A stretch of DNA of 40,710 bases from a virus. The DNA is taken from positions 1-40,710 of IMG/VR virus record IMGVR_UViG_3300037264_001113; one strand, 5' to 3'. Position numbers and translations under genes: made by a program. This document shows, piece by piece, positions 1 through 40,710 of the stretch. The first letter of the stretch is position 1. Each line of letters opens with the position of its first letter. The notes under the pieces are model-generated. The model saw only the letters and a program-made list of their open reading frames with translations. It searched no databases and had not been told where the DNA came from.

Positions 1-49
1 CCACCCGGATCGGTACCGCAACAGCCGCTTTTTTCGCTCGCATGGTCAT
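1..49 (-). CDS. RHH regulator, second copy, 5' fragment cut by the window edge
   Basis: This is the start of a second copy of the ribbon-helix-helix gene found complete at 37459-37650. The first 16 codons read MTMRAKKAAVAVPIRV, against MTMRAKKAAAAVTIRV in the full copy. The ribosome site AGGAGG stands just upstream at the same spacing in both copies. The rest lies beyond the left edge. A contig end inside a duplicated sequence is where assemblies often break, so this copy could be intact in the real genome. Confidence 0.6.
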   Translation of the reverse strand, partial: MTMRAKKAAVAVPIRV

Positions 50-141
50 CTCGTAGCCTCCTGTCCCGTCGCCGGGTTGTGTGATGATGCCCTCCATAGT
101 GGTAGCTCGTCGCCCCCGAAACGCCCCGCCGCGATCCGGCG
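1..141. repeat. Direct repeat of 37602-37742 (end of wHTH gene plus RHH start)
   Basis: Positions 1-141 match 37602-37742 with only a few substitutions. The shared stretch holds the last codons of the winged-helix gene, the RHH ribosome site and the RHH start. Here the winged-helix part (about 46-141) is only a 3' remnant: its frame meets a stop a few codons upstream of the homology edge. The same motif AGATGCGCC lies just outside the repeat in both copies, with an extra 32 bases here. Confidence 0.85.
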
Positions 142-175
142 CTTCGTTCAGCAACGTCTTCGCCTTCGCGGCCAG

Positions 176-189
176 ATGCGCCACGGCTA
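176..189 (-). repeat. Stop-codon motif, copy 1 of 4
   Basis: On the minus strand this reads TAGCCGTGGCGCAT. The TAG is the stop codon of the 47-residue gene upstream. The same 14 bases occur at 621-634, 36542-36555 and 36844-36857, each time starting with a gene's stop codon. Confidence 0.85.
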
Positions 190-330
190 CCGGGCCTCCC
201 GTGCGAGCAATCGCGCCGCCCTGATATATAGTCTCAGCACCATCGGCCACTGCTCCCCGATGGAACCGTTCGCCCGCCATGTCCGGTACGCCTCTGCCGC
301 CTGCCGTGCAACGCGTTCGTAGCAGTTCAT
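187..330 (-). CDS. Small basic phage protein, 47 aa
   Basis: A 47-codon gene (MNCYERVARQAAEAYRTWRA...) whose ATG overlaps the stop of the 70-residue gene before it by ATGA, which supports translation by coupling. It is rich in Arg and Ala, probably helical, with no signal peptide or membrane segment. Its last residues, REAR, and the stop codon lie in sequence shared with the ends of two other small genes (632-841 and 36855-37079). I do not recognise a family. It is the third gene of the cassette that begins at the promoter near 900. Confidence 0.55.
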   Translation of the reverse strand: MNCYERVARQAAEAYRTWRANGSIGEQWPMVLRLYIRAARLLAREAR

Positions 331-539
331 ATCGCCGCCTCCGCGCGCTCGCGCTGGGCACCCACCGCAATATCGGCCTCGCGCAGGGCATTGAACGCCT
401 CCTGCATGTCCCCGCGCTCCCGTGCGGACTGCGCGCTCTGTAGGTTTTTGATTATCGCCGCAGTAACCTGTGCCTCGTGCGCTACCGTATTCAGGCGAAC
501 CTGTTCATCGGTCTGTTTCGGCATCCTCGGTGCTGGCAT
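327..539 (-). CDS. Small helical phage protein, 70 aa
   Basis: A 70-residue, charged and probably fully helical protein (starts MPAPRMPKQTDEQVRLNTVA, ends RERAEAAI). AAGGAGG stands a few bases before the ATG and a GC hairpin lies just upstream of that at 563-577. The pattern of Glu, Arg and Ala suggests two amphipathic helices, but I recognise no family. It is translated from the leader that follows the stop-codon motif of the gene before it and overlaps the next gene by ATGA. Function unknown; the cassette context suggests an accessory early role. Confidence 0.6.
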   Translation of the reverse strand: MPAPRMPKQTDEQVRLNTVAHEAQVTAAIIKNLQSAQSARERGDMQEAFNALREADIAVGAQRERAEAAI

Positions 540-562
540 CTGTCATCCTCCTTCCTGGGTCC

Positions 563-577
563 GGGGCTTCGCGCCCC
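563..577. promoter_or_regulatory. Leader hairpin upstream of ribosome site, copy 1 of 3
   Basis: GGGGC and GCCCC pair across a five-base loop, inside a longer conserved block running from GGCGAGGGG to the AGGAGG ribosome site. Nearly the same block stands before the genes starting at 841 and 37313. There is no U-run after it, so it is more likely an mRNA leader structure (stability or ribosome access) than a terminator. Confidence 0.5.
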
Positions 578-620
578 TCGCCTCTCGTGATTTGTAAAAC
601 TTGTGACCGCTTCCCTTGGT

Positions 621-634
621 ATGCGCCACGGCTA
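621..634 (-). repeat. Stop-codon motif, copy 2 of 4
   Basis: TAGCCGTGGCGCAT on the minus strand. TAG is the stop of the 69-residue gene at 632-841, which ends QEAR. See the copy at 176-189. Confidence 0.85.
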
Positions 635-841
635 CCGGGCCTCCTGCGGGACGTAGTATTTACCACGGGGGGCAAATATCTGGCCCCACGGTATGCCCCA
701 GTAATTCATGTCTCCCGTGACAAACCCCGCCGTGCAATCATCGTTGCAGACATAGACGATACGCCCCCTGATCGGTTCGTCCCCAGGGTTCACCACGAAA
801 TATCGTTCCGTCCCGTCGTAGCCGTGATCCACCTTTGCCAT
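632..841 (-). CDS. Small phage protein, 69 aa, first gene after the early promoter copy
   Basis: A 69-residue protein starting MAKVDHGYDGTERYFVV with the ribosome site GAGGAGG before its ATG. It has many aromatic and acidic residues (NYWGIPWGQIF around residues 46-56) and looks like a compact beta-rich domain. It holds two cysteines. It is the first gene downstream of the promoter at 897-925 and the hairpin at 865-879, so it should be well expressed. I do not recognise the family. Its C-terminal EAR and stop codon belong to the sequence shared with other small genes of this phage. Confidence 0.6.
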   Translation of the reverse strand: MAKVDHGYDGTERYFVVNPGDEPIRGRIVYVCNDDCTAGFVTGDMNYWGIPWGQIFAPRGKYYVPQEAR

Positions 842-864
842 CTTCTGTCCTCCTCATCGGGTCC

Positions 865-879
865 GGGGCTTCGTGCCCC
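865..879. promoter_or_regulatory. Leader hairpin, copy 2 of 3
   Basis: GGGGC and GCCCC around the loop TTCGT on the plus strand, between the promoter at 897-925 and the ribosome site of the 69-residue gene. It is nearly identical to the hairpins at 563-577 and 37333-37348. Confidence 0.5.
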
Positions 880-896
880 TCGCCTACTACATCTAT

Positions 897-925
897 ATGC
901 TAGCACTAGCTGGCTAGCGTGTCAA
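897..925 (-). promoter_or_regulatory. Sigma-70-like promoter with internal GCTAG repeats, copy A
   Basis: On the minus strand TTGACA (925-920) is followed after exactly 17 bases by TAGCAT (902-897). The spacer and -10 box hold three related half-sites (GCTAGC, GCTAGT, GCTAGC) in inverted arrangement, as expected of an operator that would block RNA polymerase. The whole block is repeated at 37366-37394. A ribbon-helix-helix gene or its remnant lies directly upstream of each copy, so the RHH protein is the obvious candidate binder (inference). Confidence 0.7.
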
Positions 926-944
926 GCGCCACACCTGCCGGTAA

Positions 945-1098
945 GGCCAGATACCCTATATTTATATGGCTTTTATTGGTGTTTTTATGTTAAGTACGTC
1001 CTGTCCCTGATTTGGCCGCCGCGACCCGCTCCAGCGCCCCCCGGATGATGCCGTCCACTAGCGCCTCTAGCGTCACGTCCCGATCCACTGCCAGTTTT
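945..1098. repeat. Repeat of 37420-37567: AT-rich block plus RHH 3' end
   Basis: The AT-rich stretch (about 953-997) and the RHH 3' codons up to 1098 repeat the sequence at 37420-37567 almost base for base. Homology stops sharply at 1098, where an unrelated gene begins. The AT-rich part stands out strongly from its GC-rich surroundings and is kept in both copies, which suggests it does something, such as acting as an UP element or a protein site. Confidence 0.8.
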
Positions 1099-1191
1099 CG
1101 GGTAGTAGTTGCCGGAGGCATTCGGTTCCGCCGACAGCGGAACCTTCCCGGTAACAGTAACGACAGCGTCCGCGTCGTCCATGTTGCTCAT
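985..1191 (-). CDS. Chimeric ORF, 68 aa: 5' end of an unknown gene joined to out-of-frame RHH sequence
   Basis: The ATG at 1191 has a good ribosome site (AAAGGGGG). The first 32 or so codons (MSNMDDADAVVTVTGKVPLS and on) look like an ordinary soluble protein. At 1098 the DNA becomes the 3' part of the RHH gene, but this frame is not the RHH frame, so the rest is a Gly/Arg/Ser-rich tail with no likely function. I read it as the truncated start of a gene lost by recombination. Translation is likely; a working product is doubtful. Confidence 0.45.
   Translation of the reverse strand: MSNMDDADAVVTVTGKVPLSAEPNASGNYYPKTGSGSGRDARGASGRHHPGGAGAGRGGQIRDRTYLT
990..1098 (-). pseudogene. RHH regulator 3' remnant
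   Basis: In the third frame the DNA encodes LAVDRDVTLEALVDGIIRG and on to ALERV, identical to the C-terminal half of the RHH protein at 37459-37650, followed by a diverged tail and a stop at 990. There is no start codon and no N-terminal beta strand, so it cannot make a working ribbon-helix-helix dimer. Confidence 0.8.
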
Positions 1192-1212
1192 GCTCGTTTC
1201 CCCCTTTGAATT

Positions 1213-2019
1213 TTAATCGTACGTCAGCCCGAACGAAGACGGTTTCGAAGCGGAAGCCGGCCGGCGGTTTTCTTCGGCCTTGATCTGTTCGTGGTGCAGT
1301 AGTTCACGGCGGGCAAAAAACCCGACCATCGAAATCGACTGGCGCTTTTCGACACAGTATTCGATGTGCTTCGCGGCCATGCCGCGGGCGTGATCCTCGC
1401 CGAACCCTTCGCGGTTCAGCCAGACCAGGATCATCAGCCAGAACTTCAGGTCACGTCCGAACGTGTCGGCCGGCGGCGACTCGCCCGGCCGGCGGACCGT
1501 GACCGTATCGCGGAACGCTTTCGTTAGGGTATGGGCCATCTTGACCTGTTCCGGGGTCCACTTTTTAGAACGCGAAGCGTGAACCGCGCTTTCGCGCGGA
1601 ACTCTTACTTCTTCCTCTTTCGGTTTTAGTTCCGTTCCGGAAGATGTATTCAGAGTATCTTCTCTTAAGATGGAGGGGGACAATTTGTCCGGGGGGGGAG
1701 GCGGACAATTTGTCCGCCCCACTTGTGGCGTTAGCCCTGGACGCCCCAATATATAGTGATTCGTCAATTGCTTCCCGTTCGCGTCGAATCGCTTTTCAAC
1801 CCTGACCCATCCCTTCGCCTTCAGCCGCTTAACGATCCGGCGGGCGGTTCGTTCATCGACGCCCACGGTCCCGGCGATTTCCTTGTCGGACGGGAACCCG
1901 TGCGACCCGTGTCGGGCGATTTCAGCGACGGCCAGACGTTCAGCCGCGTCCAGGTTTGATTTTAGAAGCGTTGACGTTAGGACAACGGCGTCCAGGTCGG
2001 GCGATACTTGCCCCTTCAC
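1213..2019 (-). CDS. Winged-helix protein, candidate replication initiator
   Basis: A 268-residue protein. Residues about 20-95 form a helix-turn-helix of the winged type (DKEIAGTVGVDERTARRIVK, then a wing around VEKRFDANGKQLTNHYIL). A Pro- and charge-rich linker follows. The C-terminal part (residues about 155-250, with FWLMILVWLNREG) is helical. Phage replication initiators of the lambda O or DnaD-like type often have an N-terminal winged helix and a helical C-terminus, and the position behind a strong promoter fits. It starts at a GTG that overlaps the previous stop by GTGA. A transcription regulator is the alternative. No helicase loader is visible next to it. Confidence 0.5.
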   Translation of the reverse strand: MKGQVSPDLDAVVLTSTLLKSNLDAAERLAVAEIARHGSHGFPSDKEIAGTVGVDERTARRIVKRLKAKGWVRVEKRFDANGKQLTNHYILGRPGLTPQVGRTNCPPPPPDKLSPSILREDTLNTSSGTELKPKEEEVRVPRESAVHASRSKKWTPEQVKMAHTLTKAFRDTVTVRRPGESPPADTFGRDLKFWLMILVWLNREGFGEDHARGMAAKHIEYCVEKRQSISMVGFFARRELLHHEQIKAEENRRPASASKPSSFGLTYD

Positions 2020-2267
2020 GATTCGCCGTCGGCTTCCCGTTCGAACGCCATCAAGGCGGCGTTCTCCCGGTTCATGGCGAACAGCCGTTCAATCGTTTCG
2101 GGTTCGACGTAGAAGGGATCGCCAGGTTGAATCGGTACGGCCATCATGGCATCGGTACAGCCCGCATGGGCCGCGCCCTTGTCCTGTTCCCAGTCGATCA
2201 GGTCGCCGATCTGGTACGGCTTTTCGCAGAACTTACACTTCCCCGCATACTTCGACGCGAATCGCAT
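2016..2267 (-). CDS. Small zinc-finger protein, 83 aa
   Basis: The start MRFASKYAGKCKFCEKPYQI is set by AAAGGGGG before the ATG at 2267. CxxC at residues 11-14 and a later His-Ala-Gly-Cys pair give four possible zinc ligands, as in treble-clef fingers of phage early proteins. The remainder is acidic (VEPETIERLF). It ends by GTGA overlap with the candidate replication initiator and probably acts with it or regulates early genes; that is inference from position. Confidence 0.6.
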   Translation of the reverse strand: MRFASKYAGKCKFCEKPYQIGDLIDWEQDKGAAHAGCTDAMMAVPIQPGDPFYVEPETIERLFAMNRENAALMAFEREADGES

Positions 2268-2368
2268 AGAACTACCCCCTTTGAAAAATTCCGACACGGC
2301 CCCAGGGGGTCGGGCAAATAACCCTTATCCCGGACGCGGCACCTCGTAAGGCCCCCGCGCGTCAAAGT

Positions 2369-2542
2369 TCAGCCGTGTCTTTTTAGGACTCCGTCCAGCG
2401 CCTGAATCATCGCGGGCGTAAATACCGTATGCGTTCGCCCGTCGCGCAACTCTTTAATAGGCCGTATAATCATTGATCGGCTGATTAAGCACACACAGGG
2501 CCGGGGAAGGGCGTACCGCTGACACATGGCCTCTGTTGTCAT
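2369..2542 (-). CDS. Small protein, 57 aa, first gene after the 2.67 kb promoter
   Basis: The ATG at 2542 follows GGAGGGCGGG and opens a 57-codon gene (MTTEAMCQRYALPRPCVCLI...). The middle, IIRPIKELRDGRTHTVFTP, could be part of a small DNA-binding or excisionase-like fold, but I cannot assign a family. It is the first gene downstream of the promoter at 2642-2670 and of the palindrome at 2569-2580, the usual place for a Cro- or Xis-like regulator. That role is only suggested by position. Confidence 0.45.
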   Translation of the reverse strand: MTTEAMCQRYALPRPCVCLISRSMIIRPIKELRDGRTHTVFTPAMIQALDGVLKRHG

Positions 2543-2568
2543 CCCGCCCTCCAAACCCCCGGAAACCT

Positions 2569-2580
2569 CGTGTATACACG
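2569..2580. promoter_or_regulatory. Palindrome CGTGTATACACG, candidate operator
   Basis: A perfect 12-base palindrome in the leader between the promoter and the 57-residue gene. It shares the core TGTATACA with the sites at 2640-2651 and 15261-15274. It sits where a repressor could block elongation or form a loop with the promoter site about 70 bases away. Confidence 0.5.
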
Positions 2581-2639
2581 TACTGCCGGGGATGCTGGGG
2601 GGCGGTTGCGGACGGCGCGCGGGCGTTCTGGCCATGCTC

Positions 2640-2651
2640 CCTGTATACAGG
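2640..2651. promoter_or_regulatory. Palindrome CCTGTATACAGG over the -10 box, candidate operator
   Basis: A perfect 12-base palindrome that contains the -10 hexamer TATACA of the promoter on the minus strand. A protein bound here would exclude RNA polymerase. Its core TGTATACA is shared with two other sites in the window. No clear repressor gene can be matched to it. Confidence 0.55.
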
Positions 2652-2670
2652 AGCGCGGCCGGGATGTCAA
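2642..2670 (-). promoter_or_regulatory. Strong sigma-70-like promoter for the replication-initiator operon
   Basis: TTGACA (2670-2665) and TATACA (2647-2642) are 17 bases apart on the minus strand, close to the sigma-70 consensus. The -35 box overlaps the stop codon of the tail gene at 2667-3404, so this promoter restarts transcription for the genes from 2542 downward. Confidence 0.75.
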
Positions 2671-3404
2671 GTGGCGTTGCTGATTATCGCGTAATTGTAC
2701 GTGGATGTGTCCGTATTGCCCGCCGCGACGGTGAACCCAACCCCGGCCGTGATCGTCTGCAGGAACGGGGCCCGAGAAATCGTTCCGCCCACGGTGTTGA
2801 GCGACATGCAAACCGTGTCCGTGATCGCAATGGACGTATTCGCCACAGACACGGCAACCGCGCCGTTCGCCACGAACGTCCCGCATTTTCCGTTTGCTCC
2901 TTGTTTCAGCGTGAGCCCGGAGGTTGCCGCGCCCGCGACAAGGGGCCCTGTCATCGTGGAATCCGTGAAGGCTATTATTTTTCTCGTCGGTCCGGTCTTG
3001 ATCGTGTAGTAGAGAATGTCTCCGTTGTTGACTTCTATCGCGCCAGCCTCCGGAGTTCCCAGGACAACGGCCCCGGACTGCGTGAGTTTCAGCGGAGCCG
3101 TCGATGCCGCGGCTGTGCCGGCTTTGATGTGTAAAAAAGCGGACGGGGCGGTGAGACCCACCCCGATTGCCAACCCCTCCTGAAAAACTGTTGTCCCATT
3201 TATCACCGTCTGCGGTGTGGTCTGGTCAATCAACAGCACCGGAATACTCTGCGCTGTCAGCGTCAAGCTGTCCTCCGGTGCCCGTCTCAGTGTATGCGCC
3301 GGGTTCGTTGGACATAATACCGACGCCGGGGGGTTGGACGCGTCCGATATTTCCTTCCACGCGACGCAATCTTCGCAATAAACAGAAAAATTATAAGTAA
3401 TCAT
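2667..3404 (-). CDS. Putative tail tip or receptor-binding protein, 245 aa
   Basis: A 245-residue protein, last of the fibre cluster. Residues 1-60 begin MITYNFSVYCEDCVAWKEI and hold three cysteines, perhaps a small zinc or adaptor domain. The remaining 185 residues are Thr-, Ala-, Val- and Gly-rich with regularly spaced beta-strand patterns (GTTVFQEGLAIGVGL, LKLTQSGAVVLG), as in trimeric tail spikes and knobs. The start is chosen two bases after the previous stop. The gene is less GC-rich than its neighbours, common for host-range genes that move between phages. Exact role inferred from place and composition. Confidence 0.5.
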   Translation of the reverse strand: MITYNFSVYCEDCVAWKEISDASNPPASVLCPTNPAHTLRRAPEDSLTLTAQSIPVLLIDQTTPQTVINGTTVFQEGLAIGVGLTAPSAFLHIKAGTAAASTAPLKLTQSGAVVLGTPEAGAIEVNNGDILYYTIKTGPTRKIIAFTDSTMTGPLVAGAATSGLTLKQGANGKCGTFVANGAVAVSVANTSIAITDTVCMSLNTVGGTISRAPFLQTITAGVGFTVAAGNTDTSTYNYAIISNAT

Positions 3405-3406
3405 AG

Positions 3407-5017
3407 TTAAGCTGTCCTGCCCCACGCGCCGCGAACGGATGCGTTTGTCGCCGCGCTCCCGGCTTGCCGTCGAAGCTCTACCGCGTATTCCCTGACGGCG
3501 TTCGCCGGTGTGATCGTGCCGGAGTCGTAGATCGTCGGCGTCGTGGACGCCACGGTCGATGTCAGCAGGGCTAACTGCGCGGCCGTGGTGATGTCGTATA
3601 TCCGGAGTTCAGCGTAACCAGTCGCGCCCGGAGTCGTCGCCCACATACTCGCGGTAAAAACGAAGCCCTGGGGGAACATCGCCAGCAAGTTTACCTTGAA
3701 ACGCGTGATTTCCTGGAACGTGGTCGAGTTGGTCTGATCCAGTCCCGTCTGGAAAGCCGTCGCGATCGTCGGATGTGCGACCGCGTAGGCGACTTCGGCG
3801 TCCGTGTTTGTCGCGTCCACGGGAAGCCCGTTCGCGTTCGCTTGAAGTATCTTTCCATTCGTCGCCGTGGATGTATGATCCGGCGTCGACGTGATCGAAT
3901 GCTGTCGGGCGTGACTGGCCGGGATCAGCACAGCAAGCGCCGCGTCGATCTGGGGATGGGTGTTCACCCCGATATCGGTCAGGTTGAAATGGGATCCGCC
4001 GCTGAACATCCCGTCCGCGACATGGTGTTCCCCGGTCGCCGTTAATTCCATATTCGACGCGCCCGACAGTTCCCAGACCATATCGACCATGTGTTCGGCG
4101 GTCCCGGTCAGCGCCATCATGGACGCGCCGAAGTTGTTCGCTTCGCTGTAACTGTCGGCGGTCGCGGTCAGTTCCATCAGCGACGATCCGGACAGCGACG
4201 GCGTCGAATTCTGGGCGGTCGCGGACAGCGACATGATCGACGCGCCAGAACACGCGATCGGCCCGGACAGCGCGGCGACGGCCGACAGAACCATGATCGA
4301 ATTGCCGAACATTTCAAAAACCGTTCCTTCGTACGGGCGAAGGGAAACACCGATGAAGCTGTATTCGGCGAATGCGTACGACGGCCCGGGGTCGTTCGCG
4401 GTCATCAGGACTGAACCCGTCGCGCCCGGAATCGTGAATCCGAAAGCCTGAACGTTTAGGGCGTTTACTCCCCCGGTTCCGTTCTGCGCGTCTTGCCAAA
4501 CTTGACTTACAGGCGGAACGACTCCGTAATCTCCGGTTCCGATTCGTCCGGACATGGCGACGAACACCAGTTCGCCGACGTTGGTCGGTACGTCCAGCGT
4601 TGCGTCCGGCGCGATCGCGGTTGTCACCCCGGACGCCGTGACGTACGAACCGAATGGCCCGTCCTGGTCGATCATATCGAACGACGACGCGCAAACGATA
4701 AGCGCCGCGGTCGTCCCATTGGTAAGCGTGATCGTTCCGGTGACGTTGGCCGCGCCGACCGGCGGCGCGACCATGTACCAGACCGCGTCGTATTGGTAAT
4801 CGGCCGACACGTCCCCCAGCAAGGTTAACGCGACCCCGCCGTATTGAATGTCGCTGGAAGCGACCGGGTTCGGTGTTCCGTCGAAGGTGTTCGCGTGTAC
4901 CGTTACCAGCAGAAGGCGGGCGGTCCCCGCCGGCGTCGCGTGAGCGAACGGGGTTATTGCCGCGGACGGTCCCGCGACGATTTCCTTCCCGATCGTATTC
5001 GACGCGAACGCCGGCAT
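3407..5017 (-). CDS. Tail fibre-like protein with internal repeats, 536 aa
   Basis: A 536-residue structural protein. Residues 1-230 form a beta-rich domain. From about 235 to 350 there are five imperfect repeats of 20-30 residues with the theme SGxSxMxLTATA (SGASIMSLSATA, SGSSLMELTATA, FGASMMALTGTA, SGASNMELTATG, SGGSHFNLTDIG). The part after HPQIDAALAVL (about 355-420) resembles stretches common in phage fibres before the tip, and the last 110 residues look like a beta-sandwich head. It lies between two other fibre genes. It most likely binds the host surface or links the fibre to the tail. Confidence 0.6.
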   Translation of the reverse strand: MPAFASNTIGKEIVAGPSAAITPFAHATPAGTARLLLVTVHANTFDGTPNPVASSDIQYGGVALTLLGDVSADYQYDAVWYMVAPPVGAANVTGTITLTNGTTAALIVCASSFDMIDQDGPFGSYVTASGVTTAIAPDATLDVPTNVGELVFVAMSGRIGTGDYGVVPPVSQVWQDAQNGTGGVNALNVQAFGFTIPGATGSVLMTANDPGPSYAFAEYSFIGVSLRPYEGTVFEMFGNSIMVLSAVAALSGPIACSGASIMSLSATAQNSTPSLSGSSLMELTATADSYSEANNFGASMMALTGTAEHMVDMVWELSGASNMELTATGEHHVADGMFSGGSHFNLTDIGVNTHPQIDAALAVLIPASHARQHSITSTPDHTSTATNGKILQANANGLPVDATNTDAEVAYAVAHPTIATAFQTGLDQTNSTTFQEITRFKVNLLAMFPQGFVFTASMWATTPGATGYAELRIYDITTAAQLALLTSTVASTTPTIYDSGTITPANAVREYAVELRRQAGSAATNASVRGAWGRTA

Positions 5018-5023
5018 GGTCGG

Positions 5024-5803
5024 TTAGCTCATCGTCAGGATGATCGATCCGATCGGGAACTTCAGCGTCTGGTTTATCGCCGTGACCCGCGCCACGTCCA
5101 GGGCGCCGCGGCAAAGCTGGTTTGCCCCTCCACCGACGGCGTCCTTGATCGCGAACCATCCGATCGTCCCCCACGCGGGCGCCGTGATCGTCGGGAAGGT
5201 CGCGACAGGGTCGTTCGACGTGATCCCGTCCGTCGGGGCGATGAATGTCATCGCCTGACGTGCGTACGAACCCCCAGCGGTCGCTTCGGTTCCGGAGTCG
5301 TCCCCCAGCGGATCGGTCGAATAAAGACCGATATACACCGCCGCCGGCGGGACATACGCCACGTTTGAGAACGCGAAGTCCAGCAGGATATTCGCCAGGT
5401 AGTCCGATATTTGGGCGTTGAACGTCAGTTCGACGTCGCCGATGTTGACGTAATCGGTTTCGCCGGTGTCGATGTTCAGGGCCGTCGTGAACTGACCGAA
5501 CGCCATCAGCACCCCGCCGACACCGACGGCGTCCTTGATGCCCCAATGCGTTACGTTGCCCCAGGGCGCCAGCGCGGTTGGGTACGTCAGCAGGGCGTCG
5601 TTCGCGATGACGCCGCCGGCCGCGGCGCCGAATGTGATCGCTTGCCGGACGTATGCGCCGCCCGACACTTCGACCCCGGAGTCGTCGACGGCAGGGTCGG
5701 ACGTATACAACGCCAGGTAACACGTCGCCGGCGGGACGTATGCCGTGTTACGGAATACGTGGTCGATCAGCGCGTTCTTCAGTACCGTCGAAAGCTGGGC
5801 CAT
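5024..5803 (-). CDS. Tail fibre/tip protein with two tandem Gp80-like domains, 259 aa
   Basis: Two copies of one domain lie head to tail. Copy 1 (1-130) has ALIDHVFRNTAYVPPATCYL, then SGGAYVRQAITF, then WGNVTHWGIKDAV. Copy 2 (131-259) has ANILLDFAFSNVAYVPPAAV, then GGSYARQAMTF, then WGTIGWFAIKDAV. This pattern is known from single-domain phage tail fibre-associated proteins; a double copy is less usual. GGAGGT before the ATG at 5803 fixes the start. It is expected in the distal tail with the fibre gene that follows. Confidence 0.7.
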   Translation of the reverse strand: MAQLSTVLKNALIDHVFRNTAYVPPATCYLALYTSDPAVDDSGVEVSGGAYVRQAITFGAAAGGVIANDALLTYPTALAPWGNVTHWGIKDAVGVGGVLMAFGQFTTALNIDTGETDYVNIGDVELTFNAQISDYLANILLDFAFSNVAYVPPAAVYIGLYSTDPLGDDSGTEATAGGSYARQAMTFIAPTDGITSNDPVATFPTITAPAWGTIGWFAIKDAVGGGANQLCRGALDVARVTAINQTLKFPIGSIILTMS

Positions 5804-5804
5804 G

Positions 5805-6398
5805 TCAGTTACCTCCGGATGTAGTTTTAGACTTTTTCGGGAACCGCGCCTGGACCCCTAGAGTCCCGGCCCATCCCCCGTTTATCTGTCCGATCGCCGC
5901 CTTTCCAGACCATCCTGTCGCCCATTCGTACGTCGGGCCGGCGTTCCAGGCGAACGCGGACGGGCTGACCGTGATGTCCCCAGCGATTCCTAAAGGATAA
6001 AATTCCGGCGGGCATGATCCGGAAGGCGCGAAGGTCGGCGTCGACGCGCTGTCCGTCGACCGCGTCGTCGATATCTCCCCCGTCATTATACCTTCGCATC
6101 GCTTTTCGATTCGTCCGTCCGGGAACTGCGTCACCGTCCAGCCCGCGGAACACTTGAACTGTTCGATTTTAGATTCAAGTTCCCTGACGTGCTTCGCCTG
6201 AAGCGTATATGCCAGGGTCTTTTCGGCCAGCTTGTCAGCGCTGGTCTTCTGGGCGGTCCGCGCTTCGGTGATGCGGGCGCAAGACTGGAGCAGGGACGCG
6301 GACAGCGCCAGGATGACCGTCCCGGCGATCCCCCAGGACCAGCGCCCGATCGCCGTCTTCAGCCCCGCCTTCGCCAGATAACTTCCGATCGTCTTCAT
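5805..6398 (-). CDS. Membrane-anchored coiled-coil protein, candidate spanin
   Basis: Residues about 18-37 are a hydrophobic segment (WGIAGTVILALSASLLQSC) ending in a cysteine that fits a loose lipobox or a simple anchor. Residues 40-82 are a heptad-like helix (ADKLAEKTLAYTLQAKHVRE). The C-terminal 110 residues are Gly-, Ser- and Trp-rich and probably periplasmic. Anchor plus coiled coil is the plan of inner-membrane spanins, and the gene lies at the end of the lysis cluster. It overlaps the previous gene by ATGA. A minor virion protein is the alternative. Confidence 0.4.
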   Translation of the reverse strand: MKTIGSYLAKAGLKTAIGRWSWGIAGTVILALSASLLQSCARITEARTAQKTSADKLAEKTLAYTLQAKHVRELESKIEQFKCSAGWTVTQFPDGRIEKRCEGIMTGEISTTRSTDSASTPTFAPSGSCPPEFYPLGIAGDITVSPSAFAWNAGPTYEWATGWSGKAAIGQINGGWAGTLGVQARFPKKSKTTSGGN

Positions 6399-6937
6399 TT
6401 TCCCCCCTCGTAAATTGTCGCCGACAGCGGCGAATATGTCCCGTCCTTCTTTCCCATTTCATCCATGCGCTTTCGGGCCGCGTTGAAACATTCCCGCTGA
6501 ATCCGGGCGTATTCTTTATTCGCTTCCTCTCCCGCTTCCTGCGAATCGGCCCCGCCGCCGCAATAATAAAACCGCGCGAAGTAAAGCATGAACTCCCGGC
6601 GCCTGGTCGGATCGGCAAGGCAGAAGCTTTGCATCGCCCGAAGGAACGCCGAAGTCCCCTGGGCGTATCCCTGGGCCGAATCCCGAAGGCACGGGTTCCC
6701 GTAACATTCGCGGTTCGCCCTGGGGTTGTCGTGTCCCAGTTCGTTACCTTCCGGTCCGAATTCGTGCATCGCCAGCGCCCGAAGGAAGGTTTCCCCCCAG
6801 AAATTCAAGGCATACGTTTTGGAGATTTCCGCGATGATGATCGCGTCCTTCGCCATGCGCTGTTCGTACGGCGACGGCCGGCTGACCGTTGCGGCGGGCA
6901 TCAGGGCGACGATCAGCGCGATCGCGATCAGGCGCAT
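6395..6937 (-). CDS. Secreted protein, possible lysozyme-like fold, 180 aa
   Basis: The start MRLIAIALIVALMPAATVS is a typical signal peptide of about 19 residues. The mature part has ALAMHEFGPEGNELGHDN (residues about 54-71), whose Glu residues could serve a muramidase, then GYAQGTSAFLRAMQSF. A similar E-x-G pattern occurs in phage lytic enzymes, but I cannot prove the family. Six cysteines suggest disulphides in the periplasm. It overlaps the preceding gene by ten bases inside the lysis cluster. Likely role: second cell-wall enzyme or its helper. Confidence 0.45.
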   Translation of the reverse strand: MRLIAIALIVALMPAATVSRPSPYEQRMAKDAIIIAEISKTYALNFWGETFLRALAMHEFGPEGNELGHDNPRANRECYGNPCLRDSAQGYAQGTSAFLRAMQSFCLADPTRRREFMLYFARFYYCGGGADSQEAGEEANKEYARIQRECFNAARKRMDEMGKKDGTYSPLSATIYEGGK

Positions 6938-7710
6938 ATTTCCGCCGACCGGGCGACCAGTTCGCGATACAGAACGAACGTCCCGGGGCGATCGTCGCGC
7001 CATGTTTTTTCCCGGTCCGGTTCTCCCGGATTCAACGGGGGAAGCGTACCGTGACACCATAACCGGAATCCCCGCGCCGGGTCATTCATTACATATCCGG
7101 AGAATATCGCCTTCCGGTTGACGAACTTCTCCTTGTCGTCCGGCTTGCCGTGGATCGGGTCCAGCGCCCAGGGGGTACAGAACCGGCCGCGGCCGTTGTA
7201 AGCCCAATAAGCTTCTTTCAGGGCGTCGTCATCGATCGCGCCGTTCACGACGAACGAAGCGCCGCCCATGCGTTCCCGTAGGATGTGGGCCGCGACCAGG
7301 CAAGCGCCGCGGAAGTCGCGGTCCAGGTCCGGATCCCCGCGATATCCGTATTTCGCGTATACGCCCAGAACATAAGCCCTAATTTCCTTTACCTGTTGAC
7401 CGGACCCGGGAGGGTCGACCGCGAACGGGCCGGCGCCCGGTTCTTGCCCGCGGCGGGCAAGGTCGACTTCCCGCTTATGAATCGGGGGAAGCACGATCCA
7501 GGGCCAGGGTCCGACCGCCTTCGTCGCGAATGCATAGTCTTCCCGGTTCGCCTTGATCGTTTCGATTTCGTGGTCGGATAAGTAGAATGCAGGGACCGCC
7601 GTAGCCTGGACGTGGTTTTCTCCCGCCGTCGCCCCGGACCGCGCCGATCCGTCGTACTGCCGGCGTCCCCGTATTAAACCCATGAACCAGTCGATGATCG
7701 TTTTCAGCAC
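6928..7710 (-). CDS. Putative endolysin, lytic transglycosylase or muramidase-like
   Basis: A 260-residue protein. The GTG at 7710 is preferred because AAAGGGG stands before it. An N-terminal hydrophobic stretch (about residues 3-14) may act as an anchor. The core has WPWIVLPPIHKRE (Glu about 81) followed by GAGPFAVDPPGSG; phage wall enzymes of the lysozyme superfamily show a similar IHxRE ... GPFQxDP order, with that Glu catalytic. Neighbours are a holin candidate upstream and a secreted protein downstream. Confidence in wall-lysis function is moderate; the exact cleavage is unknown. Confidence 0.5.
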   Translation of the reverse strand: MLKTIIDWFMGLIRGRRQYDGSARSGATAGENHVQATAVPAFYLSDHEIETIKANREDYAFATKAVGPWPWIVLPPIHKREVDLARRGQEPGAGPFAVDPPGSGQQVKEIRAYVLGVYAKYGYRGDPDLDRDFRGACLVAAHILRERMGGASFVVNGAIDDDALKEAYWAYNGRGRFCTPWALDPIHGKPDDKEKFVNRKAIFSGYVMNDPARGFRLWCHGTLPPLNPGEPDREKTWRDDRPGTFVLYRELVARSAEICA

Positions 7711-7931
7711 GTCGTTACTTCCCCTTTCGTAATTAATCCATGCCAGCGACACGAATGTTCGTCGCCGACAACGGCGATCGAAGGTCGAACGGTCATCGCG
7801 TCAAAGTCGCCAGCGTTTTCCACGGCCCACGTCCTGAAGTCGAACCGGATTTTATGCATCCGGCATAACGGACAATCGAACAGCAAGACGCGCCCGTCTA
7901 GTATCTTGGGGTTCAGTTCGCGAAGCTTCAT
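7704..7931 (-). CDS. Small zinc-binding protein, DUF6527-like, 75 aa
   Basis: CPLC at residues 20-23, then RTWAVENAGDFDAMTVRPSI, then a Cys-Arg-Trp-His near residue 61 and GLITKGEV. The order CxxC ... DxPT-like ... SI ... CH ... I-x-G resembles the small phage proteins grouped as DUF6527, whose function is unknown and which often lie in lysis or tail regions. It starts by ATGA overlap with the holin candidate and overlaps the endolysin start by seven bases, so the three are translated together. Confidence 0.55.
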   Translation of the reverse strand: MKLRELNPKILDGRVLLFDCPLCRMHKIRFDFRTWAVENAGDFDAMTVRPSIAVVGDEHSCRWHGLITKGEVTTC

Positions 7932-8170
7932 TCCTGCACCCTGGGCGCCGGCGCGGCCGGCGGGGTCTTCCAGATTTTCATGCCTTCCTTCCCCGCGTGT
8001 ACGCCGCCCACGATCCCCAGCGCCCCCAGCAACGTCATCCCGACGTCCTTCAGGATTTCCAGACGGGTCGGATCGTATAACGCGATCGCAAGCGTCGCGA
8101 TCCACGCGGCGAACAGCCCGACAATGATGTAATTATGCAGATTGTCGGACAGCAGAGCGTTCAACGTCAT
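7928..8170 (-). CDS. Holin-like membrane protein, 80 aa
   Basis: A short protein with one clear membrane segment (IIVGLFAAWIATLAIALY, about residues 15-33) and a second weaker one (GMTLLGALGIVGGVHAG, about 44-60), then a polar Pro/Ala tail. Size, two hydrophobic helices and position just before the endolysin fit a class II holin. The ATG at 8170 shares its A with the previous stop (TGATG); a GTG one codon upstream is possible. Holin is inferred from topology and context, not family identity. Confidence 0.55.
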   Translation of the reverse strand: MTLNALLSDNLHNYIIVGLFAAWIATLAIALYDPTRLEILKDVGMTLLGALGIVGGVHAGKEGMKIWKTPPAAPAPRVQE

Positions 8171-8349
8171 CACCGCTTCCGCCGGTCCGATCCGTTCCGC
8201 CGGTTCTTTTTCGCGTACCCGTTAATTCCCAGACGGTCGCATATCAAGTCGACCTTTTTGTCGACCCGGATGAACCCCGACGACAGCCAATACGACCACG
8301 TCAGCCCGGCGGCGCCGGCTACCCCGCAAACATACTGTTCCCAGGACAT
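8170..8349 (-). CDS. Small membrane protein of the lysis cluster, 59 aa
   Basis: GGGGGAAAGG directly precedes the ATG. The protein starts MSWEQYVCGVAGAAGLTWSY, with a hydrophobic stretch at about 7-24, and ends in a strongly basic tail (KKNRRNGSDRRKR). One N-terminal membrane helix plus a positive cytoplasmic tail suggests a holin partner or antiholin. The next gene's ATG overlaps its stop, so both are coupled. Confidence 0.6.
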   Translation of the reverse strand: MSWEQYVCGVAGAAGLTWSYWLSSGFIRVDKKVDLICDRLGINGYAKKNRRNGSDRRKR

Positions 8350-8361
8350 GACCTTTCCCCC

Positions 8362-11300
8362 TTATGTTCTCGCGACCAATTCCAGAACGGTCCGGGCTTC
8401 CCCTGAATCGTCCCCGATCGATACGCGGTGATTAACTGCTACGACAACGTAATTCTGGTTTACGGTAACAGCCTTCGGCCCTGTTCGCTGGATAAAAAGA
8501 ACGTTAACCGCGTCCCCCAGTTCGACATGGGGCATGATCGGAAGTTCTATCGTCGTCCATGTAAGCGCCGTCCTGTTCTCCGAAAGAACCAGGGCCGCGA
8601 TGTTCCCAGCCGTCCCGGTGTCGAATATGTAGGCGCTTTGAATCGGAAGGATCGTCTTCCTTTCGGGATCCTGCGTTACATCGACCCCGAACATCCACGG
8701 GGACGACGAGAACGCCGCCGTCGTCGCCTTGATCGTTCCGCCCGGATAATAGGAATATATAACCGGCTTCAGGGCATGACGGCGAACGATACCGGAATAA
8801 CTCCCGGCGCTGGCGATCGTCAAAGGGTCGACCGGGGAAGACAGTTTTATGAAATGCTGAACCGTTGATATGTTGCGGGCCGTGATCGAATATACGTCCT
8901 GGGCGGACTCCGTCGCATCGTTGATCGGAACTTCGACGGCCCCGATCGCGGTCGGACCCCCGCCCAGTTCGTATGAAACTGATTCGCGCATTTCCGAAAT
9001 CACATTCGCCCGAAGGGTCGCCGACGGTTGGGCCGACCCGCCGCCGACCGCGGGGTTCAGCTTCCAGACCGACATGATCCGGGTTCCCCCACACCATGCC
9101 GCGATGTAGCGTCCTTCGGTGAACAGCGCCGAAATTGCCATCCCGGAATAATGGTTCGGGAATACCCCGCCGTTACCGGCCGCGCCCAGCAATTCCTGAC
9201 CGCCCAGACCGCCGGCGTATCCCAGCGACACGGGCGTCGCGTTGTTTACGCCGTTCCAGCTTTCCAGCGTCGGGGGATCCGTCGCTGGACCCTGTCCGGC
9301 GTTGATGAAGTAAAGCCTCCCCTGGGCGACCGCCGCGGCGCCGGCCGAATAGGTTTTATACCCGGCCGCGGGGAACGTCTTCGACGCCCATGTCGACGAC
9401 GTGTCCCAGCGGCAAAGCGTCCGTTCCCATGCCATCGGGTAGTCCCAAGCCTGATAGCCCGAATACGACGTCGCCGCCCCGGTAATCCATAAAACGTAAT
9501 TCGCCGTCGTGTCGTCGAATACGATCCGCGTGATAACCGGGTTCTGACTGTTCACGGTCGGAAATACCGCGCCCATACTTACCCGCGCCGTGAACGCTTC
9601 GAATCCCTCGTACCAGCGAATAAGTTCGTGGTCGCGGGCGTACCAGATTGTCGCCCTGGTCGGGCCAGGCACGACGACCATGTCCCGGATGTTATATGCG
9701 TCTTCGCTTCCGATGTATTCCGGAAGGGCGAACATCCGGGCCAGGGAGAACCGCCAAAGATAGTGCGTTATTTTCGCCGACGGGCGCGTGTTCCGCGTAA
9801 GCGGTTTATACCAGACGTATATATAATTCGACGCCAGAACAGCGCATTCCGCGACGCAAAACGTCCCAGGCGGGTTCAGTTCAAACCCCCCGGCGACCGG
9901 CCAGTTTCCGTTCGGGATGTATTCTTCGTATGCGTTCCCGTTCAGGAATTGCCAGGACCGCGCCAGAGCAAGCGGGGAATTCGTGATCGTGTTTGTGGAC
10001 GTCCACGGCCAGCCCGGGGCCGTATCCGCTTCCCTCATGTGCAAGTTCGGCCAGCATCCCCCGGCAAAGAATACGCGATATCCTGAAGGGCGTTTCGCGT
10101 TCACGTTATATAAAAAGCATTCGTTGTCGTACGGGTCGTACTGAATGTACCCCGGCGGTTGACCGTGCGTGCCTGGAAGCTGTATTATCGAGTTCTTCGC
10201 GGCCAGGGTTTCGTTGTCTGAATGTCCGATGTAATGGACTCCGACCCGCGAAGAAAACGGCGTCTTCACGTCCCACACCGAAAGATTATCCGTCCCCATC
10301 CTGAAAATCGAAGTCGTACCGGGCTTGTATTGAATAAAGTTCACATCCGGGAACCAAAGCTTTCGAGTCGCGACGACGTCGAAGAACATCGAAAACTGAA
10401 TCGGCGGAATAACAGGAGTCGTAGATAACATTGTCCCGCCTACTTCCGACGCCCGGTTCGCCCGGTACGCCCGAAGATCGACGTTCGGAATGTTCGCCTT
10501 CCTGACTGGATAGAACTGATTCGCCCGTTCAGTCGACCGGATTAGCCCGTCGTTGTCGACGTATGTCCCCCGTTCCCCGTTCGCGACCATCAGTCCGTCG
10601 ATAACCGACCGCGCCTTGTCGTCGGGAGAGAATACGGGGATCGTCGCCATGTTCTTCCCGGTCGCGACCAGTCCGGAATTGATGTTCGCCAGGTTCGACG
10701 ACAGTTCGATCGCGTCCGATATGCCGATTTCCCGGCGGTATGTGGTCACGTTCTTTTCAAACATACTTTTTTCAGTTCGGGACCGAAGCGTTATCGACAT
10801 ATTCCGCGTGATCGGATCGAAGTCCGCCTGGTCGACGGCGAACCAGCCTTGCTTAACCAGTTCCCCGTTGATTCCCAGCCATACCATTATTTCGGGCGTC
10901 ACGTCGAACGAAAGCTGTCCCGTCGACGGCTTCGTAAAGTCCGCCTTTGTGAACGTCAGGTTTTGGTTTTTCATTTCCAGAGTTCCGGTCCGGGCCGTGA
11001 TGGACGACAATTTAACGTCCATTTGATGCGCCAGTTCGAACGACTTTACCGACCCGGTTACGTCTTCGCGCCGATACAGTTCGACTTCGCAAAGCGCCGC
11101 GCATGGCTGACCATATGAATCATTTATGTAGACCATGATGAACGCCGCGGTCAGGTTGCTTTCGAATACGATGTCGACGACCGACGGCCACGACGCGACT
11201 TTCGTCGTGTCCGCCGTGTTCGCCGGCCGGATCGTAATCTGGTTCGACGTCGCCGTACCTGTGACCGACGTCACCGATCGGCCGTTATATAATTCGAACG

Positions 11301-11766
11301 CTTCGACCCGCTTGATCGCCGTATAAGGAATTTCCGTCCAGGGACCGCCCGCGGTCGGTCCGGTCAGTATTTTCAGCCCACCTATCCCCATGTATAACGG
11401 CGAACTGTTTGAGTCCCCGTTTACCGGCCCATACAGGATGATCCGTCCGACTTTCGCGACCGTCGGCCCGAACGCGATCCATTCCGGGTTCGTGCTGGGG
11501 TTCCCATCCGACCGCCACGTCCCGCCGCCGATGAAGTTTTCCGGTCCCAGGGCGGGCGGGTACGCGCCCGGTCCGGTCGTCCCGAACTGGTTTATATGGG
11601 TCCGGTCCCCGTCGTTCAGCGCCGACACCGGCCATTTTATCCCGTCATACGTCGACGTAATGGCGGGGACCGTGTAGGACACGGGAAGGAATAGTTCAAC
11701 CATTTCGTCAAGCCCGAACACGCCCGACTCCCAGGATGTCTTGAATGCGGCTGTAACCGTTCTCAC
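8362..11766 (-). CDS. Large tail tip / baseplate hub protein with discoidin-like domain
   Basis: A 1134-residue tail protein whose GTG at 11766 overlaps the previous stop by GTGA. Residues about 20-240 resemble an F5/8 type C (discoidin) fold: a WRSDGNPSTNPEWIAF start and a closing strand FIMVYINDSYGQPCAALCEV. Residues about 240-440 look like a tail hub or lysin-like platform (GLVKQG-like GELVKQGWFAVDQADFD, SITLRSRTEKSMFE). A long beta-rich middle (about 470-900), rich in Trp and Tyr, may be a beta-propeller. It follows the tape measure and distal tail genes, as tip proteins do. It probably forms the central tip and touches the host surface. Confidence 0.7.
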   Translation of the reverse strand: MRTVTAAFKTSWESGVFGLDEMVELFLPVSYTVPAITSTYDGIKWPVSALNDGDRTHINQFGTTGPGAYPPALGPENFIGGGTWRSDGNPSTNPEWIAFGPTVAKVGRIILYGPVNGDSNSSPLYMGIGGLKILTGPTAGGPWTEIPYTAIKRVEAFELYNGRSVTSVTGTATSNQITIRPANTADTTKVASWPSVVDIVFESNLTAAFIMVYINDSYGQPCAALCEVELYRREDVTGSVKSFELAHQMDVKLSSITARTGTLEMKNQNLTFTKADFTKPSTGQLSFDVTPEIMVWLGINGELVKQGWFAVDQADFDPITRNMSITLRSRTEKSMFEKNVTTYRREIGISDAIELSSNLANINSGLVATGKNMATIPVFSPDDKARSVIDGLMVANGERGTYVDNDGLIRSTERANQFYPVRKANIPNVDLRAYRANRASEVGGTMLSTTPVIPPIQFSMFFDVVATRKLWFPDVNFIQYKPGTTSIFRMGTDNLSVWDVKTPFSSRVGVHYIGHSDNETLAAKNSIIQLPGTHGQPPGYIQYDPYDNECFLYNVNAKRPSGYRVFFAGGCWPNLHMREADTAPGWPWTSTNTITNSPLALARSWQFLNGNAYEEYIPNGNWPVAGGFELNPPGTFCVAECAVLASNYIYVWYKPLTRNTRPSAKITHYLWRFSLARMFALPEYIGSEDAYNIRDMVVVPGPTRATIWYARDHELIRWYEGFEAFTARVSMGAVFPTVNSQNPVITRIVFDDTTANYVLWITGAATSYSGYQAWDYPMAWERTLCRWDTSSTWASKTFPAAGYKTYSAGAAAVAQGRLYFINAGQGPATDPPTLESWNGVNNATPVSLGYAGGLGGQELLGAAGNGGVFPNHYSGMAISALFTEGRYIAAWCGGTRIMSVWKLNPAVGGGSAQPSATLRANVISEMRESVSYELGGGPTAIGAVEVPINDATESAQDVYSITARNISTVQHFIKLSSPVDPLTIASAGSYSGIVRRHALKPVIYSYYPGGTIKATTAAFSSSPWMFGVDVTQDPERKTILPIQSAYIFDTGTAGNIAALVLSENRTALTWTTIELPIMPHVELGDAVNVLFIQRTGPKAVTVNQNYVVVAVNHRVSIGDDSGEARTVLELVART

Positions 11767-12419
11767 GACCCGAAGAACTCCATTTCGTACTGCGCCCGAT
11801 TCACGAACCCGGCCGGCATCGTGACCGCGACTTCGCGCATCGCGACCGCGACCGCGGCCACCCGGTACGTTACGAAAACCGGATTCATATTCGGAAGCCC
11901 GGGCGGTTGAAGCGATAGCCATCGGCCGACGCTGTTGTATTTCAGAACGGGGTATGATGTCGTCCCGACTTTCGAATCCGGGGCGTACGTCGCATACACA
12001 GCGAAATCCCGGACGGTCGCGTACGTTTCCCCCTGCCCCAGCGCGTTACACCGAAGCGCCGAAGCTTTCAGGAAGGAATTGTCCGGAAGCTGAATAAGCG
12101 TCGCTGAACCGGGATACCCGACTTCCTGCCAGGATTCGAATACCTGTACCCCGTTCAAGTCGGATGGAATAAATAAAAGCGGGGTATCTTCGATCAGCAG
12201 GAGCGAACGAAGCTGGTTCCACATTGTCGACGTCATATTCCGCGACGACAGCCTGAACCCCGGACGATTCCGCGACGTTGTCGCTTCCTGTATTTCTCCC
12301 AGCAGACCGCGTTCCGTCGACGTCAGCCGTTCATCGGTGATCGTCATCTGTCGCGGGTTCTGGTCGAAATAGGCTTCCTTCCCTGGGCGCCCCAGCCTGA
12401 ACTTGTTGATCCATGCCAT
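11763..12419 (-). CDS. Distal tail-type protein, paralogue 2, 218 aa
   Basis: Starts MAWINKFRLGRPGKEAYFDQ. Same length and plan as the next upstream gene (MALMTAFKLGRAGAEATFPI): both have the FxLGRxGxEA opening, MWNQLR or FWNQLR near residue 65, and DDVALVF- or EDTPLLF-type strands. Such paired genes between tape measure and tip are usually distal tail proteins or minor tail proteins forming rings. It shares one base with the upstream stop (TGATG). Confidence 0.6.
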   Translation of the reverse strand: MAWINKFRLGRPGKEAYFDQNPRQMTITDERLTSTERGLLGEIQEATTSRNRPGFRLSSRNMTSTMWNQLRSLLLIEDTPLLFIPSDLNGVQVFESWQEVGYPGSATLIQLPDNSFLKASALRCNALGQGETYATVRDFAVYATYAPDSKVGTTSYPVLKYNSVGRWLSLQPPGLPNMNPVFVTYRVAAVAVAMREVAVTMPAGFVNRAQYEMEFFGS

Positions 12420-13078
12420 CAGGCGCCCGCCAGTTCAAGGTCGTAACGGGTCTGGTCGACCTGCCCGCCCTGCATGATCGCCGGGATCCGGTTCGCCCTT
12501 ACCGCGTACCCGGTCGTCGAATATGAAACGTAAAGCGCCGCGACAGACGGAAGCGCCGGCGAGAACGTCAGGATTGAGTCGGAATGCCAGGTGTTCGGGT
12601 TCGACACGCGGGACAGGTAATCGATCCCGCCCCCCAGTCGTCCGCCGGACGTGCTTCCGGCGCTCATCAGAGCGATCAGCTTTACCAGCGGCGCCGCGCC
12701 CGCGGCGTACCGAAGACGATCGGCCAGCAGAATCGAATTGTCCTTCAATTTCAGGCTGGTCGTCGTCTTCGGAACCGTCCGCTGTTGCCAGTTTTCCATG
12801 ACGATTCCGGCTTCGCCCGTGAACGGTTCGAACACCAGGGCGACGTCGTCGATCGCGATCAGCGCCCGAAGCTGGTTCCAGAATGTCGGCGTTATGTAAT
12901 TGCCCGGGATCCGGACCGGGGACCGGCCGGTCGCCAGCGTGACGTCGCAAAGCGACCCGTCCGCGGCCCTGAACTGGTCGGCGATCCGGCGGTCCGTCGG
13001 GTTGTATTGGGTCGGGTTGATCGGGAAGGTCGCTTCCGCCCCTGCCCGCCCCAGCTTGAACGCGGTCATAAGGGCCAC
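12419..13078 (-). CDS. Distal tail-type protein, paralogue 1, 219 aa
   Basis: A 219-residue protein starting at GTG (13078), chosen because its opening MALMTAFKLGRAG aligns with the paralogue that follows; an ATG three codons in is possible. The conserved NYITPTFWNQLRALIAIDDV near residues 60-80 mirrors the paralogue. It lies directly after the tape measure gene, the normal place of the distal tail protein that caps the tube. The pair arose by duplication. Confidence 0.6.
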   Translation of the reverse strand: MALMTAFKLGRAGAEATFPINPTQYNPTDRRIADQFRAADGSLCDVTLATGRSPVRIPGNYITPTFWNQLRALIAIDDVALVFEPFTGEAGIVMENWQQRTVPKTTTSLKLKDNSILLADRLRYAAGAAPLVKLIALMSAGSTSGGRLGGGIDYLSRVSNPNTWHSDSILTFSPALPSVAALYVSYSTTGYAVRANRIPAIMQGGQVDQTRYDLELAGA

Positions 13079-13079
13079 T

Positions 13080-14624
13080 TTATGCCAGTCCTAGTTCGCC
13101 CCGGGATCCTATGCTCCGGCGTTGCGCCCGGATAAGCTGCCGTTCAGCGACGACCGCCCCGTGGAAATGGTTTACCGTTGTATTCCCGCCGGACGTCGCC
13201 GCGGTCGCCGCCGCGGGCGTCACCTTTTCCCCGCCGTGCGCGACGATGATTCGCGGCCGGCCTTCCGGGCCCGCAACGTACCCGCCAAACTGCTTCGATT
13301 CGCTTTGACCCCAGAGTCCCGCCAGAAGCCCCAGGATACCGCCGACGATTCCCCCTTGCTGGAACCCGCCCGCGGTCGACCCGGCTACCGATACCGCCCC
13401 GCCTTTGTTTCCGCCCGTACCGCCCGATCCGCCGACGACCCAGTCCAGGACAGCTTTAACGGCCTTCTGCGCGACCAGTCGTTCGGCCTCATCCCTGACC
13501 GCGTTGCAGAAGTCCTTCCACGCGGCCCGGGCCTTCGTCCCGCCTTCGCTAAATGCCCGGGGAAGACGCAGGGCGAAGTCGGTCATCGGCCCTTCCAGAA
13601 CCCGAAGGTTTTCCCGCCATACCCCGCGGACTTCCAGCGCGGCTTTTTCTTCGATCGCCCGCCGGCGGTCCGCGTATTCCTGATTCAAGGCTTCGCGCTC
13701 CTGAAGGTATTCCAATTCGCTTTTCGCTTCCTTCTTCAGCTTCGCATTGCTGGCGATAAATTCAGAGTTCAGCGCGTCGATTTCGATCCGGGCCTTCGCG
13801 CGGGGGTCGGTCGCCCTGACCGTTTCCAGGGACCGGCGGGCGGTCGCCGCCTTCGCCCATGCCGCGTTCATGCGTTCTGTCGCCGCGGCGCTTTCCTTTA
13901 TCGCGTCGGTGTCATCTTTATACCCACCTTTGACCGCATTTAGCACCGTTTCCAACTGCTTCAGCGCAACGATTCCCCGAAGGTTCGATATTCGCAGGGC
14001 GTCTTGATAATATTTATTTTTGTCCAGCCCCCATATTGCCTTTTGATTTTCTTGTCGCGTCTGGGCGCTCGTTTGTAATGCTTTCTTGTCGGCGACGTCC
14101 TTTTCCAGCGCGGCGACTGCGACGGCCCGTTCCGCTGGAACCAGTTTAATCAGGGAGTCATATAAATCCCGGCTTGCTCCGGTCAGTTTCGCGCCCGCGC
14201 GTTCGGCGTCCTGGTACCCCTTCAGGAGTTCATTGTGTGCCTGGAAGTTCTTTTCGTTTTCCTCGCGCATCTTCCGCGTGGATTCGGTCGCGCCCTTATA
14301 AACGAACCCCAGCGCCCCGATCGCGGCGATAACCGCCATGACCGGACCCGTACCGATCGCCATCGACCCGAACAGCGACTTTATTCCGGTAGTCATCAGC
14401 ACGACCGCGGACTGCGCCCGTTCAAATCCCGGTATGGTCTGGGACAGGATCAGCTTCGACATTTCCTTCAGACCGACCGATTCAAATTTTCCGCCGGCCG
14501 TTTTCCCCAGTCGTTCATGGGACCGTTCGACTTCCGTCAGTCCGCCGGCGACCTTCTTCAGTTGCGCCGCCGACGCATCGGCCTGACTTACGGATACTTT
14601 TATATTCGCGTCGGTTTCAGCCAC
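13080..14624 (-). CDS. Tail tape measure protein, 514 aa
   Basis: It sets tail length and is threaded through the tube. The N-terminus is Ala/Lys-rich coil (KKVAGGLTEVERSHERLGKT). A hydrophobic stretch at about 88-110 (MAIGTGPVMAVIAAIGALGF) is typical. Long coiled coils cover about 115-345. The C-terminus has a Gly-rich hydrophobic part (GGIVGGILGLLAGLW) and GGYVAGPEGRPRIIVAHGGE, a motif seen near the end of many tape measure proteins. At 514 residues it is short, predicting a short tail. The GTG start overlaps the chaperone frameshift ORF by eight bases. Confidence 0.85.
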   Translation of the reverse strand: MAETDANIKVSVSQADASAAQLKKVAGGLTEVERSHERLGKTAGGKFESVGLKEMSKLILSQTIPGFERAQSAVVLMTTGIKSLFGSMAIGTGPVMAVIAAIGALGFVYKGATESTRKMREENEKNFQAHNELLKGYQDAERAGAKLTGASRDLYDSLIKLVPAERAVAVAALEKDVADKKALQTSAQTRQENQKAIWGLDKNKYYQDALRISNLRGIVALKQLETVLNAVKGGYKDDTDAIKESAAATERMNAAWAKAATARRSLETVRATDPRAKARIEIDALNSEFIASNAKLKKEAKSELEYLQEREALNQEYADRRRAIEEKAALEVRGVWRENLRVLEGPMTDFALRLPRAFSEGGTKARAAWKDFCNAVRDEAERLVAQKAVKAVLDWVVGGSGGTGGNKGGAVSVAGSTAGGFQQGGIVGGILGLLAGLWGQSESKQFGGYVAGPEGRPRIIVAHGGEKVTPAAATAATSGGNTTVNHFHGAVVAERQLIRAQRRSIGSRGELGLA

Positions 14625-15368
14625 CGGACACCATCCTTCGAATCGCGTCCCGGTTTTCTCCGGACCGCGTTTCCAGGTCGTGACGAAGCTGGACCCGCCG
14701 GTGATCCTGGACCGCGATCAGCGAACAGGCTTCGACGATGTCGTCCGGAAGGGACAGGAGTTCAGCGATCGACATTTCCAGCCAGTCCGCCTGATGCTTC
14801 AGGTTCAGGAATGCGACGGCGGGACCGCGGGGTTCCCGTCCCATGTCGACGTCCCTGAATGCGTCATTGATGTTTTTTTTAGTTCCGCCAGGTTTTCGGA
14901 ATGCTTCTTCAGCACGTCCTGAACGATGATCGCCGACAGGTCCGCCGGCCAGGGGTCTTCCGCGTATTCATCGCCCAGCGTTTCCAGAAGCGTCCACGAA
15001 AACGGCTGAACCTTCCATCCGGTCCCGTCTTTCAGTTCGATCGTGAAGCAAAAAGTTTCAAGGCACCACCGGCAAAGCTTCCGGGGATCGATCGACGCCT
15101 GGGAACCGACTTCGGCGCCCGGATCGACATCGACCAGGAACGACCAGGAGAACTTATCCGCGGCCGTGACCCGGGTCCGGTAGTAAACCCGGACGGCCCC
15201 GTTCGCGGACTCGTAAACGGCCGTCGCCGCCCCGGGGACCGCCTGGGACGGCCCTTCTTGCCGTGTATACACGGGTTTTAAGGCGGGGTCTGGGGTCCGA
15301 ACGACCCCAGACCCGGCTTCCATGTGTCGGGCCTTCTGGCGCGTTATTTCAAGCCCAAAGATTTGCAT
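14617..15368 (-). CDS. Tail assembly chaperone, -1 frameshift fusion product (gpGT-like)
   Basis: Ribosomes reading the chaperone gene can slip -1 on the eight-A run at 14880-14873. After CTA AAA AAA the new frame reads NINDAFRDVDMGREPRG and on to the end at 14617, giving a fusion of about 250 residues: 165 from the first frame and 85 from the second. This is the lambda G/GT arrangement found before tape measure genes in most siphophages: the short form and the fusion together chaperone the tape measure. The downstream frame (HQADWLEMSIAELLSLPDDI) has no credible start of its own. Confidence 0.8.
14805..15368 (-). CDS. Tail assembly chaperone, unshifted product (gpG-like), 187 aa
   Basis: The normal-frame product ends at 14805 after the tail SMTHSGTSTWDGNPAVPPSH. 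Residues about 45-150 (TAVYESANGAVRVYYRTRVT, then FSWSFLVDVDPG) form the conserved part. The start at 15368 overlaps the tail tube stop by TGATG. The first 40 residues (FGLEITRQKARHMEAGSGVV) are less typical and their DNA holds a strong hairpin and a TGTATACA palindrome. Works with the fusion form to fold the tape measure and bring tube subunits. Confidence 0.75.
   Translation of the reverse strand: MQIFGLEITRQKARHMEAGSGVVRTPDPALKPVYTRQEGPSQAVPGAATAVYESANGAVRVYYRTRVTAADKFSWSFLVDVDPGAEVGSQASIDPRKLCRWCLETFCFTIELKDGTGWKVQPFSWTLLETLGDEYAEDPWPADLSAIIVQDVLKKHSENLAELKKTSMTHSGTSTWDGNPAVPPSHS
14873..14880 (-). promoter_or_regulatory. -1 ribosomal frameshift site, A8 run
   Basis: Eight consecutive A on the minus strand give A AAA AAA, a classic slippery heptamer in the correct phase of the upstream frame. 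It lies at the start of the 70-base overlap of the two tail chaperone frames. Confidence 0.8.
15261..15274. promoter_or_regulatory. Palindrome CCGTGTATACACGG inside the tail chaperone gene
   Basis: A perfect 14-base palindrome with the same TGTATACA core as the two sites at the 2.6 kb promoter. It lies in coding sequence (the codons for PVYTRQ). It may be a further site of the same DNA-binding protein or chance; its direct neighbour is a 12-bp hairpin at 15286-15314. Confidence 0.4.
15286..15314. promoter_or_regulatory. Perfect 12-bp hairpin inside the tail chaperone gene
   Basis: GGGTCTGGGGTC and its exact complement are separated by five bases. On the minus strand it is followed by CCGCCTTAAAACCC, not a true U-run. 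It could slow translation or transcription at the 5' part of the chaperone gene. Confidence 0.5.
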
Positions 15369-16435
15369 CAGAACGGCGTCGCGACGCCGTTGATGAACTG
15401 GGCGACCAGGTTCCGGTTCGTGAACGCATAAGCGTTACCGCCCGCCCCGATCATCCCGGTGTCCGGCAATCCGGCGCCCGTGAACCTGACGACGACGACC
15501 CCGGTCGGGTAGTCGATTTCGGCCGCCCGATAGAACAGCCGCGGCATGAGATACCGGAAGGAAAACGGGACCGCCAGAAGCGCCCCTTCGTCGAACGTCT
15601 GGGCGCTGGTAATCAGCAGTTCAAGTTCCGACTCCGTCAGCGTCGACGGGCTGGCAAGTGCCAAAAACTTGTTGTATTCCGTTATGCTGATGAATCGCGC
15701 TTCGATTTCAGCGGATACTTCCATCCCTTCCGACCAGATGTCGCAAGAGAAATTCGTGTCGGACCGAAGCACGGCGTCCGCGACCACGTGGTTTTTGATC
15801 GAAATCTTCGCGTTCGTCACGTCGTACACCGTGGATCCGCCGATCATAACGTCCGGCTGGGCGAACATCAGCGGCCGAATGGTCGGGTAGCAGTCCAGAA
15901 CAGGCGACAGGTTCGGCGCCGGGTTCGCAGGAAACAGCCCCGTCCAGTCCTGTTCAAGCCTGAAAAACTCCCCCTTCACGCCGATCAAGTCGGTCGTGTT
16001 CGCGGCGCATCCGATGAACCCCTTCTGGCCGTTCCCGCTGTTGTCCCACCAGTCGAAAAGCTGGGGCGTCGCGCCCGACATCCTTTCGAAGTTGTGGGCG
16101 TGAACCGCGGCGATACCGTCCCCGGACACCGTGTCGTTCCCGAATGCGGCCAGATGCAGAAGCCCGAACGTCGCGGTCGGTTCCAGTTCGGCGTTCGACT
16201 TCTTCCCCTGGATCGACCCCTGACCCTTCGTCGCTTTCGTCGGGGTTTCAGCCTGGGCGGAAATGCCGGCCGATTCCAGCGGCGGCTGTTCCGGGGTCCA
16301 CGACCAGGGCGGAAGGAACCGGAACGAGTTCGTCGGCGTCATAAAGTCCCCCGACGTCGCCGGCGGGGTTGCCGGTACTGAAAGTCCCCGCTTCGCAAAT
16401 CCTACCGGCCGAAGCCGGCCCGTTACTATCGCCAT
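15368..16435 (-). CDS. Major tail tube protein, 355 aa
   Basis: It builds the tail tube. AGGAGG precedes the ATG at 16435. The protein starts MAIVTGRLRPVGFAKRGLSV. The centre has ATFGLLHLAAFGNDTVSGDG and AVHAHNFERMSG, a pattern of tube proteins of siphophages. Later SCDIWSEGMEVSAEIEARFI fits the beta-sandwich of the tube fold. It is larger than many tube proteins (usually 150-250 residues), so an extra surface domain is likely. Position between the tail terminator and the frameshifted chaperone gene is diagnostic. Confidence 0.75.
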   Translation of the reverse strand: MAIVTGRLRPVGFAKRGLSVPATPPATSGDFMTPTNSFRFLPPWSWTPEQPPLESAGISAQAETPTKATKGQGSIQGKKSNAELEPTATFGLLHLAAFGNDTVSGDGIAAVHAHNFERMSGATPQLFDWWDNSGNGQKGFIGCAANTTDLIGVKGEFFRLEQDWTGLFPANPAPNLSPVLDCYPTIRPLMFAQPDVMIGGSTVYDVTNAKISIKNHVVADAVLRSDTNFSCDIWSEGMEVSAEIEARFISITEYNKFLALASPSTLTESELELLITSAQTFDEGALLAVPFSFRYLMPRLFYRAAEIDYPTGVVVVRFTGAGLPDTGMIGAGGNAYAFTNRNLVAQFINGVATPF

Positions 16436-16452
16436 GTGATAACCCTCCTGTT

Positions 16453-16980
16453 TTAGTGAACCAGCGTATCAAGGAAGCGGAATTCAGCCCGCGCACCTTT
16501 CGCCAGCGCTTCGTCGGTCGTTCGCCCATATTGCATATAAGGGGAAAATACCGTCGGCCCATACTTGGAGTCGTACCAGAAATTATTATTAACCAGGTAA
16601 TTGTTCGAAGGATTCGCGCCCGTGCGATCGTTCAGGGCGTTGTTCGAAAACAGCTTCGAAAGGCAAGCGTTCGCCCATAGAAGCTGTCGGGCCATCGATC
16701 CGCGATTGTTGCCGGCGACAAATATATATATAACGACCGTCTGCCAGATGTCATATTTGGCGTTCGTGTTTAGCTGTTCGTCCGCGTTCAGCGGTTCGAC
16801 GACCGCGGCCGGGAACTGAAACGTCGTCGCCCCGGGTTCACTTCCGATCGGAAGCGTGTATTTGAAGACGTTCAGCCCGGGAACGTACAGTTCGATCAGC
16901 CTGACGATTTCCGTCAGCCGGTCTTCCATGAATTCCGGTACGCTCGTCAGCGTCGTTTGAACTGGCGCCGTGTTCGGCAT
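16453..16980 (-). CDS. Tail terminator / completion protein, 175 aa
   Basis: Starts MPNTAPVQTTLTSVPEFMED and shares one base with the previous stop (TAATG). Residues 20-60 (RLTEIVRLIELYVPGLNVFK) followed by strands DIWQTVVIYIFVAG fit the alpha-beta fold of tail terminators that cap the tube and join it to the head. It lies immediately before the tube gene, the conserved position for this protein. Family assignment rests mostly on order and size. Confidence 0.6.
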   Translation of the reverse strand: MPNTAPVQTTLTSVPEFMEDRLTEIVRLIELYVPGLNVFKYTLPIGSEPGATTFQFPAAVVEPLNADEQLNTNAKYDIWQTVVIYIFVAGNNRGSMARQLLWANACLSKLFSNNALNDRTGANPSNNYLVNNNFWYDSKYGPTVFSPYMQYGRTTDEALAKGARAEFRFLDTLVH

Positions 16981-17522
16981 TACCCGACCCCCAACATCAT
17001 CTTCATATCGCGTTCCATGCGGTGGACGTCGCTTTCGACGTACGGCTTGAACGGCCCCGATCCTTCCAGGTACGCGACGAACATCTCCGGGATCATGGCG
17101 CGATCCGCTTTGTCCAGGAACATCGTCGGCCTGGTCTGCCAGTTGAAATGCGCCTGTTTCAGAAGCGTTCCGAATTCCGCGGTCTGGGCGCCCAGTTTTT
17201 CCCACCATCCGAAGGAATCCCGAATCGTCAGCGACGATTTCAGTTCGCCGGTTCGAACCATCAGGTGATCTTCGAACCCGTCCCGGCGCTTCTGGGCCAT
17301 GTATTCCGGGGACAGTTCTTTCCAGCGTACTTCCCCAGAGTCCAGGGACAGCCCGGACTTTTCCATTCCGATCGATGCTTCAAACTTGTCTTCGTTGTGG
17401 GCCAGCCACTTGTTGATGATGACGTCGAAGACAGGCAGGAAGTTCCGAAGCTTACCGGCCAGGCGCTTGAAATATTCGCGATTGCGAATCGTAAGCGTGA
17501 CGCGGAATCCGCCGACTGGCAC
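16980..17522 (-). CDS. Head-tail joining / virion morphogenesis-type protein, 180 aa
   Basis: A 180-residue protein starting MPVGGFRVTLTIRNREYFKR. The middle has WKELSPEYMAQKRRDGFEDH, then LMVRTGELKSSLT, then an AEFGTLLKQAHFNWQTRP loop; the order SPEYxxxK ... TGxLxxSL ... EFGT ... RP is seen in phage virion morphogenesis (gpS) and HK97 gp10-type proteins that complete the neck. It stands between the connector and the tail terminator, as expected. Confidence 0.7.
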   Translation of the reverse strand: MPVGGFRVTLTIRNREYFKRLAGKLRNFLPVFDVIINKWLAHNEDKFEASIGMEKSGLSLDSGEVRWKELSPEYMAQKRRDGFEDHLMVRTGELKSSLTIRDSFGWWEKLGAQTAEFGTLLKQAHFNWQTRPTMFLDKADRAMIPEMFVAYLEGSGPFKPYVESDVHRMERDMKMMLGVG

Positions 17523-17523
17523 G

Positions 17524-18240
17524 TTATCGCCTGGTCTGATACCGCTGAACGTTGGAAAACGATCCGACCGCGGCGCCCGGTTCTTTTTGCTGGCCGCGGC
17601 GGGTATATACCCCGTCCCGAAGTTCGACCCCGCGCTTGTAGAAGCGTTCCGCCAGCTTGCCGAAGTTGGTCGTTACGACGTCGATGTTTGTCGACTGACC
17701 GGCGGCGCTGGACGCGAACCGATGGGCGTATTCGTCGGCCCTCCGTTCGTTGAACGCCCATCCGACAAATTGCTTCAGGGCGTCCATCAGGGCGTCCGAC
17801 ATCAACAGCATCGCCGCGTCTGCCCGGTCCGCGATCGTCGACCCGGTCGCCGGCGATCCCGTGCAGACCTGAAAAGCGTTGACGATGAATTCGTAATACT
17901 CCGAATCGGCGTACCAGTTGAAGTTATAGGTGACTTCCAGCAGGGCGCCCGCCGACGGCGCGGACCCGAATATGATCTGGCCGTTCGCGGCGTTGACCGT
18001 GTACTTCCCGGCCCCGGACCCGAACACGATCGCGGTCTTGTTCTGGTATACGCTCATATTCGGTACAGGCACGGTTCCCGTCGTTACGATCGGGTAATAA
18101 ACGGTAGTGAATAGCGTGTTCGTCCCGTTGATCTCGCCCTGGGGACGCTCAAGCCTGGACGTGCAAGTCCTGGACGTCCCGGTGTCCCCGACCAGGGACC
18201 GGCATTCGGCGATGAAGTCCGCGGTCGACAGTACGGACAT
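17524..18240 (-). CDS. Head-tail connector/adaptor protein, 238 aa
   Basis: A 238-residue protein beginning MSVLSTADFIAECRSLVGDT. Residues about 30-115 are beta-rich (NTLFTTVYYPIVTTGTVPVP). From 115 on it is helical, with YEFIVNAFQVCTGSP and AAMLLMSDALMDALKQFVGW, a plan like head-tail adaptors that bind below the portal. The small beta insertion is unusual for this class. It shares one base with the LamG gene before it. Function is inferred from gene order and helical pattern. Confidence 0.5.
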   Translation of the reverse strand: MSVLSTADFIAECRSLVGDTGTSRTCTSRLERPQGEINGTNTLFTTVYYPIVTTGTVPVPNMSVYQNKTAIVFGSGAGKYTVNAANGQIIFGSAPSAGALLEVTYNFNWYADSEYYEFIVNAFQVCTGSPATGSTIADRADAAMLLMSDALMDALKQFVGWAFNERRADEYAHRFASSAAGQSTNIDVVTTNFGKLAERFYKRGVELRDGVYTRRGQQKEPGAAVGSFSNVQRYQTRR

Positions 18241-18995
18241 TACGGCTTTCCCGCGTTGTAAAGCGACAGCATTTGCGCGTCGGTGAAGTGCACAGGAGCA
18301 AGACCTAAAGCGTCCACGGACGCAATTAGTCCCTGGGTGTTATTTCCCCATTCGTCACTCCCGATTAATAGGTCGCTTGTTCCGGTAGTAAGAGTCGTCG
18401 ACGCCACATCGAGATGGCCGGATTCGGCGTCGTCGATCCATATACTCATGCGTCCCGACTGAAACCGTGCCCCCACAAAATGCCAGGCATCGTCACCTAT
18501 GCTTCCTACACCAGAAAGGTCTTTCCAGCCGTCGTTCGTGTTTACAAATAGTTCCAGAGATCCATCGGAACCCATGCCGAGCCAATAAGAATCGGTGTAC
18601 CCGCCGGTTTTGTTGGCTATGGTTCCGGAATACGGCGCAAGGGTTTTTATCCACGCTCCTATGGTCATTCCGGTAGTGAATCTAAAATCCGCGTGATCCG
18701 GTATTTTGATGTCCGCTATCGGATAAGGAGAATCCGGGAGGCAAATAAACTGACCGACGGCGTCTATGTCTTTAATGGGGCTGGACACATAATGAGTCGC
18801 GACGTCCTCGAAATATTCCCCGTTGTGTCCGCCCAGGTCGGCGACCGCGACCACGCCGGACGTTTCCCCTAGTCCGTAGTACGCGGTTCCGCCGTAACTC
18901 TCGAATAAACTTCGATAAGTTACAGGCGGAGGCGGGGGGGGAGGGACCGCCCTTTTCCGCCCCGGGATGACCCCATAGTGCAGGAACTGGATCAG
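18240..18995 (-). CDS. LamG / concanavalin A-like lectin domain protein
   Basis: After a Pro run the protein shows a full LamG-type beta sandwich: SYGGTAYYGLGETSG, FTTGMTIGAWIKTLAPYSGT, DSYWLGMGSDGSLELFV, DDAWHFVGARFQSGRMSIWI and NTQGLIASVDALGLAPVHFT. Such domains bind sugars and often decorate capsids or tails. No ATG fits the gene junction; CTG at 18995 forms a CTGA overlap behind AAGGGG and would give LIQFLHYGVIPG, 251 residues. A start at 19070 would add 25 residues overlapping the previous gene. The DNA is clearly less GC-rich (about 45% around 18541-18600) than its neighbours, a sign of transfer. Confidence 0.75.
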   Translation of the reverse strand: MIQFLHYGVIPGRKRAVPPPPPPPVTYRSLFESYGGTAYYGLGETSGVVAVADLGGHNGEYFEDVATHYVSSPIKDIDAVGQFICLPDSPYPIADIKIPDHADFRFTTGMTIGAWIKTLAPYSGTIANKTGGYTDSYWLGMGSDGSLELFVNTNDGWKDLSGVGSIGDDAWHFVGARFQSGRMSIWIDDAESGHLDVASTTLTTGTSDLLIGSDEWGNNTQGLIASVDALGLAPVHFTDAQMLSLYNAGKP

Positions 18996-19486
18996 GAAAT
19001 TACCCCTTCGATTCGAAGGTTCAGCGAATCCGCGTTCCTCCAGCCGTCGACCGAACGGGCGATTACGCAAATCCAGACCTGGTTATGGTTCGCCGTGATA
19101 TGACACGCCGAAGCCTTCGGCGCGACCTGGGCCGCGCTGTTCGCGTCGTAATCCTGGTAATCTGCCGCGCGAACCTCGAACTGACAGACGATGTTCAGAA
19201 GGTCCGCGGACGTCGGATCGAACGGCGCTTCGTCGCCCGTGATGGTCGGCGGCGCTTCGAACAGCACGACGTCCAGGTCAGCGTCGACCTTTTCGGCGTC
19301 CGTAACGATCAGGGACAGCGGGATCCCGACGGGACCGGCTCCCCCTGACTTGATGGGACAAGGAAAATTGACCGACAGGACACCGCCGACGCTGTCGCCG
19401 GCCGCATAGTCCCCGGTGATCTGAAGCGGAATCGCCGTCTTCGCGGACAACGGCGCTGAATAGACAAGAACGTGTTCGCCTGTCAT
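18992..19486 (-). CDS. Virion-associated protein, 164 aa
   Basis: Begins MTGEHVLVYSAPLSAKTAIP with an ATGA overlap to the preceding gene. The pattern DLDVVLFEAPPTITGDEAPF, then LLNIVCQFEVRAADYQDY, then a late HNQVWICVIARSVDG and DSLNLRIEGVIS resembles small phage structural proteins with a LYLFDAxPT ... NAAF plan found near the connector genes. Function is not known; it may decorate the head or neck. No membrane segment is present. Confidence 0.5.
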   Translation of the reverse strand: MTGEHVLVYSAPLSAKTAIPLQITGDYAAGDSVGGVLSVNFPCPIKSGGAGPVGIPLSLIVTDAEKVDADLDVVLFEAPPTITGDEAPFDPTSADLLNIVCQFEVRAADYQDYDANSAAQVAPKASACHITANHNQVWICVIARSVDGWRNADSLNLRIEGVIS

Positions 19487-20058
19487 TTCGAAATCCCCCC
19501 CTTCTTTTTTTCGGTTTTCCGGATTACGTTCAGCGATTCCGCGGAAATCGCGTCGCGAAGTTCCGGACCGGACAAAGCGTCCCGGGGCGGAACACATACC
19601 GCGGTAACTCCAAGCTTCCGAAGGACTTCCCGCTTCAGCAGGAAGAAATCCGCTTCGGTGTCGGTCAGGGGGAAGTCGATCGCGATCCTTTTGTGTATGT
19701 ACCAGCGGGTCGCGGTGAACGGATGGGCCGTCCGCGAAATCGTCCCGTTCGGCATTTTGATCTGCGATCCCTTCTTCGGTTTAACGGTCCAGCTTCCCTC
19801 CGACCCGTTCAGTACCCAGAACGACGAACCGACGGCTTCATCGATGGGATCCAGGCGACGCTGGGGTCGCTTTTCGGTTAACTGGTCTTTTTTGACGAAG
19901 CTGTCGTCGAACGACTCCGGCGCGTTGTCGTCCGCCTTGTTTACCAGGGCCGGCCCGGAAGCGGGCGCGACCGATGCGGCGGGGGGGAATTCCCCCCCGC
20001 CGCCGGCGCCGGCGATAACTCCTTCCGTTGTGACGGGGAGAGTTTCGCCTTCAGCCAT
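19483..20058 (-). CDS. Unknown head-region protein, 191 aa
   Basis: A 191-residue protein. Residues 1-60 are Gly/Ala/Pro-rich and probably disordered. From 65 to 140 it has alternating beta strands (GSSFWVLNGSEGSWTVKPKK, RTAHPFTATRWYIHKRIAID). The C-terminus is basic (KTEKKKGGISK). It starts by TAATG overlap with the capsid gene and ends by ATGA overlap. I do not recognise a family. The place right after the major capsid gene suggests a head-completion or minor head role. Confidence 0.45.
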   Translation of the reverse strand: MAEGETLPVTTEGVIAGAGGGGEFPPAASVAPASGPALVNKADDNAPESFDDSFVKKDQLTEKRPQRRLDPIDEAVGSSFWVLNGSEGSWTVKPKKGSQIKMPNGTISRTAHPFTATRWYIHKRIAIDFPLTDTEADFFLLKREVLRKLGVTAVCVPPRDALSGPELRDAISAESLNVIRKTEKKKGGISK

Positions 20059-21320
20059 TACCGCGTCAGGTTCGCGGAACCGTCGTTCCCCAGGAACCAG
20101 AACCGCGGGTCGATCCAGTCCTGCTCCCAGCGGGTCCGGACGCGATAGCGGAACGCGCCCGACTCAAACGACTGACCGCTGTTCGGGACTTCCTGGACGA
20201 TCTCCATCGGATCCCGGCGCTGGAACATGAACCCCTTCTGGGCTTCGCCAAGCGCCCACGCACCCAGCGGAAGGAAGACGTTCGAAACCTGCTTGAACAT
20301 CCCCTGGAACTCGTTCTCGCTGAACGCGCCCTTCATCAGACCGACGTTCGCGCCGAACCCAAGCGGGGCGACGTACGGCGCCGTTCCCGACTTGATGAAC
20401 TTCGATATCGTCATTTCGTCGAATGCGCTGTTCAGGATCGTATTCGGGACGACCACCATCGGAACATTCAGCGGATCCCGGGCCAGCCGCAGTTGCTGGT
20501 ATGCTTCCAGAACCCTTTCGTAGCTGAATTGGGCGTACCCAGCGGCCGGGATGTTCCCACCGATCGCGGTCGAATACATCGCCGCGTTCCACGGCGTATT
20601 GATCGCCGCGGCGTCGGCATTTACTCCCGTCCAGGTCGAAGCGTCGATCGGCTCGGGATATGCGTTCGACGCGGCCCCGATGAAGCGGGTCGCGAAGTAG
20701 ACGTCTTCCCATAGCGCGGCCGACTCGCCCATGTGACGCGGGCGTTCGGCGATCTGCCCGGTCTGGTCGTCATCGAACAGTTCGCGGTCGAACGCGACGA
20801 TCGCGCCATAAACCGCGTTGACCAGCATCCGGTCCTGTCCCTTGATCCCGATCTCCTTGAACGGAGTCCCGGGCATCTGCTTCCGCGGGAAGCCCATTCC
20901 GAACAACGGCGCGTGAAACTCCTGCGCCTTGTCGGACGTGCTTTCCGTTGCGACTCCCTGCCAGGTCGTTTTTGTCCGACGATACCAGGAATTCGCCTGA
21001 AGCTGGACTCCCGCCCTCAAAAGCTGTCCGAACGCGGACGACGGGATCGACTCGCGAAGACCCAGGCGCTCGGGATGCTCGTTGCATTCCCGGCGAAGCG
21101 CCCGGTATCCGCGGAAATTGTCCCAGCCGTCTATCGCTTCGGCCAGAACCAGACCGTCGGCGCCTACGGCGCCCGGACGGCTTGCGAACTTCCGCGCTAT
21201 TCCCAGCGCGGCTTCGACGATCGGCCAACTCATAGGCTGTTCGGCCTCCGACATGGGATACCCCGGGAGGCTGTCCCCCGCGAGATATTCCAGCGTTGCT
21301 TCCCTGATTACGGCGTTCAT
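20058..21320 (-). CDS. Major capsid protein, 420 aa
   Basis: The largest conserved head gene after protease, scaffold and decoration genes. AAGGGGGAGGG precedes the ATG. Residues 1-150 are helical (SWPIVEAALGIARKFASRPG). The core has QDRMLVNAVYGAIVAFDREL (spine-helix-like), DEMTISKFIKSGTAPY, and a C-terminal strand part FRYRVRTRWEQDWIDPRFWF typical of HK97-fold subunits. Length is normal for this fold. It should form the icosahedral shell around the nested scaffold. Confidence 0.8.
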   Translation of the reverse strand: MNAVIREATLEYLAGDSLPGYPMSEAEQPMSWPIVEAALGIARKFASRPGAVGADGLVLAEAIDGWDNFRGYRALRRECNEHPERLGLRESIPSSAFGQLLRAGVQLQANSWYRRTKTTWQGVATESTSDKAQEFHAPLFGMGFPRKQMPGTPFKEIGIKGQDRMLVNAVYGAIVAFDRELFDDDQTGQIAERPRHMGESAALWEDVYFATRFIGAASNAYPEPIDASTWTGVNADAAAINTPWNAAMYSTAIGGNIPAAGYAQFSYERVLEAYQQLRLARDPLNVPMVVVPNTILNSAFDEMTISKFIKSGTAPYVAPLGFGANVGLMKGAFSENEFQGMFKQVSNVFLPLGAWALGEAQKGFMFQRRDPMEIVQEVPNSGQSFESGAFRYRVRTRWEQDWIDPRFWFLGNDGSANLTR

Positions 21321-21336
21321 GTGTTTTCCCTCCCCC

Positions 21337-21810
21337 TTAATTCAGACCGAACGCCGGGAAGTTCTGGGCGATCCGTATCGTTACGGTAACACCCGCGGCC
21401 CCGGTGATTGCGGCTGGCTGTTTGGGTTCGTGAACATAAGCGATGATCTCGGTCGCCGCTTCGTTCGTCTGCTTCAGCACGGTCTGGGGATCAGCGCCGA
21501 CGACCAGGGGGTCGCCGTGCGACAGAAGGTCGCCAGCCGTTGTCTTGAAGGTGAACAGTCCTTCCTGCCGGACCCGTCCCGAAGGCAGAAGGTTCGCGGC
21601 GTTCTGGATGTTCGAAGTCGGGGTCGGGCCGTGGTTCTCGGATACTCCGATGAAGTACGGACCGTTAGCCCCCGTGCAATGCTGGTACTGGAACCGCCCT
21701 GAGGTGTCCCAGCAGACCAGGTCGCCCAGTTCGATCGGATTACTTCCCGTCTGGTCGTACCGATAGTCTTCGGCGTCGACCGGACGAAGCGTACGATATA
21801 CGTCAGCCAT
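21337..21810 (-). CDS. Head decoration / stabilisation protein, 157 aa
   Basis: A 157-residue beta-rich protein (MADVYRTLRPVDAEDYRYDQ...). ELGDLVCWDTSG, YFIGVSENHGPT and GDPLVVGADPQTVLKQ resemble the small capsid decoration proteins of the DUF2190 or lambda D-like group, which carry a GDxV ... G ... E pattern. It stands between the scaffold/protease gene and the major capsid gene, the usual place. AGGAGGGG precedes the ATG. It probably sits on the mature capsid surface and stabilises it. Confidence 0.65.
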   Translation of the reverse strand: MADVYRTLRPVDAEDYRYDQTGSNPIELGDLVCWDTSGRFQYQHCTGANGPYFIGVSENHGPTPTSNIQNAANLLPSGRVRQEGLFTFKTTAGDLLSHGDPLVVGADPQTVLKQTNEAATEIIAYVHEPKQPAAITGAAGVTVTIRIAQNFPAFGLN

Positions 21811-21812
21811 GT

Positions 21813-22421
21813 TTAACCCCTCCTGTTCAGACGATCGGCCAAGCCGTCGACGAAGGCATTCGCGGACCCGGCGCCGCCGGTTCCGTTAGCGCTCCGCGCC
21901 GGATTTCCGATCCCGAACGGATTTGATTCGTGAAGTTTCTTCGCGATCGCGAACACGGCTACACGCGCCGCGGGATCGGTGATCGCGGACAGCATCTCGG
22001 GCGTCAGGGATTCGGAAATCCCCGCGGCTTCGATGTCCTTCTTCGACTCGGTCAGGGCGATTTTCGCGTTCGCTTCTGCGAGTTTCTTTTCCAGGTCGGC
22101 GATCCGCGCGACGTCCGCCTGACGGGTCGTCCTGGTTTCCTCGTGCTTGATCCGGACCTGGGACACGGCCCCGGGCTTTGCTCCCGGCGCCGGCTCGTCG
22201 CCGTCCGGCTCGGCATGGGCCGGCGGTACTTCCTCGCCATTGGCGGCCTTCGCCGCGGCTTCCGCGGCCTCATCTTCCTCGGCCTTCGTCTTCATGGCCG
22301 CGACAGCCGCTTCGCCTTCCTCGACGATCTTTCCGATCGCCTGGACGTCGGGCTTCGCAGACGCCAGAAGCTTCAGACCGGCGAAGTATTTCGACATCGC
22401 TTCGATCATGGTCTTCATCAT
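21813..22421 (-). CDS. Nested capsid scaffold protein, internal start, 202 aa
   Basis: Inside the protease gene and in the same frame, AGGAGG is followed after eleven bases by two ATG codons at 22421 and 22418. The product is the C-terminal 202 residues: a helical start (MMKTMIEAMSKYFAGLKLLA), a long Glu/Ala-rich charged coil, a helix of the type IADLEKKLAEANAKIALTES, and a basic C-terminus. This matches lambda Nu3, made from an internal start in the protease gene C. The full-length protein would anchor the protease within the scaffold. Confidence 0.65.
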   Translation of the reverse strand: MMKTMIEAMSKYFAGLKLLASAKPDVQAIGKIVEEGEAAVAAMKTKAEEDEAAEAAAKAANGEEVPPAHAEPDGDEPAPGAKPGAVSQVRIKHEETRTTRQADVARIADLEKKLAEANAKIALTESKKDIEAAGISESLTPEMLSAITDPAARVAVFAIAKKLHESNPFGIGNPARSANGTGGAGSANAFVDGLADRLNRRG

Positions 22422-23159
22422 CGTTCGCTTTTCCTCCTGATTTTTTTCGGATTCCACCAGCCCTAAAACCTTTCCTTCCCGGGCTGGGCGCGTTACCATG
22501 TCGACCCGCGGAAGTTGCGTAACAGACCGAACATATTCGACACGCATCGATGCGCCGTCGACATCGACGTCGGCCGGGGCAATGTCCCCGCCGCCGTTGA
22601 TGCTGAATCCGGCGTATACTTCCGTCAGCCCTGGGAAGTCGGCCGCGTACTTCATGCAATGATTCGCCTTTCCCATCGCTTGCTTCCCGGCTTCGGTGTC
22701 GTCACATACCAGCGTCGCCTGAACCGCAAGCTTCCCCTCTACTTCGACGACGATCCCGTCCTTCCAGTACCCGCATTCGGCCCAGAGATTCCCTTCAGGC
22801 TGGTTCGTCGATTCGGTCTTCGTCGGATGATTGATGAAACATTTCGCCCCGTTAATCAGTCGGCCGATGTCCTGGATGGACTGGGGTCCGTAGAAGTGCA
22901 TATCGACCCGATTTCCTAGCCCTTCGCGAATGATCTGACAACGGACGTTCCGGGGTCCGCCGTCTGGGGAGTTCGCCGGGGCGTCGGCGGCTTCCAGGAT
23001 GCGGGCGCCGCTGGTGGTTTCCCGGATCGACTCGCTGGTCGTCTTCACGCCGGGACGAAGAACCGCGGCGTTCGCGCTGGCCGGGGCGGATTCCGCCGCT
23101 TCAGCTTCCGCTTTTTCCTTCGCCTTCCGCTTCGCTTCGTCTTCCTCGGCCTTCGTCAT
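21813..23159 (-). CDS. Prohead protease fused to scaffold, 448 aa
   Basis: Residues 1-60 are a charged Lys/Glu/Ala tail. Residues about 60-245 form the likely protease: CQIIREGLGNRVDMHFYG, KCFINHPTKTES (His candidate), GLTEVYAGFSINGGG (Ser candidate) and VEYVRSVTQLPRVDMVTRPA. The order H ... S ... ending in VDxVTxPA is that of phage prohead serine peptidases. Residues about 247-448 are the scaffold part also made from an internal start. AGGGGG precedes the ATG. The protease is expected to cut the scaffold during head maturation. Confidence 0.75.
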   Translation of the reverse strand: MTKAEEDEAKRKAKEKAEAEAAESAPASANAAVLRPGVKTTSESIRETTSGARILEAADAPANSPDGGPRNVRCQIIREGLGNRVDMHFYGPQSIQDIGRLINGAKCFINHPTKTESTNQPEGNLWAECGYWKDGIVVEVEGKLAVQATLVCDDTEAGKQAMGKANHCMKYAADFPGLTEVYAGFSINGGGDIAPADVDVDGASMRVEYVRSVTQLPRVDMVTRPAREGKVLGLVESEKNQEEKRTMMKTMIEAMSKYFAGLKLLASAKPDVQAIGKIVEEGEAAVAAMKTKAEEDEAAEAAAKAANGEEVPPAHAEPDGDEPAPGAKPGAVSQVRIKHEETRTTRQADVARIADLEKKLAEANAKIALTESKKDIEAAGISESLTPEMLSAITDPAARVAVFAIAKKLHESNPFGIGNPARSANGTGGAGSANAFVDGLADRLNRRG

Positions 23160-23165
23160 CCGGTC

Positions 23166-23227
23166 CCCCTAAAAAGAAAAACGCAAGCTTGCCCGGGGTC
23201 GCTTGACCTTTCGGCACAGCTTGCGTT
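23166..23227 (-). terminator. Rho-independent-type terminator
   Basis: On the minus strand AACGCAAGCT pairs with AGCTTGCGTT over ten bases (extended by TGCC/GGCA), and the 3' arm runs into TTTTTCTTTTT. The loop contains a further small hairpin, GGTC-AAGC-GACC. It stands just before the prohead protease gene, so it may lower or condition expression of the head genes. Confidence 0.75.
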
Positions 23228-23279
23228 CTTCAGTCTTCAGATTTCGGTTTTGTCGTCCCGGGGGATTTCGCCCCCGTGC
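23171..23279 (-). ncRNA. Candidate small RNA or leader between promoter and terminator
   Basis: A promoter-like element at 23286-23313 would start a transcript near 23279 that reaches the terminator after about 108 bases without any gene. It would hold a hairpin (GGGGG-CGAAAT-CCCCC, about 23259-23275) and the terminator stem with an inner hairpin. No known RNA family is recognised. It might also be an attenuator for the head operon. Confidence 0.35.
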
Positions 23280-23285
23280 CTTGAA

Positions 23286-23313
23286 GTTACAGGTCCGCGG
23301 CCTTACCTGTCAA
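23286..23313 (-). promoter_or_regulatory. Promoter-like element before the head genes
   Basis: TTGACA (23313-23308) and TGTAAC (23291-23286) are 16 bases apart on the minus strand. The -35 box overlaps the stop region of the 70-residue gene. The string TTGACAGGTAAG also occurs at 29940-29929, without a matching -10 box there. Confidence 0.45.
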
Positions 23314-23515
23314 GCGGGTTCCGCCGGATGTCCTTGTTCCCGCATCGACAACAGGAAAACCAGTCCCATGTCGGCGTTATGTAATTGCCGACTTTCCTGT
23401 ATTTGTGCAATCCCAGCCAGCAGAAAACGCGCCCCGGGCTTTCGTCGGTTGCTATGTTCAGGGCGATCCATCCGATCATAAGCGCCAGCCCGATCGACCC
23501 GATCTTCACGACCAT
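23303..23515 (-). CDS. Small membrane/zinc-motif protein, 70 aa
   Basis: An N-terminal membrane helix (GSIGLALMIGWIALNIAT, about residues 6-23) is followed by a Cys-rich tail: VFCWLGLHKYRKVG, then WFSCCRCGNKD. The CWLGLHKW-like motif plus a C-terminal CxxC pair is common in short phage proteins of unknown function and suggests zinc binding. The start shares one base with the upstream stop (TGATG). Last gene before the promoter-terminator pair near 23.2 kb. Confidence 0.55.
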   Translation of the reverse strand: MVVKIGSIGLALMIGWIALNIATDESPGRVFCWLGLHKYRKVGNYITPTWDWFSCCRCGNKDIRRNPLDR

Positions 23516-23706
23516 CAGTCCGCGCTGGGCTTCTGGTGGTCGATCCGCGTTACGTTTCCGGTCCTGTTGTCTAGGATCGTTTCCCGCTTGATCGGAGTAC
23601 CGGGCGAAAGGAAGGCGCGTTCGCCGGGTTCAAGGTGAATCTTCACCGTATCGGCCCCGGCTTCGACGACCGTATATCCGAACACCCACAACAGGAATTT
23701 AATCAC
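23515..23706 (-). CDS. Small membrane-associated protein, 63 aa
   Basis: The GTG at 23706 is set by GGAAGGGGG. The protein opens with a short hydrophobic segment (IKFLLWVFGYTVVE), then a beta-rich charged part (DTVKIHLEPGERAFLSPGTP). One membrane helix or signal anchor is likely. Coupled to both neighbours by overlaps. Family not recognised. Confidence 0.5.
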   Translation of the reverse strand: MIKFLLWVFGYTVVEAGADTVKIHLEPGERAFLSPGTPIKRETILDNRTGNVTRIDHQKPSAD

Positions 23707-23908
23707 GAAGAACCCCCTTCCCCTGGGGAAGCGCCAGGGCCGCATTCGTGAACATCGAAGCGCAAATTTCGGTAATCTTCATGTTCACGATCCGCCCGTT
23801 TCGCTTGTTTACTTCGAAATCTGAATCGGGCTTCGACATCCGGATAAGCGACAGAAGCCTGACTTCATCAACGGACAGCGTCGCCTGAATATCCTTCGCG
23901 TCGCTCAT
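23699..23908 (-). CDS. Small soluble protein, 69 aa
   Basis: ATGA overlap sets the start (MSDAKDIQATLSVDEVRLLS). The helical 10-30 region and the strand FEVNKRNGRIVNMKITEICA suggest a compact alpha-beta protein. Helical N-part LSVDEVRLLSLIRM could bind DNA or protein. It overlaps the next gene's GTG start by eight bases. No family is recognised; it sits in a block of small genes between portal and protease. Confidence 0.5.
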   Translation of the reverse strand: MSDAKDIQATLSVDEVRLLSLIRMSKPDSDFEVNKRNGRIVNMKITEICASMFTNAALALPQGKGVLRD

Positions 23909-24435
23909 GCGTCGTGTTTGTAGTGGGTCGCGTAATGCTTCCGCGGATCGACCCCGGAAATCGCGCCCGGGATCATCTTGATTACAACGATTCCTTCCCG
24001 GGTCCATCGTGTCGTCGCATTGACTTCGGTCAGTTCGTACTTCCAATCGTGACACCATGTCCGGATGTGTCCGTCGACTTTCAGGGCCAGCCGGATGAAC
24101 CAGGGCAGACGAACGAACGACCGGATCCGCCAGTATCGACTCTTAAAAGCGTTCGGACCGGCCGGAAGCCGGGGATCGTACCGCTGGGGCGAAATCGGGT
24201 CGCCCATTTTCGTTGTCACCTTGAAGGTCAGTATCCAGGCGGACCGCCATCCGACAGGGCCGATCTTGATATTCTCCCCGTCCAGCCCGTAAAGACAGCC
24301 CCACAGCGACAGGTAATCGGCGATCCCGTAGAAGATGCGGGCGATGTTTTCGGAATACGAAAACGGGTCATATGAACCCGGTTCGAAAGCCAGGCGCGTG
24401 TCGCGTACGGCGGTTACGCCGGGGTCTTCGGACAC
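23905..24435 (-). CDS. Unknown protein between portal and head genes, 176 aa
   Basis: A 176-residue protein starting at GTG (24435) right after the previous stop. It is Trp- and Tyr-rich (ADYLSLWGCLYGLDGENIKI, VGWRSAWILTFKVTTKMGDP, RLPWFIRLALKVDGHIRTW) with alternating strands. No signal peptide or zinc motif. I do not recognise it. The conserved aromatic residues suggest a folded enzyme-like or structural domain. Confidence 0.5.
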   Translation of the reverse strand: MSEDPGVTAVRDTRLAFEPGSYDPFSYSENIARIFYGIADYLSLWGCLYGLDGENIKIGPVGWRSAWILTFKVTTKMGDPISPQRYDPRLPAGPNAFKSRYWRIRSFVRLPWFIRLALKVDGHIRTWCHDWKYELTEVNATTRWTREGIVVIKMIPGAISGVDPRKHYATHYKHDA

Positions 24436-24621
24436 TTATGTCTGTCGCCGGCTGATGCTGTCGATAAGAACAGCGCCTTCGGTCATCGCCTGGTCGACGG
24501 TGATCGTTCCGGCGATCTGCCTGTTCCAGATTTCCGAAAACGATTCGATATCCTGGGTCGTGACCTTTTCATTGTTCGCGAAAAGCACCCCCGCCGCCAC
24601 AATTGCTTGCTCGTACGTCAT
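24436..24621 (-). CDS. Small helical protein, 61 aa
   Basis: Start MTYEQAIVAAGVLFANNEKV follows GGGGG. The helices and the closing EIWNRQIAGTITVDQAMTEG faintly recall VbhA-type antitoxin helices, but no toxin is visible beside it, so this is only a resemblance. Its first bases (GGGGGACGATATGACGTACG) are repeated before the 44-residue ORF upstream, showing that a tandem duplication used this start. Confidence 0.5.
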   Translation of the reverse strand: MTYEQAIVAAGVLFANNEKVTTQDIESFSEIWNRQIAGTITVDQAMTEGAVLIDSISRRQT

Positions 24622-24631
24622 ATCGTCCCCC

Positions 24632-24766
24632 TTATTTTCTTCCCGCGTTTTCGTCTTGCGTTCCCATGTCGGACGGTACTGATTCAAGCCGGAGAATCCC
24701 TTGTTCTTCTTCGGAAAGAATCTGGGCCTGTTCGGTGTCGAAGTCGAATTCTAGCTCGTACGTCAT
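24632..24766 (-). CDS. Chimeric 44-aa ORF from a duplicated portal tail
   Basis: The first codons (MTYE) and ribosome site copy the start of the 61-residue gene. From residue 6 on (EFDFDTEQAQILSEEEQGIL) it repeats the C-terminus of the portal protein, with a 54-base deletion near the end, finishing in the same NAGRK. It arose by tandem duplication of about 145 bases. It is translatable, and would give a free copy of the portal's acidic tail; function unknown. Confidence 0.6.
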   Translation of the reverse strand: MTYELEFDFDTEQAQILSEEEQGILRLESVPSDMGTQDENAGRK

Positions 24767-24961
24767 ATCGTCCCCCTTATTTTCTTCCCGCGTTGTCGCG
24801 GTATTTGTTGTCGGCCCGATCAGTACCATCCGGCCTAGAGCTATCCATATTGGTTTCGTCTTGCGTTCCCATGTCGGACGGTACTGATTCAAGCCGCCGA
24901 ATCCCTTGTTCTTCTTCGGAAAGAATCTGGGCCTGTTCGGTGTCGAAGTCGAACTGATGAT
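24632..24961. repeat. Tandem duplication of the portal C-terminus
   Basis: Positions 24632-24766 repeat 24777-24956 (less a 54-base stretch). The junction sequence with GACGATATGACGTACGAG occurs at 24609 and again at 24754. Divergence between copies is only a few bases, so the event is recent. Confidence 0.8.
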
Positions 24962-26780
24962 CGTCCATCAGCGCCGCGATCCGGCTTCCGACGGTACGAA
25001 GCGAATATATGCCCGCGGCCAAACAGGTCAGCCAGTTCTTTATTTCCTCCGTCTTATTCGCCGGTTCGATCTGGGGCATGACGACTTCAAAGCGTTCGTC
25101 AAGTTTTTCCTGGTACTGTCCGCCGGTTGCGATTATTCCGATCAGCGCGATCGCGTCCCCGAACCTTCCTGCGACGACCGCGCACATGATCGCGGATACC
25201 GTCGCCTTCTTCGGTTGGAATAGCGATACCGCGTGCGTCGCCTTCAGGTACACGATCAGCCGCTTCACTTGCCAGCTTACGACTTCGCGAATCATCTGTT
25301 GACGCTGTTCGAAGAACTTCGCGGCCGGTTCGCCGCGAACCAGGGCGGTCGCCCGCGTACCCGTTCCGGATACTCCCAGATATTCCGGGGGAAGGTTCAG
25401 GCTGGTCGCGATTACGGCTAGCAGGGTTTCCCCGGTTTTATCCTGGGCCTGTACCCCGCCGCCCTCGTTCTGGATAAGCGACGGAACGACGGCGTTGTTA
25501 GTGAACCACGACGACCCGGGCGGGGGTACGGTTGAAAATTCCACGTTTTCCCGAAGCGCCTGAACGTCAGCCGGCGACCCGTTGACGTTCCACCATACGA
25601 CAAAAGCGTTCCGAATCTGGGCGTTGATGACCGCGGCGTTCAGCCAGTCCCGGAACCGCTTCGCGTACCCCAGGACCGCCAGCAAGTCCGACCGTCCCCG
25701 CTTTTCCCCGGCCGTATTGTTAACCCGAACCTGAAGCCATTGTTCGGGCGGAACCTGTTCGACGACGTATTCCATCATCGACGGCATCTTTTGCTTTGAG
25801 TCCGCCGACAGCGGAAGCTGGTACTGGGTCGGAAACTGGCGGTAAGCATAGTAAACTTTTTCGATGTCCCGGGGATCGGTGACTACTTCCCAGACCGTTG
25901 TCGCGTCCCACAACTTGAATTCGGGCGGTCCGAACTTTCCGCCCGGATCCCAGATGAACGATTCCCCGATTACGCAAGCGTCGCGATACATCATCCTCAG
26001 CTTGTCCTGGTACGTCACCCCGGACACGCCGACGGATTCGGTCCATTTGTCCCATGCGTCCTGAAGCCCCTGATTATTCAGCGTAACTTTGACGCCGTCC
26101 GCCAGCGTGAACCCGACGATCGCATTGATCGCCGCCTTCAGGACTGGATTGTGATGATATTCCCAGTATGCCTTCGAAGCCTGATCCAGGAAGTCGAACA
26201 TATAAAGCTGGCGGTTATACGGACCCATCATCAACGGATGATATTCGTCGTTCGCGCCCAGCGCCCCGCCGCCCGTCGACTGGTCTGAACCGTTCTGGAA
26301 GTAGTCGATTTCGTCTTCGGTCATCGCCGCTTCTTTCAGCGCTCGACCGGACAGGCGGACCCCGTACGCTTCCGCGAACTTCTGCCCCTTGTATGATTCC
26401 GATTTCCTTACCGCGTCCAAGGCCGGCCATCCGGCCACATTGACGACCTTCATGTCCGGCGCCGGCTTCCCGGATAAAAGCTGTTTGATCGTTTCTCTCA
26501 ATCCGCCCTCGTTCTGAACGACCAGGGACGCCGTGATCCGCGTTTGTTTTCCGTCGACTGTTCGGGGGATCGAAAACCTTTTCGCGAAGTCCGGGTATGA
26601 AATGCGGCTTAATTCGTATTTGGCGTCGGGGTTGTATGAGTCGATTGAATCCTGAACGTAACTGTTCGTCTTAATGGTCTGCGCGGCGGGCTTGACATTG
26701 CCTTCCTGCCCGGGGGTTTCGAAGACAGGCTTCCCGCCGACGTTCCGGATCAGCGTTTCCTTCCCCTTCGTTCGCTTCAT
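24777..26780 (-). CDS. Portal protein, 667 aa
   Basis: It forms the ring at the head vertex through which DNA passes. The conserved part begins near residue 195 (YMFDFLDQASKAYWEYHHNP) and runs through DACVIGESFIWDPGGKFGPP, YRQFPTQYQLPLS and SLNLPPEYLGVSGTGTRATA to RQQMIREVVSWQVKRLIVYL. An extra 180 or so residues precede it (SIDSYNPDAKYELSRISYPD), a long N-terminal arm. The acidic C-terminal tail has been duplicated downstream. Flanked by the MuF-like gene, as usual. Start chosen at the ATG after AAAGGCG. Confidence 0.8.
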   Translation of the reverse strand: MKRTKGKETLIRNVGGKPVFETPGQEGNVKPAAQTIKTNSYVQDSIDSYNPDAKYELSRISYPDFAKRFSIPRTVDGKQTRITASLVVQNEGGLRETIKQLLSGKPAPDMKVVNVAGWPALDAVRKSESYKGQKFAEAYGVRLSGRALKEAAMTEDEIDYFQNGSDQSTGGGALGANDEYHPLMMGPYNRQLYMFDFLDQASKAYWEYHHNPVLKAAINAIVGFTLADGVKVTLNNQGLQDAWDKWTESVGVSGVTYQDKLRMMYRDACVIGESFIWDPGGKFGPPEFKLWDATTVWEVVTDPRDIEKVYYAYRQFPTQYQLPLSADSKQKMPSMMEYVVEQVPPEQWLQVRVNNTAGEKRGRSDLLAVLGYAKRFRDWLNAAVINAQIRNAFVVWWNVNGSPADVQALRENVEFSTVPPPGSSWFTNNAVVPSLIQNEGGGVQAQDKTGETLLAVIATSLNLPPEYLGVSGTGTRATALVRGEPAAKFFEQRQQMIREVVSWQVKRLIVYLKATHAVSLFQPKKATVSAIMCAVVAGRFGDAIALIGIIATGGQYQEKLDERFEVVMPQIEPANKTEEIKNWLTCLAAGIYSLRTVGSRIAALMDDHQFDFDTEQAQILSEEEQGIRRLESVPSDMGTQDETNMDSSRPDGTDRADNKYRDNAGRK

Positions 26781-26795
26781 CGCCTTTATAATACC

Positions 26796-27797
26796 CTAGC
26801 GTGTCAAGCTCTGTTGCCAGCGATCGAAAGACACCCGAACGATCGCCATCGGTTCGTTCGTTGCGGGATCCCGGGCGACCATGTCCCCGGGGTCCGCGGA
26901 AGGTTCCGCATATTCCCCGGCAAGCTTTTTCCACGATTTCGCCATGTGTTTCCACCAGCATCGACAGCGGGGATGGGCCGGGATGTCGTAAACGGCATCG
27001 GCAAACGCCTTCCCTTCCTGGGACCGGCAGATGGGACAGACCCGTTCGTCGTCCATCGTCTGCCAGTACCGTTCGTCGATCAGCCCGCCCCAGTCGGCGA
27101 CGAACTGGTCGTCGGCGTCCGCGATCGCGACCTGAACTTCCGTCGAAATCAGGCGCTTCATAACCGCGGTGATATCCAGCGGTCCGGCCTTCGCGTTTGC
27201 GATGCGGGCCGCGGCCTGGTCGGGCGTGTCCCCGGTCATCGCCCCGATCGTCATCCCGGCGAACGCTGAAGCGCCCCAAGCCTTCAGGTATGAATCAAGG
27301 CGCGACTCCGGGGACGCGACGGGCTTCCCGGCCTGGTCGTGATCCTGGGCGCCCGCGGGCGCGTCGGTGAACCACGATTCCCGAACGCCGATGTTACGCC
27401 GCGGCCGACTGGTCGGATGGTATTCGGTCGATCGCTTCGGCCGAACGACTATATTCGGCGGGGTCGTCTGGTCCAGTACCCAATGATCCAGAAGGAATTG
27501 ATAACGGAACGCTTGCCAGCAGGCCGTATTTAGGCATCGAATCGCGTACTGTCGGAAAACCTTTACCGCGTTCCCTGCGAAGAAGTTTATTTCGTTCTTC
27601 GTCGCCTGGGCGACAGCCGGGGATTCGCCGGCGTGTTTCAAAGCCCACGACCCGGCGGCGTACGCCGCGATCGCGCCGACCGTGTCGCGCCAGGTGTCGA
27701 TGATCAGTCGGGTCGCGGGAAATTCGACGCGATTCCGAAGAATCTTCTTCGCTTCCATCGACAGGGCAAGCGCCGCCTGGGACTGGTTAATCGTCAT
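26796..27797 (-). CDS. Phage Mu F-like head morphogenesis protein, 333 aa
   Basis: A minor head protein carried in the capsid. The signature lies near the C-terminus: TMDDERVCPICRSQEGKAFA, then YDIPAHPRCRCWWKHM; the CxxC and the CxC pair are typical zinc ligands of MuF proteins. Residues 1-200 are mostly helical. The gene overlaps the large terminase by 11 bases and precedes the portal in the operon, the normal association. No fused toxin domain is visible. Confidence 0.8.
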   Translation of the reverse strand: MTINQSQAALALSMEAKKILRNRVEFPATRLIIDTWRDTVGAIAAYAAGSWALKHAGESPAVAQATKNEINFFAGNAVKVFRQYAIRCLNTACWQAFRYQFLLDHWVLDQTTPPNIVVRPKRSTEYHPTSRPRRNIGVRESWFTDAPAGAQDHDQAGKPVASPESRLDSYLKAWGASAFAGMTIGAMTGDTPDQAAARIANAKAGPLDITAVMKRLISTEVQVAIADADDQFVADWGGLIDERYWQTMDDERVCPICRSQEGKAFADAVYDIPAHPRCRCWWKHMAKSWKKLAGEYAEPSADPGDMVARDPATNEPMAIVRVSFDRWQQSLTR

Positions 27798-29307
27798 ACC
27801 TGGGGATCCACGCCGACCCGCCCCGCTTGTGTGCGACCCGGCCGGCGCCGCGGATGACGTTCTCGTTCCCCGATATAAGCACGGGATCAGTATCCCCGTT
27901 CCGAATCAAATGTTCAAGGGCGTCCGCACAATCGACCGTGTCGCCCGGGAAGTCCTGTATTTCTCGGGCCAGTTCTTCGTTCCCTTCGTCCCGTAACTTG
28001 ATCTTGTGATTGCTCATGGGCGGGTTCAGGGTCGACGTGATCCGGCTTATTTTCTCCCGTGTCGTCTTCTTCTTCTTCCCGCCCGACATATATTCGACCA
28101 TGATCGAAGAAGCTTTCAGGGGGATCGACGTCGTCTTCGTCACGATGGATTTGTATATTTTCCCGAACGCCGCTTCTTCGATGAACTGAACCGCGCATTT
28201 CCAGACCTTCTGAACGTCGACGATGTTCGCCAGGAGCGTGTCCCAGCCCCAGCGTCCGGCCCTGGTCTGAAGTATTGACCAGTCCTTGTTTTTGTGTAGT
28301 CCCCCGACCACGATCGCAGACCGGGCGCCGATCTTAAGGTCCGATTCGGTCATCGCTGGATCGATACCCGCGGCGACCTTGATGATCTCGCCGCGAACGT
28401 GCCAGACGCCGTTCGTCATTTCCATCGCGGCCGACGGGAAGTATTCCGGTTCAGGAAGAAGCCGGTCTTCCTTCCTGGACTCCTGAAGCTGGTACTGACG
28501 GGAGAATATCAGCGGCTTCATCATCGCCTTGCGGACTCTCTCCCAGGGCCAATGCTCCGCCCATTGAACTATTTTCCGATCCATATCGATAACCAGCGGC
28601 CACTTCCGGGAATACCAGCGCCCGGACTTGTCCTTCGCGACGCGGTTCGGAAGGTCGTCATTGTGATAGGTCGTATGAACCAGAACGATCGTCCCGTCCT
28701 CTCTCATCATCGGTTCAAGCGTTGAATCCAGGGCGCCCTGAAGCTTGTCGCGCTGGATCCGGGACTCGACGTGCAACGGGTCGACCGAATCGTCCACGAC
28801 GGCGAACGACAGCCGCGGCCCGGGCGGGATCGATAGGAGTCCGGACGCGCGAAGGGACGGGTTCTTCACGTCCCGGGCGCCAGCTAGAACGAACTCGTCG
28901 TCGGCCCATTTCGACCCGCGGCGGGGATTGAAGTCCCGCTTTATCAACAGGTTGCGTTCAAGTTCTTCGCGTATTTGGCGAAGGCGCATCTTCGCATCGT
29001 CATCAGACGGCCCGAAAATTCCGCCCGACTCGTCGTATTCCGCTTCGCCCTTGGTCTTCAGGAACAGCCAACAGCAAAGCCGGCGCAACGGGTATGCGAT
29101 CGCCCAGAAGGTCGACTTCGCGCTGTCGCGGTGTGCCTGAATGTTCAGCCGGTCCAGGTCGGACAGGGATAGGGCGTCCCAGTCTTCATGCATCCGGGCA
29201 TCAGGAAGCGGAAACAGGTGTTTCAGGTATCGATGGTTAAAAGCCCGCTGGGAAGCCAGGGCGTCGGCCAGGGAAGGTTCGGGAAGGCGGCGTTGCTTTC
29301 GGGCCAC
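27787..29307 (-). CDS. terL: Terminase large subunit, 506 aa
   Basis: The motor and nuclease that package DNA. The ATPase part has IQAHRDSAKSTFWAIAYPLR (residues about 55-74) as a deviant Walker A with Arg-Asp-Ser-Ala-Lys-Ser-Thr, and PRLSFAVVDDSVDPLH as Walker B. The nuclease part begins with KVAAGIDPAMTESD (catalytic Asp about 310) and closes with DFPGDTVDCADALEHLIRNG (Asp about 470). Starts at GTG 29307. Upstream is the small terminase and downstream MuF and portal. Confidence 0.85.
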   Translation of the reverse strand: MARKQRRLPEPSLADALASQRAFNHRYLKHLFPLPDARMHEDWDALSLSDLDRLNIQAHRDSAKSTFWAIAYPLRRLCCWLFLKTKGEAEYDESGGIFGPSDDDAKMRLRQIREELERNLLIKRDFNPRRGSKWADDEFVLAGARDVKNPSLRASGLLSIPPGPRLSFAVVDDSVDPLHVESRIQRDKLQGALDSTLEPMMREDGTIVLVHTTYHNDDLPNRVAKDKSGRWYSRKWPLVIDMDRKIVQWAEHWPWERVRKAMMKPLIFSRQYQLQESRKEDRLLPEPEYFPSAAMEMTNGVWHVRGEIIKVAAGIDPAMTESDLKIGARSAIVVGGLHKNKDWSILQTRAGRWGWDTLLANIVDVQKVWKCAVQFIEEAAFGKIYKSIVTKTTSIPLKASSIMVEYMSGGKKKKTTREKISRITSTLNPPMSNHKIKLRDEGNEELAREIQDFPGDTVDCADALEHLIRNGDTDPVLISGNENVIRGAGRVAHKRGGSAWIPRYDD

Positions 29308-29325
29308 GCCTTGATGATACGCCCT

Positions 29326-29892
29326 TTATTTCGGCGCTTCTATCCCCCGGGCTTTCCCGATCTGTTTCAGGAACTGCCCGACCGTTACGACCCGGGCGTT
29401 CGGCGCGTTGATCTGCACGGGCGCCGCGGCTTCCCCGCCCCGGGATTCAGCTAGGATCGCCGCGGTTTCGACCTTCACGGCCTGTTCGATTAGCTTGACG
29501 ATCGTTCCGGACAGTTCTGCCCCGACGCCGATCGCTTGAAGGGCCGCTGAATAGTCCGTTCGTTCGCCGATTTCGTCGCCGTCCTTATCGAATACGGGAA
29601 TCTTAAAGTCCGATCCCTGCACGACTTTAAGCCCCAGTTCGACCAGCTTGTTCCCGGCGTCCTGTCGCTTCCGAATCCAGTCGACGAACGTGTCGGCCTT
29701 CCGTTTGCGAAGTTCCGTCAGGATGTCCGATAAAAGGTTTTCTTCGAACCGTCGGCGGGACGCGACCCAGCCTTCCTTCGCCGCCCGATTCTTGACCGTC
29801 GTTAGGTTCACCTGGTACTTCGCCGCGATGTCGTCCAGGGTTCGAAGCTGTCCGGTTTCGTAGAGCGCCCGGATTTCCTTCCAGGGGTACAC
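29326..29892 (-). CDS. terS: Terminase small subunit, 188 aa
   Basis: It recognises phage DNA and activates the large subunit. Residues 1-45 carry a helix-turn-helix (EIRALYETGQLRTLDDIAAK, then QVNLTTVKNRAAKEGWVASR), a very common opening of small terminases. Helices of the oligomer part follow (LLSDILTELRKRKADTFVDW). GTG at 29892 follows AAGGG; a TTG at 29940 overlapping the previous stop would add 16 residues and is also possible. Confidence 0.75.
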   Translation of the reverse strand: MYPWKEIRALYETGQLRTLDDIAAKYQVNLTTVKNRAAKEGWVASRRRFEENLLSDILTELRKRKADTFVDWIRKRQDAGNKLVELGLKVVQGSDFKIPVFDKDGDEIGERTDYSAALQAIGVGAELSGTIVKLIEQAVKVETAAILAESRGGEAAAPVQINAPNARVVTVGQFLKQIGKARGIEAPK

Positions 29893-29936
29893 GGTAGCCC
29901 TTGTGTCGCCCCCTTTCAGCTTCGCAAGCTTACCTG

Positions 29937-30108
29937 TCAAGGCTTTATTGCCTTCACGATTTTCGGTTTCCGCGTCCCCGCGGCGCCGCGAAGGTAAGTC
30001 GCTTCCAGCACCCGCGCTATCCTGTCGCCGGCGCGGGGAGGGAACACGACGTTCTCGTAAACGTCGGAATAGGTGTGTCGATAAAGCCAGTTAATCAGTT
30101 TCCGCGCC
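29937..30108 (-). pseudogene. Duplicated C-terminal fragment of the 67-aa gene at 31796-31999
   Basis: The frame reads LINWLYRHTYSDVYENVVFP and on to VLEATYLRGAAG, nearly identical to the protein at 31796-31999, then ends TRKPKIVKAIKP. There is no start codon in this frame, which begins in -1 phase to the short gene at 30095-30223. It seems to be a pasted 3' end. Only a frameshift could express it. Confidence 0.65.
29968..30108. repeat. 141-bp direct repeat, copy 1 (partner 31827-31967)
   Basis: Same length and orientation as 31827-31967 with about five mismatches. Both encode the C-terminal part of a small basic protein. Homology breaks sharply at both edges. Confidence 0.9.
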
Positions 30109-30223
30109 TTCGCCCGTGCCTCGTTGTACGCAATCCACGCCGCGCCATGTAGCCCTCACGCCATTTCGCGTATTCCTTCCCCCTACGGCACTTGATGCGC
30201 TTTGGCGGCTTGGGGATTATCAC
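30095..30223 (-). CDS. Small basic protein, 42 aa
   Basis: A GTG overlapping the previous stop by GTGA opens a 42-codon frame (VIIPKPPKRIKCRRGKEYAK, then WREGYMARRG). The start and first 25 residues look real: basic, like small phage nucleic-acid binding proteins. The last part lies where the 141-bp repeat begins; in the -1 frame the DNA continues as AYNEARAKARKLINWLYRHT, a better-looking protein. So the gene may be a frameshifted fusion or a recombinant end. Confidence 0.45.
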   Translation of the reverse strand: MIIPKPPKRIKCRRGKEYAKWREGYMARRGLRTTRHGRRRGN

Positions 30224-30585
30224 AGCCCCGCCTCTTCCCGCATCTGCTCGACCGCCGCCACGACTCGCGCGCACTGTTCCGAGTTGAAACTTCCGATATG
30301 CACTTCCGAGCGCGGCATCCCGAGAACTTGCCCGAGCCAGTGATACGCGGAATTGCGCCTCATTCCCATCGAGCGCCATAGACCGTCGAAGGCACCGTGT
30401 GCCGCCATTCGCGCCAGCTTTGTAGCCGCGTTCGCCGGGATACCTAGCGGCGTGCCGTCGGGGTGCGCCCCGTGCGTCCCCCGGCAGATCGGGAAACGTG
30501 AACATCCGAAAAACTTGCCATACCGCGAATCCCGCAGGACCATCGGAGCCTGACATTCTCCGCACGCTGGCGGCTTCGACACCAT
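30220..30585 (-). CDS. Topoisomerase-type zinc-finger protein, 121 aa
   Basis: Residues 8-35 hold CGECQAPMVLRDSRYGKFFG followed by CSRFPICRGTHGAHPDG, the zf-C4_Topoisom plan (two Cys pairs with FFGCSRFP). The second half (ATKLARMAAHGAFDGLWRSM, then WLGQVLGMPRSEVHIGSFNS) is a helical part seen in DUF3268-type phage proteins. DNA or RNA binding is likely; the precise role is unknown. It starts by TAATG overlap and ends by GTGA overlap. Confidence 0.7.
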   Translation of the reverse strand: MVSKPPACGECQAPMVLRDSRYGKFFGCSRFPICRGTHGAHPDGTPLGIPANAATKLARMAAHGAFDGLWRSMGMRRNSAYHWLGQVLGMPRSEVHIGSFNSEQCARVVAAVEQMREEAGL

Positions 30586-30803
30586 TACGCGCCCTCCCCC
30601 TTCACCGCGCCCACGGGCTTGATCGTCACGGGGTGCGCCTTATACTCACCGCACGCCACATCAGTATGCCCCGTTTGATCCGCAAACCGTTCCCCGGCTT
30701 TCATGTTGTCGCATTCCATCGTGTGACTGTTCAGCCACGAGCAATCACCACACCGGAAATATCGCCCGCACTTAGAGCACTTCTTCGGCTTACCAGTTTT
30801 CAT
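30585..30803 (-). CDS. Cys-rich small zinc protein, 72 aa
   Basis: GAAGGGGGAGCG precedes the ATG. CSKCGRYFRCGDCSWLN (residues 9-25) gives two Cys pairs and HTMECDN another Cys-His set; a further Cys lies near residue 51. It is likely a zinc-ribbon phage protein. The C-terminus is polar. It is the gene directly after the DNA methyltransferase and is coupled by TAATG to the following zinc-finger gene. Confidence 0.55.
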   Translation of the reverse strand: MKTGKPKKCSKCGRYFRCGDCSWLNSHTMECDNMKAGERFADQTGHTDVACGEYKAHPVTIKPVGAVKGEGA

Positions 30804-30845
30804 CGCTCCCCCTTCATCACGCTATCCGTGACGGTTTGCGAACGT

Positions 30846-31595
30846 TTAGCGCGGTGCATCTGCCAACCTCCCCATCAGGATATTCCATGCTGTCGCCGCC
30901 ACGATTGGAACTTGTCCATTGCCAATGGCTTTAAGTCGGTCCACTCGATGGGCCACCCCATTAGCCACTCGACCCACGCCGGATTGATGCTCTGGCATCC
31001 AAGTTTTTTCCCTTCCTCCTCGCCCAGCATCCTGTATAATTTCGCCCGATTCCCCGATCCTCCTGCTAGTCCCGTTGCGCCTCCCGTCCCCTGGTTGCTT
31101 GAGGGAGTGGGCCATAATCCACAGTCTTTTCCGTTTGTGCGGCGCTCCGCAGTCGTCCGCGCCCAACACAATCCACTCCGCATCGTACCCGAGCGCGGCC
31201 AGGTCCCCGAGAACGGTATCCAGCCCCCGTCCAGTGAGAGCTGGGACGTTTTCCACGAACGCAAATTGCGGTCGTACCTCGCCAATGATCCGGGCCATTT
31301 CGGTCCAGAGTCCTGATCGTGCGCCCGTGATTCCTGCGCCCTTTCCTGCAATACTGATGTCCTGGCACGGAAACCCTCCCGATACAACGTCAACAACTCC
31401 TGTCCACTCTCTGCCGTCAAAGGTTCGCACATCGTCCCATATCGGGAAGGACGGGAGGATGCCATCTTCGTGCCGTTGCTGGAGGACGGCGCGGCAATAG
31501 GGGTCGATCTCGACAGCGCAGACCGTGCGCCACCCAAGCAAGTGGCCCCCAAGTATACCTCCTCCAGCGCCCGCGAACAATGCCAGCTCATTCAT
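30846..31595 (-). CDS. dcm: C5 cytosine-specific DNA methyltransferase, 249 aa
   Basis: Transfers a methyl group to cytosine C5, probably shielding phage DNA from restriction. Motif I is LALFAGAGGGILGGHLLGW (residues 4-22), motif IV GGFPCQDISIAGKGAG (catalytic Cys about 76), motif VI FVENVP, motif VIII CGAPHKRKRLWIMA, and motifs IX-X GVGRVANGVAHRVDRL then AIGNGQVP. The target domain between VIII and IX is very short. No partner endonuclease is visible, so it is an orphan enzyme. The ATG at 31595 overlaps the previous gene by eight bases behind GAAGAGG. The same DNA holds a second long frame. Confidence 0.85.
   Translation of the reverse strand: MNELALFAGAGGGILGGHLLGWRTVCAVEIDPYCRAVLQQRHEDGILPSFPIWDDVRTFDGREWTGVVDVVSGGFPCQDISIAGKGAGITGARSGLWTEMARIIGEVRPQFAFVENVPALTGRGLDTVLGDLAALGYDAEWIVLGADDCGAPHKRKRLWIMAHSLKQPGDGRRNGTSRRIGESGEIIQDAGRGGREKTWMPEHQSGVGRVANGVAHRVDRLKAIGNGQVPIVAATAWNILMGRLADAPR
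30875..31591 (-). CDS. Overlapping frame inside the methyltransferase gene, 238 aa
   Basis: Open for 238 codons in a second frame, starting at an ATG that overlaps the upstream stop by ATGA (31591-31588). The product carries ESGQELLTLYREGFRARTSV, then DSGPKWPGSLARYDRNLRSW, WPRSGTMRSGLCW, GLWPTPSSN and INPAWVEWLMGWPIEWTDLK. From memory, separately annotated phage proteins share this order (SGQELLT, WPTPTASD-like, LNPxWVEWLMGxPxGWT). Most of it is the shifted reading of conserved methyltransferase motifs, so this may be overprinting or an annotation shadow that recurs in databases. Expression is not shown. Confidence 0.4.
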   Translation of the reverse strand: MSWHCSRALEEVYLGATCLGGARSALSRSTPIAAPSSSNGTKMASSRPSRYGTMCEPLTAESGQELLTLYREGFRARTSVLQERAQESRAHDQDSGPKWPGSLARYDRNLRSWKTSQLSLDGGWIPFSGTWPRSGTMRSGLCWARTTAERRTNGKDCGLWPTPSSNQGTGGATGLAGGSGNRAKLYRMLGEEEGKKLGCQSINPAWVEWLMGWPIEWTDLKPLAMDKFQSWRRQHGIS

Positions 31596-31791
31596 ACGCC
31601 TCTTCCCCGTGCACGGGACACGTTGGATCAGGGTCGGGGTCCCAGTTGTGGACAGGACATGAATTGCTTTTTAACGCAGGATTCGTATCGGGACTCTGAC
31701 AGTCGCATACGACGGGGCATGTACAGATTTTGTACCGCCCCAACTTAATTAATAGCCATTTAATCGCGCGGTGCATCCCACCCTGTTTCAC
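31588..31791 (-). CDS. Cys-rich zinc-like protein, 67 aa
   Basis: Contains ICTCPVVCDC and NSCPVHNWDPDPDPTCPVHG, giving several Cys and CPVH pairs fit for zinc. The GTG at 31791 lies directly after the CRISPR-like repeat, and GGGGA inside that repeat could be its ribosome site; an internal ATG at 31776 is the alternative. It overlaps the methyltransferase start. Short CPVH proteins are common near phage methylase genes, with unknown function. Confidence 0.55.
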   Translation of the reverse strand: MKQGGMHRAIKWLLIKLGRYKICTCPVVCDCQSPDTNPALKSNSCPVHNWDPDPDPTCPVHGEEAYE

Positions 31792-31820
31792 CGGTTCATC
31801 CCCGCGCGCGCGGGGAACAC
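31792..31820 (-). repeat. Solitary type I-E CRISPR-like repeat, candidate RNA anti-CRISPR unit
   Basis: Read on the minus strand (the gene direction) these 29 bases are GTGTT, the palindromic core CCCCGCGCGCGCGGGG, then ATGAACCG. Against the Escherichia coli type I-E repeat as I remember it, 25 of 29 bases agree, including the stem and the 3' handle ending ACCG. No second copy or spacer-sized array is present. It lies at the junction of two small genes and supplies the stop TGA of one of them. Transcription from the operon would give a crRNA-like hairpin with a 5' handle. Confidence 0.8.
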
Positions 31821-31999
31821 CGCTTGTTCCGCATCCCCGCGGCGCCGCGAAGATAGGTCGCTTCCAGCACCCGCGCTATCCTGTCGCCGGCGCGGGGAGG
31901 GAACACGACGTTCTCGTAAACGTCGGAATAGGTGTGTCGATAAAGCCAGCTAATCAGTTTCCGCGCCGTCCTTTCCGCCGCTTTCCTGGTCGTCGTCAT
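31796..31999 (-). CDS. Small basic helical protein, 67 aa, ending in the CRISPR-like repeat
   Basis: ATGA overlap at 31999 sets the start: MTTTRKAAERTARKLISWLY, then RHTYSDVYENVVFPPRAGDR and IARVLEATYLRGAAGMRNK. The last seven residues, CSPRARG, and the stop codon are encoded by the CRISPR-like repeat, replacing the tail seen in the duplicated copy at 29937-30108. No family is recognised; basic and helical, possibly nucleic-acid binding. Confidence 0.6.
   Translation of the reverse strand: MTTTRKAAERTARKLISWLYRHTYSDVYENVVFPPRAGDRIARVLEATYLRGAAGMRNKRCSPRARG
31827..31967. repeat. 141-bp direct repeat, copy 2 (partner 29968-30108)
   Basis: About 96% identical to 29968-30108 and in the same direction. 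Its lower edge is only six bases from the CRISPR-like repeat, so the same recombination event may have placed both. Confidence 0.9.
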
Positions 32000-32301
32000 T
32001 CGTCCCCCATGCTGAATAATATACCCTGTCCCGGATGTTCGAACCCGACCACGTTCAACAACGGCCGCTTCTGGTGATCGACCGCCTTCGCTTCCGCGAT
32101 ATCCAGCGTTACCGGCACGCCTGAATCCTTCGCCCCGTATATCGTTTCGAACATATCGCCGTGAAAACAGTTCGCCCGAATGGCTTCGCTGGGGTGGTCG
32201 AACCTCGCAAGCGGGGAATGCAGGGTCAGCTTCAGGTACGGGTCGCCGTTGACCGTGCGGGCCTGGACGGCGTCGGCGACGATTACGCGGCGGTAGCTCA
32301 T
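31996..32301 (-). CDS. Unknown phage protein, 101 aa
   Basis: ATGA overlap sets the start (MSYRRVIVADAVQARTVNGD). The first half has beta strands with LKLTLHSPLARF, followed by FHGDMFETIYGAKDSGVPVT and VDHQKRPLLNVVGFEHPGQG. It looks like a small beta-barrel, possibly OB-like as in single-strand DNA-binding proteins, but no family is recognised. Confidence 0.5.
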   Translation of the reverse strand: MSYRRVIVADAVQARTVNGDPYLKLTLHSPLARFDHPSEAIRANCFHGDMFETIYGAKDSGVPVTLDIAEAKAVDHQKRPLLNVVGFEHPGQGILFSMGDE

Positions 32302-32540
32302 GGGCGGGACCGGGGCGCCGCCTGGGCTTGCCCTTTGCGGACGGGTACGCGGTTTTTCCATCCCATCCCGCGCCGGGGGTCGAGTTCCCGCCGTCCGTTC
32401 GCCGCCGTAAACGTCAGGATCGTCGCCCCGCCCGGAACGCCGAACCCGATCATGGATTCTTCTCGCATCTCGATCTCTCCCGTCTGGATGCGCTCCATCA
32501 GGAAGCCCATGCGCGTTTCGGTTTCCGTTCGCGTGTTCAT
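32298..32540 (-). CDS. Small protein, 80 aa
   Basis: Coupled by ATGA on both sides. Starts MNTRTETETRMGFLMERIQT; the helical N-terminus is followed by a short strand part (SMIGFGVPGGATILTF) and a basic Pro/Arg-rich C-terminus (WKNRVPVRKGQAQAAPRSRP). Unknown function; may bind nucleic acid through the basic tail. Confidence 0.5.
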   Translation of the reverse strand: MNTRTETETRMGFLMERIQTGEIEMREESMIGFGVPGGATILTFTAANGRRELDPRRGMGWKNRVPVRKGQAQAAPRSRP

Positions 32541-32713
32541 CGCCTGGCCGCCTTGAACATCGTTCCGCATGGACAGCGGAACACGTCCGGAATCGGCCCC
32601 ACGACAATTAAAAGCCCGTCCTTTCCGCCGATTGCCCGACATATTTGTCGCCACGTCATTACACGATGACCCTTGACCCGTCCGCATTCGGGACAGCGTA
32701 GTTTCGCCTTCAT
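32537..32713 (-). CDS. Zinc-ribbon protein, 58 aa
   Basis: CPECGRVKGHR near the start and FRCPCGTMFKA near the end form a two-knuckle zinc ribbon, with a helix between (TWRQICRAIGGKDG). ATGA overlaps at both ends tie it to the glycosyltransferase upstream and the small gene downstream. Single-ribbon proteins of this size in phages are often transcription or DNA-binding helpers; the exact role is unknown. Confidence 0.55.
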   Translation of the reverse strand: MKAKLRCPECGRVKGHRVMTWRQICRAIGGKDGLLIVVGPIPDVFRCPCGTMFKAARR

Positions 32714-33780
32714 CCCGCGATCTCCCGCATCAGGTCCGCCCGCCGGCGGTTCACCATCGACAGCGTCAACGTCTTCTGGATGTGCTCCCAGGCGGCGCCG
32801 TTCATCTCTCCCGCCGTGCGGCTGTCTATCGACGAGTTCGCCGCCAGGTTCGCCGCGAACGCGAAACAGGGCGCCGTTCGGTCCCCGTCGTTCAACTTCC
32901 CGTAATATACCGATCCGACAGTCGGCCATTCCGGCCAGTTCGGCCCCACAGTCAGCGCCCCTGCGTACGTTGCTTCGATCCAGGCGATGTTGCTTTTCGC
33001 CCGGTTAAATGCGTTGTCCTGAAGCGGGACGATGACCGCCCGCGGCCGGAATGCCTTCAGCCGGCGAAGGTATTCGACCACGTCGCAAGCTTCAGCGAAT
33101 CGGATGTTCTTCTGGACCGCGGGATCGACCCGCTTCGCCAGCGACCAGGGCGTAAAGCCCCAGAACAAGAACTGCGTTTTCGGGTTCTTTTCGACCGCGT
33201 CCATGATCGCGTCCGCGTGTTCTTCGATGTCCGCGACATGGGTATTCGACCCGCGCCAGATGACAAGGTCGTTCCGCGGGCCGGCCGGTTCGTCCCAACT
33301 GCGGTCCCCGCATATGCGATCGTCCAGGGCGTTCGGGACGACTTCGATCCTGGACGTGATCCCCCGGGCCCTGAAGACTTCCTTCAGGACTTGCGTCGAC
33401 ACCGTTACCAGGTCGGCCCGTTCGATGATCCCCAGCATCCGGGCTTGATTCTTCGGGTCCGCGTACGTTCCGAACGCCGGATTCGAAATCGGGATCGACA
33501 TGAAGTCGTCGTCCCAGTCGATCCAGACCTTCACGCCGTTTTTCTTCGCCAGGTCGACCAGACCCGCCGCCTGTTCGTCGTGCGGACGCTGAAGGAAGAA
33601 CACGTCGACCAGCTTACAAAGCGACCAGTCGAATTCATGCGCCAGCAGGAGTTCGATTTTGCCCTTCCGGTGAAGGTCGCCGAAGGGACCGTAAGCCCGG
33701 TAAAAGCTGGAAGCGTTCGTGCTGTTCGGAACGATCGGACAAATCCGGATCCGGCGCGGGGTAAACAGCGGTATTTTCAC
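32710..33780 (-). CDS. Glycosyltransferase, GT4-like, paralogue B, 356 aa
   Basis: Probably transfers a sugar from a nucleotide donor. Residues 15-130 include NASSFYRAYGPFGDLHRKGK, DVFFLQRP and VKVWIDWDDDFMSIPISNPA. The C-terminal half has IEVVPNALDD, VIWRGSNTH, QFLFWGFTPWSL and AVIVPLQDNAFNRAKSNIAW, fitting a GT-B fold. The same motif order occurs in the gene at 34953-35993. Starts at a GTG in GTGA overlap with the methyltransferase. The acceptor (DNA, virion protein or host glycan) cannot be read from sequence. Confidence 0.65.
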   Translation of the reverse strand: MKIPLFTPRRIRICPIVPNSTNASSFYRAYGPFGDLHRKGKIELLLAHEFDWSLCKLVDVFFLQRPHDEQAAGLVDLAKKNGVKVWIDWDDDFMSIPISNPAFGTYADPKNQARMLGIIERADLVTVSTQVLKEVFRARGITSRIEVVPNALDDRICGDRSWDEPAGPRNDLVIWRGSNTHVADIEEHADAIMDAVEKNPKTQFLFWGFTPWSLAKRVDPAVQKNIRFAEACDVVEYLRRLKAFRPRAVIVPLQDNAFNRAKSNIAWIEATYAGALTVGPNWPEWPTVGSVYYGKLNDGDRTAPCFAFAANLAANSSIDSRTAGEMNGAAWEHIQKTLTLSMVNRRRADLMREIAG

Positions 33781-34349
33781 GACGGCTTCCGGGCGATCAG
33801 GCAGACGTTCAGGAAGGCGGGGCCGTTCGCCGATCGCGGATCCTGGGCGCTCACGATCGTTGCCGGGAATTCGTACGCGGCGTCGATGATGGTCAGTCCG
33901 CCGAATTCCTGAAACAACAGACGAAGCGAATCGATCGTGTAGCGCCAGTAGTCCCAGGGATAGGCATGAAGCGGGAAGGTCTGATGGGTCTGGACGAAAA
34001 ACAGTCCCCCAGGCTGAAGCACCTTCCCGATCTGTTCCGCCGCCAGCCAGGGCCGCTGAATGTGTTCGAACGTCGAACAGGATATGACGACGTCCGCCCA
34101 GCGGTGTTCGGCGCCGGCGCTTACCAGGTCGCGGAACAGGTTTTCCGCGTTGGCGACGACATCGACGTCCGCCCCGGGTTCGAAGTCGATCCCGACCCAT
34201 GCCTTCGCCTGGGGTATCCATTCCTTGTGCATCGTGCAACGGTCCGGGATGGACCGCTTCGTTCCCAGTTCGAAGACGATCGGATCGATCAGGTGCGAAC
34301 AGAGTTCGATGAACGGCGCGGACAGGTTCTTCGGCGTTGGCGCGATCAT
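33777..34349 (-). CDS. Class I SAM-dependent methyltransferase, 190 aa
   Basis: Rossmann-type signature: VFELGTKRSIPDR (motif I region, residues about 25-37), WVGIDFEPGADVDVVANAEN (acidic ribose-binding part), VISCSTFEHIQRPWLAAEQI and VLQPGGLFFVQTHQTF (motif with PGG). This is the plan of small methyltransferases of the Methyltransf_11 type. It sits among glycosyltransferases with ATGA and GTGA overlaps, so it may methylate the sugar or its acceptor. The motif I glycine pattern is weak (GTK rather than GxGxG). Confidence 0.65.
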   Translation of the reverse strand: MIAPTPKNLSAPFIELCSHLIDPIVFELGTKRSIPDRCTMHKEWIPQAKAWVGIDFEPGADVDVVANAENLFRDLVSAGAEHRWADVVISCSTFEHIQRPWLAAEQIGKVLQPGGLFFVQTHQTFPLHAYPWDYWRYTIDSLRLLFQEFGGLTIIDAAYEFPATIVSAQDPRSANGPAFLNVCLIARKPS

Positions 34350-34951
34350 AGTTTTTCGACCTCCAAGTTATATTTTTCCTTCAGCAGATTCCAGCCGTAA
34401 TCCTGACGCGAATAGTCCCCTTCATGGGTCCGGTAACTGTCGGCGAATTTAGGCGCCCGCCCCATCCCGCCGTCGATCCCCAGCGTGAATATTTTCCGTA
34501 TCCCGTGCATGGCGAGAATGTGAACGACCGCTTCCGTCGTCGATGCGTACGCCTGAACGACTTCCCGTGTCGGCCAGTTGCGTTCATGGGTCGTTCGTAA
34601 GTCGTACGACATGAGCATTCCCAGCCGCGCCAGGGCGTCCAGGTGCCGGTCGAATTTCCCGTACGTCATCAGGTTCCCAAATCCCGGCTGTTCGCGCCAA
34701 TGAGGAACCCAGGGCATGATGACCCCTGTCCGGTTTGAAAGCCGGGATCCGCATTCGACCCAGGGTTCGTAATCGATGAACGCGGCGATTCTGGCGTCGA
34801 TCTGAAGCGCCGCCTGGTTTATGCCGACGGCGTTGAACTTGACGCCCATGTCCGGATCCCAGCGGGCCGACGACGGCCCTTTCCCGACGATCAGGAACGG
34901 CTTCGCGCTGTCGGTGATGGTTCCGATAACGTCCAGAACGTGATCGATCAT
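34346..34951 (-). CDS. DUF115/sialyltransferase-like protein, 201 aa
   Basis: FLIVGKGPSSARWDPDMG (residues 19-36) is a GKGPS loop like those in CMP-sugar glycosyltransferases and the DUF115 (MptE-like) group. VGINQAALQIDARIAAFIDY then follows. The C-terminal half has ASTTEAVVHILAMHGIRKIF and TLGIDGG, also DUF115-like. It lies between the two glycosyltransferase genes, so it probably makes or transfers a sugar in the same pathway. Starts one base after the upstream stop with GGGGGG before it. Confidence 0.5.
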   Translation of the reverse strand: MIDHVLDVIGTITDSAKPFLIVGKGPSSARWDPDMGVKFNAVGINQAALQIDARIAAFIDYEPWVECGSRLSNRTGVIMPWVPHWREQPGFGNLMTYGKFDRHLDALARLGMLMSYDLRTTHERNWPTREVVQAYASTTEAVVHILAMHGIRKIFTLGIDGGMGRAPKFADSYRTHEGDYSRQDYGWNLLKEKYNLEVEKL

Positions 34952-34952
34952 G

Positions 34953-35993
34953 TCATCCCCCCTTTTGCAGATGTTTCAGCAGTTCGAATCGGTACTCGTT
35001 CAGCCTGTTCAGCGCCAGCCCGTCGCCCGGGCGCGGGTCCGCGATCGCGGCCCAGCTTTCCCGGTTGCGTTCGATCGCCTTGTATGCCGTTTCGTGCATG
35101 GCGTGCTTAAGCGTTTGCCCGAATGATTCCACGTTTCCGGGCTTGTAATTCCGGACTCCGGGCTTCTGCCATTGCTCATACGCCGGCGCGACGGTTACGG
35201 CGCCGGCATACGTCGCTTCGATCCAGGCGATGTTGCTTTTCGCCCGGTTGAATGCGTTGTCCTGAAGCGGGACGATGACGATCTGGGGGTTCATCCGGGC
35301 AAGCGCCCGCATATACGACACGACCCCGGACGGTCCGACATAATTAAATTGACATCCATCGGACACGGCCCGTTGTACCGATTCCGTCGCGTACCCCCAA
35401 AACACGAACTGGAACCCGGGATACGATGCGGATGCTTCGCGGATCCCGGGCGCCGCCCAAGACAAATCGTCAGCGTGAGTCGAACTTCCCCGCCACAGTA
35501 CGCGCCGGACCGCGTTCGGTTCCAGTTCGTGCTTTTCCTTTTCCGGCATAAGGTCGGAATCCCAGGCATTCGGCAGGACTCCCGTTCGGGCCTTCGAACT
35601 GGTATACGGCCCCATAGATTCCATCAGCGCCCTGGTCGAAAATGTGACGGCGTCCGCAAGCCCTAGCATCCGTATCATTTTCGCCCGCATTCCTTCTAGC
35701 GTCCCATATGCGTGTGATGGGTTCCCGATCGGAACATTCAGGAAATCGTCGTCGTAATCTATCCAGACCGGAACGCGGTATTCCTTCGCGTTTTCGATCG
35801 ATATCAGGTGATCCGGCCGGCGGGGCCGAAGCACGAACAGAACGTCGATCCCGATCATCATCGACCACGTCACGGGCGCCCGGTTCATCAGCACGACTTC
35901 GACGCCGTGCTTTCGAAGTTCGCGGAACGGCCCGAATGCGCGGTAAAAACTGGTCGCGTCGTCCGGGGAATCAACGACCGCGCCGACGATCAT
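34953..35993 (-). CDS. Glycosyltransferase, GT4-like, paralogue A, 346 aa
   Basis: The ATG at 35993 follows GGAAGGG and overlaps the RusA stop. Motifs in order: SPDDATSFYRAFGPFRELRK, VPVWIDYDDDFLNVPIGNPS, TGVLPNAWDSD, VLWRGSSTHADDL, FQFVFWGYATESV and IVIVPLQDNAFNRAKSNIAW. They align along the whole length with the 356-residue paralogue, and a 64-base stretch near the C-terminal motif is almost identical in DNA. Likely a GT-B sugar transferase with a different donor or acceptor from its partner. Confidence 0.65.
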   Translation of the reverse strand: MIVGAVVDSPDDATSFYRAFGPFRELRKHGVEVVLMNRAPVTWSMMIGIDVLFVLRPRRPDHLISIENAKEYRVPVWIDYDDDFLNVPIGNPSHAYGTLEGMRAKMIRMLGLADAVTFSTRALMESMGPYTSSKARTGVLPNAWDSDLMPEKEKHELEPNAVRRVLWRGSSTHADDLSWAAPGIREASASYPGFQFVFWGYATESVQRAVSDGCQFNYVGPSGVVSYMRALARMNPQIVIVPLQDNAFNRAKSNIAWIEATYAGAVTVAPAYEQWQKPGVRNYKPGNVESFGQTLKHAMHETAYKAIERNRESWAAIADPRPGDGLALNRLNEYRFELLKHLQKGG

Positions 35994-36442
35994 CGCATCC
36001 CTTCCGGTATCGCGTCCCGCGGCGTCCATTCAGTCGGTTCGCCGTCTGGGATCCACATCCGGGACGCTGGTTCGATCGTGACGTGGATCCCGGGCGAAAC
36101 GTACTTCGACGCGACGCCCTGGGAATCGCCGACCCGCTTAATACTTATTATCCGAATGAGCGCCCGACAGTCGTCCCCAATGATCCCGGCCTTCTGCAAC
36201 GAGTCGGCCAGGACTTTTATCAGGTTCTGGGCGTCACGGCGCCGACGGTCCGGCCAGACGACCGCAAGGCTGACCGTAACCCAGCCCGCGATCGGCCGAA
36301 CTCCCCGGGTCAGGTCGTAAACGTACCGATAGAACAGGCGCGTCGCCGGCGACAGCACGAACCGCCGACCCCCGCGGCGGGATGTGAAAAATCCCTTGTG
36401 ATTGTCCGAAGGCGGGAAGCGGTCGAACCAGAGCGTAATCAC
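35990..36442 (-). CDS. rusA: RusA-type Holliday junction resolvase, 150 aa
   Basis: It resolves branched DNA before packaging. FDRFPPSDNHKG (residues 6-17) fits the FxxPPSxNH opening; VVWPDRRRRDAQNLIKVLAD (about 60-80) gives the acidic and Lys residues of the active site, and ADSLQKAGIIGDDC closes it (DxLxxxGxxxDD). Length fits the family (about 120-150). GTG start at 36442 after GGGGATTAAGAC. Next gene overlaps by ATGA. Confidence 0.8.
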   Translation of the reverse strand: MITLWFDRFPPSDNHKGFFTSRRGGRRFVLSPATRLFYRYVYDLTRGVRPIAGWVTVSLAVVWPDRRRRDAQNLIKVLADSLQKAGIIGDDCRALIRIISIKRVGDSQGVASKYVSPGIHVTIEPASRMWIPDGEPTEWTPRDAIPEGMR

Positions 36443-36445
36443 GTC

Positions 36446-36535
36446 TTAATCCCCGTTAAAATGTGCCGGCGTGTCGTCGTATAGAATTCTATTGCGTCCC
36501 GCCAGCCATCCCAGCCGGAAAGCCGCCCGTATCAT
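36446..36535 (-). CDS. Possible 29-aa small ORF before rusA
   Basis: A short frame (MIRAAFRLGWLAGRNRILYD...) between the stop-codon motif at 36542-36555 and the RusA start. It would end three bases before the GTG of rusA. No clear ribosome site. It may be a remnant of a larger cassette gene; listed because the 110-base gap otherwise holds nothing else. Confidence 0.25.
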   Translation of the reverse strand: MIRAAFRLGWLAGRNRILYDDTPAHFNGD

Positions 36536-36541
36536 CCAGGT

Positions 36542-36555
36542 ATGCGCCACGGCTA
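36542..36555 (-). repeat. Stop-codon motif, copy 3 of 4
   Basis: TAGCCGTGGCGCAT on the minus strand. TAG is the stop of the 96-residue gene at 36553-36843; unlike the other three copies, the codons just before it are not the GGCCCGG stretch. Confidence 0.85.
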
Positions 36556-36843
36556 CATGTCCAACCTAGGAAGCATCTTTAAATGTCTCCTGTGCACGTC
36601 CAGCCTCTCTTTCCACAGGTGGTAACGATACGTGGGCAGTGTGCCCTTTTCCATGTGCGTGCAGTCAGGGGAAATGTAATGATCGAAACTGCCGTCGTAG
36701 TGTTGCGTGCATTCGCAACCACAGGACAGCGTAACCGGAACATCGAATCCGGCGGTGAAAGCTTGCAGAACCGTTCCGCCTGCGAGCACGTTTTTATAGT
36801 TTGTTTCCGCCCTTTCAGCGGTATTGTGTTTCGTTTCCGCCAT
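36553..36843 (-). CDS. Small Cys-His protein of the cassette region, 96 aa
   Basis: Begins MAETKHNTAERAETNYKNVL right after the stop-codon motif of the gene upstream; no good ribosome site is visible, so coupling by read-through of the short junction is likely. VTLSCGCECTQHYDGSFDHY and SPDCTHMEKG give Cys and His ligands for a metal. The C-terminus is basic and aromatic (YRYHLWKERLDVHRRHL). Function unknown. Confidence 0.55.
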   Translation of the reverse strand: MAETKHNTAERAETNYKNVLAGGTVLQAFTAGFDVPVTLSCGCECTQHYDGSFDHYISPDCTHMEKGTLPTYRYHLWKERLDVHRRHLKMLPRLDM

Positions 36844-36857
36844 ATGCGCCACGGCTA
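36844..36857 (-). repeat. Stop-codon motif, copy 4 of 4
   Basis: TAGCCGTGGCGCAT on the minus strand directly before the ATG of the 96-residue gene. TAG is the stop of the 74-residue gene, which ends RVAR. Confidence 0.85.
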
Positions 36858-37079
36858 CCGGGCCACGCGGACGGCCAGCGCCCGGTTGAAAGCGGTTTTG
36901 TAGGTTTTTTCCACGCATGCCGTGACCTCGCCGATTTTCCGCAGGGTCACGTAATCCTCGCTGGGGATATTATCGTTGCGGTCCAGTGCGCTCCAACTGT
37001 CCAGGTCCGCGTTCCCGATGCTCCGAGCCATTTCGCTCCCGTATTTTTCTGCCGCCTGCAGTATCGTCATTTTCTCCAT
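36855..37079 (-). CDS. Small helical protein of the cassette region, 74 aa
   Basis: Starts MEKMTILQAAEKYGSEMARS behind GGGAGG. Predicted helices cover residues 5-22 and 45-72 (TLRKIGEVTACVEKTYKTAF). Its last codons GTG GCC CGG and the stop belong to the sequence shared with other cassette genes. No family recognised; may bind protein or DNA as a small helical dimer. Confidence 0.55.
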   Translation of the reverse strand: MEKMTILQAAEKYGSEMARSIGNADLDSWSALDRNDNIPSEDYVTLRKIGEVTACVEKTYKTAFNRALAVRVAR

Positions 37080-37096
37080 CGTGTCCTCCCGTGTCC

Positions 37097-37121
37097 TAAC
37101 CCCGCCCCAGGGGCGGGGGTT
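37097..37121. promoter_or_regulatory. GC hairpin between two cassette genes
   Basis: ACCCC-GCCCC pairs with GGGGC-GGGG(G)T around a two-base turn, forming a stable hairpin between the genes ending at 37134 and starting at 37079. No U-run follows, so it is likely an mRNA-stability or spacing element rather than a terminator. Confidence 0.5.
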
Positions 37122-37133
37122 GCAGTCAGTCCC

Positions 37134-37313
37134 CTATCGGCTCCCGCACCGCTGGCACAGTTCTGTTTCATTGTCGATCACGCCCTCGCGGTGGCACAGA
37201 CTGCACTCCTCGTCGTACCGTGTCCCCCGGCTACCCCAGACCCGCGCGATTTTTGGTGCGCTCTTGGGGATCGTGATCCGATTTTCTTTTACAGCCTCTA
37301 GGTCCATTTCCAT
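37134..37313 (-). CDS. Zinc-finger small protein, 59 aa, first gene of the 37.4 kb module
   Basis: AGGAGG stands before the ATG at 37313. The protein starts MEMDLEAVKENRITIPKSAP. The C-terminal half has CSLCHREGVIDNETELCQRC, a clean CxxC ... CxxC zinc knuckle. It is the first gene behind the promoter at 37366-37394 and the leader hairpin. DNA or RNA binding is likely. Confidence 0.65.
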   Translation of the reverse strand: MEMDLEAVKENRITIPKSAPKIARVWGSRGTRYDEECSLCHREGVIDNETELCQRCGSR

Positions 37314-37332
37314 CTCCGCTCCTCCTGGGTCC

Positions 37333-37348
37333 GGGGCTCTCGGTCCCC
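37333..37348. promoter_or_regulatory. Leader hairpin, copy 3 of 3
   Basis: GGGG pairs with CCCC around an eight-base loop, inside the same conserved leader block that precedes the genes at 539 and 841. The loop differs most between copies, while the stem and the ribosome site are kept. Confidence 0.45.
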
Positions 37349-37365
37349 TCGCCTACCACATCTAT

Positions 37366-37394
37366 ATGCTAGCACTAGCTGGCTAGCGTGTCAA
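37366..37394 (-). promoter_or_regulatory. Sigma-70-like promoter with internal GCTAG repeats, copy B
   Basis: TTGACA (37394-37389), 17 bases, TAGCAT (37371-37366), identical to the copy at 897-925. Three GCTAG half-sites fill the spacer and -10 box. It would drive the small cassette genes and rusA. Confidence 0.7.
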
Positions 37395-37458
37395 GTGCCG
37401 CACCTGCCAATACGCCCCATAACCCTATATTTATATGGCTTTTATTGGTGTTTTTATG

Positions 37459-37650
37459 TTAAGTACGGACTTGCGCCGGTTTGCCCCCGGGGACCGCCGG
37501 GACCCGCTCCAGCGCCCCCCGGATGATGCCGTCCACTAGCGCCTCTAGCGTCACGTCCCGATCCACTGCCAGTTTTTTCAGCTCGCGCCACAGCGCACGC
37601 TCCACCCGGATCGTTACCGCAGCAGCCGCTTTTTTCGCTCGCATGGTCAT
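37459..37650 (-). CDS. Ribbon-helix-helix regulator, 63 aa
   Basis: Likely a DNA-binding repressor. AGGAGG and an ATGA overlap set the start. AAVTIRVERALWRELKKLAV gives the beta strand (residues 10-16) and first helix; DVTLEALVDGIIRGALERV the second. This is the Arc/CopG ribbon-helix-helix plan. The C-terminal tail is Pro/Gly-rich. The promoter with GCTAG repeats lies just downstream and is duplicated with it, so self- or module regulation is the natural reading (inference). Confidence 0.75.
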   Translation of the reverse strand: MTMRAKKAAAAVTIRVERALWRELKKLAVDRDVTLEALVDGIIRGALERVPAVPGGKPAQVRT

Positions 37651-38009
37651 CTCGTAGCCTCCTGTCCCGTCGCCGGGTTGTGTGGTGATGCCCTCCATAG
37701 TGGTAGCTCGTCGCCCCCGAAACGCCCCGCCGCGATCCGGCGAAGATGCGCCGCCGCCTTTTCGATTTCCGCGCGGTTCGTCCCGAGGTAGTACCCGCGT
37801 TCGCTCATGCAGATTGGAAAGTCTTCTTCGCGCAACGCTTGCGCCGCTTTTCTCATGGTACGGTCGGACACCTTGACCCGGTTCCCCATCGACCGCTGAA
37901 GCGCCGCCAGGATATGACGGCGCTTCCCGACCTTCGCTTCCCCTGCGTAGAGTTCGCCCATGAGCGCCAGAAGCGCCCGCTTGACGGTTTCGTTCGATTC
38001 GATCTTCAC
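37647..38009 (-). CDS. Winged-helix DNA-binding protein, 120 aa
   Basis: GTG start in GTGA overlap. Residues 10-85 form a winged helix: ETVKRALLALMGELYAGEAK, RRHILAALQRSMGNRVKVSD, RTMRKAAQALREEDFPICMS and a wing SERGYYLGT. This type is common in phage regulators and replication-linked proteins. The 3' end of the gene is repeated at the left edge of the window. The four-gene stop-codon motif resembles its GCGGCGCAT codons (AAAH), pointing to it as the source of those scars. Confidence 0.65.
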   Translation of the reverse strand: MKIESNETVKRALLALMGELYAGEAKVGKRRHILAALQRSMGNRVKVSDRTMRKAAQALREEDFPICMSERGYYLGTNRAEIEKAAAHLRRIAAGRFGGDELPLWRASPHNPATGQEATR

Positions 38010-38356
38010 GATCTCTTTCCTTCGTGCCGATATCCCCGGCTGACGTTGTATTTCATCTTTTCCGTTACCACCTTTTCCGCGTCCCATCCGTGAAACGCGA
38101 AATGTTCAAGGATGCGAACGAGCGCATCGGCCAATTCGGTCGCTTCGCCCTCGGGTTTTCCATCCCTGACGGAGAACGGCGGCTCCCCGTCACGCCATGC
38201 CTCGGTTGCCTCCGCGATTTCCGTCACGATCAGCATATGGATATGCGGCGCATCGGGCCGCGGTTTGTCCAGAAAACCCGCCGCCTTTGTGTGTGCCAAT
38301 GCGGCCCGGCCAATTTCATTCAGCGTCATCTTATTCGAGACTTCTTGCTGGTTCAC
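38006..38356 (-). CDS. MazG-like nucleotide pyrophosphohydrolase, 116 aa
   Basis: Would hydrolyse nucleoside triphosphates or (p)ppGpp-type nucleotides. The metal-binding pattern is present: MLIVTEIAEATEAWRDGEPP (ExxE, residues about 43-62) and EATELADALVRILEHFAFHG (ExxD). This is the all-alpha NTP pyrophosphohydrolase plan. The GTG at 38356 overlaps the upstream stop; an ATG at 38329 is also possible. MazG proteins are frequent early phage genes that tune host metabolism. Confidence 0.7.
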   Translation of the reverse strand: MNQQEVSNKMTLNEIGRAALAHTKAAGFLDKPRPDAPHIHMLIVTEIAEATEAWRDGEPPFSVRDGKPEGEATELADALVRILEHFAFHGWDAEKVVTEKMKYNVSRGYRHEGKRS

Positions 38357-38448
38357 AATAGAACCTGCAAAGCGATAAACGCCGCCACGGCCACCACCGC
38401 AACAAAAAGCCAGTCAAGTGTTGTCCACGCCTTGTTCCCGTTGTTCAT
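38353..38448 (-). CDS. 31-aa membrane microprotein
   Basis: An ATGA overlap at the start (with the gene ending at 38445) and a GTGA overlap at the end (with the MazG-like gene) bracket a 31-codon frame. It reads MNNGNKAWTTLDWLFVAVVA then VAAFIALQVLL: one membrane helix covering residues 12-31. Overlap on both sides is good evidence that it is translated. Function unknown. Confidence 0.6.
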   Translation of the reverse strand: MNNGNKAWTTLDWLFVAVVAVAAFIALQVLL

Positions 38449-39095
38449 GACGACTTCGACGACTCTACCGACTCGACACCGGGGAACATGGCGCCCGACC
38501 ACTTGTCCGCCCGGGCCTTCGCGTTCAGTTCGACCATGTTCGCTTCGACGTACCGAATATGAACCGTCCCCGCGGCGATCGCCTGAACCAGCTTCATCAG
38601 CCCGTCCGGTTCCGTCACGACCGCACGGTACGTCGTCCGTTCCACAATCCCGGCGATCTTCGGCGCCGCCTGAACCACGGGCGCCGCGGCGACCGGGACC
38701 GCGCGGACTTCCGCGGCCAGCTTCGCGTCCCCCTGGGCTTCAGCTTCCCGGGCCATCTTTTCCCGGTCCATCCGTTCGCGGTCCGCCTTCGCCAGGGCGT
38801 CCGCGGCGATCTGATCCTGTTCCCGCTTCCACGCGCTCATGCGGCGTCCCAGGTCGTCGATCGCTTCGGCCAACCCCGCGGTCGCGTCCTTCTTCACCTT
38901 CACCGATTCCTTGTGGGCCTTATTCGTCGCGTTGATGACCGGGTCGAATATCTCGTCGGACCGCTTCAAAAGCGCCTTCGCCTTCAGGACTTGCTGGCCC
39001 GCGTTCGTGTAATCGTCGACCGTAACGATCGCGATCGCCTTTACCGCCGGCGCCGCGTTCGCGGCTTCGACCGTGTATTCCTCTATGCTGACCAT
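38445..39095 (-). CDS. Coiled-coil protein of phage recombination modules, 216 aa
   Basis: AAAGGGGG before the ATG at 39095 sets the start (MVSIEEYTVEAANAAPAVKA); an ATG at 39134 is possible. Residues 15-80 (VTVDDYTNAGQQVLKAKALL) and 80-150 are charged helices with Glu/Lys/Arg heptads. The C-terminal part (VERTTYRAVVTEPDGLMKLV, then LNAKARADKWSG, then PGVESVESS) resembles phage proteins found beside single-strand annealing and exonuclease genes. No recombinase itself is visible here. A role in DNA recombination is inferred. Confidence 0.55.
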   Translation of the reverse strand: MVSIEEYTVEAANAAPAVKAIAIVTVDDYTNAGQQVLKAKALLKRSDEIFDPVINATNKAHKESVKVKKDATAGLAEAIDDLGRRMSAWKREQDQIAADALAKADRERMDREKMAREAEAQGDAKLAAEVRAVPVAAAPVVQAAPKIAGIVERTTYRAVVTEPDGLMKLVQAIAAGTVHIRYVEANMVELNAKARADKWSGAMFPGVESVESSKSS

Positions 39096-39136
39096 TTTCG
39101 TTCCCCCTTTGTTCGCTGTTTCCTCAAAGTTCATCG

Positions 39137-39679
39137 TTAAACCCCCCCCGGGGTCAGTCCCGTTCCCAGGTATACTTCCGCCTGTTTCACGATCTTCCAG
39201 AATGTCGATTCTTCCGCGCCGACCCGGTTGAAGCAATACATCCCCGCGGCCACCAGCGCCTTCCCCCGGGCCGAATGAACTGTCCCGGCTCCCACCGCGG
39301 CCGGCGGCGCCTGAACGGGAGTCCCGGCCGGCGGCGCCGCGGGCTTCGCCCCGCCGTTCCCGTTGCCGTTCCCGTTGCCGTTCCCGTTGCCAGCCGACGC
39401 CCCGTTCCCGTTGCCGTTCATCTGGGACAGCGGGACGATCGCGACGACGTAACGGTATAGCGGCCCGCCGGTTTGTGAGTTCGTCGCGGCCGAATCCAGT
39501 ACGTCCAATCCGATTGTTGCGCCTTCCAGGGGTCGCACCGCATCGAACAGGACTTCATCGTAGACCTTCAGGTAACTGTTTTGGCCCACCCTCAGCGTAA
39601 GACTTTCCTTCTCGACGCCGTCCTTGTCCGGCTTGAACTTCGACGTGATCCGTTGAATCGTGAATTTAGCGACAGCCAT
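39137..39679 (-). CDS. OB-like early protein with Asn-Gly repeat, 180 aa
   Basis: Residues 1-90 are beta-rich (MAVAKFTIQRITSKFKPDKD, ESLTLRVGQNSYLKVYDEVL, YRYVVAIVPLSQ) and could be an OB fold. A linker of alternating Asn-Gly (coded by a tandem repeat at 39354-39420) and Ala/Pro follows. The last 45 residues are a helical tail (ARGKALVAAGMYCFNRVGAE). Fold, flexible linker and tail recall single-strand DNA-binding proteins, but the family is not certain. AAAGGGGG precedes the ATG. Confidence 0.45.
   Translation of the reverse strand: MAVAKFTIQRITSKFKPDKDGVEKESLTLRVGQNSYLKVYDEVLFDAVRPLEGATIGLDVLDSAATNSQTGGPLYRYVVAIVPLSQMNGNGNGASAGNGNGNGNGNGNGGAKPAAPPAGTPVQAPPAAVGAGTVHSARGKALVAAGMYCFNRVGAEESTFWKIVKQAEVYLGTGLTPGGV
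39354..39420. repeat. Tandem repeat coding for Asn-Gly
   Basis: Repeated units of CCGTTCCCGTTG-type 12-mers on the plus strand, in two runs split by a short interruption. Unit length is a multiple of three, so copy changes lengthen or shorten the linker without a frameshift. Confidence 0.8.
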
Positions 39680-39809
39680 GTTTTCCCCCTTTGTCGTTGT
39701 GCTGACCGTGACAGCGTCCCCGGTCCAGCGGTTGTTCTAGAACATACCGGACCGTCGCGCATCCGGCCAGCACGACCATCAGCGCGACGATCGCGGTGAA
39801 TCTCGTCAT
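39666..39809 (-). CDS. Small lipoprotein, 47 aa
   Basis: ATGA overlap sets the start. MTRFTAIVALMVVLAGCATV is a lipoprotein signal with the lipobox LAGC; the mature part has only about 30 residues, with HGQHNDKGGKHGC at the end. It would be lipid-anchored at the envelope, as in lysogenic-conversion or superinfection-exclusion proteins of temperate phages (inference). The next gene starts inside its 3' end. Confidence 0.55.
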   Translation of the reverse strand: MTRFTAIVALMVVLAGCATVRYVLEQPLDRGRCHGQHNDKGGKHGCR

Positions 39810-39889
39810 CGAATAACCTTCTCGCCGATCTTCGCGTCCGCGGGAACGTCTTTGATCTGCGTCCCGCTCAAGTACAGGTCCCCGCCCAT
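39806..39889 (-). CDS. Possible 27-aa ORF
   Basis: MGGDLYLSGTQIKDVPADAK resembles one unit of the LYLSGTQI-type repeats found in some phage proteins, and its stop overlaps the lipoprotein start by ATGA. No clear ribosome site. A competing frame from an ATG at 39914 behind AGGAGG (MAQCKRCNYGRGP...) runs into the lipoprotein frame, so the true gene structure here is open. Confidence 0.3.
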   Translation of the reverse strand: MGGDLYLSGTQIKDVPADAKIGEKVIR

Positions 39890-39900
39890 AGTTACACCGC

Positions 39901-40179
39901 TTACACTGTGCCATCCCGTCCTCCTTCCGCCCTGGGGGCGGTCACTTCGCCTGCGGGGGCTGGGGTGGCCTCGATGCCGTAGGTCGTGTTGCACCAGTTG
40001 CGTTCGGAATAAAACGTCTTGCCGCAGTGTTTGCACTCGTGCACGTCGCCGATATTCTCCTTCCGGTAATCCATCGTGTGGTGTTTTTTGCAATAAGGGC
40101 AATGCACTTCCGGTCCGTGCGTGGCGCAGCCAACAGGAAGCGGATCGCCCCACGCATCCTTTAGATGATCGTCCCTCAC
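39901..40179 (-). CDS. Zinc-ribbon protein, 92 aa
   Basis: GTG start in GTGA overlap with the Imm-5-like gene. Residues about 27-57 contain CPYCKKHHTMDY and VHECKHCGKTFY, a two-knuckle zinc ribbon; further Cys and His lie at GCATHGPEVH. The C-terminus is Ala/Pro-rich. Likely a DNA- or protein-binding early protein; no family is recognised. Confidence 0.6.
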   Translation of the reverse strand: MRDDHLKDAWGDPLPVGCATHGPEVHCPYCKKHHTMDYRKENIGDVHECKHCGKTFYSERNWCNTTYGIEATPAPAGEVTAPRAEGGRDGTV

Positions 40180-40710
40180 TCCCCCTCCTCCTTACCCGGC
40201 TTCGCGGCTAGGGCGGCCTCTACCGTGGACCACGGGATCAAGTCGCGCACAATATCAGCGGATTGTTTCCGCGCTTTGGTTATGGCGGCGGAGGCGGAGG
40301 CGGAGGCGGAGGCGGCGGCGGAGTCGGCGGAGGCGGCGGCGGCGGAGGCGGCGGAGGCGGCGGCGTCGGCGGAGGCGGCGGCGGAGGCGGCGGCGGCGGC
40401 GTCGGCGGAGGCGGCGGCGGAGGCGGCGGCGGCGGAGGCGGCGTAGGCGGCGTCGGCGGAGGCGGCGGCGTAGGCGGCGGCGGCGGAGGCGGTTCGTACC
40501 TGTTCCATCGTCGCCTTCCCCTCGCACCACGCCTCTGCTGTTTCAATCGCTATCCGTGGGCGGTCCTCGCCTTTTTTGACGTATACCAGGGCCGTCATCG
40601 CGCACGCGCACGCCGTGCGAACCAGCAGTTTGCGATCCACCTCTGCCCGTCCAGCAATCCACAGCATCCAGTCCCCGCGTTGACATTCGGCCCATGCGGT
40701 AGATGGCGCA
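40176..40710 (-). CDS. Imm-5-like repeat protein, 5' end outside the window
   Basis: The frame stays open to the window edge (AWAECQRGDWMLWIAGRAEV), so the start lies beyond it. DRKLLVRTACACAMTALVYV, EDRPRIAIETAEAW, a long Ala/Ser/Asp repeat (about 40284-40491 in DNA) and a closing KQSADIVRDLIPW match the plan of proteins called putative immunity protein (Imm-5-like): RGDWxLW, EDRPRxAIETAEAW, AAYAAA repeats, CADIVRKxxP. These are common in phages and bacteria; the function is not established, despite the name. It heads the operon seen here. Confidence 0.7.
   Translation of the reverse strand, partial: APSTAWAECQRGDWMLWIAGRAEVDRKLLVRTACACAMTALVYVKKGEDRPRIAIETAEAWCEGKATMEQVRTASAAAAYAAASADAAYAASAAAASAAASADAAAAASAAASADAAASAASAAAASADSAAASASASASAAITKARKQSADIVRDLIPWSTVEAALAAKPGKEEGE
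40284..40491. repeat. GGC/GGA tandem repeat inside the Imm-5-like gene
   Basis: About 200 bases built of GGCGGAGGCGGCG-like units, all in multiples of three. It is strongly strand-biased: G on the plus strand, C on the minus. It codes for Ala with Ser, Asp and Tyr at intervals. Confidence 0.85.

Follow-up and report, generated by a model that had tools for sequence, protein, structure and literature searches.

Genome organization of the carrier phage

The window, meaning the whole 40,710-nt stretch of viral DNA that was analysed, comes from a genuine tailed phage. Genes for the large terminase subunit (TerL), a terS-like protein, the portal and the major head protein are recognised, and all recognisable phage genes are transcribed from the minus strand (Table 1). 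The region from terS to the major head protein gene is syntenic with a related IMG/VR contig (L005), mostly with 40–50% protein identity and with 26% for terS. The only relatives of the terminase found were in this one contig (L005/L044), plus distant matches in phage records. Neither an integrase nor any cas gene was found among the window proteins searched.

Direct repeats link the two contig ends (1–141 with 37602–37742, 98%; 832–1098 with 37304–37576, 85%) and are not simple terminal repeats. A further pair of duplicated segments (32922–33036 and 35165–35279, 83%) lies upstream in the same gene run as the locus described below, and falls in the long ORFs 32710–34239 and 34953–36029, the latter of which is glycosyltransferase-like.

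Table 1. Features of the window between the terminase genes and gene X1.
Feature	Coordinates	Strand	Basis
Terminase large subunit	27787..29307	-	phrog_38 9e-53; L005 relative 43% identical
Terminase small subunit-like	29326..29940	-	phrog_1206 6.8e-4; same-position relative in L005
X2, second copy of the X core	29968..30111	-	144 nt, 5 mismatches (96.5%); own tail GTRKPKIVKAIKP*, no repeat
Stretch between the X copies, 1,715 nt	30112..31826	-	self-alignment; repeat 6 nt inside its edge
Zinc-ribbon protein (DUF3268 / Zn_ribbon_Top1)	30220..30585	-	PF11672 1e-23
Cys-rich ORF, 72 aa	30585..30803	-	ORF list; no family match
C-5 cytosine DNA methyltransferase	30846..31595	-	PF00145 2.8e-36; phrog_363 2e-71
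Cys-rich ORF, 67 aa	31588..31791	-	ORF list; no family match, no relatives
Solitary type I-E CRISPR repeat, 29 nt	31792..31820	-	exact match to L002 and L003 array repeats
Small gene X1, 67 aa	31796..31999	-	ORF list, frame reading; no family match

A solitary type I-E repeat at the end of a small gene

At the 3′ end of X1, directly before the Cys-rich ORF that follows, is a type I-E CRISPR repeat, GTGTTCCCCGCGCGCGCGGGGATGAACCG (the reverse complement of window 31792–31820). It is present as a single copy across the window with up to three mismatches allowed, and none of 100 dinucleotide-shuffled controls gave any match to it. Searches of the window with either half-repeat returned nothing beyond chance, and no further repeat was found within 160 nt on either flank. 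The exact 29-mer is absent from viral contigs other than the window, and an Rfam search gave no match. Its orientation is that of transcription, since every recognisable phage gene is read from the minus strand.

Solitary repeat units are recognised by an identity and a coverage of 90% or more against a known CRISPR repeat, by about 100 nt free of any other repeat, whole or partial, and by location in a virus or plasmid away from cas genes. The window repeat matches at 29 of 29 positions, stands alone over that distance, and lies in a virus in which the proteins searched gave no cas match. The published search for such units masked confident ORFs (Camara-Wilpert et al. 2023, PMC10651486); intergenic position was a filter in that search and is no defining property of the units themselves. 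The site in the window is not intergenic, since 25 of the 29 nt cover the 3′ end of X1 (ORF 31796–31999). A preliminary description had reported a lone I-E repeat in phage sense with no second copy, which holds with a perfect match that is single in the window; it had also placed the repeat in a phage operon, which is right as to the phage genes, but the repeat overlaps an ORF and the gene run leads into terS/terL.

The start of X1 overlaps the upstream ORF by the 4 nt ATGA. Its last seven codons and stop (CSPRARG*) are supplied by the repeat, giving the tail ...RNKR-CSPRARG-stop. The GTG start of ORF 31588–31791 is the first base after the repeat, and the repeat's GGGG, 8 nt before this GTG, could act as its ribosome site. 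Cleavage of type I-E repeats by Cas6e leaves an 8-nt 5′ handle, and in the window repeat the predicted cut falls after base 21, between 31800 and 31799, with AUGAACCG as the handle.

The second copy of the X core, X2, is 1.86 kb downstream of X1. In self-alignment the X1/X2 match ends 6 nt before the repeat, which places the repeat at a rearrangement junction, and comparison of the two tails shows that the original end of X1 was replaced at the repeat site. The intervening 1,715-nt stretch may be an inserted or duplicated cassette. A short sequence, CGCGGGGATG, is common to the repeat and to X1 just upstream of it. No relatives of X1 were found in viral contigs and phages. The X2 frame (29968–30220, minus strand) is without a start codon and may be frameshifted from an upstream ORF (30095–30565).

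The methyltransferase belongs to a common phage family, and no partner nuclease for it was seen. Ten neighbouring proteins gave no match to acr or aca genes, no HTH gene was recognised beside the repeat, and no counter-defence gene other than this orphan C5 methyltransferase was recognised near it. The methyltransferase was considered as a companion of such repeats and rejected, with an I-E-like repeat in none of 80 related loci. The methyltransferase in what had been described as a defence-evasion island is thus real, but the island itself finds little support, because no acr, aca or other counter-defence gene is recognised and the methyltransferase family occurs without such repeats.

Matching CRISPR arrays in bacterial genomes

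A scan of 84,980 genomes located the exact 29-mer in three MAGs. In a proteobacterial MAG (L002), an array directly behind a complete I-E set (Cse1, Cse2, Cas7, Cas5e, Cas6e, Cas1e and Cas2e) contains 11 exact copies and another that differs at one position, with a spacing of 61 nt. A Casimicrobiaceae MAG (L003) has 31 exact copies adjoining Cas1e and Cas2e; these two MAGs are unrelated and their array repeats identical. In a Gemmatimonadetes MAG (L004), one exact and one imperfect copy are in and behind a short Cse1 ORF with an adjoining cas3-like gene; in this region (L004:4896–5998) the two repeats lie downstream of the cas3-like gene, as though an I-E locus had collapsed by recombination. 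The comparison with known CRISPR repeats that had been proposed earlier therefore shows that I-E systems with an identical repeat exist, a correspondence at the level of the repeat that does not identify the phage's own host.

No relative of the terminase and no related prophage was found in the three MAGs (G001–G003) or in 398 genomes of one phylum. A survey for wider spread of the exact repeat, which covered 300 genomes from the order to which G002 belongs and 100 genomes related to G001, returned only the known carriers. Tetranucleotide comparison was uninformative and did not single out the repeat carriers as hosts. Spacers of L002–L004 and of viral arrays gave only short matches to the window, none convincing as a target, the longest for a true spacer being 19 nt (from L022) and outside the seed end.

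I-E-like repeats in other viral genomes

A relaxed I-E pattern matched in 85 stretches of viral DNA. Among 84 loci examined, the window included, 13 are solitary, and the rest have further copies nearby or are close to a contig end. In one contig (L019; IMGVR_UViG_3300029959_000411), an 80-aa ORF that matches DUF7666 contains a solitary I-E repeat (4734–4762, minus strand), which shares the ORF's sense and reading frame; a 69-aa HTH-like gene precedes the ORF. In comparison with phage DUF7666 proteins (52 records), 20 of 20 among the matches listed end at residue 60–61, and the repeat begins after residue 60. Two normal DUF7666 proteins that were read are longer than 320 aa, so the L019 gene is truncated. 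In another contig (L016), a 284-aa, weakly Toprim-like ORF ends in the first repeat of a two-repeat I-E mini-array (8016–8105, minus strand). Together with the window these gene-end repeats are few; overlap with coding sequence is an unusual feature, present in two independent contigs (the window and L019).

Streptomyces phage Piccadilly was considered as a carrier of a solitary repeat and rejected, since four degenerate repeats occur there at intervals of about 60 nt. These I-E-like repeats occupy an intergenic gap (L043:2378–2585, about 34593–34800 in Piccadilly), and one copy is also matched in five sister phages; the phage is cultured and this mini-array is testable in the laboratory. Two contigs from different samples (L070:10084–10112 and L108:10772–10800) have one solitary I-E-like repeat, GTGGTCCCCGCACGCGCGGGGATGAGCCG, in common, and the sequences that flank it are identical.

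Transcription and predicted RNA folding

No sigma-70-like promoter was found on the minus strand near or upstream of the repeat; read-through transcription from the upstream genes is plausible. The isolated repeat is predicted to form the I-E stem with a probability of 0.98. With 20–100 nt of upstream mRNA included, the predicted probability of the canonical stem is 0.004–0.07, and in these models the low value arises because the 5′ arm of the repeat would pair with CGCGGGGAUGCGGAACA just upstream. Other solitary viral I-E repeats folded with 30-nt flanks have stem probabilities of 0.82–1.00 in 10 of 11 cases (two of the ten, L070 and L108, are the same sequence). When the window repeat was moved to 500 random places in the genome the mean was 0.80, and values as low as that observed occurred in 6%. 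The masked and canonical folds are separated by an energy gap of ~2 kcal/mol, and some genuine array repeats score equally low for the stem; masking therefore counts against a role as an RNA anti-CRISPR (Racr) without excluding it. Ribosomes translating X1 to its end would pass through the hairpin.

Possible functions and origins of the repeat

The best single explanation of the window repeat, and our leading reading at just short of an even chance, is that it acts as a Racr. A tailed phage would have captured a solitary I-E repeat, which now makes up the 3′ terminus of one of its small genes. As the end of X1 the repeat would be transcribed with the X1 mRNA, which may run through X1 and the methyltransferase gene and would probably continue into terS/terL. 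If the host has a matching I-E system, its Cas6e would bind and cleave the repeat hairpin within this mRNA. The upstream cut fragment, which would retain Cas6e on its 3′ hairpin and lack a 5′ handle, could then gather Cas7e into dead-end complexes, for which RacrIF1 with Cas6f and Cas7f is the model. The repeat would in that case be a Racr riding on an mRNA, with no dedicated small RNA. Transcription, Cas6e binding, inhibition and host are all things that we infer here. The preliminary description had likewise proposed a candidate Racr: the perfect, lone, in-sense repeat and the matching I-E arrays speak for it, and the lack of a promoter or of acr/aca genes in the searches, together with the predicted masking of the stem, speaks against it.

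The main rival, unlikely on balance but one to be taken seriously, is that illegitimate recombination, during the rearrangement of X and its neighbours, fused a fragment of a host I-E array to the phage, and that the repeat is functionless or serves only to end X1. In favour are the junction position of the repeat, 6 nt away from where a 144-nt duplication with 96.5% identity ends, and the replacement of the X1 tail; the L019 repeat is likewise exactly at the cut of the DUF7666 gene. CGCGGGGATG offers possible microhomology, and the predicted masking of the stem fits a scrap with no RNA role. It is harder to explain why exactly one whole repeat is present, with no recognisable spacer or second repeat, since a random fragment would rarely be exact at both ends, or why it is both intact and in sense. 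The junction could also have been put to regulatory use. A Cas6e cut at the predicted position would strip X1 of its stop and free a downstream mRNA starting AUGAACCG, so that X1 would be lowered, and the methyltransferase message split off, only in I-E hosts. The predicted cut does leave X1 stopless, the next ORF starts 8 nt after it, and the repeat is exactly at the gene junction; but the predicted masking of the stem counts against a host-dependent switch of this kind, the arrangement may simply follow from the place at which the repeat came to lie, and we consider the switch improbable.

The virus record comes from a sequence collection, and misassembly of host array DNA with phage DNA had been named as grounds for dismissing the Racr reading. 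This is very unlikely, because the repeat has phage genes on both flanks, and neither flank contains a spacer or a further repeat. In addition, X1 copies X2 to within 6 nt of the repeat, the two sides have similar G+C (0.598 and 0.614), and a 29-nt overlap is shorter than the usual assembly words. The repeat might instead be the remnant or seed of a phage mini-array directed against other phages, or an integration site into host CRISPR arrays. Most viral contigs with I-E-like repeats do have at least two copies, and viral mini-arrays are known (PMC11656645), but the 160 nt to each side of the window repeat contain no further copy, the protein searches gave no integrase, and there is scant probability that either applies.

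A wider version of the Racr reading, which we regard as a rather long shot, is that phages add solitary repeats, in sense orientation, to the 3′ ends of small protein genes, such that one mRNA would be both message and Racr and a Cas6e cut, in removing the stop, would tie expression of the gene to the CRISPR status of the host. Such gene-tail Racrs would form an overlooked class because the published search masks ORFs, and this masking could hide repeats in gene tails. If the window repeat is functional, Racrs extend from small non-coding RNAs to the ends of coding mRNAs that an ORF-masked search skips. If it is not functional, a perfect solitary repeat is by itself weak evidence for a Racr. 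X1 compared with X2, and L019 compared with intact DUF7666 genes, are clean junction cases for how phages acquire single repeats.

Comparison with known systems

Type I-E Racrs are among those shown to be functional, and prophage repeat units match the subtype of their host in about 83% of cases (PMC10651486). Racrs are often directly behind a promoter, and acr/aca neighbours are common without being required. Like the viral mini-arrays (PMC11656645), the window has a host-type repeat in a viral genome with no cas genes; unlike them, it has a single repeat and no spacer. L019 differs from the window in its loop, its DUF7666 gene, an unmasked stem (0.97 with 30-nt flanks) and the preceding 69-aa HTH-like gene, and resembles it in that a solitary I-E repeat falls within the 3′ part of a small gene (truncated in L019) and shares its sense and reading frame.

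RacrIF1 is bound and cut by Cas6f, and the upstream cut product collects Cas7f and is without a 5′ handle (PMC10651486). Unlike RacrIF1 and other Racrs, the candidate in the window overlaps coding sequence for 25 nt and ends a gene, no promoter of its own was found and its stem is predicted to be masked; like them, it is one intact repeat in a phage genome, with no cas genes or second copy, and has the exact sequence of a genuine CRISPR repeat. A bicistronic RNA carries RacrIC1 along with acrIC5 (PMC10651486). The window differs from that pair in that no anti-CRISPR protein gene is recognised and the repeat is inside a gene end and not beside a gene, and resembles it as a candidate in which the repeat would share a longer transcript with a protein gene.
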